The notes under the pieces are model-generated. The model had not been told where the DNA came from and did no database searches. It saw only the letters and a program-made list of their open reading frames with translations. Positions 1-47,707 of a DNA stretch of 47,707 nucleotides are shown here, piece by piece; positions within the stretch are counted from its first letter, which is position 1; the number at the start of each line of letters is the position of its first letter. The position numbers and the translations under genes are program-made. The DNA comes from a virus. The DNA lies in the IMG/VR virus record IMGVR_UViG_3300020469_002906, positions 1 to 47,707 of that record, one strand, 5' to 3'.

Positions 1-437
1 TTACAGTATGTCACCTCCATCACGTCCACACCATTGTCCATGGCGGCCTGCAAGTCAACGTGGTCTGAACCTATACCTGCTGTAATCGCCATTTTTAAGT
101 TTGGTGCTGATTCCATTTTTTCTCTTGTGAGATAATATGGCCAGAATGGTTGAGATATAACAACGTCTGCATCAACTAATTCTTTATCTGCTGTACAACC
201 CTCACCATCTTTATCTGAGGTAACGACCAATTCGTGGCCATTTGATTCTAAAAATTCTCTAAGACCTAATTCGCCTGATACACAACCAAGTAATTCACCA
301 GGATTAAAATCAATAGATTTTGGTGATGGTAATGTTTGACCATCAGGATATTTCTCAATTACTGGTAAATTTTCTAGTGCATAATCTTTAGGCATTCCAT
401 TTTTTGGATCGTCATATAAAACACATAATACCTTCAT
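1..437 (-). CDS. fdh: NAD-dependent formate dehydrogenase, N-terminal part (gene runs off the window)
   Basis: I translated this open frame by hand; it starts at an ATG whose first bases overlap the lipase stop as ATGA. The 145 visible codons begin [16 protein letters not shown]. They follow the bacterial NAD-dependent formate dehydrogenase (Pseudomonas sp. 101 type) along their whole length: [45 protein letters not shown] and [10 protein letters not shown]. The PFW and GIGSDH segments line the formate site in that family. The enzyme oxidises formate to CO2 and makes NADH; family members are about 400 residues, so the Rossmann domain and the catalytic Asn, Arg, Gln and His lie beyond position 1. 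No stop is met before the edge. It closes a metabolic cassette (ThyX, NrdA, IscU, lipase). Family assignment is very secure; whether the full gene is intact cannot be seen. Confidence 0.93.
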
Positions 438-1180
438 ACTTTACTTCCTCCTTTTAATTTAAGTAATTTCTTCTCATAGTTTGTAATACTATGATCATAC
501 ACACCTTTAAAAAACTGCCATTTTTTGATAGCTCTAATTCTACCTCTTAACATATCTTTTATTCTTTGGTAGAAACTATAACCATCACGGACTTTTCCAT
601 AGTAATTTAAATAATTTAACATACCATGGTGCTTGTAAAACAACCAAATTGGGGGTACTTTTGTTACTGCATCATTATTGTTTACCCACCGGTGATGTTC
701 GACATTTAAATTATCTACAAATTCCTTATTACCAACTCTTGGTGACCCAAAAGTGTATAAAACTATTTCTGTATTAAATACCTTTTGTAGTCTAGCTGCA
801 CATATTGTTGCCATCGCAGCTCCAAGACTATGACCAGTTATGGTACATTCTTTATTTCTATTTTTCATAGCTATGAAATATATTTTATCCCATAACTTTT
901 CGAGTTCACCATAAAACCCATCATGAACTCTTCCTGCAACTCTACTCTTTTCTTTCCATGCTTTTAAATCTGCAACTACATCACTTGCTTCTTTAGGTTC
1001 TGTGCCTCTAAAAACAAATGTTATTCGAGTATCACTTTTGCAAACATAGGCCTGAGCACCATCAACGTCAATAAACTTAACTGTATCGTAACCCATTTTA
1101 CAAATTTCTTTTCTAATTTTTGCACTAAGATCATTATAAACTAGATCAGATAATCTACAATGTTTTAAATCGTTCTGCAT
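434..1180 (-). CDS. Class 3 lipase-like alpha/beta hydrolase
   Basis: The 248-residue protein has the fungal-type (class 3) lipase signature. An oxyanion-side segment TFVFRGTEP lies near residues 54-62, the nucleophile elbow GHSLG is at 116-120 (Ser118), and FGSPRVG follows at 144-150. A candidate triad Asp is at 170 and His at 184/185. The family hydrolyses ester bonds in lipids. No signal peptide or membrane segment is visible, so it would act in the host cytoplasm or be released at lysis. It starts 7 bases after iscU ends and overlaps the formate dehydrogenase start by 4 bases, so the three genes are probably co-transcribed. Membrane remodelling, lysis support or mobilising host lipid are all possible roles; the sequence does not decide. 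Confidence 0.85.
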
Positions 1181-1187
1181 AATACTC

Positions 1188-1598
1188 CTAATTTAATTTT
1201 TCGAGTTTAACTTTAACACCTTCTTTTTTATTCTTATAATCTTCAACGGCAGCCTTAATTGCATCTTCAGCTAAAATTGAACAATGTATCTTAACTGGTG
1301 GTAATGCTAACTCTTTTGCGATCTCTGTGTTTTTTAATTTAGCAGCTTCGTCTATATGACTACCTTTTACCCATTCTGTGAGCAAACTACTACTTGCTAT
1401 GGCTGAACCACAACCATAGGTTTTAAATTTCGCATCTTGAATAATACCATCATCATTTACTTTTATTTGTAATTTCATTACATCACCACAGGCCGGTGCA
1501 CCGACCATACCTGTGCCTACATCTTCATCATTTTTATCAAGTGACCCAACATTTCTAGGATTTTCATAATGATCTAATACTTTTCTTGAGTAAGCCAT
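1188..1598 (-). CDS. iscU: IscU/NifU-type Fe-S cluster assembly scaffold
   Basis: The 136-residue protein matches bacterial IscU in length and at all ligand positions: Cys37, Asp39, Cys63, His105 and Cys106, the same numbering as E. coli IscU. The chaperone-recognition motif LPPVK is present at 99-103. IscU builds [2Fe-2S] and [4Fe-4S] clusters on sulfur supplied by IscS and passes them to client proteins with HscA/HscB help. Keeping both the ligands and the HscA site suggests a working scaffold that plugs into host machinery. No iscS, hscA or ferredoxin gene is in the window. An AGGGAGG ribosome-binding site lies a little far (about 13 bases) upstream of the ATG. It lies between the 50-residue gene and the lipase gene. 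Confidence 0.95.
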   Translation of the reverse strand: MAYSRKVLDHYENPRNVGSLDKNDEDVGTGMVGAPACGDVMKLQIKVNDDGIIQDAKFKTYGCGSAIASSSLLTEWVKGSHIDEAAKLKNTEIAKELALPPVKIHCSILAEDAIKAAVEDYKNKKEGVKVKLEKLN

Positions 1599-1726
1599 TT
1601 TTTTATTAAATCCTCCCTATATTTTCGAGCCTGTTCTTCTGTGCCAAATGGTCCACCAAAAACAGATATGTAACCTATAACCCAATAGGCTGATTTAGTT
1701 TTATGTATTTCTATGTTCTCGTACAA
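1574..1726 (-). CDS. Small conserved-looking protein, 50 residues, TTG start
   Basis: Short frame found by hand between nrdA and iscU. A TTG start directly follows the nrdA TAA stop, and the frame reads 50 codons to a TAG, overlapping the start of iscU by 25 bases in another frame. The product is acidic-basic mixed with a central aromatic/glycine core (SAYWVIGYISVFGGPFGTEE) followed by a charged helix rich in Lys/Arg. The composition looks like a folded small domain rather than random reading. It fills an otherwise 128-base gap in a genome with almost no gaps. No ATG is available in frame, so the TTG start is the main uncertainty. Function unknown. Confidence 0.6.
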   Translation of the reverse strand: MYENIEIHKTKSAYWVIGYISVFGGPFGTEEQARKYREDLIKKWLTQEKY

Positions 1727-3796
1727 TTATCCTTCACAAGCGGTACACTCATCTGGTTCTGATTGTTGGTTGAGATGTATCATCAACTCATTATATCCTC
1801 CAATATATTCACCTTCTAAGTAAATTTGTGGTACTGTTGTAACTGGTCTGCCTGTTACTTCAGCCGCTGTTTTACCTAGTTCTTTAATATTAACAAAATC
1901 AAAAGTGATACCTCTTTCAGAAAGCTCGTTCTTAGCCTTTTGACACCACCCACAAGTTAAAGTTCCATAAATGATCGCTTGAGTCCTTGTTTCGCCTTCT
2001 GCGATTGCTTTCATATCTAATTCTTTAATTACTTCCCTTTCAATCTTTTTTGCAACTTTATCTGCCTTGCCGATTTTTTCTGATCGACAATAGTATAAAG
2101 TTTTAAGTCCCATTTTCCATGCCATAAAATGTGTTGCGTGTAAATATTTTACGTTGACATCCGGCCGAAAGAAAAGGTTAACGGATTGCGCCTGGTCAAT
2201 GTAATTTTGTCGGTCAGCTGCGTGTTCCACAACCCATCTCTGGTCAATTTCCATACTCGTTTTGAAGATGTCCTTTTCCCGGTCATTGAGTAAATTAAGG
2301 TGTTGTACGGATCCATCGGAAGCAATAATGTTACTCCAGATTTTTTGATAATCAACCTCATCTTTAGCCCTTTCTTTTATTATACTGTCTAGATATTTGT
2401 TTTTATGTAAATAGGCGCCAGATAAAGTATCCTGTCTATAAGCATTAGCTCTAAATGGTTCTATACTAGGGCTTGTATTACCCATGATAATACTACTACT
2501 AGCATTGGGAGCAATAGCCATGAGGTGAGAAAACCTACGGCCAGTACCAGCAGCATCAGGAGCTTCTCCTCTAAGTTTCCCCAATTCCAAATTTGCTTCA
2601 TCTAATCCTCTCCTGATGTGTCTGAACATTTCCACGTTTCTAGACTTTGCAAGTGCGGATTCATAAGGTATTGAATGGCTCTGCAAATGGGCATGAAAGC
2701 CAAGAGCGCCGATACCAATGCTACGCTCATTTGTAGCACTATACCTTGCACGGTGTACAGCATCGGGACTGTTATCAATAAAATACTGAAGTACGTTATC
2801 AAGCATCTCTGCCACGTCCCTAAGAAACATATCATTATCTTTCCAATCATCAAAATACTCCAAATTAAGTGAAGATAAACAACACACGGCTGTTCTATCT
2901 TTATTTGTTGGTAATATAATCTCTGAACATAGATTTGATTGTCTAATACTTAGTCCTTTTTTCTTTTGAAACTCCGGCATCATACGATTACTTGTATCAA
3001 TAAAATGCAAGTATGGTTCGCCGGTCATCATTCTCAATTCTAATATTTTTTGCCACAATTTCTTTGCTGATATGGTTTCTTTTACTTCACCTGAATGTGG
3101 ATCAGTAAGTTCCCATGTATCATCAAAGTTTTTATCGACCATAGCTTTCTCTATGAGCTGCATGAATTTATCAGTAATATTAATACCATGATGTAAATTC
3201 ATTGTTCTCATGTTAGGATCGCCAGTTGGTTTTCTTATATCTAAAAACTGTATAATATCAGGATGAGATACATCAAGATAAGCTGCATAAGAACCTCTGC
3301 GAGTTCTACCTTGTCTATATGCTAAACTTGAAGCATCATATGTTTTTAAGTGTGGCATTACACCAGTCGATTTATCATCACTTGATCGTATTCCTAGACC
3401 AATCCCGACACCACCACCTAACATTGATAACCAGTTTACCTCGGAAAGAGTGTCAACCAAACCTTCTCTACTATCATGAAGATAAGGCAGGAAACAAGAT
3501 ATAGGGAGGCCACGCTTACTACGGCCAAAAGATAAAATGGGAGTAGAATAAGAAAGCCAATGATTAGAAGCATATTCATAAAGACGTTGTGAATGTTGGT
3601 CATTACTTCCGAATGTATGTGAAACATATGCTAACCTCTCCTGTGGTGATGTTTCGTCCTCTCGCATATAAGATTCTTTTAATCTTTTCAAACCTAGAGG
3701 ATCGAATAATTTATCTTTACTATAATTCATCCACACATATTTACTTGGGTGTAACTTTACTGATTCTTTAACACCTTCTAGTTTATTAGTTTCCAT
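1727..3796 (-). CDS. nrdA: Class I ribonucleotide reductase large subunit with embedded glutaredoxin domain
   Basis: The catalytic alpha subunit reduces ribonucleoside diphosphates to deoxy forms. Seen from the chosen ATG (689 residues): redox Cys101 in GLPISCFLP; the active-site loop NLCSEI; the second redox Cys in AVCCLSS; and the radical-transfer tyrosine pair in LKTLYYCRSEK. No N-terminal ATP-cone is visible, so dATP overall inhibition is probably absent. After the core comes a glutaredoxin domain (about 605-672) with active site CGWC at 615-618 and a TVP cis-proline motif. A final CTAC tail (Cys684, Cys687) follows. An ATG 39 bases further upstream exists, but this start has an AAGG site at proper distance. 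No NrdB beta subunit is in the window; it is presumably elsewhere or supplied by the host. Confidence 0.95.
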   Translation of the reverse strand: METNKLEGVKESVKLHPSKYVWMNYSKDKLFDPLGLKRLKESYMREDETSPQERLAYVSHTFGSNDQHSQRLYEYASNHWLSYSTPILSFGRSKRGLPISCFLPYLHDSREGLVDTLSEVNWLSMLGGGVGIGLGIRSSDDKSTGVMPHLKTYDASSLAYRQGRTRRGSYAAYLDVSHPDIIQFLDIRKPTGDPNMRTMNLHHGINITDKFMQLIEKAMVDKNFDDTWELTDPHSGEVKETISAKKLWQKILELRMMTGEPYLHFIDTSNRMMPEFQKKKGLSIRQSNLCSEIILPTNKDRTAVCCLSSLNLEYFDDWKDNDMFLRDVAEMLDNVLQYFIDNSPDAVHRARYSATNERSIGIGALGFHAHLQSHSIPYESALAKSRNVEMFRHIRRGLDEANLELGKLRGEAPDAAGTGRRFSHLMAIAPNASSSIIMGNTSPSIEPFRANAYRQDTLSGAYLHKNKYLDSIIKERAKDEVDYQKIWSNIIASDGSVQHLNLLNDREKDIFKTSMEIDQRWVVEHAADRQNYIDQAQSVNLFFRPDVNVKYLHATHFMAWKMGLKTLYYCRSEKIGKADKVAKKIEREVIKELDMKAIAEGETRTQAIIYGTLTCGWCQKAKNELSERGITFDFVNIKELGKTAAEVTGRPVTTVPQIYLEGEYIGGYNELMIHLNQQSEPDECTACEG

Positions 3797-4490
3797 TATT
3801 TCTACCTTCTTCTTGATATAATCCCCTAGCAACATTAGGAAACTCTTTCTTGATTATTAACCAACATTTTTTTGCAATCTCCATGTGTTCTTTTTGTGTT
3901 CCATTTTCCATTCGCAAGTCACAGTAATGAATCCAGGATCTTAAAGTTCCTGACATATACATTTTACTCATCATAAGGCCTTCAGGTAAAATTGATCTAG
4001 CTTGTTCTTTTGCTACACCTTTTTCTATTAAATGCTCATAACTGTCTATTGCTAGTTCTTTAATTTGTTTTTGTCTTTGTTCAAAAATATATTGTAGATG
4101 TCTGTGATTTGCATTTGTTTCATCTAAATCAATACTATTCTGTCTGTTTTTTTCATCTTGTAATCTGGCTTCTCTAATGTTAGTAAATCCAAAAACAGCT
4201 GTTGGATCTGCATAACGCTGACTAAACTCTTGGAAAGAAAAAGACCTGTGTCTTAATATCTGCCTTCCAATATCTCTAGTAGTGTTTATTTCCATCACAA
4301 TATGCACCATCTCAAAAGGTGACCAATGTTTATTCTTGATTAAATATCTTATTAGTTTATCTGAGCTTTCAAAATTGTTTTGATTACTTGGATTTGATAC
4401 TCTTGCCATATAAACAATAGCATCTTCAGGACTTTTATCTTTCAATTCACCATAAAATGACGAAATGCCAATCAATTGGACATCTTTCAT
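3786..4490 (-). CDS. thyX: Flavin-dependent thymidylate synthase ThyX
   Basis: The 234-residue product carries the ThyX signature RHRSFSFQEFSQR at 80-92, preceded by the typical HWSPFE segment and followed by a C-terminal SWIHYCDLRMENGTQKE block. ThyX makes dTMP from dUMP using methylene-tetrahydrofolate as carbon donor and NADPH/FAD as reductant. It works as a homotetramer and regenerates tetrahydrofolate directly, so no dihydrofolate reductase is needed. It overlaps the primase stop by 4 bases and nrdA by 11 bases, so the two dNTP enzymes are translationally coupled. Length fits the family. The assignment is secure. Confidence 0.96.
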   Translation of the reverse strand: MKDVQLIGISSFYGELKDKSPEDAIVYMARVSNPSNQNNFESSDKLIRYLIKNKHWSPFEMVHIVMEINTTRDIGRQILRHRSFSFQEFSQRYADPTAVFGFTNIREARLQDEKNRQNSIDLDETNANHRHLQYIFEQRQKQIKELAIDSYEHLIEKGVAKEQARSILPEGLMMSKMYMSGTLRSWIHYCDLRMENGTQKEHMEIAKKCWLIIKKEFPNVARGLYQEEGRNNGN

Positions 4491-5527
4491 ACTTTTTTCC
4501 AGAATGTTAATTTATTAAAGGCTCTCAAACAACAATAAGTGCTTGTACTTATAATCTTCTTTATCTCTCTTTGAGTATATCCTGACATAATCATCTCATT
4601 AATATCCTTTTCTTTTATTGATTGTGGCCAAATAACAATATGGTGGCCACGCTTCACGGCATCCCACATTAATTTACATACCTCTGCATTTCGTGGTTCA
4701 TTATCGAAGATTAGTATTTTATCTTCTTTATCCACATTTGTCAAGTCTTCCGCTATGATTGATAAGTTAGCATCGCCTGAAGCAATACAGTTATCTAAAA
4801 AAAGTGAATCAAGAGGACCCTCTACAATATAAACTATGTCATCAAAATCAACACGATCAAGACCATAAACTAATTTACTTTCAGATTCATTTGTTCGCAA
4901 TGTTATATATCTTAATCTTCTATCACCTGATTCAAGAGCTCTACCTGAGATCGCAAAAATTTCATCATTCTTATCATAGAATGGTATTACAAGTCTTGCA
5001 TCTGGTGTGATTTTCATTTCATTATCAGGCATCATACTCTGAACAAACTTTTTGTAATTAGGTGTAAATAATAATTTACTAAAATGTTTGTTCGGTATTT
5101 TTCTTTGTTTTGCATACGCTTTACAAAAATGATCATCAGGTAAATCTGATAACCACTCACCATATTCAAAGTTTTGTTTTTCTATTTTTCCAAACTTTGG
5201 TGGCTTAATATTTTCAAATTTTGGTTTTTTGAAGTTTGAGAATCCTGATTCACCTGATTTGTATCGCTCAAGTACAAACTCTTTGTATATTTCAGAGTCA
5301 AACTGCTTAATGAAATTGCCAAGACTAAGGCTAGAGCCACAGTTATGACAACGATAGAATAAATTATTTCCTTTAGAGTAAACATAGCCCCTTGCTTTAA
5401 GTAAGTTTTTTTTACTATCACCACAAATTGGGCAAGAAAAGTTCCAAACATAATCTTTCTTTTGTTTGAAGTTTCTTAATCTGTGAGATAATAAACGAAT
5501 AAATTTTGATTCAATTGCTAAAGACAT
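4487..5527 (-). CDS. 61: DNA primase, T4 gp61-like
   Basis: The 346-residue protein has an N-terminal zinc ribbon with Cys32/Cys35 (CPICGD) and Cys60/Cys63 (CHNCG). A TOPRIM core follows, with the catalytic Glu in VYIVEGPLDSLF (about 232-243) and an acidic pair in ILIFDNEP (about 271-278). T4 gp61 synthesises RNA primers and forms the primosome with gp41. Length equals T4 gp61 (342 residues). The gp41 helicase gene lies about 21 kb upstream rather than next door. It overlaps thyX by ATGA. Confident by domain order and lineage context. Confidence 0.93.
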   Translation of the reverse strand: MSLAIESKFIRLLSHRLRNFKQKKDYVWNFSCPICGDSKKNLLKARGYVYSKGNNLFYRCHNCGSSLSLGNFIKQFDSEIYKEFVLERYKSGESGFSNFKKPKFENIKPPKFGKIEKQNFEYGEWLSDLPDDHFCKAYAKQRKIPNKHFSKLLFTPNYKKFVQSMMPDNEMKITPDARLVIPFYDKNDEIFAISGRALESGDRRLRYITLRTNESESKLVYGLDRVDFDDIVYIVEGPLDSLFLDNCIASGDANLSIIAEDLTNVDKEDKILIFDNEPRNAEVCKLMWDAVKRGHHIVIWPQSIKEKDINEMIMSGYTQREIKKIISTSTYCCLRAFNKLTFWKKV

Positions 5528-5552
5528 ACTTCATAATATAACAGTAATACTA

Positions 5553-6062
5553 TTAAATTACAAGCGATAATAGAGAGTTCATATCAAGTTTACCTAAGAA
5601 AAACGCAGCTGTTATTATTATACCTACAATTGCCCATTTATATTTTTCCACTTCTGATATGGTTTTTGTCCATCTACCCTTATCAACTTTTTTGTGATCT
5701 AATAAATCTTTTCGTAAAGAATCAAGCCTCATATTAATGGTTGATTCTATTTGGTCGATTCTTTCGTGAACGGAAGTTATTTGATTAGGCACTTGATCTA
5801 TTCTCTCATGTACCTCTCTTGAAATTGTGGTAACTCTTGAATGTATTTCTTTTATATCATTCTTTACACTATTTCTATTTTTTTCATTTTGATCGAGCTT
5901 TTCTTCATGTAATGATAACATTTGTAAAACATTCACATTTAGCTCTTGTATCTTATCTATTGATATTGAGAGTTTTTCCAATAACTTATTAGTTTGGTTT
6001 ATATCTCTTTTTAATAAACCAACATCAAGTTTCAACTCTTGGATTTCTCTCGTATCTGGCAT
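5553..6062 (-). CDS. Coiled-coil protein with C-terminal membrane anchor
   Basis: This 169-residue protein is a long heptad-rich helix (about residues 5-130). It includes two near-repeats of VHERIDQ (REVHERIDQVPNQITS, then SVHERIDQIESTI), then a single hydrophobic segment (about 143-160, WAIVGIIITAAFFLG). The architecture suggests a cytoplasmic or periplasmic rod anchored at the inner membrane at its C terminus. Its gene starts by TAATG overlap with the upstream 72-residue gene and sits next to small membrane and lysis-type genes, so a role at the envelope is likely. I recognise no named family. Confidence 0.7.
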   Translation of the reverse strand: MPDTREIQELKLDVGLLKRDINQTNKLLEKLSISIDKIQELNVNVLQMLSLHEEKLDQNEKNRNSVKNDIKEIHSRVTTISREVHERIDQVPNQITSVHERIDQIESTINMRLDSLRKDLLDHKKVDKGRWTKTISEVEKYKWAIVGIIITAAFFLGKLDMNSLLSLVI

Positions 6063-6280
6063 TATAATATTGCTGAGATAACTTTAATAGATTGTTCAAT
6101 TCTTTTTTGTAACTCTTGTTTACGGTGTAATTGATCAACACCTGTACATACAGCTTCTTCAACACTTAAACCTTTTAGAAGGTCGGTATATTCTTCTTTA
6201 GAAAGATTACCTTCATCATATTCTTTATTTATTTCTATGTAGTCATGTTCTATTGAGGTTAGGTTGTATTTGTTTTCCAT
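6062..6280 (-). CDS. Small acidic protein, 72 residues, unknown function
   Basis: Mostly charged and probably helical, with no membrane segment and one Cys. The start has a clear AAGGAG site, which itself overlaps the stop of the preceding 49-residue gene. Tight coupling on both sides supports a real gene. I recognise no family. Confidence 0.65.
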   Translation of the reverse strand: MENKYNLTSIEHDYIEINKEYDEGNLSKEEYTDLLKGLSVEEAVCTGVDQLHRKQELQKRIEQSIKVISAIL

Positions 6281-6289
6281 TTCAACTCC

Positions 6290-6439
6290 TTAACTAATTT
6301 TAAATGGTGCGAAGGCAAATGCTGTGGCTATTAGTAATGTGCATATTATTATAAAAGCACATAACCAAAATTTTAAAATGGGTCTCCATTCTGAACCACC
6401 TGATTGTTTTTTAGGATCTTTTTCCCAATCTAGTTTCAT
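6290..6439 (-). CDS. Small single-span membrane protein, 49 residues
   Basis: Found by hand in a 155-base gap. It starts with ATG overlapping the stop of the upstream lipoprotein gene (ATGA) and stops with TAA inside the ribosome-binding site of the next gene. The first 20 residues are polar (MKLDWEKDPKKQSGGSEW), followed by a strong hydrophobic segment (about 21-43, LKFWLCAFIIICTLLIATAF) and a short tail. This is the layout of a small inner-membrane protein. The neighbouring spanin and lipoprotein genes make a holin or antiholin-like role worth considering, but nothing in the sequence proves it. Confidence 0.7.
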   Translation of the reverse strand: MKLDWEKDPKKQSGGSEWRPILKFWLCAFIIICTLLIATAFAFAPFKIS

Positions 6440-6846
6440 CTAGATTTACTCCCTATAACTTGTTGGATTTTCTCGGCTGTTCTTTTAATAGAATTGAGTT
6501 TTAAGTTACAATATGCTTTAGAAATTCTACCACCTTTATTATCATATTGTGTTTTGAAACCTACGATTAAAGTATGTAAACCTTTTAACAGCTCGTGTGA
6601 ATCTTCATTCTCTGGTAAATATTGAGTATAATTAACAGCTAATGAAGAACTTACATATATTTGTCTTATCAAAGAATAATCTATGGTACCTGTATCACAA
6701 TAGGGTTCAGCTATTTCAGCGATTGTTCTTATTTGATTAACACTAAAGTATTCATTACCATCAAACTTTGATGTTTTATAGGCATCTAATAAACTACAGC
6801 CAGATAAAATGAATACTGCACTAATTATCGCTATCGTCTTTTTCAT
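6436..6846 (-). CDS. Predicted lipoprotein, 136 residues
   Basis: It has a clear type II signal peptide: a Lys-Lys N terminus, a hydrophobic stretch and lipobox LSGC with the lipidated Cys at 17. The mature part is about 120 residues, helical, with two further Cys (in EPYCDTG and KAYCNLK) that could form a disulfide in the periplasm. It lies directly downstream of the overlapping spanin pair and just before a small membrane protein, so it may belong to the lysis or envelope group. It could equally be a superinfection-exclusion lipoprotein. No family recognised. Confidence 0.75.
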   Translation of the reverse strand: MKKTIAIISAVFILSGCSLLDAYKTSKFDGNEYFSVNQIRTIAEIAEPYCDTGTIDYSLIRQIYVSSSLAVNYTQYLPENEDSHELLKGLHTLIVGFKTQYDNKGGRISKAYCNLKLNSIKRTAEKIQQVIGSKSR

Positions 6847-7201
6847 AGTAATCCTTATACTTTAAAATAATTACTCTTTGAGTGTTGATAAAATTTCTTA
6901 TTTCAGCCATATTTATAGACAACTTCTCATATCCCTCATCTGTAAGGCCAAATAAAACTAAATCTTTTTTATTCTTTTTTAATTTTTCCCAAACTTTATC
7001 TACATTATCTGGTGTAATCAGAACCCATTTAAGTTCTTGTGGTTTCAAAGGTTTTGGATTTTCTATGTCTAATTTTATTCTCTCAACTGCTACTTGCTTT
7101 ACTTCTATTTGTTTGACATCTTTTTTCCAAAGACTTGGAAAAGCACAACCGCTAGCGAATAACGGGAATAAAATTAGGATTGGCAAGTGTTGGACATTCA
7201 C
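6821..7201 (-). CDS. Putative o-spanin (Rz1-like outer-membrane lipoprotein)
   Basis: The signal peptide ends in lipobox FASGC with the lipidated Cys at 19, leaving a mature lipoprotein of about 108 residues that is largely charged. Its start lies inside the end of the upstream membrane-anchored coiled-coil gene, a 50-base out-of-frame overlap. An overlapping inner-membrane coiled-coil gene plus outer-membrane lipoprotein gene is the classic arrangement of two-component spanins, which fuse inner and outer membranes in the last step of lysis. Larger than most Rz1 proteins, and not Pro-rich. The call rests on topology and gene order, not homology. Confidence 0.65.
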   Translation of the reverse strand: MNVQHLPILILFPLFASGCAFPSLWKKDVKQIEVKQVAVERIKLDIENPKPLKPQELKWVLITPDNVDKVWEKLKKNKKDLVLFGLTDEGYEKLSINMAEIRNFINTQRVIILKYKDYYEKDDSDN

Positions 7202-7649
7202 GATTTATTTCACTTTCTGTTTTTGCATTGATTTCTTTTTCTGTTCGTTTTGCTCCTGAGGCTATCTCTAAACATCTAAGTGCATTTCTTGTACCACGAT
7301 TGACTAATCTTTCCATCGTTCTTGGTTTTCTAAATGCTATTCTACCAATATCTCTAGTTTCACCTCTTGCATTTACATTAAACTTATCAACTAGCTCTCT
7401 TACTTCTTTTCTTTGTCTAGTCAATTCTTTATTTACTTCTTCATTTATTTCTTCTATAACAGCAATATCAACTCTCATCTGTTCAATGACTTCATTTTGA
7501 TCAGACAATGAGTTCTCTAATATTTTATTATTTGCTTCAGATGTGGCCAATTCGGCCTTGAGATTTACTGCATACCATAAACCACCTGCAATAATAATAA
7601 CAATACCAAGATACGCTAAAACTTTTATTATACTAAAAACATTAAACAT
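7152..7649 (-). CDS. Putative i-spanin (Rz-like inner-membrane coiled-coil protein)
   Basis: The 165-residue product has one N-terminal membrane segment (about 7-29, IIKVLAYLGIVIIIAGGLWY). A long coiled coil follows (about 30-90) with Glu/Lys/Arg heptads, then a C-terminal periplasmic region with two Cys (CLEI and ECPT). This is the N-in, C-out topology of Rz-like i-spanins. The 3' end overlaps the lipoprotein gene by 50 bases, as in other spanin pairs. The peptidoglycan enzyme of this phage is probably the M15 protein encoded at 34.5-35.0 kb, far from these genes, as is common in T4-like phages. Confidence 0.7.
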   Translation of the reverse strand: MFNVFSIIKVLAYLGIVIIIAGGLWYAVNLKAELATSEANNKILENSLSDQNEVIEQMRVDIAVIEEINEEVNKELTRQRKEVRELVDKFNVNARGETRDIGRIAFRKPRTMERLVNRGTRNALRCLEIASGAKRTEKEINAKTESEINRECPTLANPNFIPVIR

Positions 7650-8484
7650 TATTCCTCTTCATATACATTATAAATGGCATCAATTTTTTCTTCTTTCTTT
7701 TTACTGGAACTCCTGGTTCACCATCAGGGCCAACACCAATACCGGCTACTTGACCTGATCCTGCACTTACTGTTGGTGCATCTTCATTTTTAGGAACACA
7801 ATTAGGAACTCTTCTGCCTTTTTTCATTTTGAAACCAACTTGTTTGTGTGAATCCCAACAAGCTTCCTTTTTAAGTGTTGGTTCTTTTTTTACTGGTTCT
7901 GGTTTTCTAGGTTTATTTAACGCAGCTCTAGTGGCGTCACCAAATTTATAACCTTTTCTTTTCACACCTCTTTGAAATTTTTTAAGTCTAGCTTTTGCTG
8001 TTCTTGCGGCCTTTTGTGTATGATAATCTGCCATGACACCTAAAGCCTCACCGGCAGAGGCACCAGGAGCATCTGAACCTATTTTAGAACCTAGATATTG
8101 ACCTGCAATACGACCTGCTGTTGATAAGACTTCATCTACTTTCTTTTCATCTTTTGCAAAAGCTGATTTTGTTTTAAATAAATTTTTTGGTAATCCAGAT
8201 CCAGGTTTCCTTACCACAACACCTCTACGACCTCTTGGTTTAACCATTAAAGAATAATCGGCTTCATCTATAAAATGACCACTCTTTGGTATTTTTACAT
8301 TTACTGTATCTGATGTTTTACCTTGACCTGCTTTTATAAGTGCTTTCATATATTTTGCACTATATGGTCTGCCAGCTTCTTTCAATGATTTTTTTTTACG
8401 ACCAGCACAATGAGCCTTTTGACTAAAGCCTTTGGGGTTGCTACAATCAATGCTTTTTTTGTACTTGTTCGACCATTTACTCAT
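7642..8484 (-). CDS. Basic Cys-motif phage protein (CSNPKGFSQKAHC / VPNCVP type)
   Basis: This 280-residue, strongly Lys-rich protein has two short cysteine modules that I know from many marine T4-like proteins of unknown role. One is DCSNPKGFSQKAHCAGRK near the N terminus (about 14-30); the other is ACWDSHKQVGFKMKKGRRVPNC near 205-230. Between them lies an Ala/Gly-rich helix that contains GRIAGQYLGSK. The modules often occur on late-expressed phage proteins with nearby repeat proteins, as here. The high positive charge fits contact with DNA or the capsid interior. Overlaps neighbours by 8 bases on both sides. No enzyme signature is seen. Confidence 0.7.
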   Translation of the reverse strand: MSKWSNKYKKSIDCSNPKGFSQKAHCAGRKKKSLKEAGRPYSAKYMKALIKAGQGKTSDTVNVKIPKSGHFIDEADYSLMVKPRGRRGVVVRKPGSGLPKNLFKTKSAFAKDEKKVDEVLSTAGRIAGQYLGSKIGSDAPGASAGEALGVMADYHTQKAARTAKARLKKFQRGVKRKGYKFGDATRAALNKPRKPEPVKKEPTLKKEACWDSHKQVGFKMKKGRRVPNCVPKNEDAPTVSAGSGQVAGIGVGPDGEPGVPVKRKKKKLMPFIMYMKRNNV

Positions 8485-8872
8485 CTATTTTCCTAAGTTT
8501 CTCCGCTATACCCATATCAATTTGTATTGATGATGAATGAATATCTTTACCTTCTATACCTGTTATCTTATCTGGCATAATATTTAAAAATGTTAGATAA
8601 GCTTTTAGTATAGAATGATCTTCTTCAGCCACTTTAAAAAATAATAATCTACTTGTTACTGCTGGTCCAAAAACATTTATTAAAACTGTTAAGTGATTTA
8701 AGACTAATCTCTCTTTAATGTCGCTCTGTTTTCTGTATCTACGAAATAGTCTTTTTAAATAATTAATCCTTTTTAGATCATCTTTAAATTCACTCATTAC
8801 ATAGTTTGGTTTTTCATATGCTTTTATAGCGTATAATATCCAATTTTCATTATCTAAAGTTTCAAATGCCAA
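8477..8872 (-). CDS. Conserved T4-like phage protein, 131 residues, unknown function
   Basis: All-helical looking. It opens MAFETLDNENWILYAIKAYEK and contains a basic helix YLKRLFRRYRKQSD. The general shape resembles a hypothetical protein widespread in T4-like cyanophages, where it also lies near structural genes. No catalytic or metal-binding motif is visible. It overlaps the downstream basic protein by 8 bases. Confidence 0.7.
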   Translation of the reverse strand: MAFETLDNENWILYAIKAYEKPNYVMSEFKDDLKRINYLKRLFRRYRKQSDIKERLVLNHLTVLINVFGPAVTSRLLFFKVAEEDHSILKAYLTFLNIMPDKITGIEGKDIHSSSIQIDMGIAEKLRKIDE

Positions 8873-8880
8873 TTATTTTC

Positions 8881-9318
8881 CTATATTCTTTTTCCCTCGT
8901 CCAATAAAAGTTCTGCTATTCGTTTTTCATCACCAACTTCAGCGTAAAACTCAAAGCGACCACTTTCATGAGCAAGGTCGTAAATTATGTAAATCTTATA
9001 TCCTGAATCTTGACCAAATTGCATCAAGTCAATACCAAGTTCTCCACCTTCTTGATCAGGCCTGTATGTAGATGGTAACATAGAACCATGATATTGAAGA
9101 GCTTTGTTAATCATAGTTATGCCTTCTTCTGGCGCCCTAAACCCAGACTTCATATACTGAAGTAATGAAAGATTGACATCTGATCTTACTCTAGGGTTAG
9201 AAAAAGATGAGGAGTTTTCACCCCAATCCTTTGCAGGAAGGTCGTGAAACTCCTCGGCTTGATCAAGTTCTACAGCTGTAGAAACCTCATTAAATTGACG
9301 AAACTTTTTAAATTTCAA
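8881..9318 (-). CDS. Phage protein with capsid-targeting-like N terminus, unknown function
   Basis: The 145-residue product begins MKFKKFRQFNEVS, loosely like the N-terminal peptide of T4 internal proteins (MKTYQEFIAE), though the site before Glu is Phe rather than Leu or Ile. The rest is an alpha/beta domain of about 100 residues (YMKSGFRAPEEGITMINKALQ, then GYKIYIIYDL and FEFYAEVGDEKRIAELL). It looks globular, with an edge-strand pair near the C terminus. No known family recognised. Located directly after the MSLWG structural protein gene in a late-type block. Confidence 0.6.
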   Translation of the reverse strand: MKFKKFRQFNEVSTAVELDQAEEFHDLPAKDWGENSSSFSNPRVRSDVNLSLLQYMKSGFRAPEEGITMINKALQYHGSMLPSTYRPDQEGGELGIDLMQFGQDSGYKIYIIYDLAHESGRFEFYAEVGDEKRIAELLLDEGKRI

Positions 9319-9323
9319 CTACA

Positions 9324-9977
9324 TTAACCTTTGTCAAATACACCATTAGCATCATCACCAATCATGGAACCCATTGCAACTAAAGTTTCAGTTTGAACTC
9401 TACCTGCACGGCCACCTACTGTGATTGTAAACACAGCGTTAGCTCTACCTTGTGTGACTTTATTTGTTAGTGCAGCTGTATTCTGTACAAAGTGCAATGA
9501 AGAGTAAATGTTAGCTATAGTTGGCGTATTAGCATAATTACCAGCTGTGTTACCTATTTCAACATTTACAACTGCACCAGTTGAATTTACATACACTCTA
9601 GCGTTAGCATGAATCTGACCTGAACCAGATTTACCACCACCAGTTGAAAAGTTAATATATGAGTTTACTAAGTGACCAAAAGCATTTGATGTAATACTTG
9701 TAATAGGTCCTGTACCGACTTTTCTAAGTACCCAACCAGCGTGTGCTGGCACTCCAGATCCATCACCAGTAGCTACATTAGCCTCTGCTGTTGATTGTTC
9801 TGCGGTTGATACACCGAAAATGCCTATAGCGGCTTTATCAATGAAATCTCCGATTGCTGTGTTAGCAAAATATACTTGACCATTCCCGGTTACTTGAGGT
9901 GTATCACCACCATAACCTGATGTGTCTGTCTGTTTTGGCACGTTATTAGCGGCGTCTGTATTTCCCCAAAGCGACAT
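9324..9977 (-). CDS. Probable virion structural protein (MSLWG family)
   Basis: The 217-residue protein opens MSLWGNTDAANNVPKQ, a start shared by small virion-associated proteins of T4-like cyanophages. The body is rich in Gly, Ser, Thr, Asn and Ala with alternating beta-type segments, and Lys/Glu-poor, as expected for an exposed shell or fibre-like protein. It has its own perfect T4-type late promoter (TATAAATA) ending 29 bases before the ATG and a strong AAAGGAG ribosome-binding site, both consistent with high late expression. Exact position in the virion cannot be told from sequence. Confidence 0.7.
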   Translation of the reverse strand: MSLWGNTDAANNVPKQTDTSGYGGDTPQVTGNGQVYFANTAIGDFIDKAAIGIFGVSTAEQSTAEANVATGDGSGVPAHAGWVLRKVGTGPITSITSNAFGHLVNSYINFSTGGGKSGSGQIHANARVYVNSTGAVVNVEIGNTAGNYANTPTIANIYSSLHFVQNTAALTNKVTQGRANAVFTITVGGRAGRVQTETLVAMGSMIGDDANGVFDKG

Positions 9978-10005
9978 TTTTTTCTCCTTTTAAAATGTTA
10001 TTGTG

Positions 10006-10013
10006 TATTTATA
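10006..10013 (-). promoter_or_regulatory. T4-type late promoter TATAAATA
   Basis: Perfect late consensus ending 29 bases before the ATG of the MSLWG structural protein; overlaps the stop region of the upstream repeat protein. Confidence 0.85.
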
Positions 10014-11649
10014 TCTTATTGTCGTTGTCATTAGAAGGATTATCGGGTCTCATGATCTGACTTGTTAAAGTTGGGTCAGCTTCAAATTTATCGTTACCTG
10101 CTAATTTCTTCTGATTTACTTTTCTTTTTTTAACCTTTTCAAAAAGATTTGTATCTTCTTTTTTCATGGCCATTTTTGTTGCCGTTGCATACATTACATT
10201 TTTGGCATCATCACCATATCTGTCTTTAAAACCTTTCATTTTAGGTTTCATCGCCATTACAATTTTTTCACGTTTTTTCATCTCACCATCAGTCATATGT
10301 TTTTCTTTTAATGGCAACTTCATCTGTTTATCTTTTGGTTTTGTTTTAGGTATCATCATTCTTGGATCAACATCTCTATTACCTCTAGCATAACCTTTTT
10401 TAATCATATCTTGTTTTACTCGACCTTCACTTACACCCATCTTTTGACGTTGCAATATTTTTTTAGTTTGTATCTTATCATCAGCTCTTTGAATACCTTG
10501 CATCCTTTTTTTTGCTTCTGGACTTGTTAATTTTCTACCTTTTCTAGGATCAATTTTATCCTCATAATCATCCATTGCTTTATCTCTATAACTTCTCATT
10601 GTTCTTACATTAAGTTCATCAATCTGATCTACTTCTTCATTTGTAGGGTATAAAAGGTAATCTCTCATGCTATCCATATATGCAGCTGCAACTGCAAGTT
10701 TATTTGTCCACCAACTTGGTAATGACTCAACTGAACCCATCATTGCTAATTTAGTTTGTATATCACCAGCATCTTCCATAATGGTCTTACATTTTCTCAT
10801 AGCTGATGCTACATCTGTGTGACCATCTTCAAGTATTTCTGTTTCTTCATATTGGCCTTTACCTTGAAAACCACCTTTTTGTAAAGCAGTTGACATATCA
10901 CCAAGTGTTGCCTGATTCATTGTCATTTTTAAATCTTTTAAATACTTCTTCTTAGTTTTATGTCCCTCTACTTTAACAATATCTCTTCCGTAACTATCTT
11001 TACCTACTACTTTAGGTTTTGTAGATTTTCTTTTTTTCATACCAGCATCATATCCTGCATTGTAGTGACTAGCATAAGGACCAAAGTTATCTGAAGTTTC
11101 ACCTCTTTTATCACCTGACATAGCTGTCTTATGACCTAAATCATAATGATACTTCTTTTCATCTTCATCAATATATTCTACTGACTCTGGAACCCCACCT
11201 TTCATTTTACGGCCTTTATCAACTAACTTACGAGCAGCTCTTGCTAAACCAGTTTGACGATTAGTGACTTTTTTCAAATCTTTTTTATCATCATAATCAT
11301 TCCTACTCATGCTTTTAGCACCCATTTTATATGATGTTCTAGCTAAATCATCACCAGCTTTTGTTGCGTAGTTACCCAAAGTTTTTGGTGATAGTTCATC
11401 AATATATTCTATATCTTCATTGGTTTTTTGTGTAAGTTTATTTGCAGCTCTACCAATACCAACTACTCTTTTCCGCATCTTCTGGCTTCTTTTCTCCCTG
11501 TCTGGGTCATTTTTTTTCGCATCACCACCTTTAACCACAGACTGTACTATTTTTGCACCATGGTCCACACCTTTATCTCTAAGGTTATCTGCAGCTCCCA
11601 TTTGATAACGAGCGAGAGTGTATTTACTGAGTTCTTTTAAAGTTTTCAT
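10009..11649 (-). CDS. Modular repeat protein with (I/L)xE-bounded helical units
   Basis: This basic protein has 546 residues from the ATG at 11649, which has GGAG spacing and an ATGA overlap; a TTG 12 bases upstream is less likely. Three helical units share the pattern LxELSxxTLxxYxxKAxDxL...RxxGIxRAxxKL: residues 4-73, 83-143 and 343-395. Between and after them lie other mobile modules: KYHYDLGHKTAM (166-177), a helix bundle with SLPSWWTNKLAV (309-320), and HMTDGEMKKREKIV ... MYATATKMAMK (451-496). No enzyme motif is present. Units repeatedly start just after an Ile/Leu-x-Glu tripeptide, the cleavage consensus of T4 prohead protease gp21. I infer a prohead-processed internal or core protein; alternative: a structural adaptor. 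Confidence 0.7.
   Translation of the reverse strand: MKTLKELSKYTLARYQMGAADNLRDKGVDHGAKIVQSVVKGGDAKKNDPDREKRSQKMRKRVVGIGRAANKLTQKTNEDIEYIDELSPKTLGNYATKAGDDLARTSYKMGAKSMSRNDYDDKKDLKKVTNRQTGLARAARKLVDKGRKMKGGVPESVEYIDEDEKKYHYDLGHKTAMSGDKRGETSDNFGPYASHYNAGYDAGMKKRKSTKPKVVGKDSYGRDIVKVEGHKTKKKYLKDLKMTMNQATLGDMSTALQKGGFQGKGQYEETEILEDGHTDVASAMRKCKTIMEDAGDIQTKLAMMGSVESLPSWWTNKLAVAAAYMDSMRDYLLYPTNEEVDQIDELNVRTMRSYRDKAMDDYEDKIDPRKGRKLTSPEAKKRMQGIQRADDKIQTKKILQRQKMGVSEGRVKQDMIKKGYARGNRDVDPRMMIPKTKPKDKQMKLPLKEKHMTDGEMKKREKIVMAMKPKMKGFKDRYGDDAKNVMYATATKMAMKKEDTNLFEKVKKRKVNQKKLAGNDKFEADPTLTSQIMRPDNPSNDNDNKI
10465..11640 (-). repeat. Three more units of the same repeat in the 546-residue protein
   Basis: Encoded at about 11640-11431, 11403-11221 and 10623-10465. 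Unit 1 starts LKELSKYTLARY, unit 2 IDELSPKTLGNY, unit 3 IDELNVRTMRSY. Same family as the repeats at 11823-12818, so the two genes share modules by duplication. Confidence 0.8.
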
Positions 11650-14372
11650 CCTTTTCTCCAACTTCCGCCTTTTGATTTATACCACTTAGAAGCCCAACCA
11701 TTTGCATAAGCTGATGGATAAACATCAAACTTTTGTTTTGCTAATGATTTTGCTCTTGACCATAATTTAGGATTAGTTGGTACATTTTTTTCTTCTATGT
11801 ACTCAACTTCTTCTTTCTGAGCCTTCATTCTAAGTCTATCTTTAGCTTTTTCTATACCCATCGCTCTTTTTCTGGCTTTAGGTGTATTACCTTTCATGTC
11901 CATGGCTCGGTCAACTTGGTCATCTTCAGCCTTATCTCTATAACTCATCAAAGTTTTAGTATCGAGTTCATCAATCTGTACTGACTCTTCAGGTCTACCA
12001 AGTTGTCTGTTCATACTGAGTCTACCTTTGGCTTTGTCAATAGCTAAATCTCTTTTAACAATTTTGCTTTTGTCTTTGCCGATACCAAATGGATAACCTT
12101 TTCCGCTCTGTTTCTGTTCTATATCTTTACTTGCCTTGCTTATGTAACTTTTAAGTGTAGGTGTTTTAAGTTCATCAATATATTCTATATCTTCATTTTG
12201 TTTTCTTAACTCTTTTGCTACAGCAGGGTGTTGAGCAAGACCTTTATTGACCTTGTCCATAGCTTTTACAGCACCAGACATATTGCCTTTTGCGTATCTC
12301 TTATCACGAGCTATACCAATACCCTGCTTAACTTGCTTTTTTGAGGGGGTGCCCTCCTCTAGTTGCTCTATTTCGTCATACGCTGCAGCTAGTATATCTT
12401 CTTTAGATAATCTGTTTATCGCTTTTGTCAACCCAGACCTTCTCTTAGCCATTTTTTGAAAAGGTTTGCTTGTTTCTGGATCCACAACTTCTCTATCTCT
12501 TTGTGTTGCTTTACCCATGGCCCTATCACGTTTCGCTAAATCTCTTACAGATTTTTGAGAATAAGATCCTAAAGTCTTTGGTGATAATTCATCTAACTGC
12601 TCATACTCTTCATTAGTAGCTTTCTTCACTAACTTAGTAGCAGCACGTTTAATACCCTTTTCACGTTGTTGGAGTCTTTTCTCTTCTCTATCATCAGCTG
12701 CATCTGGTTCATATTGACGCTTCTCACTTTCGCCTTGGTCAAATCTTCTGTTAGAAAGGTCTTGTGAAGCCTTTTTTGTATAAGACCCTAGAGCCTTTGG
12801 TGATAGTTCATGTAATTGATTCTTTTCTTCATTGTCATAATGCTCGTGCATTTCAGATACAAGAATTTCTAACTCTTCAACTGGGAAATCTTCAACTATA
12901 CAATCATCAAACTCAACATCATAGTGTGTTACTGTACCATCTTCTAACATGGTGTGCATTTCAGGTATGCAATATCCAATACCAAACTCTTCATTCTTAA
13001 CCTTAGAAGCACATGAATGTTTCTTTTTCTTTTCTTCCATATACTCTATTGCTTCAGCAGTTTGTGGTCTTTTGAATGCTTGATACCCTGCTTTTATTTT
13101 TTTACCCAACTTTTTAATACCTTGTTGAGCTTTGTGACCAACTAATCCTCCAACAGCTGCACCAACTGGTCCGGCCATCATTGCACCGCCAACTGCCCCA
13201 GCAGTAGCACCTAAAGCACCTTCATCTATATCTTCATTTGCTTTTTGTTTGTTTAAAGGTAATGACATCTGTTTTGGTTTTGGTTTTTTCATCTTATTCA
13301 TATCAGCCTGTGCTTTCTTCATAGCACTATCATAACTATGACCGGCATCCATGTGACCTGTGACCATATCTTTCATTCTACCTTCTTTAAGAGAAACACT
13401 TATTGCTTCCAAAGGCGCCTCTTCGAGCATTGTTAGTTTATCAAAGAAAGAAGCTGACTCATTTACGTCTTTACCACTTACTTTGGTACCACGAACTATG
13501 TTTTGTCTAGCGCCATAACTACCTCTTTTCTTTGGCTCAGATTTTCTTGTCATTGCTTTTTTCATTGTTTGCTCTTCTTCACCACCTCTACCATAATCAC
13601 TCGCACCATATTTGGCACCTTGAGCTAGTTTAGCCTTGTGTCTGGTAACTCCTTTTGGTAATACTTCAACTTCATTGACATATTCAACAGCTTCTTTAGA
13701 AACTTTCATACTGACTAAACGATCAGGTTTATCCATGGTCACGGTGCGTTTTGCAGGTTTTTTCTTTGCACGAAGCATCTTTAAATCTTCAGCATCTACT
13801 TTATTATTTTTATTCATATCTAGTTTCTTTTGACCTCCGTGTAATTCACCATGAGCCTCATCTACTGATTTGACATCTGGTAACATTTTTTCTATTCTTT
13901 CAGATTGGCTTTTGTGCATCTTTGAAGCACCAGCTAATTCTTTAGAAATCTTTTTAAGTTTTTCTTTATCTTCACCTATTTGATTCTTATTATTTAAAGT
14001 TTGTAAAGGTATCATTCCATATTTTTCACGAATCACATTAATTTTTTCAACTATATCTGATTGTTGATTAGATAAAGGAACAGCATCCATAGCTTCTTGT
14101 GTTAAAGATTTAAGAGATGCTACATCTTCTTCACTCATGGCATCCAAAGGTAGATCAAAAACATTTACATCCTCAACTTTAACAGATTGACTGGCTTGAA
14201 CTAATGCTTTAGAAACACCAGCTTCTTCTTCAGGTGTTTTCTTCTTTGATGCTTTAGTTTGAGTTTTTTTCAACTCTTGATCAAATTCTTGTGAATCTGG
14301 CTCTTCACCTAACATGATTTTACGAGCCGCATCAGCTACGTTGTTAATTATTTGGGAGTCTTTCGATCTCAT
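11646..14372 (-). CDS. Large mosaic repeat protein (EF-hand-like, SH3-like and helical-unit modules)
   Basis: A 908-residue charged mosaic with no enzyme signature. Modules in order: acidic helical N terminus; an EF-hand/dockerin-like loop DMNKNNKVDAED (185-196) with acidic/Asn ligands at positions 1, 3, 5, 9 and 12; a Gly/Ala-rich helical hairpin after DIDEG (385-412); a Cys-containing beta module (about 450-510, ending VEELEILVSEMHEH). Then four copies of the ELSPKTLGSY helical unit at 519-584, 592-656, 730-787 and 799-850. The C-terminal module is NPKLWSRAKSLAKQKFDV plus YPSAYANGW (867-893). The helical unit is shared with the next gene. Most units begin after (I/L)-x-E. It overlaps that gene by ATGA. 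Likely virion-associated; calcium binding is an inference. Confidence 0.7.
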   Translation of the reverse strand: MRSKDSQIINNVADAARKIMLGEEPDSQEFDQELKKTQTKASKKKTPEEEAGVSKALVQASQSVKVEDVNVFDLPLDAMSEEDVASLKSLTQEAMDAVPLSNQQSDIVEKINVIREKYGMIPLQTLNNKNQIGEDKEKLKKISKELAGASKMHKSQSERIEKMLPDVKSVDEAHGELHGGQKKLDMNKNNKVDAEDLKMLRAKKKPAKRTVTMDKPDRLVSMKVSKEAVEYVNEVEVLPKGVTRHKAKLAQGAKYGASDYGRGGEEEQTMKKAMTRKSEPKKRGSYGARQNIVRGTKVSGKDVNESASFFDKLTMLEEAPLEAISVSLKEGRMKDMVTGHMDAGHSYDSAMKKAQADMNKMKKPKPKQMSLPLNKQKANEDIDEGALGATAGAVGGAMMAGPVGAAVGGLVGHKAQQGIKKLGKKIKAGYQAFKRPQTAEAIEYMEEKKKKHSCASKVKNEEFGIGYCIPEMHTMLEDGTVTHYDVEFDDCIVEDFPVEELEILVSEMHEHYDNEEKNQLHELSPKALGSYTKKASQDLSNRRFDQGESEKRQYEPDAADDREEKRLQQREKGIKRAATKLVKKATNEEYEQLDELSPKTLGSYSQKSVRDLAKRDRAMGKATQRDREVVDPETSKPFQKMAKRRSGLTKAINRLSKEDILAAAYDEIEQLEEGTPSKKQVKQGIGIARDKRYAKGNMSGAVKAMDKVNKGLAQHPAVAKELRKQNEDIEYIDELKTPTLKSYISKASKDIEQKQSGKGYPFGIGKDKSKIVKRDLAIDKAKGRLSMNRQLGRPEESVQIDELDTKTLMSYRDKAEDDQVDRAMDMKGNTPKARKRAMGIEKAKDRLRMKAQKEEVEYIEEKNVPTNPKLWSRAKSLAKQKFDVYPSAYANGWASKWYKSKGGSWRKG
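11823..12818 (-). repeat. Four ELSPKTLGSY-type helical repeat units in the 908-residue protein
   Basis: Protein-level repeats encoded at about 12818-12621, 12599-12405, 12185-12012 and 11978-11823. Each has (I/L)-x-E-L at the start, then x-TL-x-SY-x-x-K-(A/S), and ends (R/K)-x-x-G/A-I-x-x-A-K/T-x-(K/R)-L. Spacers between units vary. Confidence 0.8.
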
Positions 14373-14388
14373 TTTTTCTTCTCCTTGT

Positions 14389-14697
14389 TTAGCAGTTCCA
14401 TTTTCTTAAAGCTTTATTAATTCGGCTATCGGGATCTCTAGCTGTTTTAGCTGACGTTAGCTTCTTTTTCATCCCTTTCATTCTCCGGCAGAATGATAAT
14501 CTTCTCTTAGCAGACTTAGAGCCTTTCTTTAATTTACTTGGCTTTGTTGTAACTGCTGTTTGTAACTTTGATCCTGGATTTTCACGGCGATATGATTCAA
14601 CACCTTTTTGGTTTAAACCACCTTCTGGATTTTTACCGGCAGCTCTTTGCCACGCAGGTGATTTATCTTCCTCTATAAACTGTATAAATGTTTTCAT
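14389..14697 (-). CDS. DUF6321 protein with capsid-targeting-like N terminus
   Basis: The 102-residue product begins MKTFIQFIEEDKSPAWQRAAG. The first ten residues closely resemble the T4 internal-protein targeting peptide (MKTYQEFIAE, cut after Glu10), with the IEE tripeptide in the matching place. The remainder is the DUF6321 module: PAWQRAAGKNPEGGLNQKG, then SYRRENPGSKLQTAVTT, then a basic helix with FCRRMKGMKKKLTS and RDPDSRINKALRKWNC. The two Cys and dense Lys/Arg suggest nucleic-acid contact. It overlaps the nucleotidyltransferase-kinase fusion gene by one base (TAATG). Role as packaged protein is inferred. Confidence 0.8.
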   Translation of the reverse strand: MKTFIQFIEEDKSPAWQRAAGKNPEGGLNQKGVESYRRENPGSKLQTAVTTKPSKLKKGSKSAKRRLSFCRRMKGMKKKLTSAKTARDPDSRINKALRKWNC

Positions 14698-16580
14698 TAG
14701 CCTGTTCCTGGAAATCTTTTTGCTTTAAAAGTTTTTAAATTAATACCAACTTTTTTAAGTTCATCTTCTTTTTGAGCCGATATAGAAGCGCCAGTAGTAT
14801 CGCCTGTTAATTCTTTAAACGGTACTACTTGACCCTTTCTTACACGACCTTTAGTTCTTAAACTATTATATTCTTTTGAATATGAATTAAGAGCCATACC
14901 AGGTTCCATACCTTTGTCTATGGATTCATATTGCGTGGTTTCCTCGGACGCCTTCTTTTCCGAGAGTTCGTTTGGTTTGTAGTATTTGCTGACCTGCGAC
15001 CCGAAATACCATGCGTTGAATGTGTCATTGACATTCTTGGTTCCGAGTTTGCTCTTTTTTGTTTTATGTGATACTGCCTCGGAAAATTCTGTTTCAAGAA
15101 CTCGTCCAAAGCTTTGTCTATTTCTTCTTTGATCACTTTCCTTATCATATTTCCAATCATATTCATTACTTAAATCCTCCTTCGTTAATTTACCTTTACC
15201 AAAGCTTGAAACCATTACTGGTTTCCCACCTTTACCAGCTCTATCTGCAACTTTATCATGCTTTCGTTTAGTACGAACAGCAGAGGCTCTTTCTTTTTTA
15301 GAAAGTTTAGCCCTAGTCGCTTTTGACATACACTTAGGTTTTGGTTCACCTGGTTTTCTTGCACATGGGCCAATTACATTGCCCTTAGTATCGACTCTTT
15401 TCCAATCACCCTGTGGGTCATCTTTAGAAAACCATTTTCTTAAATCTTCTTCAAATGTATCTTCAAATAAATCATCAATACCTTTTATGTTATTGGACAT
15501 TTTATCCTCTAACCATTCTTTTAAATCAAATATTCTTTCTTGAAAGTGTTCCTCTGATAAATTCTCTGAGTTATCAAATTCAATATAATCTTCTTTAAAA
15601 ACATCTTCAAAATATGGCTTTACCATATTTACTAATTCCCATTTCTGATGTCTTAGTTCTTCATTCATGATTCTTTTTCTAGACTCATTTCTTAATTTTG
15701 AAACATCATTTGTTGTAGAAACAAGAACCATTGTTGTTTTGTAATTCTGTTCTTCTAGCTTTTCTTTTATATTACTTAAAGTTTTAATCTCATGAGCATT
15801 ACCATTAATTACAAGGTTTGATCTTTCATGAGTATCATATTTTTTCTCCATGATATATTCAAAAACTTTATCAGTATTCATTTCTTTAAGACCAAAATGC
15901 TCTAATACACTTTTGAATATGTAATCTTTACCAGAACCAGGACCACCAATTAAAAATACTGCAACATCTTCTGCAATCTTCATGCCTTTGCGAGTATCTT
16001 TATACATATGTTTTACATGAAAATCAGTCATACCTGATGGTGCACCCGACTTGAATAATTTATAATTACCAGCAGCTGCATGACCTCTCATCTTAGTACC
16101 TGACATACCTGATACATTGGGGCTATCTGGATCTCTCTCACCAGATGAATGTACTTTTATATTTTTAAAATTATATAATGCTTTTGAATGTGTGCCGTTA
16201 TAAGTTTTAAGAGTTTTTGAAAACTCTGGTACACGGTCTGAACCTGCAACAACGTGTAGGTGTGTTACACCTTTCTTATGCAACTTGGCTGCTTGATTTA
16301 AATAATTTGGATTCTGTTTATCTGATGTAGATAAATTTGTATTGGGAAAAGCTCTCTTTGCGTGTTTTAACTTATCAGCTGGTGAAAGTGGATTCTTATT
16401 CTTATCTTGACTATGTGAGAGAACAATATGATGAGTACCACCAACTTGTCGAGCAATTTGTTTTGCTTTATTTACAAGTTTCTCATGCCCTTTTGTAATC
16501 GGATTTAATCTACCGAATGATAAAACGGCGTGCTTCTCTTTTTTTGATAGATTTTCATCTATGAAGTCTAGAAATTTCAT
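14697..16580 (-). CDS. Fusion: cytidylyltransferase-like nucleotidyltransferase, P-loop kinase-like domain and basic C-terminal module
   Basis: 627 residues, three parts. Part one (about 16-200) has GRLNPITKGH (23-32), the HxGH-type nucleotide-binding motif, and SGTKMRG (160-166), the closing motif of NadM/CoaD-like adenylyl- or cytidylyltransferases. Part two has Walker A GGPGSGKD (212-219) in a kinase-like domain to about 370. Part three is a basic Cys module (CARKPGEPKPKCMSKATR, about 410-430) and a tail. It begins MKFLDFIDENLSKKEKHAVL, again like the T4 capsid-targeting peptide with IDE at the expected site. A perfect TATAAATA late promoter ends 35 bases before the ATG, so this enzyme is made late, unlike ordinary metabolic genes. 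Substrates unknown; NAD-related or RNA-end chemistry are candidates. Confidence 0.82.
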   Translation of the reverse strand: MKFLDFIDENLSKKEKHAVLSFGRLNPITKGHEKLVNKAKQIARQVGGTHHIVLSHSQDKNKNPLSPADKLKHAKRAFPNTNLSTSDKQNPNYLNQAAKLHKKGVTHLHVVAGSDRVPEFSKTLKTYNGTHSKALYNFKNIKVHSSGERDPDSPNVSGMSGTKMRGHAAAGNYKLFKSGAPSGMTDFHVKHMYKDTRKGMKIAEDVAVFLIGGPGSGKDYIFKSVLEHFGLKEMNTDKVFEYIMEKKYDTHERSNLVINGNAHEIKTLSNIKEKLEEQNYKTTMVLVSTTNDVSKLRNESRKRIMNEELRHQKWELVNMVKPYFEDVFKEDYIEFDNSENLSEEHFQERIFDLKEWLEDKMSNNIKGIDDLFEDTFEEDLRKWFSKDDPQGDWKRVDTKGNVIGPCARKPGEPKPKCMSKATRAKLSKKERASAVRTKRKHDKVADRAGKGGKPVMVSSFGKGKLTKEDLSNEYDWKYDKESDQRRNRQSFGRVLETEFSEAVSHKTKKSKLGTKNVNDTFNAWYFGSQVSKYYKPNELSEKKASEETTQYESIDKGMEPGMALNSYSKEYNSLRTKGRVRKGQVVPFKELTGDTTGASISAQKEDELKKVGINLKTFKAKRFPGTG

Positions 16581-16614
16581 AAGCCTCTGCAGCTAATAAG
16601 TTAATTATTTCTGT

Positions 16615-16622
16615 TATTTATA
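16615..16622 (-). promoter_or_regulatory. T4-type late promoter TATAAATA
   Basis: Perfect late consensus in the intergenic region, 35 bases before the ATG of the nucleotidyltransferase-kinase fusion. It begins a likely late operon running through DUF6321 and the two repeat proteins. Confidence 0.8.
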
Positions 16623-16625
16623 CAT

Positions 16626-17321
16626 TTAAGTTTTTATGGTAAAATCTCCCATATCTGGTGCTGAGTTTAAAGCTCTTTCTTGAGGAAATTCTAATGGTTG
16701 TTTCCAATGTATTTCACCTCTTTCAAATACAATTACACTATCATAAAATGTAATTGATTGTGTGGATCTGGTGAAATCATCTGGTTCTACCTGACCTTTT
16801 GTATGATCTGCATTGAGTTTATCAACCAAGTTTTTAGATACATTTATAATTGATTCTGGTTCATTTAAACCACCACCATGAGTATCTTTCCAATAAGCTG
16901 CGTGTGTATCTTCAACAAAGTAAATACCATTTTTCGACATTTTAGGGTACAGATATTGAAATGTTTTATTTACATGATTAACATGGTGACTACCATCATC
17001 TATAATAATATCAAACTCACCAAACTCATCTACTAATTCTTGTAAAAACTTTTCATCTGATTGGTCGCCAATACGAATAACTGTTCCTGGTATCTCAAAG
17101 TTTTTACAAGATGGTGTTATGTCTATTGCAACTATCTTTGAAAGTGGGCCAAAATATTTTTGCCACATTGGTAAAGAGCCACCATTTAAAACACCAATCT
17201 CTAATATCTTTACTGGTTTATTTTTAAATCTTTCAAAATGTTTTTCATAAATCGGAAAGTAATGAGTCCATCTTGTAATTTTATTACCATCATTTTCTAA
17301 AAAGTATTTCCATAAATTCAT
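16626..17321 (-). CDS. Class I SAM-dependent methyltransferase-like protein
   Basis: 231 residues from the ATG at 17321, chosen for its GAGGA site; the longer TTG start would lie deep in the previous gene. SAM motif I is KILEIGVLNGGSLPMWQKYF (about 38-57), motif II acidic residue in IVAIDITP, and motif IV IIIDDGSHH. The pattern resembles macrocin/cephalosporin-type O-methyltransferases (TylF/CmcI-like) that act on sugars. It ends the sugar cassette in transcription order, immediately before the late promoter of the nucleotidyltransferase-kinase gene. Most likely it methylates a sugar of a glycan made or modified by its neighbours. Confidence 0.8.
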   Translation of the reverse strand: MNLWKYFLENDGNKITRWTHYFPIYEKHFERFKNKPVKILEIGVLNGGSLPMWQKYFGPLSKIVAIDITPSCKNFEIPGTVIRIGDQSDEKFLQELVDEFGEFDIIIDDGSHHVNHVNKTFQYLYPKMSKNGIYFVEDTHAAYWKDTHGGGLNEPESIINVSKNLVDKLNADHTKGQVEPDDFTRSTQSITFYDSVIVFERGEIHWKQPLEFPQERALNSAPDMGDFTIKT

Positions 17322-17322
17322 A

Positions 17323-18027
17323 TCAATATTCCTCTGTTTTTCCTGTTCCAGCCATAATACCTTCAACGTGAATACGTCTAAGCTCTACTACATATTTTTT
17401 ATCTATCTCTTTAAAATGTGCGTGTTCTGTATCTATACCATGAGTTATACAAGAATTTAAAGTTTTATTTAAAGTTCTAATATAATCATCCATCAAAGAT
17501 GTACATAAAGAAAAGAATCTAGTAATGAATAAATGATCTACTAGATTTTTATCAGGCATCCAAGTTGGTATTCTTTCTTTAAAAACATATTTACCAAATA
17601 AATTAGCATTGTCATAAACACTAATATTAAATTTATCCTGTAACAATGATCGAGCTGAATATTTAAAAATTCTTTTTACAGAATACATCAACTTACTTAA
17701 TTCTGGATGTTGTTTTAATAAGAAAAACGTCTTGAGTAATAAAGCAATTTCAGCTTCACTCTTTCTACCAGTTTTAGATAACTCTCTTACCTGATCATCA
17801 TGTGACCAATATACAGCACCATCAATAAACTTAGCAATCTGTTTCATACTATTATCATCACAAGCACCTGGTGATCCATCAGAAAATAAGATAAAGGCAT
17901 TTGGTACTTTTTCTTTTAAGTTTTTCAAACCTGCCACAGTTTGTTGAAACCTATCTTCTTTACTAATTACACCGATTGTAGGTTCTAAAGCTGAAGTTAC
18001 AATAAACAAATTTTTATCTGGTTTCAT
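17323..18027 (-). CDS. Unknown protein of the sugar cassette, 234 residues
   Basis: An alpha/beta protein with an N-terminal strand FIVTSALEPTIG followed by a segment AFILFSDGSPG that could be a nucleotide- or sugar-binding loop. A mostly helical, aromatic C-terminal half follows. The first 80 residues read like the start of a GT-A glycosyltransferase or related sugar enzyme, but I see no clear DxD metal site. Couples by ATGA overlap to the nucleotidyltransferase-HAD gene and by 3-base separation to the methyltransferase, so it belongs to the same pathway. Function not assigned. Confidence 0.6.
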   Translation of the reverse strand: MKPDKNLFIVTSALEPTIGVISKEDRFQQTVAGLKNLKEKVPNAFILFSDGSPGACDDNSMKQIAKFIDGAVYWSHDDQVRELSKTGRKSEAEIALLLKTFFLLKQHPELSKLMYSVKRIFKYSARSLLQDKFNISVYDNANLFGKYVFKERIPTWMPDKNLVDHLFITRFFSLCTSLMDDYIRTLNKTLNSCITHGIDTEHAHFKEIDKKYVVELRRIHVEGIMAGTGKTEEY

Positions 18028-19076
18028 TTACCACTCTTTAATTGTGTAAGATAGTTTTCTAAATCATCTTTATCTCTTTTCAGATTAATTGCTGTTGCTC
18101 TAGGGTATGGGTTTTGATTATGAAAATCATTAATTAAAACTCTATCTGCATTTGGTAAATTAATTACTAAATCATAATTAGTAAAGCCTAAATTATCAAG
18201 AGTAGCTCTTGTTGGTCCTTCCATATCTTTAGTTCTTGCCGTAGTAAAAACAAAATGAGAACCTTTTTCTTGCATTTCTAAAAGTATCTTTACATTTTTC
18301 TCAAGAGGTTTTCCTAATCTCCAAACAGAATTATCACCAATTCTAGATTGTGATTTAACAATTGTGCCATCTATGTCACAAAATATAACTGGTTTATTAT
18401 TCCATTCAAACCAATCATCAGCTGTACCTACATCATGGTAATTTTCAACTTGTTTTTCATAAAACACCTCACCTTTAAATAAAGCTCTTTGTATTACATC
18501 TGAAACAAATAATTCATCTTGTGAATTTATTTCTTTAAAATTTTCTCTAAATGATTTAGCTGATTCAAATTTATACCCACCAACACAAAAGGTATCAGAC
18601 ACCACTTTTTTTTCTATAATTTGATTAATAATGCCTTGATTATTTGAAACAATAAAACTCTTAGAGGATAATTTTTTTAGTGTTTCATGATTTGCTATAT
18701 TAGAAACACAAACATAATTGCCAGAACTATGTTCATGACTAAAAAAACTATCACAATCTTTTATAAAAATTTCTGCTTCACCATCTATTTCTGCTTTATC
18801 CAATATTTGAAAAACAGTATCAGCTGGGCCTCTTGTAGGATTTTCTAAGACAACAATTTTTATTCTATCATTATATTGTTGTTTAATAAATGCTTTAGCT
18901 TGATAAGCAATCTCATGTTCTTTTAAAATACCAATTGTAATATTATTATCTTTTTCAAGATAGTCCTCTATAGCATGATGGAACATCATTTTATTATATC
19001 GACCGAACAATAAAAATTTTGGTTTCATATTAGGAAATCTGGATGAAGCCCCAGCTGCTGGTATAATTATTTCCAT
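18024..19076 (-). CDS. Bifunctional sugar-phosphate nucleotidylyltransferase / HAD phosphatase
   Basis: 350 residues, two enzymes in one chain. The N-terminal domain (1-225) has the nucleotidyltransferase start IIIPAAGASSRF...KPKFLL and an acidic metal motif KDCDSFF (106-112). The C-terminal domain (about 228-345) begins FCDIDGTIVKS with Asp234 and Asp236 of HAD phosphatases and continues with FTTARTKDMEGPTR (motif II region) and a late VLINDFHNQ. Such pairs activate a sugar or polyol phosphate to an NDP derivative and remove a phosphate from a pathway intermediate. With the kinase-like, methyltransferase and two glycosyltransferase-like neighbours it suggests building a modified surface glycan. 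Exact sugar unknown. Confidence 0.85.
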   Translation of the reverse strand: MEIIIPAAGASSRFPNMKPKFLLFGRYNKMMFHHAIEDYLEKDNNITIGILKEHEIAYQAKAFIKQQYNDRIKIVVLENPTRGPADTVFQILDKAEIDGEAEIFIKDCDSFFSHEHSSGNYVCVSNIANHETLKKLSSKSFIVSNNQGIINQIIEKKVVSDTFCVGGYKFESAKSFRENFKEINSQDELFVSDVIQRALFKGEVFYEKQVENYHDVGTADDWFEWNNKPVIFCDIDGTIVKSQSRIGDNSVWRLGKPLEKNVKILLEMQEKGSHFVFTTARTKDMEGPTRATLDNLGFTNYDLVINLPNADRVLINDFHNQNPYPRATAINLKRDKDDLENYLTQLKSGK

Positions 19077-19813
19077 AAACGCTTTATCTCCTTCAATATA
19101 AATTCTCTATTACTATCTCCAATTTCAGTATGTAAATAAACTCGTAGTAACATAAGGATTAAAAGATAATCGTTTTTTGCAAAACCAAACTTTTTAAAAA
19201 CATGATCTTCTAGATTTTGTAACTTAACATCTAGTTTAATATTTTTGTTTCTTAAAAACCATTTACAAGTTAAATCTTGCCTTAACTTAGCCAGATCAAA
19301 TACATACGAATCATATTCAATCGTAACTGGATCTATCATTGTAAACGATTCATCATTAAAAATCAAGTTTTCTAGGGTAAAATCGCCATGATATGTGGAC
19401 TTTGGCAAGTGTGTTGGTAATCTATCTATGATTTCATTTTTAGTAAATGGTAAATCAACAGTAGATTTTATGAAGTCAAGCTTCTTATCATAAACATTAA
19501 CGTAATCAACTTTGATAGCATCTTTAGCAAATGAATCTATTGTTTGAATTATAAAATCACCTAATCTTTTTGTACCTCTAGTTTTTAGGTACTCCACAAT
19601 ATCAAGACCATGAATATACTCCATCTCAATATAACTTTCAGATGAATCAAATATTGTTGGTACATTATATCCTTTTTCATATAATCCTATTAATCTTTCA
19701 ATATTTCTTTCCACGTTTCCATTTTTCCTCACAAAGAAATCATGTTTATCTTTTACGAGGAATATTTCACAACCTGAGTGCCCAATAAATTCTTTTACTA
19801 CCTTTTTTTCCAT
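19067..19813 (-). CDS. Aminoglycoside/choline kinase-like phosphotransferase
   Basis: 248 residues with the APH-fold catalytic loop YHGDFTLENLIF (His142, Asp144, Asn149) and metal-binding Asp161 in MIDP. A shortened N-terminal lobe carries the hinge-like IEMEYIHGLDIVEYL. This family phosphorylates small alcohols such as choline, ethanolamine or sugars. In this cassette, next to a nucleotidyltransferase-HAD fusion and glycosyltransferases, phosphorylating a sugar or choline-like headgroup is more likely than drug resistance. Overlaps both neighbours (10 and 16 bases). Confidence 0.82.
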   Translation of the reverse strand: MEKKVVKEFIGHSGCEIFLVKDKHDFFVRKNGNVERNIERLIGLYEKGYNVPTIFDSSESYIEMEYIHGLDIVEYLKTRGTKRLGDFIIQTIDSFAKDAIKVDYVNVYDKKLDFIKSTVDLPFTKNEIIDRLPTHLPKSTYHGDFTLENLIFNDESFTMIDPVTIEYDSYVFDLAKLRQDLTCKWFLRNKNIKLDVKLQNLEDHVFKKFGFAKNDYLLILMLLRVYLHTEIGDSNREFILKEIKRLWK

Positions 19814-20514
19814 TCACCACAATCATCACGAATTAAAGAGTGCCAAGTACCATTGAACTCACCTGGAGAAAATGGATTATTCATATTTACATACTCTAAA
19901 AATTCACCATGTAAACCATACTGATGTAATTGAGCTTTCATCATATCTTCACCAATCATTGGCACACCTTGGTCATAATGATGATTCATATTGGAATATA
20001 TTGTCATTCTTTTGTTCATAATATTAGATGAACTAAATGCAAATTGGTCATTACCAAAATCTTTTTCAGGTACCATTCTACAATTTGGTATATAAAGTTT
20101 ATTACTATCTAATTCATAAAAATTAATGAGAGTATTTAAAGCATAATCAGGCCTAGATTTAATTACCCAATCATATTTTTTCTTTGATTGTAATTCTTTT
20201 CTAACTTTTAATTCACATGATTTTTCTATGCTATAAAGCATTGAAACAGTAAAACGTGGTGGGTGATTTATAGCATCAGGAGTATTCTTATACATTTCAT
20301 CAAAATTACCTTCAAGAGGTTTTTCTAAAAATGATAATACAGGTTCGTAAAGGCCTATGTAATCTTTTGCATCATCACAATACCAAGTATGAATAAAGGT
20401 ATCAACATCATAATGATCTAATAAATTTTTCTTATGATACTCAAAACCTTTTGCAAAGCTTCTAGGTTGACCAGATAAACACAATGCTATTTTCAATGGA
20501 AATGATCTTTTCAT
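19798..20514 (-). CDS. Glycosyltransferase-like protein (LSGQPR type)
   Basis: 238 residues from the ATG at 20514, which overlaps the previous stop as ATGA; the TTG 33 bases upstream is rejected. It opens with a basic patch, then IALCLSGQPRSFAKGF, a motif seen at the start of putative glycosyltransferases of giant viruses, phages and marine bacteria. The DWVIKSRPDYAL segment has the Arg-x-Asp typical of that family, and GNDQFAFSS follows. Probably adds sugar to a phage or host glycan together with its neighbours. The donor cannot be told. Confidence 0.75.
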   Translation of the reverse strand: MKRSFPLKIALCLSGQPRSFAKGFEYHKKNLLDHYDVDTFIHTWYCDDAKDYIGLYEPVLSFLEKPLEGNFDEMYKNTPDAINHPPRFTVSMLYSIEKSCELKVRKELQSKKKYDWVIKSRPDYALNTLINFYELDSNKLYIPNCRMVPEKDFGNDQFAFSSSNIMNKRMTIYSNMNHHYDQGVPMIGEDMMKAQLHQYGLHGEFLEYVNMNNPFSPGEFNGTWHSLIRDDCGEWKKR

Positions 20515-21359
20515 GAGGCATATTTCATCTGTAAAATATGTCGCCAAGCAGGCACTCTATCATACTGATGTACGATACAAAAATCTTTACTTCCGTTTGA
20601 TGTTCTAACTAAACCATTTTCCATAATAGGACTTGGTTCAAGTAGATAAGGTTCAAAATCTTGTATTTTAGCTGGATCTGCCGTTGTACCTAATTGACAA
20701 GCCCAGCCATCTTCTGAGCCAAAATATTCTGATGTGTTTGTATAAGGTGATTGTGAAATCATAAAGTTGAATGTTGATTGATCGCATATTGGTATAGGTT
20801 TACCCATGCAAGCTGAGAATATATTAATCATTAAGGATCGCATGGCAAAACCACGACCAGCTAAAACACCTACATTATAAATTTCATTTTCTTTGAAAAT
20901 ATTATGAACATATGGCCCAAAAGTTTCAAGAAGATTTTGATCACCCCATGGTTCATTTTTATATAAAATACTTTCAGATGAGAAAAATAAATCAACATGA
21001 TCGCCTGCATCATATTCTTCAAGCCATTTACATGGATCTTTTTGAAAGATTACATCTTTTACATCTGTGGTAACAACATAATCATAATCATCTGCTTTTC
21101 TAAGATACTCATAGATATGCAAGAATCTTTCCACATGAGGTGGCATTTTTGAATCATGTACTAGATTACCATCATCATCTTTGTTAAAGCCTATAATTTT
21201 AAATCCAGCTTGTTCAACTTTGACAACTGTATCTTTATCACAATTCATTAGAACAAGGACTTTATCCCCATCAAATCCAGTTTGATTGATCGAATTACAC
21301 CAATACTGAAGTGTAGACCAATCATAATTACTGGCACATCCTATAATCAAGTTTCGCAT
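20511..21359 (-). CDS. Glycosyltransferase-like protein (GT-A fold)
   Basis: 282 residues. It starts with a strand LIIGCASNYDWSTLQYWCNS and has the acidic metal-type motif YVVTTDVKDVIFQ (about 94-106, Asp-Val-Lys-Asp) in place of a classical DxD. Further features are EIYNVGVLAGRG (nucleotide-sugar donor recognition in related families), CDQSTFNF and a C-terminal IVHQYDR. The arrangement fits putative nucleotide-diphospho-sugar transferases. First gene of the sugar cassette; its ribosome-binding site is GGAG. Acceptor unknown. Confidence 0.75.
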   Translation of the reverse strand: MRNLIIGCASNYDWSTLQYWCNSINQTGFDGDKVLVLMNCDKDTVVKVEQAGFKIIGFNKDDDGNLVHDSKMPPHVERFLHIYEYLRKADDYDYVVTTDVKDVIFQKDPCKWLEEYDAGDHVDLFFSSESILYKNEPWGDQNLLETFGPYVHNIFKENEIYNVGVLAGRGFAMRSLMINIFSACMGKPIPICDQSTFNFMISQSPYTNTSEYFGSEDGWACQLGTTADPAKIQDFEPYLLEPSPIMENGLVRTSNGSKDFCIVHQYDRVPAWRHILQMKYAS

Positions 21360-21380
21360 TATTTACTCCAATTTAAGTTA

Positions 21381-22469
21381 CTATCCTTTTATATATTGTT
21401 TAAATTTAACCAATTGTCCTGGTGTCATTTTCTTATAGTTCTTTACTACTTTATCCGTGCCTTCTTCTCCAGCTCCGTATTCTTCTTCAATACTACCCTC
21501 TTTATAATATGGATTTTTCGGGTTAGCATCTTCACTTTCATCTGGCCACCAATCATTAGTGTAAGTTTTACCAGATTCATTCATCTTAATCATATCTTTT
21601 ATTCTTTTTTCATATTCATCTTTACTAGGTTTCACCCTCTTTGCAACAACATCAAGAACATAATTAAGTGTTACTGCATTTGCTGTAAGTGAACCACACC
21701 TAGCACCAACTTGATTTTTTAGAAAGTCAATTAAAATACTTTCACTACTCTTTGCCAAAGGGTCAGCTAAATCATGTGGTACTTTTAAGTCAACATAACT
21801 ATACACGAAATCATAGTGTGGTGCAGGTGATCCATGTAAGATGTATTCATCTTTTACAACTATTCTTTGAAAGCCATCTTTTGCATACCAAACAGCTCTA
21901 TGATCTGTAAGTTCATCTGGTTGACCAAAAGTTTTTGTTAAATGTTTTGTGTACTTTACGGGTTCTTCATTAGCCCAAGTATCTAGTGGTGAATTTTTCA
22001 TTTCGTTTACGCTCTTATGTAATTTAACTCCTGTGACATGATGTATAAGTTCACGAAATTCTTTATGTTTTTTATTTTTAATATGGGAATTTAATTTTTT
22101 CTTTTGATCGGGTGTGGCTTTAGAATGAAAGTTTACTAACTCCATAACACCCAAGTTACCTTTATATGCAGCTTCATTCATTTTCTTTGTTTTCTTTTTC
22201 ATTGCATTAATAAAACTACGATACACAGCGGCCGCACCGGCTTTACCCATCACCTTGGCTCTTTGTTCCATGGCTATCGCTGCTTGAATCTTATGGGCGT
22301 GGGATCGTCCGCTTGACTTAATCTTTCGTACTGAAGCTTCTGCATCAGACTTACTTGCGAATTTGAGCCCGTGGATTGTTCCTTTCGGATCCTCGTCTGT
22401 GTAGAGGTCTGAGTGCTTTTTAGATTTTGCTGGTTGACCTGGTTTTCTTGCGATTCTTGGATTGCTCAT
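21381..22469 (-). CDS. DUF5872 mosaic protein
   Basis: 362 residues. Residues 1-95 form the DUF5872 module, recognisable by HSDLYTDEDPKGTIHGLKF, then SGRSHAHKIQAA and AAAVYRSFINAMKKKTKKM. A short helical module (AAYKGNLGVMELVNFHSKAT) follows. Then comes a longer mixed domain (about 150-290) with TKTFGQPDELTDHRAVWYAKDG and ILHGSPAPHYDFVYSYVDL, and a helical tail. I recognise the modules as recurring in marine T4-like phages, usually on proteins beside structural genes; no activity is known to me. The basic N-terminal helices suggest nucleic-acid contact. Starts by TAATG overlap. Confidence 0.75.
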   Translation of the reverse strand: MSNPRIARKPGQPAKSKKHSDLYTDEDPKGTIHGLKFASKSDAEASVRKIKSSGRSHAHKIQAAIAMEQRAKVMGKAGAAAVYRSFINAMKKKTKKMNEAAYKGNLGVMELVNFHSKATPDQKKKLNSHIKNKKHKEFRELIHHVTGVKLHKSVNEMKNSPLDTWANEEPVKYTKHLTKTFGQPDELTDHRAVWYAKDGFQRIVVKDEYILHGSPAPHYDFVYSYVDLKVPHDLADPLAKSSESILIDFLKNQVGARCGSLTANAVTLNYVLDVVAKRVKPSKDEYEKRIKDMIKMNESGKTYTNDWWPDESEDANPKNPYYKEGSIEEEYGAGEEGTDKVVKNYKKMTPGQLVKFKQYIKG

Positions 22470-22762
22470 TATCCTCTCGTTAGTTTTAAAACTCTTTGCA
22501 TTTGTTTTTCTAATAAGTTACCACGATTAGGCCAATGAATGTAAGCCTGTTCTCTGGATTTATATAGGTTAGTTAAGAAAGGCATGATTAATCCTTCTAA
22601 CTCTTTTAATCTATCTTTGTATGCTTCTACTGTTATATCTTTTTGATAATTAGTTTTTTCTAATTCGTCTTTAACTTTTTCGTATTCTGTTTCATCAACA
22701 GCAGTAAAGCCAAAATCAATATCTCCATACTCATGTAATATTTTGTCTATGTCGTATGCCAT
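22469..22762 (-). CDS. Small helical phage protein, 97 residues, unknown function
   Basis: Acidic, with predicted coiled-coil character around YEKVKDELEKTNYQK. Near the C terminus is IHWPNRGNLLEKQMQRVLKLT, an anchor-like motif I have seen on small hypothetical proteins of T4-like cyanophages. The position next to the DUF6267 gene is also typical. Function not known. Confidence 0.65.
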   Translation of the reverse strand: MAYDIDKILHEYGDIDFGFTAVDETEYEKVKDELEKTNYQKDITVEAYKDRLKELEGLIMPFLTNLYKSREQAYIHWPNRGNLLEKQMQRVLKLTRG

Positions 22763-22763
22763 T

Positions 22764-23993
22764 TTACTTGTCCCATTGTTTCTTAGCCGTGAAATTCTGA
22801 TGTGAAAATTCTAGTCGATCAACAAGTTTCAATGCACCACCAGATAGCTTATCTACGGCAACAAAACCCTCTGGATTGGTGATTCTAAATCCATTATCTG
22901 TTCTGACAAATGTATTTGTAACTTGTCGCATCTCTTGTAATTTACGAATGATGATTGTTTTTGCTTCAGTAATTGAGTTCATGAGATTAAATACCTCAAT
23001 CAACTGTCTAGCTGAACCTCTTAAAAGCCTCATCATTTCATTTTTTTCTCTTTGTCTTTTCTTCTTAGTATCATCTCTCTTAGCTTTAAGTATTTCTTTA
23101 TTTAATTTACTTTCAACATATCTAATTAAATTTACAGTATGTGTTGATGTATTTCTAATCTTTTGGCCTTGTCTGACCATTTGATTATTAAATATCTTTA
23201 TTTCACCAAGTACCTTATCATTAACTGATATGCGATTTAATACTAATGCGTTTATTTTTTGAAATGTCCTACCTGCCTGTGAGAGTATGTTACTTATTTG
23301 TTTTGTTTCTGCCTCTGTAAATGTCGCTGTACCAGAGGCATTAATAAATGAGGCGTCACGGAACCAAACATCTTTTGTTGGTTTTAATCTACTAATATCA
23401 ATATTAAAACTTGGTTTCATTGTGTCTAAACTTCTACCTGAATATGAGGTATGAAAAACAATACCTAGTTGAGCGGCCTGCATTTTTTTAGAGAGTGGTG
23501 AATCTTCAGGTACAGCATAGACAATAGTGTTTGGTTGAAACGTGACGTATTTCTCCCCATCTATTTGTTCTTTTTTTATGTCGCCTTTTGTAAACATCAT
23601 ATCACCTTGTAATACACCTTTGATACCAAGTTTTGGTAAAAATGCCAAGGCTATTTTTAGTTTTTCATTTAAACCACCACTTGGATGGTTTCTATCTATA
23701 TCTCTATCTGTATAATTTAATTTTGGCGCTTTATTAAAAACAGATTTAGTGCCAACAAAAAACTTACCATTCTTTGGATTGACACCTGCAAAAACAGCTG
23801 GGGCACCATCCCATTTTGTTGTGACATTTATTTTTGATGTTGAACTACCTGCAAGCATATCTCTCAATGATTGTAGAAAGTTGATTGATTCTCTGGCGCC
23901 AGCAACACCACGATTCAAGATATTATCTTCTAAATGTTCTAAATGAAGATTTTTATCTTGTCTGGCTTCTTCTAAAAATTCTGTGAAATTCAT
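22764..23993 (-). CDS. DUF6267 protein: possible covalent nucleotidyltransferase (ligase-like) with capsid-targeting-like N terminus
   Basis: 409 residues beginning MNFTEFLEEARQDKNLH, which parallels the T4 MKTYQEFIAE-A targeting peptide with LEE at the cleavage position. The next 200 residues resemble the core of ATP-dependent nucleic-acid ligases: KWDGAP at 60-65 (motif I KxDG, Lys60 as possible AMP acceptor), then FFVGTKSVF, GVLQGDMMFTKG and YVTFQPNTIVYAV. The second half is helical and basic (KAKRDDTKKKRQREKNEMMR). I know the family only as DUF6267 of marine phages. Ligase activity is my inference from motif order; motif V (K-x-K) is not obvious. Overlaps the 404-residue gene by ATGA. Confidence 0.75.
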   Translation of the reverse strand: MNFTEFLEEARQDKNLHLEHLEDNILNRGVAGARESINFLQSLRDMLAGSSTSKINVTTKWDGAPAVFAGVNPKNGKFFVGTKSVFNKAPKLNYTDRDIDRNHPSGGLNEKLKIALAFLPKLGIKGVLQGDMMFTKGDIKKEQIDGEKYVTFQPNTIVYAVPEDSPLSKKMQAAQLGIVFHTSYSGRSLDTMKPSFNIDISRLKPTKDVWFRDASFINASGTATFTEAETKQISNILSQAGRTFQKINALVLNRISVNDKVLGEIKIFNNQMVRQGQKIRNTSTHTVNLIRYVESKLNKEILKAKRDDTKKKRQREKNEMMRLLRGSARQLIEVFNLMNSITEAKTIIIRKLQEMRQVTNTFVRTDNGFRITNPEGFVAVDKLSGGALKLVDRLEFSHQNFTAKKQWDK

Positions 23994-25204
23994 TTTGCGA
24001 TTACAAACCTTCCTGAGTTTGGTGATCTTGAGGTCATGTATGCAAATATTGACCGTGTAAATTCGTTTATTTGTTTTTTGGATTTAGGATCTTTTCTATT
24101 AAACCATTTAGATAATATTGGCATAACTCTATTAACAATATTCGTAGCGCTTATAGCACCTCTCTCTCGGTCAAAATCTTTTTTAGATAATATACCTTTT
24201 TGTTTTAAAAAAGGTGTTACCTCTGCTTTATATAATTTCTCACCCTCATCATAAGCTTTTTTAATATTTTGTGCTGTTTTACTATCTATCTGATTCATCA
24301 AATTTATAAAAATACTTAATAACATTGAACCACCACGAGCAGAACCAACTTTTGGTATGTACTCAACTACAAATCTTTTAGCTGATGGATCATGTCTAAA
24401 CTTTATCTCATCCATATTTTGAATAAAAACTCTTATATCTCTAGCTGCAGTTTTTTCACCAACTGGTTTTCTAACATAAGGTTTCCAATCAGAGGTCTTT
24501 AGAAATGAAATTTTTTCAAGTTCTTTTGCCTCTGATTCTCTATCAAAATTGACTTTCACTAATTTAGCCGATTTTTCTGTTTTCTTTAAAGAGAGTGGAA
24601 GAATCTCAGCATCTTTTATTAAAGTGTTCATCATTTTGTTTAAAGAAACAAAAGTATATGTGCCCTTATTATCCTCTGCTATTTTATACTCTTCTTGAAT
24701 AGTATTAAAAGCTTTTTTTGATGCCAAATATATATCAGCTGGACTCCATTTATTTACATCACCAAAAGGTTGGCCTGCACCTGAAGCGACATATATCGGA
24801 GATTTGTTTGCTATTTTAAATATTTTTTCTAATTTACCCATCACACCTTCATCACCACGGAAATAAAATAAATTTTGATAACCTGGTGGTTTAATACCGT
24901 ATCGAGATATTGTTTGTATCTCTTCCATTAATTCAACAGCAATTAAAACTGATGATATATACCAGTCATTATTTTCCTTTAAGAAATCTGCCATTTGTTT
25001 TTTAGTTATAACAGCTCCTTTTATACCAACATCAAGCCTATCATAGGCTGCATCAAAGGGTTTTTTAAATACAGAATAAAAAGAATCCCATGTGGGGTAT
25101 TTTTCAGTATCTAATTGTTTCTCTGATTTTTGGACACCTAATACATCAGCGTAAGAAGAAAACCAAGCTTGTGATGATTCAAAAAGTGATGTTTTATCTG
25201 CCAT
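23990..25204 (-). CDS. Phage protein with NKWSPADIYLA motif, 404 residues, unknown function
   Basis: A basic, mostly helical protein. Recognisable only by the motif GDVNKWSPADIYLASKKAF (about 148-166), which recurs in hypothetical proteins of T4-like marine phages, and by SARGGSMLLSIFINLMN near 285-300. It begins MADKTSLFESSQAWF, with an LFE tripeptide where the neighbouring DUF6267 protein has LEE. First gene after a combined sigma70-like and late promoter at 25231-25264, so probably the head of the late operon that continues with DUF6267 and DUF5872. Confidence 0.65.
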   Translation of the reverse strand: MADKTSLFESSQAWFSSYADVLGVQKSEKQLDTEKYPTWDSFYSVFKKPFDAAYDRLDVGIKGAVITKKQMADFLKENNDWYISSVLIAVELMEEIQTISRYGIKPPGYQNLFYFRGDEGVMGKLEKIFKIANKSPIYVASGAGQPFGDVNKWSPADIYLASKKAFNTIQEEYKIAEDNKGTYTFVSLNKMMNTLIKDAEILPLSLKKTEKSAKLVKVNFDRESEAKELEKISFLKTSDWKPYVRKPVGEKTAARDIRVFIQNMDEIKFRHDPSAKRFVVEYIPKVGSARGGSMLLSIFINLMNQIDSKTAQNIKKAYDEGEKLYKAEVTPFLKQKGILSKKDFDRERGAISATNIVNRVMPILSKWFNRKDPKSKKQINEFTRSIFAYMTSRSPNSGRFVIAK

Positions 25205-25230
25205 TTTATCCTCGTTTATTGTTTATCATG

Positions 25231-25238
25231 TATTTATG
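25231..25238 (-). promoter_or_regulatory. T4-type late promoter element CATAAATA
   Basis: One base from the TATAAATA late consensus, 27 bases before the ATG of the 404-residue late-type protein. Overlaps the sigma70 -10 hexamer. Confidence 0.55.
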
Positions 25239-25264
25239 ATAACACAACTATCGAATTATGTCAA
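25236..25264 (-). promoter_or_regulatory. Sigma70-type promoter before the NKWSPADI gene
   Basis: TTGACA at 25264-25259 and TATCAT at 25241-25236 with exactly 17 bases between. The -35 lies in the end of the DUF4338-like gene. The -10 overlaps a CATAAATA late element, so early and late polymerases could both start here. Confidence 0.7.
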
Positions 25265-26366
25265 TTTCTTTATCACCTGTCCATACTTCTAACTCATTTC
25301 TAAGTCTTTTGTTGTTTTTAAGCGACACATATCTGTTTGTTGCTTTCTTTTTCCACCACTTAATTACGTTCTCCAGATGATGTTTATCGTGGTTCTCCTT
25401 ATCTGGAACCAACTTATCTGTCTTACCAGTCACTACATCAACAAAGTTGGAGAAACCATAGGAAGAGGCGTAATATCGTTTCTTTTCAGTCAAATTAAGA
25501 GCATTCTTAATTGTATTATTATATCTTTTTAAATCTTCACCATCTAAACTAGCCTTGATAAGAGCCTGTATTTTAGTTGATAGTTTGAGTTTTCTTGATG
25601 AGGCATCTTCTGGCACTATCGGTTCACCAACAGCTTTTTCCATATAATCTCTTAAATCTTCATATGGTTTGCCGTGCATCAATGGTAAAAAATTAGAGTC
25701 TGTAAGACCTTTGAATCTGAGAAATGGTTTCATGCCATCATACTGTGAACTAGACTTTGATGACCCATATAAACTGGTCGTTTCAAACAAACATACATTC
25801 ATACCTGGATATTTCTTGTTCATCATTTCACGAACATGGTGTGAACAACATATAGATGCAAGTAATTTACCACCAAGATAATTATAACCAAATGGTTGAG
25901 ATGGCACAATTACAAAGCCCATAATAGATGTCTGATTAAAAGACTTGGCTGTTTTTTCATCTTGAGTAAATACACAATTAAGTAATTCATTTCTTGGTTT
26001 CATATTGATTACTGGTGAACCCATACGAATAAAACCAAGCCACTTGTTTGTATTCTTTTCTAATACACCAAGTCGTAATGATTTTCCTGGAATACTTGTC
26101 ATATTTGAATGTGATGAAATCAACTTAATATAAATGTCCCACATATTTTGATTCATTTCTACAACTTCAATATTCATATCTTCTGGGTGCATACTAAAGT
26201 TATCAAATAAATCCATTTCAGGTCCCATTCCTGGTAAACCAAAAGACATTTCATTAACTGCATTTAGTTTTTGATCTCGCATATAATCTGCAATACCATC
26301 AAATTTATCAAAGTAATCTGAGAATACTTTAGCACCGTGTAAAGCTTGTTCTTTAGTTATTTTCAT
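25248..26366 (-). CDS. DUF4338-like phage protein
   Basis: 372 residues. The middle has a succession I associate with the DUF4338 family: LGVLEKNTNKWLGFIRMGSP, then IMGFVIVPSQPFGYNYLGGK, LLASICCSHHVREMM and the FETTSLYGSSKSSSQYD motif. The Cys-Cys-Ser-His-His cluster may bind metal. Its central part is paralogous to the partial gene at the right window edge, which shares TTSLYG..K...SQYD. DUF4338 occurs in some defence and transposon-linked proteins, but this phage version may have another role. It overlaps the helicase gene by ATGA, placing it in the replication operon. Confidence 0.6.
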   Translation of the reverse strand: MKITKEQALHGAKVFSDYFDKFDGIADYMRDQKLNAVNEMSFGLPGMGPEMDLFDNFSMHPEDMNIEVVEMNQNMWDIYIKLISSHSNMTSIPGKSLRLGVLEKNTNKWLGFIRMGSPVINMKPRNELLNCVFTQDEKTAKSFNQTSIMGFVIVPSQPFGYNYLGGKLLASICCSHHVREMMNKKYPGMNVCLFETTSLYGSSKSSSQYDGMKPFLRFKGLTDSNFLPLMHGKPYEDLRDYMEKAVGEPIVPEDASSRKLKLSTKIQALIKASLDGEDLKRYNNTIKNALNLTEKKRYYASSYGFSNFVDVVTGKTDKLVPDKENHDKHHLENVIKWWKKKATNRYVSLKNNKRLRNELEVWTGDKEIDIIR

Positions 26367-27769
26367 GTTTTAAAATCACCAAATTCATCACCAAATCTTT
26401 TTTCATTCTTACCAAATGAATTTATAGGTTTATCAGGACCATCATCTTGACCAGAATCTAGAATACCATCTTGACCTGATTGTTCTACATCATATAACTT
26501 CATCTTAGCTCTATCAACACCAACAATAAACTTTCTGAAATAACTTGGGTCTGCATAACGATTCTTTTGTTGTTTCACCAATATCTGATTCAGTTGTTCT
26601 AGTTCTTCATTTGATACAATAGAAAACATAAAGTCGGCAGTTGCAGGTAAACCAAATGATTCTGAAACATCTTCAAGACCTGGATCTGAATTAGTATAAC
26701 CAGACCTTGTTGTTTGTGTTGCTGATACAATTGGTAATTCATACTCAACTGCAAGGCCTCTTAATTCTTCTGCGATAGCTTTTATGAATGTATATGAATT
26801 AATATTATTACCTGGTTTTATTCTTGATGATGTACAAATGTTTAAGTAATCAATAAATATTATATCAGGTCTAAATTGTTTTTTCAATGCTAACTCACTT
26901 AACAATGCACGAAAATGTAAAGTAGAGGCAGCTGCCGTTGGATATTCTTTAATGATTAATTGGCCTTGTGTCTTTGCTTTTAATACATTAAATTTAGATT
27001 CATAATCTTCTTTTGATACAGACCTTAAATCATTTAAACTGATGTTCAATAAGTTAGCATCAATTCTTTCTGCAATCTTTTCTTCAGCCATTTCCATAGT
27101 GATATACAAAACATTATCACCTTGAGATATACAAGAAGAAGCCATATGACACATAAACAAACTTTTACCAACACCTGTGCCTGCCATAATGACATTCAAT
27201 GTTTTAATTGGTAAACCACCTTTTGTAATCTTATTGAGTATATCAATATCAAAACTTACTCTGTTTTCAACCTTGTGATAAAAATCATATCGTTCATTAT
27301 AATCATTGATATAATCATGACCAATATGTGAATCAAAGGAAACACCAAGTGCATCACTTAGAAGTTTTGGTATTTCACCTTTAGATTTTTTTGTATTTTT
27401 ATCATCAAGAATTGAAACTGAGTTCATGATTGCATTGTATATGGCTTTGTCTTGACAAAACTTTTCAGTTTGATCTATGAGCCAATTCAACTCAACTTTT
27501 TCATCTTTTGATTTTTTAATTTCTTGAAGAAGCTCTATTGACTTTGAAACTTCATCTTCTGTAAGGTCTTTCTTTTCTGTGAAATTAATTACAAGAACTT
27601 CATGTGTTGGAAGTTTCTCATATTCATTTACAAAATCATGTATCTCAAGAAATACTTTTCTTTCTATTGACTCTGAAAAGTAATCTGGTTCAATAAATGG
27701 TAAAACCTTACGAGTAAATTCTTCATTGTAAACTAAGTTCTTCAGTATTGTCTGTTCTAGTCGCATCAT
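26363..27769 (-). CDS. 41: Replicative DNA helicase, T4 gp41-like
   Basis: DnaB-family hexameric helicase, 468 residues. The N-terminal primase-interaction region (1-140) is followed by a RecA-like motor with Walker A MAGTGVGKS (about 195-203), Walker B IIFIDYLN, and the DnaB-type SATQTTRSG and VDRAKMKLYD motifs. It unwinds the fork and recruits gp61 primase. The start could be either of two consecutive ATGs (27769 or 27766); the GTG at 27772 is unlikely. The gene overlaps uvsX by 47 bases. The T4 loader gp59 is not visible in the window. Confidence 0.95.
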   Translation of the reverse strand: MMRLEQTILKNLVYNEEFTRKVLPFIEPDYFSESIERKVFLEIHDFVNEYEKLPTHEVLVINFTEKKDLTEDEVSKSIELLQEIKKSKDEKVELNWLIDQTEKFCQDKAIYNAIMNSVSILDDKNTKKSKGEIPKLLSDALGVSFDSHIGHDYINDYNERYDFYHKVENRVSFDIDILNKITKGGLPIKTLNVIMAGTGVGKSLFMCHMASSCISQGDNVLYITMEMAEEKIAERIDANLLNISLNDLRSVSKEDYESKFNVLKAKTQGQLIIKEYPTAAASTLHFRALLSELALKKQFRPDIIFIDYLNICTSSRIKPGNNINSYTFIKAIAEELRGLAVEYELPIVSATQTTRSGYTNSDPGLEDVSESFGLPATADFMFSIVSNEELEQLNQILVKQQKNRYADPSYFRKFIVGVDRAKMKLYDVEQSGQDGILDSGQDDGPDKPINSFGKNEKRFGDEFGDFKT

Positions 27770-28790
27770 CACTTAATATATTCCCATAGCCTATTTGATA
27801 TTTTTCTTGCACGAATGTTTTAAACTGCTTGTCATTTAATATATCATACCAGAATTTGTCTGTTTGTGTGGCATCAAAGCGTACTTTCTCACCAATTTCG
27901 CCTGTTTTTCTATCTACTTTTGCATACCAACCAGGAGATGGTTTTGCAACATATTGACCTGCAATTGCAATGTCTAGTAAACCTGAATACTTTTGAATAC
28001 CGCCATTAAATGAAACTGTAACTGGTATCTTTGATTTCTCTTTTACAAATCTAGATTTCTCTACGTTAATAATGAAGTGATATCCTGTTACATCTTTTCC
28101 AGTTTTTTCTTGTTGTCTGCCTAGAATCCAAATTGTATCAGCTGAGTAATATGAACCTGTGCCACCACCAACAATATCTTTAGGAAACATACCAATCTCT
28201 TTATATGTGTGGTTGACAACAACTAAAGGTATATCTTTGATTGTGAGGTGTGGTGTTATCATTCTAAACAAAGATTTAATACCTTTAGCTCTTGTCATAT
28301 CTGCAACTGATCTACCCTCAATTGAGTCATCAATCTCTTTTTTAGATGCTAAATTACCAATCGAATCTAAAACAATAATTACTTTATCATCACTTGTAAT
28401 ATCATTCAACTGATTCATGATGTCATGTTTAAGTTCTTCAACATTTGTAACTGGTGTATGTAACACTCTTTCCATATCAATGTCAAAAGTTTCAAAATAT
28501 TTTTGTGGTGTGCCAAACTCTGAGTCATAAAATATAACTACGGCATCTTTATATTTTTTTAAGTATGATGATGCCATGAGTAAAGCAAAAGCACTCTTGA
28601 AATGTTTTGAAGGCCCAGCTAACATAGTTAAACCTGGAACAATTCCACCATCAAGTGAACCAGAAAGTGCAACATTAATCATTGGTACTTCTGTTTGTAC
28701 CATATCTTTCTGTTTAAAGAATTTTGATTTCGATAAGATCGAAGCTTCTTTAATTGTAGTATTCTTTTTTAATCTGTCTAACAAACTCAT
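27723..28790 (-). CDS. uvsX: UvsX RecA-like recombinase
   Basis: 355 residues with the T4 UvsX form of Walker A, GPSKHFKS at 59-66, the Walker B strand VIIVLDSIGNL, and downstream VVVNHTYKE. UvsX forms filaments on ssDNA and drives strand invasion for recombination-dependent replication and repair. T4 UvsX is 391 residues, so this one is slightly short. It starts by one-base TAATG overlap with the membrane-protein gene and runs into gp41, matching the uvsX-41 neighbourhood of T4-like genomes. Confidence 0.95.
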   Translation of the reverse strand: MSLLDRLKKNTTIKEASILSKSKFFKQKDMVQTEVPMINVALSGSLDGGIVPGLTMLAGPSKHFKSAFALLMASSYLKKYKDAVVIFYDSEFGTPQKYFETFDIDMERVLHTPVTNVEELKHDIMNQLNDITSDDKVIIVLDSIGNLASKKEIDDSIEGRSVADMTRAKGIKSLFRMITPHLTIKDIPLVVVNHTYKEIGMFPKDIVGGGTGSYYSADTIWILGRQQEKTGKDVTGYHFIINVEKSRFVKEKSKIPVTVSFNGGIQKYSGLLDIAIAGQYVAKPSPGWYAKVDRKTGEIGEKVRFDATQTDKFWYDILNDKQFKTFVQEKYQIGYGNILSDDATRTDNTEELSLQ

Positions 28791-29608
28791 TATGTTTCCT
28801 TCATTTTTGTAATTTGATTTTTAGGCACTAACATTTTATCTTTATCTATAAAGAAGGATTCTAAACTAGGACTAGGTGGTAAGTCAAGCCTTTTCCTTTT
28901 GTTTGCCTTCTTTATTACAGTTTTAGGTTTTTCACCTTTATATTTTCTGTATGATTGATTTGCCGCTATGAGTAATAATACGGCGAGAGGGTCAAAAACA
29001 AATATGATTATAAAAATAACCGCTCTCACGGCCTTATCTATAAATTTTGGATCACCTTCACCATATAAAAACTCCGCAATAAACATAATTGGTCCAACTT
29101 CAGCTTTCAATATATTCTCTTCTTTTAATAAAGGTAATTTTTCTTTTGTAAGTTCTACCAATTGTGCTTGTGCATTTCTAATTTGTCTATCTGTTGTTCT
29201 TGCAACTTTTTCAGGATCATCACCTGCCTGTCTATACAAATAAACTAATCTTTCTCTAATTAAATTTTCTCTTAATTCTATTTGTTTGATTTGAACAGAG
29301 TTTGCACCAACTACTATATTGGATTCTATGTGAGCTCTTGAAAGAAAACCAAATATACCCATAGAAGTGATTAACATCACAAGTATAATAGCTGTGATGA
29401 AATATACTTTCATGGCCAAAATAGTTTCTTTCCAGTTATTATATAACCAAGATACTGTTACAAGTTTTGCTATTTCTAAAACAGCACCCATTACAATAAT
29501 TGGCCAAAATGATCCTGGAAAAATCTGTGCTAAACCTATAACAGAATAATAAGCTGCAATGGCTGATAATCCTATTGCTGTTATAAATGGGAAGATTGCT
29601 TGTATCAT
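28790..29608 (-). CDS. Multi-span membrane protein with central coiled coil
   Basis: 272 residues. Three hydrophobic helices near the N terminus (about 5-25, 33-53 and 66-90) are followed by a charged helical domain (about 95-165, RENLIRERLVYLYRQAGDDP), then another one or two membrane segments (about 170-215, ending FVFDPLAVLLLIAANQSY) and a basic tail. The DPLA motif in the last span is distinctive. Similar proteins sit beside uvsX in marine T4-like phages. It may anchor replication or remodel the membrane, but no function is established to my knowledge. Confidence 0.75.
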   Translation of the reverse strand: MIQAIFPFITAIGLSAIAAYYSVIGLAQIFPGSFWPIIVMGAVLEIAKLVTVSWLYNNWKETILAMKVYFITAIILVMLITSMGIFGFLSRAHIESNIVVGANSVQIKQIELRENLIRERLVYLYRQAGDDPEKVARTTDRQIRNAQAQLVELTKEKLPLLKEENILKAEVGPIMFIAEFLYGEGDPKFIDKAVRAVIFIIIFVFDPLAVLLLIAANQSYRKYKGEKPKTVIKKANKRKRLDLPPSPSLESFFIDKDKMLVPKNQITKMKET

Positions 29609-30243
29609 TTTACATCTAATTCAAATTCTTTTGTACCAAGTTTACCTTTAACGTGAATATTAAAAGCAAGTGAGTGTCTATCATTGTTTGTCATATTACT
29701 ACTAACACTATGAACAGTTGATGATGGGAACATATATACATCTCCGTTTTTTGGTGTCATAGACCAGATTTTTGAATTAAACAAATTCCAATCCATAACA
29801 TCTACATCACATGAAGTTGGAAAAACACCAGCTTTACTTAAATCTCTTGTAAGTGTAAATTCACCACAATCTTTTTCTCCAGTCACATCAAAATAATAAA
29901 CACCAGAAAGAATACAGTTTGTATGAATATGATCTTGAGCCCAATCCCTTGGTTTATGTCTGACTACCCATGAATTAGTAATATAAAATTCTATATGTTC
30001 TTTAGCTCTAAGTTCTGTATAAGCATACTTTCTCATTGCATCATTTAATTTATCTTTTAATGATGCACATTCGGGTTTATTAAGTATGTATTTATCTACA
30101 CCATAATCACCATTGTTTGAGAACATTCTTTCAAATTCTTGATTCTTTAAAAATGTTTTTGTTTCTTCTTCTATGAATATATTTTGTTTTATAAAAAGAG
30201 GTGTACTAAACAAAGGCACAACTTGGTAATCTATCTTAGCCAA
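29605..30243 (-). CDS. Putative 2OG-Fe(II) oxygenase (TIGR02466-like)
   Basis: 212 residues with the double-stranded beta-helix pattern of the TIGR02466 group. AQDHIHTNCILSGVYYFD (His105, His107) supplies the first metal region; NGDVYMFPSSTVHSV has the distal His178, and NDRHSLAFN gives Arg189 for 2-oxoglutarate. Substrate unknown. Start is TTG: the only good ribosome-binding site (TTGGAGAG, inside the polymerase stop region) points to it, and homologous spacing to the first strand fits. It overlaps polymerase by 8 bases and the membrane protein by ATGA. One of four oxygenase-like genes in the window. Confidence 0.78.
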   Translation of the reverse strand: MAKIDYQVVPLFSTPLFIKQNIFIEEETKTFLKNQEFERMFSNNGDYGVDKYILNKPECASLKDKLNDAMRKYAYTELRAKEHIEFYITNSWVVRHKPRDWAQDHIHTNCILSGVYYFDVTGEKDCGEFTLTRDLSKAGVFPTSCDVDVMDWNLFNSKIWSMTPKNGDVYMFPSSTVHSVSSNMTNNDRHSLAFNIHVKGKLGTKEFELDVK

Positions 30244-32758
30244 AAAAACTCTCCAATGAATTACTTTTTTCTATTTCCCAACCAATACATTCTACAATAA
30301 ATTTTGTAGGCTCTATGAAACCTTTTTGAAACTGGGTGTCAAAGTCAATATATTTTTCAAGACCAAACTCTTTTGGTATTCTTGTTGGAAAAGATATGAC
30401 ATTATCTTTTAATGGATTTGGTTGTTTAAGGTATGTAAACTTTAATTTTTCACCAGATTGAATCGCAGGATATTTCTTTTCAAGCCCTAGTTTTTTTAGT
30501 TGATGATTATATAATAGAGCACCTCTCACATGAATTGGTGTGCCTTTTTTGTATATTGAATTAGAATCTTCATAAGTTTTCAAACCATTACAACCTCGAG
30601 GAAAAGATATTTCCTCTGGCGGTAAACTCTTAAACTCTTCTTTAAACTTTGCAATAAATTCTTGGACTTCATCTTCACCTTTTGTAACAATAATTCTAGT
30701 AAGTTTTTTCATCTTTTCACGAATCGCATAAGGCGTTGAAGATTTAATCATCTCAAGACCCATGATTTTTAATTTAGGTGTTGTATATCTAACGCCTTCA
30801 TTATCATAAACATTCAATACATATCTTTTCTTAGCAGTCCAAAGACCTTTATCTGCAAGAGCTTCTCTTTTCATTACCATCTTTTGGTCGTAGGCATGAA
30901 CGTAATCAGCAAGCTCTTTATAACTTTTATCAATAAATGATTGTATTTTACCATCACAGACCTTGTCCATGAATTTGATTGCTTCATCAGTTGTTGGTTT
31001 TTCTTTAAACACTTTATCAATAAGGTTACCAAGCTTGAGATAAATCGAGTCTGTATCTGAAGCAACCACATAATCTTCCTTTGTATTAAGTAAATCATTC
31101 ATGTATGTGTTTAATTTATTTTCTATCCAACGAATAGATAATTGACCAGCTAAAGTAACTGCAAGTGCCTGTCTTAGATCATAGAATCTAAAGTATTGTG
31201 AACCAAGAGCACCATAAGCGGAGTTTAGTGATACTTTTTTTGCAAGTTGTAGATTATTATATCTCGATATTAAATGTGATAATTCAGTTGAAGGATTTTT
31301 CTCATAATCTTTTTGAGCCTGTATCATTAAGTTTTTAAACTTCTTACGATTTACATACATTTCTTCCATCATCTTTGGTAAGAAACCTTGTTCATCTGTT
31401 CTAAAGAATTGGCCATTTGGTGTGAGTGTTACGCCATTCAATTCTTTTGTATCTATTTTTTGATCTAGTAAAGAATCTACATTTACTTCAGACTTTAGAA
31501 CACTTTGCATTTCTTCAGTATAATTTTCTGCATTGATAATTGTTTCTGGACTAATGTTATACATGATAAGTAAATGTGGATACAAACTGTTCAAGTCAAA
31601 AGATGCCACCCAATCGTGCATACCAACTTGAGGTTCTTTTACATAAGCGCCTTCAAAAGCAGATATTTTCTTTTTGAATTTTTTTGGTGGCACAATAATC
31701 TTTTTTGGTAATAGATGATTGTATATCAAAGAATCCCACATTCTTGTTTGTGCAAATACATCTTCAAAGTTTGTCTTTGTATCATATGCAAGGGTTAAAG
31801 CTAATTCAATTAACTTTAATTTACCCTCAAGTTTAATGATTAGATCAACGTCTTTGATATTGTAATCAATAAATTTTTGATAGTTCTCTTGGTATAGATT
31901 ATGTAAGTTATCATATTCATCATAAGATAGTTTTCTCTCACCAAGTTCTACATTTGCAATTGCATCTAGCTTATATGATTCTTGTGATTTACCACCTGGT
32001 GCATACCATTTATACAACTCAATATAATCAAGTGAATTGATACCAGATAAATGATATGATATTAACTCTCGCCCATTGAGAACAACTTTTCTTTCCCATA
32101 TATTATTCCAAGGGGAAAGTTTTTTTGCAAAATCATCACCAAACAATGTACGAAAACGATTCACCAAATATGGTATATCAAAGAAGTCTGTATTCCAACC
32201 AGAGATAACATCAGGGTAATCACTCTGCCAATATTCTACAAATTTCATACACAACTTGTATTCATTTTCACATTTGATGTATGTTACGTTTTCAGGACAA
32301 TCATAGTCACGACAACCAAATACAACCGAATTACCATTTAGTTGGCGAATACAAATAGCTGTGATTGGTGCTCTCGCTTCATATGGGTCTGGAAAACCAT
32401 CTTGTGAACTAACTTCTATATCAATAACTGATACATTTATATCATCAATATTCCATTCTATTTGACCTTTAAAGTTATCAGCCATGTAAGCATATTCAAA
32501 ACGATCCATGCCGTAAATATCAAAGTTATCTACGTCTTTGTATTTTCGTTGAAATTCTTTTGCAGCTCGTATAGATTCAAATCGCATAGCATCTAAAGAT
32601 TCGCCATGAATACCTTTGTATTCAGTTTCAGCTTTTTTAGATTTAACGAATAGGCTTGGTGTATATGTTACTTTAGTCTTTACTTTTTTACCGTTATTTA
32701 CACCACGATAAAGTATGTAATTGCCTTGACAAAGTACGTTTGTATAATGTTTAGCCAT
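30236..32758 (-). CDS. 43: DNA polymerase, family B, T4 gp43-like
   Basis: 840 residues from the ATG that overlaps the previous stop as TAATG; a longer ATG start 48 bases upstream would only add residues that overlap another gene. Exonuclease motifs are VIDIEVSS (Exo I), GWNTDFFDIPYLVNR (Exo II) and YNIKDVDLI (Exo III). Polymerase motifs are DLNSLYPHLL (A), KVSLNSAYGALG (B) and ASDTDSIYL (C). It is the replicative polymerase with proofreading; it works with gp45, gp44 and gp62 encoded further upstream. The last residues (SLESFFG) resemble a clamp-binding peptide, as the T4 polymerase C terminus does. Confidence 0.97.
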   Translation of the reverse strand: MAKHYTNVLCQGNYILYRGVNNGKKVKTKVTYTPSLFVKSKKAETEYKGIHGESLDAMRFESIRAAKEFQRKYKDVDNFDIYGMDRFEYAYMADNFKGQIEWNIDDINVSVIDIEVSSQDGFPDPYEARAPITAICIRQLNGNSVVFGCRDYDCPENVTYIKCENEYKLCMKFVEYWQSDYPDVISGWNTDFFDIPYLVNRFRTLFGDDFAKKLSPWNNIWERKVVLNGRELISYHLSGINSLDYIELYKWYAPGGKSQESYKLDAIANVELGERKLSYDEYDNLHNLYQENYQKFIDYNIKDVDLIIKLEGKLKLIELALTLAYDTKTNFEDVFAQTRMWDSLIYNHLLPKKIIVPPKKFKKKISAFEGAYVKEPQVGMHDWVASFDLNSLYPHLLIMYNISPETIINAENYTEEMQSVLKSEVNVDSLLDQKIDTKELNGVTLTPNGQFFRTDEQGFLPKMMEEMYVNRKKFKNLMIQAQKDYEKNPSTELSHLISRYNNLQLAKKVSLNSAYGALGSQYFRFYDLRQALAVTLAGQLSIRWIENKLNTYMNDLLNTKEDYVVASDTDSIYLKLGNLIDKVFKEKPTTDEAIKFMDKVCDGKIQSFIDKSYKELADYVHAYDQKMVMKREALADKGLWTAKKRYVLNVYDNEGVRYTTPKLKIMGLEMIKSSTPYAIREKMKKLTRIIVTKGEDEVQEFIAKFKEEFKSLPPEEISFPRGCNGLKTYEDSNSIYKKGTPIHVRGALLYNHQLKKLGLEKKYPAIQSGEKLKFTYLKQPNPLKDNVISFPTRIPKEFGLEKYIDFDTQFQKGFIEPTKFIVECIGWEIEKSNSLESFFG

Positions 32759-33012
32759 TAAACGGGCATCTGTGATGTTTGTTGAAAAACACCTAAGGTG
32801 ACCCATCTTTTTGGAAATAACATTTCTCGACCCCTAAAGTCATTCATATTTTTTGTAGGGTCTTGTACATAACCAATAACTTCTACACTATTATCAAATT
32901 CTCTTTTGACAATATCGTATCTTTCTGCTCTTGGTAATTTATACTCTATGGCCATTTTTTTGGCAAATTCTTGCCTTGGATTTGGTCGCCATCTTCTCTT
33001 GTTCAAACTCAT
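32758..33012 (-). CDS. Small basic protein upstream of the polymerase gene, 84 residues
   Basis: Highly charged N-terminal half (KRRWRPNPRQEFAKKMAIEY) followed by a beta-type half (VEVIGYVQDPTKNMNDFRG). Overlaps gp43 by TAATG and the previous gene by ATGA, so it is co-translated with polymerase. It resembles short hypothetical proteins in the same place in other marine T4-like phages. No activity assigned. Confidence 0.65.
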   Translation of the reverse strand: MSLNKRRWRPNPRQEFAKKMAIEYKLPRAERYDIVKREFDNSVEVIGYVQDPTKNMNDFRGREMLFPKRWVTLGVFQQTSQMPV

Positions 33013-33224
33013 AATATATCTCCCATCTTTAACTTATATAAATCATCTTTCAAATCTTCAACTCGGTCTTTTAAATATACAAGACCATTTCTCATAGCAG
33101 CTTTATTTTGTGGGCTCAAGTCAGATTCCATTTTTTCAATTTCAAATTCAAGAACCTGAATGTGCATCAATATAGTATTAATTTCTGTTTTATGATTAAT
33201 CATCCACTCTATATTAGTTGTCAT
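33009..33224 (-). CDS. Small coiled-coil protein, 71 residues
   Basis: Start chosen at the ATG that overlaps the previous stop (ATGA); a TTG 9 bases upstream is not needed. The whole chain is a likely two-helix coiled coil (INTILMHIQVLEFEIEKMES and LVYLKDRVEDLKDDLYKLKM). Function unknown; probably a small regulator or assembly factor given its position before polymerase. Confidence 0.6.
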   Translation of the reverse strand: MTTNIEWMINHKTEINTILMHIQVLEFEIEKMESDLSPQNKAAMRNGLVYLKDRVEDLKDDLYKLKMGDIL

Positions 33225-33814
33225 ATTACCCAATGTCCTAATCTATCTTTACAAGGACTATCATACCATATAGAGCCCTCTGGTTGTGGCAACTCTTCAT
33301 CTTTCCAAACTGGATAGATAACTTTGCCATTATGATTTCTAAAATCATCATTGTATCTGAAATGCACTTCGATTATATTGCCTCCAATCATTTCAATGTT
33401 TACCCATTCTTTTTCATGTAAATCATCTAACTTTTTTGGAAATGGTATTTTCTTATCTATCAGTTCCCATTTATCAAACCTATCAAGTCGACTTTTTCTA
33501 GGGTAACCTTTTACTGTTGTTTTTTGTTTGCCATAATTATAGTCTACTGTAATATGTTCACCCATAAACTTTTCACACCAAAAATATCCAGGTTCAATAT
33601 TATCTCCTGGTTGTAGCCATTGTAATCTAGCACCAACACTCATACTTTCTAAATTAGTAATCGGTCTAACTACATATTCATCATGTGTTGGTACTGGTAT
33701 GCCAGCTGGGCCACAAGTATGACCTAATTTTTTAGAGAGTATGAGTTTATCATAAACCCATAGGTGTTTCCAATCAAGTGTTGGCCAAACATCAGAATCA
33801 CCTATGAGGTCCAT
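33221..33814 (-). CDS. Conserved phage protein with CGPAGIPVP motif, 197 residues
   Basis: A mixed alpha/beta protein with an N-terminal block LILSKKLGHTCGPAGIPVP and a core YVVRPITNLESMSVGAR, followed by PGYFWCEKFMGEHITVDY. These blocks faintly resemble ATP-grasp substrate loops, but the nucleotide-binding residues cannot be confirmed, so I leave it unassigned. The composition is clearly that of a folded enzyme-sized domain. It ends by ATGA overlap with the coiled-coil gene and lies 3 bases after the outer-membrane protein gene. Confidence 0.6.
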   Translation of the reverse strand: MDLIGDSDVWPTLDWKHLWVYDKLILSKKLGHTCGPAGIPVPTHDEYVVRPITNLESMSVGARLQWLQPGDNIEPGYFWCEKFMGEHITVDYNYGKQKTTVKGYPRKSRLDRFDKWELIDKKIPFPKKLDDLHEKEWVNIEMIGGNIIEVHFRYNDDFRNHNGKVIYPVWKDEELPQPEGSIWYDSPCKDRLGHWVI

Positions 33815-33817
33815 TTA

Positions 33818-34513
33818 TTAAAATGATTTTGAAATACTGATAACAGTTCCTGAAGAACAAGCTGAACTTGTGCAGCCGCTACCATTATTTTGAATATAAT
33901 CTAAACCAAGATCAAATCCATTTTGCATAGCGTAAGCAGCACTAATACTATAATCTTCATAATTAGAACCAACTGCACCTTCTATATCAGAACTTCCAGC
34001 GTGTGCTGATAAAGTTAATTTTTCGGTGATTGGTAAATCAATATTGATTTGCATATATGTTGAACCACTATCATCACCAACACCAAACCATTCTGTTGTA
34101 AAGTAATGGTAACCTCCACTCAAAGGTCCATATGATGCAATTGCATATACTTCATTTGAATTTATGTTTGGAGTTTGACCTGAATTGTCGGGATAATAAT
34201 AATAAAGATCACCAATGTCAATATTCAAATCACCAATATCAAAAGAATACCCTGCATAAAAGTCCATCTCTAAAGATGTATTACCAAACTCAACATTTGA
34301 GTTCCAATTACCTAGATAAATTCCACTTGAATGTGATAGATCAAATCCACCTTGAATAGCTGGTGCATCTTCTGTTTGTTTCACACCTCTGAATCTATAT
34401 TCAGAAAAAAGACCAACATTTGCTGTTGATATCCATTCTGCACTTGCTTTATTAGTAATAAAACTAAAAGGTAACAATGCAATAATAATACCTAATATAA
34501 AACTTTTCCTCAT
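33818..34513 (-). CDS. TorF/Gcw_chp-like putative outer-membrane beta-barrel protein
   Basis: 231 residues with a Sec signal peptide (MRKSFILGIIIALLPFSF, cleavage likely after ASA at about 25). Alternating beta strands start with the family hallmark GLFSEYRFRGVKQTEDAPAI and HSSGIYLGNWNSNVEFG. The C terminus ends in Ser-Lys-Ser-Phe, the terminal aromatic used for outer-membrane insertion. A Cys pair (GCTSSAC) lies near the end. Related bacterial proteins are small putative porins. A phage copy would place a pore or surface protein in the host outer membrane: possibly nutrient uptake, or blocking the phage receptor. Strong AAAGGA site. Lies next to the endolysin gene. Confidence 0.82.
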   Translation of the reverse strand: MRKSFILGIIIALLPFSFITNKASAEWISTANVGLFSEYRFRGVKQTEDAPAIQGGFDLSHSSGIYLGNWNSNVEFGNTSLEMDFYAGYSFDIGDLNIDIGDLYYYYPDNSGQTPNINSNEVYAIASYGPLSGGYHYFTTEWFGVGDDSGSTYMQINIDLPITEKLTLSAHAGSSDIEGAVGSNYEDYSISAAYAMQNGFDLGLDYIQNNGSGCTSSACSSGTVISISKSF

Positions 34514-34528
34514 AATTTTCCTTTAAAT

Positions 34529-34993
34529 TTATGCGATTAATCCTAGCTTGTAAACTGTTTTACCATTCTCTTTCATAGCAGTCATTACTTTTTTATCGTT
34601 ACCATTTTCATTGTACGACACATGGACCCATCCGGAATCTGGAATACCTGGTGTGTAAAACTCAAGTATTAATTGTTTAAAATCACAATTCGCTTCTATC
34701 CACTCTGCTAATTCAGCATTTGCAACTCCGTTAATTTCTATATCGGCCGCAAATCCTTTACAATGGTCTGATGTTTTAGAACCACCTATTGCTGAATTAA
34801 GTTCAGGACTTCTATATCCTGAATTTACTCTTACTGCTTTACCATAATTTTCTCTTACTGGTTGTAAAACATTTTCACAAAGTAATTTTAAGTTTTCAAT
34901 TTCTTCTTCACCTGGTTCATTATCAATGTCTTTTCTTGTAGCTGTTTGACTTTTAATCATCTCTTTCAAAGAAAAATTATCTGATAGTTTCAT
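34529..34993 (-). CDS. M15-family peptidase, probable endolysin
   Basis: 154 residues, the size of single-domain phage D-Ala-D-Ala/L-Ala-D-Glu peptidases. NSGYRSPELNSAIGG (57-71) is the conserved fold motif. Zinc ligands fit His77 and Asp84 in SDHCKGFAADIE and His124 in GWVHVSY, with Glu111 as the likely general base. The N-terminal MKLSDNFSLKEMIKSQTA resembles other marine phage M15 lysins. It lacks a signal peptide, so a holin is needed for release; spanins are encoded at 6.8-7.6 kb. Overlaps the upstream oxygenase gene by ATGA. Confidence 0.88.
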   Translation of the reverse strand: MKLSDNFSLKEMIKSQTATRKDIDNEPGEEEIENLKLLCENVLQPVRENYGKAVRVNSGYRSPELNSAIGGSKTSDHCKGFAADIEINGVANAELAEWIEANCDFKQLILEFYTPGIPDSGWVHVSYNENGNDKKVMTAMKENGKTVYKLGLIA

Positions 34994-35928
34994 TCGTCAT
35001 ATATCCTATATGTTATGGTTACAGGTCTTTTATAAAATTCATAATTAGTAGGGTCTATGGCACCGCCTTGAGTGTCTTTTCTTTGTTCATTTGTATCTGT
35101 ACAAAAATAAAGACAATCACTTCCAATTTCACTTAATACTCTAGGGTCTGTCAATTCATCTTCTCTATGTTTTTCTATGTTTTCTGGCCATGCTAAATTT
35201 TCTTTTGATAAGAATAAATTATCAATTGAGAATCGAATCTTACAACCAGCATCTCTATAAGTTTGATGTAATACACAGGTATCTAGGACTACAATTTCCC
35301 CATATTTTGGTGTGTAATCAATTACATCATAGTGTTCTAATAAAAATTCTGGTGTTGGTTTATTCAACAGCCAATCTTCATCATAACTTTCTTTTGGTTG
35401 GAAATAACGAACACGATTACCAGAAACATCACCAAGAATACCTAATAAGAATGTCATACTATGTGATGAATAACCACTCCAACTATCAAAATGCAACTCC
35501 TCTGGTGCGTGTCTTGGTCTATCTAAATCTTTTTCTACAGCTAAAGGCCATTTAACTCTTAAATGAGCTGGTGTATGACAACTTTTTAATTTAGGTCCTA
35601 CGTTTGTATTCATTACTAGATTATAATATGATCTTAGAAATATATTATATTGTAATGAAGAGTGTCTTTTTGGTAATATCATACCAGTTGGTGTTATATT
35701 TGGTATTGCATTTTTTTCAGCTGCAAATTCAAAAGCATTAAGTAAATCTGCTTCGCCTTGATATTCAGGATAATTAATTACAGCTGCCAAATAATCCATT
35801 GAGCTTTTTTTCAACCAAGCTAAATCATACTTATCGGGTTTTATTATCGCTATAAAAGGGTTTATTAATTGATCTTCGTCAAATAAACTTTTAAATCTTT
35901 TTGCTCTATCCTCTAACCAACAGTTCAT
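34990..35928 (-). CDS. Putative 2OG-Fe(II) dioxygenase, tandem paralog 1
   Basis: 312 residues. The iron-site signature H-x-D is at 146-148 (EELHFDSWSGY), the distal His at 221 (VVLDTCVLHQTYRD) and Arg232 (KIRFSID) for 2-oxoglutarate. It aligns with the next upstream gene: both have ITPTGMILPK/VTPNGVIRPK, a DRPRH/ERPRS stretch 5-7 residues before H-x-D, and the closing HxxxR strand. So the two are diverged tandem duplicates. Phytanoyl-CoA dioxygenase-like enzymes and sugar or antibiotic hydroxylases share this arrangement. The flanking DUF4422-like gene suggests a glycan or small-molecule substrate. Confidence 0.72.
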   Translation of the reverse strand: MNCWLEDRAKRFKSLFDEDQLINPFIAIIKPDKYDLAWLKKSSMDYLAAVINYPEYQGEADLLNAFEFAAEKNAIPNITPTGMILPKRHSSLQYNIFLRSYYNLVMNTNVGPKLKSCHTPAHLRVKWPLAVEKDLDRPRHAPEELHFDSWSGYSSHSMTFLLGILGDVSGNRVRYFQPKESYDEDWLLNKPTPEFLLEHYDVIDYTPKYGEIVVLDTCVLHQTYRDAGCKIRFSIDNLFLSKENLAWPENIEKHREDELTDPRVLSEIGSDCLYFCTDTNEQRKDTQGGAIDPTNYEFYKRPVTITYRIYDE

Positions 35929-35929
35929 A

Positions 35930-36958
35930 TCACCTCACAAATTCTAGTATATCTTTAAAGGTTTTTGTATCAATCAACCTTAAAGATTTTGATGTTTGAT
36001 TTTTAATTGCAGCTGCATCACCTTTTATCAAACTAATTTTATCATAGTCATTATGTTTTCTCAACTCTGCAATTGATTCATCTTCAATAATAAAACTATC
36101 TCTGCCTACCCTTAAACACTCTTCATAGTTGATATGATTATCAGATTCTATATGTTTATTTGAATAGTATGGTAGAATCGTATCTTCATATTGATCTGAT
36201 TGTAAAGTAAAGTCAATAGAGATTCTTGCACCTCTACCTCTTCTTCTGGTGCCATGTAAACAGAATATATCTTGGAAGAACATACTACCAAGTTTCATTC
36301 TGGTTTTATATTCTGAGAATCTTTTATAAAGTTTACGGCCATCAGAATAGTTTGTAACTTCTTGTAAAAATGATTCATCAAATCCTATTGCTTCACCAAA
36401 AGCAACATCTATTGTTTCAAGAGAGCCAAAGACTGGTATAAGTATTGCAAAATCACAAACAGCACCAGTCCAGAAATCACTATGTAATTTATGATTTGAC
36501 CTTGGTCTTTCAAGAATAGATGGATCATCATCTGATGTAACAATTCTAATTGATAGAGGTACTCTACATTTTTTAGCTTTAACATTTGCATCTGCTAAAA
36601 TCATACCAACAGCATTTTGAATAGAATTGAATTCAGATAAGGTTTCTTTCTTTGGACGAATAACACCATTTGGTGTCACACTTGACATATCTTTAATTTT
36701 TGCAGCGTGTTGTAAAAGAAAAATCTCAAAAGAATGTTTTAAATCCGGATAAACACAATTGTTTATATCAGTATCAAGATCATGTTCTACCATATTTGCA
36801 ATAATATAATTATGGCAAGCAGCTCTTAAATTGTAAAATAAATCTTCTCTTATTTTTTTCTTTTTAATTAAACGATCACCTTGTAAATTAGGTGATATAG
36901 AATTTAAAAGTTCTGATCTTGAATCTAAAAGTTTTTCTTCATCTGAAAAATCTAACAT
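35930..36958 (-). CDS. Putative 2OG-Fe(II) dioxygenase, tandem paralog 2
   Basis: 342 residues, homologous to the gene immediately downstream over its central 170 residues. H-x-D at 159-161 (KLHSDFWTGAVCDF), His235 (FCLHGTRRRGRG) and Arg245 (ARISIDF) form the expected iron and 2-oxoglutarate site. It has an extra helical N terminus and a C-terminal extension of about 90 residues absent from its partner. One-base gap to the downstream gene, two bases after the DUF4422-like gene. Substrate unknown. Confidence 0.72.
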   Translation of the reverse strand: MLDFSDEEKLLDSRSELLNSISPNLQGDRLIKKKKIREDLFYNLRAACHNYIIANMVEHDLDTDINNCVYPDLKHSFEIFLLQHAAKIKDMSSVTPNGVIRPKKETLSEFNSIQNAVGMILADANVKAKKCRVPLSIRIVTSDDDPSILERPRSNHKLHSDFWTGAVCDFAILIPVFGSLETIDVAFGEAIGFDESFLQEVTNYSDGRKLYKRFSEYKTRMKLGSMFFQDIFCLHGTRRRGRGARISIDFTLQSDQYEDTILPYYSNKHIESDNHINYEECLRVGRDSFIIEDESIAELRKHNDYDKISLIKGDAAAIKNQTSKSLRLIDTKTFKDILEFVR

Positions 36959-36960
36959 AA

Positions 36961-37836
36961 TTATCCTAACACTACAAGTGGTACTTCAGTTTTTTTAAGT
37001 TTATTTGCGTGAATAAAAAATGGCACAAATCTCTCCATTAGGAAACCAGGATATCTCCAAGGAAAAAGCTCTGTACAATCATAAGAATTTTTTTCTTTAT
37101 CAGGATAAACTTCTTTTGTATTATCCCAAACGTGTTCCATAGCTAAAAAATATTCTGTTACTAACTGTCGCATTAAATGTTTTTTTGTTACATAAACTCC
37201 TTCAAAATTACAGAATTTACTTTCTGTAAACCATTTCATTGAAGAAGCATAACTTGGATTTGCTTTTAATATACCTTCTTTAAATAAGAACCAATATTCT
37301 TTTAATTGAGAAACAAGATATTGTGATTCAGGAGAACCATATTCTGAGAGTAGTAGATAGGGTGTCTGTCGTATTGCTACTTCACGATTAATTACTATGT
37401 CAGATTCTTTAAGGTATTTTAAAGCATTATCTTTCATTTGATCACTTGTTAATTTTTCATAATTTTCAGAGTTTGCAGGTGTACTTAGTTTTTGATTATC
37501 GTTATCTTTATCCATTAATAAAAATCTTCTGTAACAAGCTGAACCAAGATAGTCAGCATCTTGAGCGCTATTGATTGTATAATAATCTGTAGCTTGAGTG
37601 CCCATAGCTTTTAAGAATTTATCTTCAGAAACACTAGAATACCAATGACGAAAGTCATAAATGGTATTTTGGTATCTTCTAGTCTTAGTTGTGACATTTA
37701 CAAATTCACCCTTATTGCTTGGTGGGTGATGTTCATCTGGTCCTGTGCCAGCCGCAAAACAAGGAACTAACCAATCTTGGTCAAAGTGAAAGGGAAAATC
37801 TCTATGAAAATTAGTACCAATAAAAATGTTACTCAC
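36961..37836 (-). CDS. DUF4422-like glycosyltransferase, GTG start
   Basis: 291 residues from GTG at 37836, which has an ideal AAGGAG site 7 bases upstream; a TTG start further up lacks one and would run through the 56-residue gene. The family pattern appears in order: FIGTNFHRDFPFHFDQDWLVPCFAAG, then AQDADYLGSACYRRFLLMD (matching the Y-I-G-x-x-H-Y-R-R block of DUF4422) and the C-terminal RYPGFLMERFVPFFIHA. DUF4422 proteins are capsular or exopolysaccharide glycosyltransferases. With the two oxygenases that follow, it may modify a phage or host surface glycan. Confidence 0.68.
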   Translation of the reverse strand: MSNIFIGTNFHRDFPFHFDQDWLVPCFAAGTGPDEHHPPSNKGEFVNVTTKTRRYQNTIYDFRHWYSSVSEDKFLKAMGTQATDYYTINSAQDADYLGSACYRRFLLMDKDNDNQKLSTPANSENYEKLTSDQMKDNALKYLKESDIVINREVAIRQTPYLLLSEYGSPESQYLVSQLKEYWFLFKEGILKANPSYASSMKWFTESKFCNFEGVYVTKKHLMRQLVTEYFLAMEHVWDNTKEVYPDKEKNSYDCTELFPWRYPGFLMERFVPFFIHANKLKKTEVPLVVLG

Positions 37837-37999
37837 TTTTGGTCTCCTTCTTTTTCTTTTTAGAAAAATCGACCTTTGAATTTTCTGCTTCAATTACCAT
37901 TTTCTTAAAATTAGTTCTTTTTTCGCCATGTAAACTAGATAGTAAAACTTTCATCTGTTTACTCATTTTATAATTTTGAGTTGGTGCCACCGGTTTCAT
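37829..37999 (-). CDS. Small basic protein, 56 residues
   Basis: Found by hand in a 205-base gap. ATG at 37999 with a GGAG site (GGAGATATATT before the ATG), TAA at 37829, overlapping the next GTG start by 8 bases. The product is Lys-rich (KMSKQMKVLLSSLHGEKR, C-terminal KKKKKETKSE) and looks helical, probably nucleic-acid binding or an adaptor. It is the first gene after the hsp20 terminator, so it may share a promoter lying in the hsp20 region. The clear ribosome-binding site makes it likely real. Confidence 0.72.
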   Translation of the reverse strand: MKPVAPTQNYKMSKQMKVLLSSLHGEKRTNFKKMVIEAENSKVDFSKKKKKETKSE

Positions 38000-38010
38000 A
38001 ATATATCTCC

Positions 38011-38037
38011 AATAAAAGGTGAGGTGTGAACCTCACC
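38011..38037 (-). terminator. Rho-independent terminator after hsp20
   Basis: Minus-strand GGTGAGGT-TCAC-ACCTCACC, an 8-bp perfect stem with 4-base loop, followed by TTTTATT. It lies 4 bases after the Hsp20 stop. Confidence 0.85.
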
Positions 38038-38041
38038 ATAA

Positions 38042-38515
38042 CTAAGCTGCTTCTTTAGACTCCTGTAAAAGCTCGGGTTTAAGTAAGTTAAGGTCGTTTT
38101 TAATTTCAACCTTTCTTGGTTTTTTATGGTCTGGTACAACATTTTCCAAACCAACTCTTAAAATACCATCTTTAAATTCAGCACCTTTTACTTCTAAAGT
38201 ATCAGCTACAGAAAGGGTTTTAGTAAATGAACGTGTGCCTATACCTTTGTGTAAGTATTCAACACCTTCAACATCTTTTTCAGGTTTATCACCTTTGATA
38301 ATCAGGGAGTTATCCTCTACTGTAATATCAATCTCATCTTTGTTGTAACCAGCAACAGCTAATTCGACAACATATTTGTTATCATTAACCTTTAATATAT
38401 TGTGTGGTGGGAAAGATGATGCAGGTCTATTGTTCAAAATTCTTTCAACATCATCAAATACTCTTTCAAAACCCAAAGTTGAGTGTACAAGCGGTCCGAG
38501 AGTGAAATCTACCAT
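38042..38515 (-). CDS. hsp20: Small heat-shock protein, Hsp20/IbpA family
   Basis: 157 residues with a complete alpha-crystallin domain (about 37-130): NKYVVELAVAGYNKDEIDI, LIIKGDK, RSFTKTLSVADTLE, and DGILRVGLENVVP. The I-x-I/V anchor of the tail is replaced by RKVEIKN. Small heat-shock proteins hold unfolding proteins until Hsp70 refolds them, and are common in T4-like marine phages. The gene is a unit of its own, between a hairpin upstream (38552-38570) and a terminator downstream (38011-38037), with a CTAAATA late promoter element 61 bases before the ATG. Confidence 0.95.
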   Translation of the reverse strand: MVDFTLGPLVHSTLGFERVFDDVERILNNRPASSFPPHNILKVNDNKYVVELAVAGYNKDEIDITVEDNSLIIKGDKPEKDVEGVEYLHKGIGTRSFTKTLSVADTLEVKGAEFKDGILRVGLENVVPDHKKPRKVEIKNDLNLLKPELLQESKEAA

Positions 38516-38540
38516 TTTTAATTCTCCTTAAAATAAGCAA

Positions 38541-38570
38541 GTTAAACAAATGTGACCCTTTCGGCGTCAC
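38541..38570 (-). terminator. Hairpin between regA and hsp20, terminator-like
   Basis: Minus-strand stem GTGAC/GTCAC continued by CC/GG with one bulged G and a GAAA tetraloop (38552-38570), followed by ATTTGTTTAAC. It could terminate the 45-regA operon or shape the hsp20 leader if transcription starts at CTAAATA. Confidence 0.6.
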
Positions 38571-38575
38571 CATAC

Positions 38576-38582
38576 TATTTAG
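38576..38582 (-). promoter_or_regulatory. Putative late promoter element CTAAATA before hsp20
   Basis: CTAAATA, the variant reported for T4-like cyanophage late genes, directly follows the regA stop, 61 bases before the Hsp20 ATG. A hairpin lies between it and the ATG. Confidence 0.5.
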
Positions 38583-38990
38583 TCACGAAACATCATCTGG
38601 CTTCTTGCCAATATTATACTTCGCAACTAAATTCCATTCATCCTTCTCCTTGAAGGATATAATTTTTATCTGATGTAGTGGGGCAACATTATTACCAATT
38701 CTGTCTGGGTTTATAATCTTTAACAAACCCCATTCTTCTAATAGCTTTGCAATTGCATTTCTTCTTTGTATATCATTTTCGGATATATTAGATGGTTTAC
38801 CATCTAATGCAAATAATTCTTTAAAGTGTACAATATAGTACCTACCTTGTTTATGTAATATGTGACAAGATTGATACAATACTTTTTCTTTTCGTGACGA
38901 AACTCCAATTCTTGTAAGCGTTTCACGAACTTTTAAAAAGTCATCTTGTTCTCCGAGTGTAACTTCTATAAAGTTGTTTATATCTGCCAT
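38583..38990 (-). CDS. regA: RegA translational repressor
   Basis: 135 residues, aligning with T4 RegA throughout: DDFLKVRETLTRIG, EKVLYQSCHILHKQGRYYIVHFKE, RRNAIAKLLEEWGLLKII and ISFKEKDEWNLVAKYNIG. RegA binds AU-rich sequences around start codons of early genes (including 44, 45 and its own) and blocks ribosome access. Gene order 45-44-62-regA is that of T4, with two extra genes inserted here. It starts 2 bases after the gp62 stop. Confidence 0.97.
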   Translation of the reverse strand: MADINNFIEVTLGEQDDFLKVRETLTRIGVSSRKEKVLYQSCHILHKQGRYYIVHFKELFALDGKPSNISENDIQRRNAIAKLLEEWGLLKIINPDRIGNNVAPLHQIKIISFKEKDEWNLVAKYNIGKKPDDVS

Positions 38991-38992
38991 TT

Positions 38993-39385
38993 TTATTTCT
39001 TTCTACCACCTGTATCGGTAAGCTCTTTCAATTCTTGTATTTGTTCTTTGGAGAGTATTTGAGATGCTTCTAAAGCTTTTGAGTCTGATAAATTATAATA
39101 TCTCTTTATACATTCCAAATTTTCACTTTTTCCTGGTTTTAACCATTTTGAAAAAGGTCTCCTCATGGATCTCACAGTATTTAGTAAAAAGTCATTCTGC
39201 ATCTTATTATCTAAAAAATGCCTCTGATTCATCTCATTTGCAAAGATAACACAATCTTTATGATAGCTTAATGAACGATTAGTTAAGAAAGGTTTATATT
39301 CTTTCTCTGTTATATCATCAACAATAAGTTGTTTCTTACCTTGTAGTATCTGTTTTACAAATTCAAATGGGCTTGTTTTATTCAT
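38993..39385 (-). CDS. 62: DNA polymerase clamp-loader subunit, T4 gp62-like
   Basis: 130 residues. The block KPFLTNRSLSYHKDCVIFAN, then EMNQRHFLDNKMQNDFLLNT and FSKWLKPGKSENLE, is the signature of the marine T4-like clamp-loader small subunit. One gp62 joins four gp44 subunits to open gp45 and place it at primer ends. Shorter than T4 gp62 (187 residues), as is usual in this lineage. Overlaps the oxygenase gene by 8 bases, unlike T4 where 44 and 62 are adjacent. Confidence 0.93.
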   Translation of the reverse strand: MNKTSPFEFVKQILQGKKQLIVDDITEKEYKPFLTNRSLSYHKDCVIFANEMNQRHFLDNKMQNDFLLNTVRSMRRPFSKWLKPGKSENLECIKRYYNLSDSKALEASQILSKEQIQELKELTDTGGRKK

Positions 39386-39980
39386 CTGTTGTATACCAAC
39401 CTGTAATTATATATTTCTCATGTTCTTTTGTTATTTGACCTGAATGTACATGAGTGAAATAAGCAGGCCATATTACAGTTAAACCCTTAATAGCAGGTGT
39501 CGTAAATCTTTGATACTTGAAATTTGTACCACCATCAGGAACATCATTTAAGTATGTCATAAAGACCAATACTCTATTTAAATTTATACCTCTATGGTCA
39601 TTCTCAAAATGATCTAAGAAATATCCCTCACCAGGTTTATAATATTGTAATATATAATCACAAAATATATTAAACCCTTTAACATTATTTACCATTGGAT
39701 ATTTTTTAATATATTCCATCAAACATTTTTGTAACCATATTCTATAATCACTTATACATGAATCAATGTTTTTAGGGTGTATTGTTAAATCTGTTCTTTT
39801 TGTTCTCACTACTTTTTTAGTTAAACGAGCAAAACCATCTGAATCATGTTCATTGTACCTTAAAGTAGATTCATGTTTTTGTGAATTATCTTTAAAGTAT
39901 TGAACAAGATTATCACAAACATTTTCTGGTATGTACCAGCCACCAATTAACGATTCAGATGGGAAGTAATGACCTTTCAT
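39378..39980 (-). CDS. 2OG-Fe(II) oxygenase, prolyl-hydroxylase-like, inside the clamp-loader operon
   Basis: 200 residues. Resembles the oxygenases common in T4-like cyanophages: YILQYYKPGEGYFLDHFEND has the H-x-E (His124, Glu126) variant of the usual H-x-D, followed by RVLVFMTYLNDVPDGGTNFK, a late WPAYFTHVHSG with the second His (177 or 179), and KYIITGW with Lys in place of the usual Lys/Arg. Prolyl hydroxylase-type substrates are likely but unproven. It overlaps gp44 by ATGA and gp62 by 8 bases, so it is made with the replisome. Whether it modifies a replication protein is an open question. Confidence 0.82.
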   Translation of the reverse strand: MKGHYFPSESLIGGWYIPENVCDNLVQYFKDNSQKHESTLRYNEHDSDGFARLTKKVVRTKRTDLTIHPKNIDSCISDYRIWLQKCLMEYIKKYPMVNNVKGFNIFCDYILQYYKPGEGYFLDHFENDHRGINLNRVLVFMTYLNDVPDGGTNFKYQRFTTPAIKGLTVIWPAYFTHVHSGQITKEHEKYIITGWYTTDE

Positions 39981-40909
39981 TTGAAATCACACTCTACCAT
40001 TAGCTCAGTTAAACAAGCAACTGTATTAATCTCTTGATCAGATACAAATGCAGCTTTATATTGGTAATCTGCAAGTATCAGAACTGCCTTAGGTATTGAA
40101 TGTGACTTTAACTTTTCATATAGAGTGTCATAAAGTTTACGAAACAAAGTATTTGAATCAACATCATTGGTAGCGATCCATTTTCTAATCTCTTTAAAGT
40201 TCTTTTCATGGATGAGGCCCACAACTTTTTCTATCGGTACATCACCAATTTGAGCCAAAATACCAATATCAATCTTACCAAAGTTTGAATATCTTTGTAA
40301 CTCATTAATCACTCTACGAAAATCTGGAAAATGTTTCTTAATAAGTTCTACTATCACCTTATCATCATATTCAATCTTTTCATCACCAAGTATATTGGTA
40401 ATTCTTTTCATAAATTGTGATGCCATTTTGGCTTTCTCACCGTTGCGTAATGTAAAATCTACAACAGCACACCTTGAATGTAAAGGGTCGATAATACGAT
40501 TCTTATAATTACAAGTGAATATAAAAGAGCAATTACCTGCAAATTCTTCTATTGCATTACGCAAAGCAGGTTGAGTTGAGTTTGGATTAAGATAATCAGC
40601 TTCGTCTATAATAATGACCTTACGACCACCAGCTAGACTCATTGATGAAGCATAGTTCTTTATCTTAACACGGAAGGTATCAATGCCTGATTCATCAGAA
40701 CCATTGATTACGAGTGAATCACAACCAATCTCATCACACATGGCCTTTGCAACTGTTGTCTTACCAACACCTGCACCACCGCTCAGTAATAAGTTTGGTA
40801 TATTAGATTGATTTACATATTCTTGAAAAGGTTTTTTAAGTCTATCAGGTAATATGCAATCCTTTATGGCCTTTGGCCGATACTTCTCTGTCCATAATAA
40901 ATGTTCCAT
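39977..40909 (-). CDS. 44: DNA polymerase clamp-loader ATPase, T4 gp44-like
   Basis: 310 residues, an RFC-type AAA+ protein. LLWTEKYRPKAIKDCILP opens the chain, Walker A is LLSGGAGVGKTTVAKAM (about 41-57), Walker B is VIIIDEADYLN, and the SRC motif LHSRCAVV supplies the arginine finger. The C-terminal collar helices follow. Four copies assemble with gp62 and load gp45. Preceded by a strong GAGGAG site. Confidence 0.96.
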   Translation of the reverse strand: MEHLLWTEKYRPKAIKDCILPDRLKKPFQEYVNQSNIPNLLLSGGAGVGKTTVAKAMCDEIGCDSLVINGSDESGIDTFRVKIKNYASSMSLAGGRKVIIIDEADYLNPNSTQPALRNAIEEFAGNCSFIFTCNYKNRIIDPLHSRCAVVDFTLRNGEKAKMASQFMKRITNILGDEKIEYDDKVIVELIKKHFPDFRRVINELQRYSNFGKIDIGILAQIGDVPIEKVVGLIHEKNFKEIRKWIATNDVDSNTLFRKLYDTLYEKLKSHSIPKAVLILADYQYKAAFVSDQEINTVACLTELMVECDFK

Positions 40910-40933
40910 CGGAACTCCTCACATAATAAATCA

Positions 40934-41170
40934 TCATATAGATTTTCTAGAACCTGTCCTATTTGCTATTTTTATATAAACATCTTCAATAGAATCATCT
41001 ACTTCCCAATTACCTTCCTGACCTGCATATAATGTTGTAACTGTTTTCATTTCATTATTTGCATCAGTTGACAATGTAGCAAAAAAAGTATATATTTTAT
41101 CTACATTAATCCATATTTCATCAGTAACATTACCTTTGAATGAATTTTTAAATTTAACAAAATTAGCCAT
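40934..41170 (-). CDS. Small beta-rich protein between clamp and clamp loader, 78 residues
   Basis: Begins MANFVKFKNSFKGNVTDEIW and is mostly strands, then an acidic helical end (VDDSIEDVYIKIANRTG). Overlaps the clamp stop by TAATG and precedes gp44 by 24 bases. No recognised family. In T4 no gene separates 45 and 44, so this is an insertion into the operon. Confidence 0.65.
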   Translation of the reverse strand: MANFVKFKNSFKGNVTDEIWINVDKIYTFFATLSTDANNEMKTVTTLYAGQEGNWEVDDSIEDVYIKIANRTGSRKSI

Positions 41171-41856
41171 TATTCTTTCGCCTCATATTTACTACCAGTT
41201 TCAGTAGAGATCCAATACTGTAATGGTACGTCTTTATTTTTAAAATGTGAAACACCCTTAGATGATATACTTACTTCATAATTTCCTGGCATAATTTTAC
41301 TTATGTTTTCTGTTTTGAAAACCATCTTATACTGATTACCATTACCTTTATCAATCTGTAATGAATCTGTATGAGCGCTATCATCTTGACCATTGAAAGC
41401 TATTACATCAACTGTAATACCATCAGATTGAATTGCAATGTGTGGAGAACTTAAAACAGAACTCGCTTTCATAATCCAATCAAAATCTCCATTTGTAATT
41501 AAGCAGTTTATCTCAGCTTCTGGCATTACAAAGTCTTTCTCTGGTGGTAGTACAATCATTGTTGGTTCACAAAAACGATACTTAATTTTTGATCGACCTT
41601 TCATACCAACAATCATAACGTGCTTATCATCAAACTCAAATGATGGATCGTCTTTATGTAAAGAAACAACTGAAAGAAAATTGTTTAAATCATAAACACC
41701 AAAATCAGTTGGTACATCTTCACCAATTTTAGCTTCTGCTAATATATTCTTATGAGAAGATACAGTTTTAAGAACTTTACCTTTCTTAAAGAAAATACCT
41801 TGATTAATGTTCGCATAATTCTTTAGAACATTGATTGTTTTATCACTTAACTTCAT
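41170..41856 (-). CDS. 45: Sliding clamp, T4 gp45-like
   Basis: 228 residues from ATG at 41856 (GAGGTGAT site); the GTG 9 bases upstream is weaker. MKLSDKTINVLKNYANINQG matches the T4 start MKLSKDTTALLKNFATINSG, and DFGVYDLNNFLSVVSLHKDD and MPGNYEVSISSKG fit the T4 clamp. Trimeric ring that tethers polymerase to DNA; in T4 it is also the activator of late transcription together with gp33 and gp55. Starts inside the end of the DUF3310 gene. Confidence 0.96.
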   Translation of the reverse strand: MKLSDKTINVLKNYANINQGIFFKKGKVLKTVSSHKNILAEAKIGEDVPTDFGVYDLNNFLSVVSLHKDDPSFEFDDKHVMIVGMKGRSKIKYRFCEPTMIVLPPEKDFVMPEAEINCLITNGDFDWIMKASSVLSSPHIAIQSDGITVDVIAFNGQDDSAHTDSLQIDKGNGNQYKMVFKTENISKIMPGNYEVSISSKGVSHFKNKDVPLQYWISTETGSKYEAKE

Positions 41857-42133
41857 TATTATCACCTCGTTTTATATCATGATTATGTAGTGCTATTATT
41901 CCATAGTGTAACACTTTTAGAAGGTCATGTCGGCAATAGCCATCTTTTTTGCCGTACCTTTGTGCGTATTTCATAATGTTACCAATACAGAATCCTTCAC
42001 CGTGGCCACTATCTATTATAAATTCAGTTGCTTGAAATTTATCTTTTGAATAGTGTTGCCCATATGTTTGATCTATGTATTCTTTTAATTCATTGATCAA
42101 TTCATCTTCATTATATTTGTAATCTATTGTCAT
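41843..42133 (-). CDS. DUF3310 protein
   Basis: 96 residues. EFIIDSGHGEGFCIGNIMKY followed by AQRYGKKDGYCRHDLLKVLH is the DUF3310 pattern: an N-terminal helix pair followed by a Gly-rich loop. Small phage proteins of this family are sometimes annotated as nucleotide kinases, but none of the usual ATP-binding motifs is present. It overlaps gp45 by 14 bases and the glycosyltransferase-like gene by ATGA, so it is part of the early replication operon. Confidence 0.8.
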   Translation of the reverse strand: MTIDYKYNEDELINELKEYIDQTYGQHYSKDKFQATEFIIDSGHGEGFCIGNIMKYAQRYGKKDGYCRHDLLKVLHYGIIALHNHDIKRGDNNEVK

Positions 42134-42945
42134 AGTTTACCAGTAAACTGTGCAACAGCTGGCATATTACCAGAGAAAGCGTAAGTGCCAATGTGTTGAG
42201 TTTTCATCCAAGGACATAAGTATATGTCACCACCTATCTTACGCCACATTTGGCAGAACATATAATCTTCACTTAAATACCTGTCTGAACCACCATCAGT
42301 AATACTACCTTTACTATCAATAACAGTATCAAAGTAAGCGTGAATATATCTTGAGCCATCAAAATGTTGTTGGCCAACATGATCTGGTTTATAGTGTATT
42401 TGTGGGTATGCTTCTTTCATTTGGTCAAATACTTGACGTTGAACTAACATAAAACCAGTACCAATCTCCATCACTTTTAATGGTTCGGTAACTTGGAATT
42501 GATCTGTTCCTTTCACTACATTGAATACATATTCCCCAACTAAAGCCTCAAGTTCACCTGGATCCATATCTTTATGTTCTCTAGCTGCATGGGCTATATT
42601 ACCCCAATTGATAGATTTTTTAGGATAAGGACCGCCAGATACTTCCTTATTCATTGCTAATAAAGCTAATACATCTTGTGGATTATAATGTATATCAGAA
42701 TCAATGAATAATAGATGGGTAAAACCCGATCTTAAAAATTCATCAACCAAATAATTTCTTGCTCTTGTAATTAACGACTCATTGAAAAGGAATGAAAACT
42801 TGGTTTCTACCCCATACTTATTCATTTGCGATTGAAGGTCTAAACATGATTTAATATAAAGACCATGTGCCATACCACCATACATTGGCGTTGCAATGAA
42901 CAGTTTATGTTTTTTCAATTCATCTACTTTAACTTGAATTTCCAT
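42130..42945 (-). CDS. Glycosyltransferase-like protein (GT-A, phage family)
   Basis: 271 residues. KLFIATPMYGGMAHGLYIKS begins the nucleotide-sugar binding domain, with the metal motif LLFIDSDIHYNPQD (DSD) and acceptor-side SEDYMFCQMWRKIGG, then CPWMKTQHIG. Similar proteins are common in T4-like cyanophages. Substrate unknown: DNA or surface glycosylation are possibilities. First gene of the replication operon after the winged-helix gene, preceded by a GATAAATA element and a terminator-like hairpin. Confidence 0.8.
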   Translation of the reverse strand: MEIQVKVDELKKHKLFIATPMYGGMAHGLYIKSCLDLQSQMNKYGVETKFSFLFNESLITRARNYLVDEFLRSGFTHLLFIDSDIHYNPQDVLALLAMNKEVSGGPYPKKSINWGNIAHAAREHKDMDPGELEALVGEYVFNVVKGTDQFQVTEPLKVMEIGTGFMLVQRQVFDQMKEAYPQIHYKPDHVGQQHFDGSRYIHAYFDTVIDSKGSITDGGSDRYLSEDYMFCQMWRKIGGDIYLCPWMKTQHIGTYAFSGNMPAVAQFTGKL

Positions 42946-42956
42946 AATATTTCCAT

Positions 42957-42998
42957 AAAAAAATTAGGACTAATAAAATATATTTATCAGCCCTAATT
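42957..42998 (-). terminator. Long AT hairpin with T-run after the winged-helix gene
   Basis: Outer stem AATTAGG/CCTAATT (42992-42998 with 42962-42968), an inner ATAAA/TTTAT stem and a run of seven T on the minus strand just downstream. Fits a rho-independent terminator. Confidence 0.65.
42981..42988 (-). promoter_or_regulatory. Possible late-type element GATAAATA
   Basis: Fits NATAAATA, 36 bases before the glycosyltransferase-like ATG, but lies within the loop of a terminator-like hairpin in a very AT-rich spacer. Weak. Confidence 0.3.
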
Positions 42999-43016
42999 CA
43001 AAATTAAACAACTATT

Positions 43017-43286
43017 TTAGGCAAAAGCATTAATGCCTTGTGAACGTAGCGCCATAACACCAGCAGCTATGATCTCTTTGGTTGGTTTGCCCAACCTGTA
43101 AAAACTCACTCTTGAACCAGAAACTTTTTTTGAGTTTCTATAAATTGAGTAACCTTTTTTTCTCAAGGTATCAACCATGGCTGATGGGTTTTTAACACCA
43201 AATTTAGAACGCATTTGGTTGGCGGTGAGCGTATTGTATCCATCAGTTTTTGAAAGATACTTTACAATGCGGCTCTCGATTGACAT
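43017..43286 (-). CDS. Winged-helix DNA-binding protein, 89 residues
   Basis: ATG at 43286 with GGAG site; an upstream TTG is not used. Helix-turn-helix block LTANQMRSKFGVKNPSAMVD followed by wing SIYRNSKK...SFYRLGKPTKE, the pattern of a small winged-helix family found in many T4-like marine phages. Probably a transcription or replication regulator. The unit is isolated by tandem hairpins upstream and a long hairpin downstream. Confidence 0.85.
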   Translation of the reverse strand: MSIESRIVKYLSKTDGYNTLTANQMRSKFGVKNPSAMVDTLRKKGYSIYRNSKKVSGSRVSFYRLGKPTKEIIAAGVMALRSQGINAFA

Positions 43287-43300
43287 AAACAACTCCAAAA

Positions 43301-43330
43301 TAAAATGAGCAACACTTAAAGGGGTTGCTC
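43301..43330 (-). terminator. Terminator hairpin before the winged-helix gene
   Basis: Minus-strand GAGCAAC/GTTGCTC (7 bp) followed by ATTTTATTTT. Second of two tandem hairpins after the CobS-like gene. Confidence 0.75.
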
Positions 43331-43342
43331 TTCCCTTTTTAC

Positions 43343-43369
43343 AAAAGCTTTTAGGCCTTAAAAGCTTTT
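43343..43369 (-). terminator. Perfect 11-bp hairpin after the CobS-like gene
   Basis: AAAAGCTTTTA and TAAAAGCTTTT form an 11-bp stem around a 5-base loop (AGGCC on the minus strand). First of two tandem hairpins; each arm is itself nearly palindromic around AAGCTT. Confidence 0.65.
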
Positions 43370-43381
43370 TAGGGGCGGTGG

Positions 43382-44533
43382 TTATGATACACTCTCATCA
43401 GGTTGGGGAGTTTCGGGAGTTTCTTCACCTGTGAGTAGTGAGTCAGCATCAGCACCAGAATCAACTTTGGTATACAAGTCTAAGAAAGTAGCCTTGGTGT
43501 CCTCGTCAAATCGAGCAATACACTTAGCAATACTCTTTAACTTATCGGAGAATATACCAAAAGTTCTGGATATGTGAACCAATCGTCTAGTCGATATGAC
43601 TTCATCACAACCACCTTGTTCAAATGTTTTACGGATAACTTCAGCCCAAATGACAAGCTTCTCAGCAAAATCATCATCTTGACCATCTAATTCTTTTTTG
43701 AGAATGTTAATCTCAATCTTTCTTGAAGGCCAATCTTGCTCTTCAGTTGTAGGGAATCTTTCTAAGAAAGCTTCGTTTAGTACATTAGTGTACATATAAC
43801 GACCATCATCTGAGCCTTTGCCTTTTGTATTAGCAGTAGCAAAGATTGTAAAACCTTCAGCAGGTTCTACGATCTCACCTTTCTTTTTAAGAAGAAATGG
43901 CTTGCCCTCTAGGACACGTTGCAACGAAGCAAGATTGTTCGCACCATAGTCTATTTCATCTATACATAATACAGCACCTTGCTTCGCCGCCACCGTGACT
44001 GGACCATCTCGCCATTCCATCTGACCGTTAATCAATACATAATTACCAAGTAAATCGCCTTCATCAGTTTCAGGCGTCATTGAGATACAAACATACTTGC
44101 GTTTGTTTCTCGCACAAGCTTGTTCAACGGACATTGTTTTACCATTACCAGATTGACCTGTGATAAAACATGGAAAAAACTTTTTGGATTTAATAATACT
44201 TTCAACATCTTTGTAGATGCCAAAAGGAACATAGTTTGAGTATTTTTCAGGAATCAAACTATCAACTTCTAAAGAAGTGACAACAGAATTAATTACATTT
44301 GCCTCTGCTGTTGGTGTTTTTTTGATTGTTGTCTTAGGTAATTTAACTACCTTAGCAACATACTCTGAAGCGTCATAAACGCCACGACCTATTCTTAGGT
44401 CTTTTTGATTTGTAAACCAATATGGATGGGCGATGCCTGTATTAACCATAATGTCTTTAATATCAGCTGTGGTAATTGATTCTTTACCCAACTTTTTAAC
44501 TGCTTCAATAAATGTTTCTCTAACTGCTTTCAT
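43382..44533 (-). CDS. MoxR/CobS-like AAA ATPase
   Basis: 383 residues. The N-terminal helical part (1-100) is followed by an AAA module with Walker A TGQSGNGKTMS (about 124-134), Walker B VLCIDEIDYG, sensor 1 FTIFATANTKG, and an Arg finger region FLERFP. In cyanophages this family is labelled CobS, but the role in phages is not cobalamin synthesis as far as I know. MoxR-type AAA proteins pair with VWA-domain partners to remodel or insert metals in target proteins; here the partner lies directly upstream. It has its own sigma70-type promoter at 44571-44599. Confidence 0.88.
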   Translation of the reverse strand: MKAVRETFIEAVKKLGKESITTADIKDIMVNTGIAHPYWFTNQKDLRIGRGVYDASEYVAKVVKLPKTTIKKTPTAEANVINSVVTSLEVDSLIPEKYSNYVPFGIYKDVESIIKSKKFFPCFITGQSGNGKTMSVEQACARNKRKYVCISMTPETDEGDLLGNYVLINGQMEWRDGPVTVAAKQGAVLCIDEIDYGANNLASLQRVLEGKPFLLKKKGEIVEPAEGFTIFATANTKGKGSDDGRYMYTNVLNEAFLERFPTTEEQDWPSRKIEINILKKELDGQDDDFAEKLVIWAEVIRKTFEQGGCDEVISTRRLVHISRTFGIFSDKLKSIAKCIARFDEDTKATFLDLYTKVDSGADADSLLTGEETPETPQPDESVS

Positions 44534-44570
44534 AATGTAAAACTCCCAAGTTTTGTTAATCTATGGTACC

Positions 44571-44623
44571 ATCCTATCAGCACCAACCCCAATTGTCAAG
44601 CGATAATGTTGCATTTTTACAAC
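44571..44623 (-). promoter_or_regulatory. Sigma70-type promoter A with upstream dyad
   Basis: On the minus strand: TTGACA at 44599-44594, 17-base spacer, TAGGAT at 44576-44571, 38 bases before the CobS-like ATG. The dyad GTTGTAAAAATGCAAC occupies 44623-44608, 8 bases before the -35, and overlaps the last codons of the VWA gene. It shares with promoter B the strings CGCTTGACA and TAGGATGG followed by CATAGA. Confidence 0.85.
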
Positions 44624-46959
44624 TTTACCGCAATTTTTTCTACAAATTTCGTTGCCAATATACGATTGACCTCTCTAGATTTGTTCATTTTAGTGAATTG
44701 GCTTGCAAGGCTTCTGGTACTAATTTTGTTTTTATCAGCAACCTCAAACTCAAACTCTTCACCATCAGTAGTAAGCTTGTTACTATCATTTAAAATGTAA
44801 AACTGATCAAAGCCTCTATTATATGATTCTAAAAACTTTTGCTTTCTCGCAAGTTTTTTAGCCGCATCTTTTATTTCCCAAGTAGCATAAAAATTGGAAG
44901 CTTTGGTAACATTTTTAGGTACATATCTATAATTAATTGCATCACTCATTTTAGTTGAAACAAAAAAACCAAAAACTTGAGAATCAGTTTTAGCTTTGAG
45001 CCATTCTAGTAAATCGTTAGTCATACAATTATTTCTACTACTTGTAACAGCTGATGATGCCCAACGAATCTTAGTATCTTGTAAGATTGTATTTACATTG
45101 CGATCACAATATACAAATTTCCACTGGTTGTATTTTTCATCCCATGTATGATAACCACTATTATGATTAGAATCACCATCATGCACAAAAATAGTATTCA
45201 CAATATCTAAATTGTGTTTCTGTCTAAACTCTGGTACAATTGAACCTAAAGCAACGATAGATTCATTCAATGGTGTGCTACTTAAATGTAATGCCTGTGG
45301 AATATTCTGATAATTAACAGACATTTTGCTGTAGCTCCAAGAAGATTTACCCATGAGTAAATTTTCAAAAGCTTCTTTATAGGCAGCTGCACCCATATCT
45401 GAATTAATAAATTCTCTTAACGCCCAGTCATCATGAAGATCAAGAGTGTTCTCAGCCGTGTGCCATTTAGCAGTTGGATCAGTTTTATATCCATCTTTAT
45501 CATAATTTTGAACAAGCGGTGAAGAAGTGAAACCAAAAACTCTAAATGGTATTTGAACTTTCTTACAAAAAGCAGTAAGAATAAGAATCTGCTCAATTGA
45601 ACCAGCCATGTTACGATCCATAGAACCAGATAAATCTAATACAAGAATCATTCCGTGATTTTTACCTTTCGGTAATTTTGTCAACTTACGGAAAATTTGA
45701 TCGTCAAACTTATACTTGTAAATTTTGTTAACATCAATATCGCCAGAGGTATACAGTCTAGCCTTGGCATATTTTGTAGCAGCTTTTTTCATTTCAAAAT
45801 CTTTAGCCATCAATGAGATAAAACGATCATTTTTCTTTTTAAACTCATTCATAATATGACCACGATTGAAAAGTTTTTTAACTTCTTCACCACCAAGATT
45901 ACTTCTCCAGTTAGTCTGGTTTGAAAAGTAATAATCACTACGTTGTGATAACCCATTGTAGAAATCTGTCATATTTTTATTGACTAATTTAGTATCTTCT
46001 ATGATTCTATCTAATCTTGGCTTTGGTATATTAATATAAACATTTTCTAAACAGTTAACATCAAGTAATTGGTTCTCATTATTTCTAAATGACTCATCAG
46101 TTTCACAAGATGGTTCGTATACTTCATCACCATCAACATTACCATGAGCTGACTCAGCATCTACATTTGAGTCTTTTTTATCATCACCGCCATCTTCAGC
46201 AGTTGAATCATCAACATCAGATTCATTTTCTTCAGTATCTTCTTCTGTAACTTCAGATTCAGGTCCTGATTCTTCAGATTCATTTTCATTATCCGAATCA
46301 CCATTAGCGGAAAAACCAGTTTGATCAGATTCACCAAGTGAATCTTCATCACCATCTTCTTCTATATCTGTATAATCAAACATAGTAACAGTTTCTTTTT
46401 CTTCTTCTACTGCCTGATCCCATAATCTATCAGTCATAGCAACAACATCATCCCATGATTCAAGATTTTTAATCTCTTCAATGATTGACAACTCTTCATT
46501 AGAGAATTGAATAGGCATAGAGTAAGAGCTCTTTGTAAAAACATTAACTCTATCAATAAAAGGGCATTTATTTATTTCTTCAACATCTTGAATACCAAAT
46601 AGATTCATACCCATAATCTCATTAAAACCTTTAACATAAGATTTTACAAGACCTGGATATTTTCTTTTGATTTTTTTCTCAATGCGAGCATCTTCAATAA
46701 CATTAAGAAAACCTTTGTAGTTTTTGCCTTTATTAGATCCAGCGCCATGCCAGCCATCTGCTGGAGTATTTAAAGCATGGCCAACTTCATGACTCATTAA
46801 TAAATCATAGAGCTCTGGACTCATATCTTTCCAGATAGGGCAAGTAAGGACTCTTGTTGTAGGATTGAAAGATGCTGTATCAACTTTTTTATGTTGTACA
46901 GTAACATTTTCAGTAGCAAGTAATTTTGCTAGTTGTGTTTTTTGTTCTACTATTGACAT
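44617..46959 (-). CDS. VWA-domain protein with HExxH-like metallopeptidase site (CobT-like)
   Basis: 780 residues from ATG at 46959 (GGAG site; TTG 12 bases upstream rejected). The N-terminal part has SHEVGHALNTP (about 63-73), a His-Glu-x-x-His zinc motif in a gluzincin-like setting. Then comes a very acidic linker (about 195-290, Glu/Asp runs). The C-terminal VWA domain has the MIDAS start ILVLDLSGSMDRN (Asp-x-Ser-x-Ser), a FVHDGDSNHN loop and downstream Thr/Asp residues. The layout resembles CobT of aerobic cobaltochelatase and BatA-like partners of MoxR proteins. Likely works with the adjacent AAA protein as a remodelling or protease machine; metal insertion is unproven. Confidence 0.87.
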   Translation of the reverse strand: MSIVEQKTQLAKLLATENVTVQHKKVDTASFNPTTRVLTCPIWKDMSPELYDLLMSHEVGHALNTPADGWHGAGSNKGKNYKGFLNVIEDARIEKKIKRKYPGLVKSYVKGFNEIMGMNLFGIQDVEEINKCPFIDRVNVFTKSSYSMPIQFSNEELSIIEEIKNLESWDDVVAMTDRLWDQAVEEEKETVTMFDYTDIEEDGDEDSLGESDQTGFSANGDSDNENESEESGPESEVTEEDTEENESDVDDSTAEDGGDDKKDSNVDAESAHGNVDGDEVYEPSCETDESFRNNENQLLDVNCLENVYINIPKPRLDRIIEDTKLVNKNMTDFYNGLSQRSDYYFSNQTNWRSNLGGEEVKKLFNRGHIMNEFKKKNDRFISLMAKDFEMKKAATKYAKARLYTSGDIDVNKIYKYKFDDQIFRKLTKLPKGKNHGMILVLDLSGSMDRNMAGSIEQILILTAFCKKVQIPFRVFGFTSSPLVQNYDKDGYKTDPTAKWHTAENTLDLHDDWALREFINSDMGAAAYKEAFENLLMGKSSWSYSKMSVNYQNIPQALHLSSTPLNESIVALGSIVPEFRQKHNLDIVNTIFVHDGDSNHNSGYHTWDEKYNQWKFVYCDRNVNTILQDTKIRWASSAVTSSRNNCMTNDLLEWLKAKTDSQVFGFFVSTKMSDAINYRYVPKNVTKASNFYATWEIKDAAKKLARKQKFLESYNRGFDQFYILNDSNKLTTDGEEFEFEVADKNKISTRSLASQFTKMNKSREVNRILATKFVEKIAVKL

Positions 46960-46991
46960 TAAAACTCCCAATTAATTAACTCTATGATTCC

Positions 46992-47047
46992 ATCCTATAG
47001 GTACCATCTCTAAATGTCAAGCGTTAATTTTGTTGTATTTTTGCAAC
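46992..47047 (-). promoter_or_regulatory. Sigma70-type promoter B with upstream dyad
   Basis: On the minus strand: TTGACA at 47020-47015, 17-base spacer, TAGGAT at 46997-46992, 33 bases before the VWA gene ATG. Upstream (47047-47032) lies GTTGCAAAAATACAAC, a 16-base imperfect dyad, 11 bases before the -35. Nearly identical in plan and much of its sequence to promoter A at 44571. Confidence 0.85.
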
Positions 47048-47049
47048 AA

Positions 47050-47115
47050 TGGAGCGGTGTCGTGGAGTTACACCACGCTTACAGGTTGGAGCCTGATTGT
47101 CCTACGACCCACCGC
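47050..47115 (-). ncRNA. GC-rich cloverleaf-like RNA candidate (tRNA-like)
   Basis: A strikingly GC-rich 66-base island between the edge gene and promoter B. On the minus strand, a closing stem GCGGTG (47115-47110) pairs with CACCGC (47059-47054), enclosing three hairpins: GTC-GTAG-GAC (47108-47099), CAGG-CTCCAA-CCTG (47095-47082) and CGTGG-TGTAACT-CCACG (47077-47061). The last has the 5-bp stem and 7-base loop of a T arm, adjoins a 7-base acceptor half (6 of 7 paired), and is followed by T-CCA. This is tRNA-like geometry with a stunted D arm. But the T loop lacks TTC, and the middle arm does not give a 7-base anticodon loop, so it is not an ordinary tRNA. Strand is assumed from gene direction and the CCA end. 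Confidence 0.55.
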
Positions 47116-47140
47116 ATATTCTGTAAATACTATAACACAG

Positions 47141-47707
47141 CTATCTGCCAATTTGGGGCAAATATGAATCTTTTACCTCATTCCATGATTTATATATTAA
47201 ATCATCATAAAATAAACTTTCTTTAGATTCTCTACCTTTTTTGACCAATTGTTTGATTCTAGGTTTTGCATACTTGTATTTCCATAATTCAGACAAAGCT
47301 TCGGTAGAATTATCAAATGACTTTGTTAAATCTTCTATCTTGGCTTCGCCTCTCAAGTATGCACAGCTTTTATCATATAAGGGGCAAAAGTAAACGCCTC
47401 TTGCGTGATCAGATTTCATAATTTCTTTTGGTATATTACCTAGTTTACTATATGTAAAAGCATACGATCTATGCCTATGATCTCTTTTTAATTGTTGACC
47501 ATTTGGTCTTTTGGCAACATACCATTCAAAATATTTTCGTGGGTGGTTTTTCATCAACCAATGTCTAATTTGATATATTGTTTTCTTTGTTGGTTCGTAT
47601 GAAACAGAACCACTTGTAAAGCCCATTGGCTTCCAATATTTTAGATTATCATATTGTGATAGACCACCTTTTTTTGTTTTACCATAAAGTGATGTTGTTG
47701 TTACACT
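47141..47707 (-). CDS. DUF4338-like phage protein, C-terminal part (5' end beyond window)
   Basis: The frame is open to the window edge; 188 codons are visible and the start is missing. It begins ...TTTSLYGKTKKGGLSQYD, then LKYWKPMGFTSGSVSYEPTK, which matches the TTSLYGSSKSSSQYD region of the 372-residue protein encoded at 25248. A later block SDHARGVYFCPLYDKSCAYLRG follows, and the chain ends QIGR. The two are paralogs within one phage. Function unknown. It is followed by the structured RNA candidate and promoter for the VWA gene. Confidence 0.7.
   Translation of the reverse strand, partial: SVTTTSLYGKTKKGGLSQYDNLKYWKPMGFTSGSVSYEPTKKTIYQIRHWLMKNHPRKYFEWYVAKRPNGQQLKRDHRHRSYAFTYSKLGNIPKEIMKSDHARGVYFCPLYDKSCAYLRGEAKIEDLTKSFDNSTEALSELWKYKYAKPRIKQLVKKGRESKESLFYDDLIYKSWNEVKDSYLPQIGR

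Follow-up and report, generated by a model that had tools for sequence, protein, structure and literature searches.

What is the small, GC-rich, tRNA-like element that lies between two genes near the end of this stretch of viral DNA, and which process does it serve? The first-pass annotation of the stretch analysed here (47,707 nt; hereafter, the window) had described a 66-base island in AT-rich DNA that folds into a closed three-armed structure with a reduced D arm, a non-canonical T loop and a TCCA end. It had left three origins open (a degraded tRNA, a tRNA mimic or a new small RNA class) and had named Rfam searches and covariation in relatives as checks.

A reduced tRNA-Gly-like RNA and its relatives

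Our analysis bore out this description in every structural detail and placed the RNA on the minus strand, from position 47115 down to 47050, with a length of 66 nt including an encoded CCA (Table 1). Its GC content is 59%, against approximately 33% across the whole window. The sequence, GCGGUGG-GUC-GUAG-GAC-AAU-CAGG-CUCCAA-CCUG-UAAG-CGUGG-UGUAACU-CCACG-A-CACCGC-U-CCA, forms a cloverleaf that is the minimum-energy structure of the exact 66 nt (-24.1 kcal/mol); it has an acceptor stem of 6 pairs with a G7/A66 mismatch, an anticodon arm of 4 pairs, and a T arm of 5 pairs followed by U-CCA. An alternative fold (z -2.2) was obtained when the RNA was folded together with its flanks, the difference arising from the inclusion of the flanking bases. 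ARAGORN found no tRNA in the window, and the Rfam search matched no known family at gathering scores and gave no tRNA match (RF00005) at a permissive threshold.

Table 1. Features of the window and related RNAs in other phages
Feature	Coordinates	Strand	Basis or remark
C-terminal part of DruA-family (PF14236) gene; 5' end beyond the window	47141..47707	-	RNA lies 25 nt past its stop codon
tRNA-Gly-like RNA, 66 nt	47050..47115	-	model R1 match, 90.8 bits; minimum-energy cloverleaf; covariation
Acceptor stem, 5' strand GCGGUGG (G1, C2, G3 = glycine identity pairs)	47109..47115	-	invariant pairs in 58/58; identity set PMC9976931
Reduced D arm GUC-GUAG-GAC, 3 pairs, 4-nt loop without GG	47099..47108	-	3/3 pairs covary, 98% paired
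Anticodon-like arm CAGG-CUCCAA-CCUG, 6-nt loop with CC	47082..47095	-	5/5 helix pairs covary; CC in 58/58 loops
T arm CGUGG-UGUAACU-CCACG, G at position 55	47061..47077	-	4/5 pairs covary
Acceptor 3' strand CACCGC + discriminator U73 + CCA	47050..47059	-	UCCA in 58/58
Weak hairpin TGTTG-N8-CAACA directly 3' of the RNA; perhaps a terminator or 3' end	47031..47048	-	position conserved
Sigma70-like promoter of the VWA gene, TTGACA-17-TAGGAT (10/12)	46992..47020	-
VWA-domain "peptidase"/CobT-like gene after the RNA	44617..46959	-	PHROG 459
Non-canonical tRNA-Gly	HTVC008M 91140-91213; Mosig EXVC030M 7779-7852		broad RNA model, E about 1e-3
Tandem second tRNA-Gly-like RNA, different sequence type	L036:5936-6004; L037:482-550; L073:11410-11478; L104:4567-4708; L087:5658-5797

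Several other readings of the element were tried and rejected. The plus strand as coding strand was ruled out by the CCA, by the orientation kept with both neighbours, and by the relatives. A tRNA-Trp reading, suggested by the loop C-C-A, was discarded because G1-C72, C2-G71, U73 and the conserved CC fit tRNA-Gly and not tRNA-Trp (G73). Pairing of AACUCC in the T arm with the ribosome-binding site of the VWA gene was not kept in two relatives (L008 and L010). The low-threshold Rfam matches (snoRNA and miRNA families) fell in AT-rich flanks or coding sequence and were attributed to chance.

Relatives of the RNA with the cloverleaf kept were found in more than 100 viral contigs, and the RNA occupied the same site in contigs whose VWA genes are closely related to that of the window. 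In a plain MAFFT alignment of 12 distinct close relatives, 5 pairs had changed on both sides and 21 cells were double-changed, a cell count reached in 0 of 500 shuffles. To enlarge the set, the contigs of the upstream protein were searched with an RNA model, which yielded 65 RNAs, 58 of them distinct. Among these, 92.8% of cells were paired, a value that fell to 40-54% when the partner was slid by 1-3 columns. Both sides had changed in 16 of the 20 pairs, with 260 such cells in total (0/500 shuffles). These figures lean towards the model because the alignment was fitted to it. The degraded-tRNA option is not supported, since compensatory changes maintain the fold and even very divergent phages keep the glycine-identity bases without exception; the options of a tRNA mimic and a new small RNA class are supported, in keeping with a widespread conserved family that matches neither ARAGORN nor Rfam.

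A second clade carried a more divergent version of the RNA, and in most of its members a second, different tRNA-Gly-like RNA came 2-3 nt later (2-6 nt apart in the contigs of Table 1), which the model built from the first RNA detected with E values of 1e-6 to 6e-5. In this tandem copy, position 33 was often G and the loop often of the UCC type. Each large contig contained one RNA or one tandem pair. The tandem copy, the glycine identity and the link to an upstream DruA gene had not figured in the first-pass annotation.

The published bacterial glycine identity set consists of U73, G1-C72, C2-G71, G3-C70, C35 and C36 (PMC9976931 Table 1), and a second source pairs U73 with the bacterial alpha2beta2 type of glycyl-tRNA synthetase (GlyRS) (PMC3990555). 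G1-C72, C2-G71, G3-C70, U73, the CC of the anticodon loop and the encoded CCA were present in all 58 distinct RNAs, the C35/C36 numbering being uncertain where the anticodon loop is shortened. Acceptor pairs 5-7 varied, while the identity pairs of the same stem were invariant.

The features used in decoding behaved differently. By a best-hairpin count, the anticodon loop was 4 nt long in 22 of the 58 RNAs (mostly CCCC or CCCA) and 5-6 nt long in most others. A 7-nt loop with U33 was absent from the window RNA (CUCCAA, 6 nt) and from most relatives, and U33 was not kept in the family. A minority of members allow a glycine anticodon to be drawn in a loop of 7 nt (UCC in the tandem copy, CCC in L036), so these RNAs seem to grade from nearly tRNA-like to minimal forms. 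The D-loop GG was absent across the relatives, whose D loops were 3-5 nt long with one longer exception (e.g., CGA, GUAG, AUAG), and the constant T-loop UUC (54-56) was not kept (e.g., UUUAACU, UGCAAAU, UGUAACU). ARAGORN and RF00005 missed the RNA. The simplest reading of these sequences is selection for glycine charging, not for decoding. It is almost certain that the RNA is real and derived from tRNA-Gly, and judging from its sequence it is probably charged with glycine and non-decoding.

Linkage to a DruA-family gene

The gene upstream of the RNA is truncated by the end of the window; a full-length near relative (L004:3527-4825) matched the DruA family, PF14236, with an E value of 1.4e-16, and two full-length relatives scored 60.9 and 74.7 bits against a gathering cut-off of 27. 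Linkage was counted from both sides. From the protein side, 70 of 80 viral contigs fetched by the protein had the RNA on the same strand, approximately 8-1350 nt past the stop codon. Of the ten contigs without it, six ended at the gene and one (L117) ended 190 nt later, inside a stretch resembling the insert of L105 and L142; the remaining three (L137, L138 and L141) had the DruA gene and downstream sequence, in which the RNA was not found. Thus, 70 of 73 informative DruA contigs carried the RNA. In 0.92 Mb of sequence the RNA pattern matched 81 times, always downstream of DruA, whereas Markov shuffles gave 0-1. From the RNA side, a pattern scan of IMG/VR returned 105 new loci, and DruA was upstream in all 98 that had at least 300 nt of upstream sequence; the linkage counts are not fully independent, since some contigs recur under different locus identifiers.

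The gene order itself is a confound. In the main clade, all 41 relatives had a VWA gene within 1 kb past the RNA, and adjacency alone cannot name the partner of the RNA because DruA, RNA, VWA and AAA form one syntenic block. In the window, the DruA gene, the RNA and the VWA gene all lie on the minus strand, and the VWA gene starts approximately 90 nt past the RNA. The promoter that the first-pass annotation had placed between them was recovered there (Table 1), and an independent transcript of the RNA, which that annotation had also considered, is plausible. One to several TGTTG..CAACA-type hairpins, differing in number between phages, were seen 3' of the RNA in L036, L027 and L037; they could be 3' end signals or operators.

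Other genomic contexts bear on the choice of partner. DruA and the RNA can be separated by endonuclease-like inserts or by another gene while the VWA gene stays close (L105, L119, L142 and L133). In two isolates with DruA, HTVC008M and Mosig EXVC030M, a non-canonical tRNA-Gly lies several kilobases downstream on the same strand, and no RNA of the window type adjoins VWA. In two phage-like contigs from metagenome-assembled genome (MAG) bins, a canonical tRNA-Gly lay 13 nt before DruA (L339) and a reduced tRNA-Gly-like RNA lay approximately 550 nt after it, with a TTGACA/TATTAT promoter just upstream (L340); neither contig had a VWA or AAA match. P-SSM2, which has VWA and no detected DruA, matched neither RNA model. 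The observations on HTVC008M and Mosig, on L339 and L340, and on P-SSM2 favour DruA as the partner, and we consider it somewhat more probable than the alternatives combined that DruA is the user of the glycine on the RNA. Among complete cyanophage isolates with a divergent DruA, only 3 of 9 had an RNA-model match, to a canonical-looking or weakly matching tRNA-Gly, and six DruA-negative cyanophage isolates had none; co-occurrence in these isolates is uninformative to negative. Metagenomic contigs with cyanophage-type DruA carried a non-canonical tRNA-Gly in 9 cases.

Some further observations were made in these contigs. Judged by eye, an antisense, homing-endonuclease-like stretch appears to have been inserted downstream of DruA in L105, L119, L142 and L117. 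Upstream of VWA in HTVC008M and Mosig (L021 and L022, approximately 4085-4215), a shared hairpin motif, GTGCGA..TGACGCA, occupies the place of the RNA in the window. L339 and L340 are binned as Thaumarchaeota and Flavobacteriales genomes, which are probably binning errors. Tandem DruA-family genes were seen in contigs binned as a Thermoplasmata MAG (L334:2280-4705 and L335:927-3475), and a tRNA-Gly-like RNA with a GCC-type loop was seen in the same bin (L350:1501-1570). DruA loci in the genome contigs were rejected as cellular cases; they appear often to be misbinned phage contigs, and no clear cellular RNA partner was found among them.

Proposed role of the RNA and competing explanations

An AlphaFold2 model of the DruA protein, built with 57 homologues, had a pLDDT of 85.8 and a pTM of 0.81. 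In a Foldseek search of the PDB, the best matches were dominated by GNAT acetyltransferases (E from 4e-3; target TM up to 0.54), and none fell below E 1e-3. Among predicted viral structures, Mom of Salmonella phage FSL SP-031 was matched with an E value of 9e-4, a probability of 1.00 and a target TM of 0.55; the other significant viral matches were mostly uncharacterised proteins, and a large phage protein named amidoligase ranked above Mom with a target TM of 0.15. The TM-scores were modest (0.4-0.55, target-normalised). A cyanophage DruA homologue had been labelled "methylcarbamoylase mom" by its depositors. The DruA-family protein is thus predicted to have a GNAT fold similar to that of Mom.

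On the basis of sequence, the structural model and analogy, we propose with a probability of roughly 45% that the RNA is a dedicated, non-decoding tRNA-Gly mimic that is charged by the host and donates glycine to the adjacent DruA GNAT, with DNA as the most likely acceptor. The host GlyRS would charge the CCA end with glycine, as the complete identity set suggests. The charged RNA would be kept out of translation, away from EF-Tu and the ribosome, as suggested by its reduced or altered anticodon, D and T loops. The adjacent GNAT-fold enzyme would then take the glycine and pass it to an acceptor. Phage DNA is the most likely one if Mom of phage Mu is taken as a guide, since that enzyme places a glycine-derived group on adenine N6. 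Taken singly, DNA as the target is less likely than not. Similarly doubtful is the full picture, hypermodification of phage DNA by a system of two parts: a minimal, host-charged, non-decoding tRNA-Gly would be the dedicated donor of glycine to a GNAT of the Mom/DruA type, which would write a glycine-derived base into the DNA. Mom makes a glycinamide linked by the alpha carbon of glycine and not a simple glycyl amide; a DNA-target model therefore needs a rearrangement or other chemistry, and one may speculate that a glycyl group on N6 reaches the Mom-type product by rearrangement.

In one alternative, the glycylated RNA would serve a GNAT that moves glycine to an acceptor other than DNA (a protein, a lipid, a small molecule or a host tRNA), or DruA would act on the charged RNA itself. 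The structural prediction covers the fold of DruA and not its substrate, and GNAT-fold aminoacyl-tRNA-dependent transferases exist, such as the Fem and leucyl/phenylalanyl transferases, which counts in favour of this explanation. However, the DNA-modifying Mom is among the significant viral fold matches, and the DruA genes sit among DNA replication and recombination genes; we regard this alternative as unlikely. A role independent of DruA, in which a glycylated decoy or synthetase trap titrates the host GlyRS or glycine, or soaks up a host enzyme that attacks tRNA-Gly, such as an anticodon nuclease or a GNAT toxin, would draw on the same identity features and on the presence of one copy or tandem pair per large contig; moreover, TacT, a GNAT toxin that acetylates Gly-tRNA, reads U73 and G71 of tRNA-Gly (PMC9976931). 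A decoy would leave the adjacency to DruA in different gene contexts unexplained, and a single short gene would titrate poorly unless its expression were high; we consider this explanation improbable.

A working phage tRNA-Gly that supplements the decoding of glycine codons, its shape being unusual like that of some mitochondrial tRNAs, would account for the encoded CCA, the glycine identity, the 7-nt loop of a minority and the canonical tRNA-Gly of L339. It is very improbable in view of the 6-nt loop in the window, the 4-nt loops elsewhere, the loss of U33, the D-loop GG and the constant T loop, and the failure of ARAGORN and Rfam to detect it. Least credible of all is a cis-acting role, either in the VWA mRNA, as a leader, attenuator or processing element, or in the DruA mRNA, as a signal for 3' processing. 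Such a role would fit the main clade, where the RNA always lies between the two genes. It would not fit the VWA promoter downstream of the RNA, the RNAs that do not adjoin VWA (HTVC008M, Mosig, L339 and L340) or the tandem copies, and it would need neither CCA nor glycine identity.

Relation to known systems and significance

The RNA shares with bacterial tRNA-Gly the cloverleaf, G1-C72, C2-G71, G3-C70, U73, CC at anticodon positions and CCA; however, it is only 63-70 nt long, with a D arm of 3 pairs and a 3-5-nt loop, no linker bases 8-9, an anticodon loop mostly of 4-6 nt, and a T loop without the constant U54-U55-C56. Plant-virus tRNA-like structures likewise combine tRNA mimicry with aminoacylation features, but they form the 3' end of genomic RNA, whereas the phage RNA is a separate small gene in a DNA phage. 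Bacterial cell-wall synthesis offers a precedent for a tRNA-Gly diverted from translation: in staphylococci, non-proteinogenic tRNA-Gly species are the glycine donors for peptidoglycan. These keep glycine identity, have weakened decoding and EF-Tu features, and apparently supply glycine to a dedicated transferase, as we propose for the phage RNA, which differs in being smaller and phage-borne and in having as its neighbour a DruA/Mom-like GNAT instead of Fem, with no cell-wall genes nearby.

To our knowledge, no dedicated RNA for Mom is known. Mom of phage Mu and its relatives resemble the DruA-family proteins in their predicted GNAT fold and phage DNA context, but the DruA-family proteins are twice as long, and Mom has been described as moving an acyl group, for example from an acyl-CoA donor such as glycyl-CoA, onto adenine N6 (PMC7824862). 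The phage gene matches PF14236 above the curated cut-off, as do DruA of Druantia and DUF4338 proteins; in contrast to Druantia DruA, it has a tRNA-Gly-like RNA beside it and lies outside a Druantia operon, no DruE helicase or other dru genes being found around it; it is surrounded by VWA and AAA genes and by genes for phage replication.

In the open-access literature that we searched, we found nothing relevant on pelagiphage tRNA-Gly, on GlyRS-linked phage tRNA-like RNA or on glycyl-tRNA-dependent DNA modification. A phage family of such strongly reduced RNAs, coupled to a GNAT of the DruA/Mom-like kind, appears to be new. Standard annotation misses the RNA; in one isolate, Mosig, an annotated 31-residue hypothetical protein (Mosig_000011, MT647606.1 7774-7869), probably spurious, overlies it. 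These results describe a family of tiny tRNA mimics that is absent from Rfam and common in aquatic T4-like phages, built on a strongly reduced glycine-identity scaffold. If the proposed role is correct, these phages would divert charged amino acids from protein synthesis to a dedicated enzyme, and DNA modification may be aminoacyl-tRNA-dependent. The proposal makes testable the glycine source of Mom-type enzymes and the role of the DruA protein in Druantia defence.
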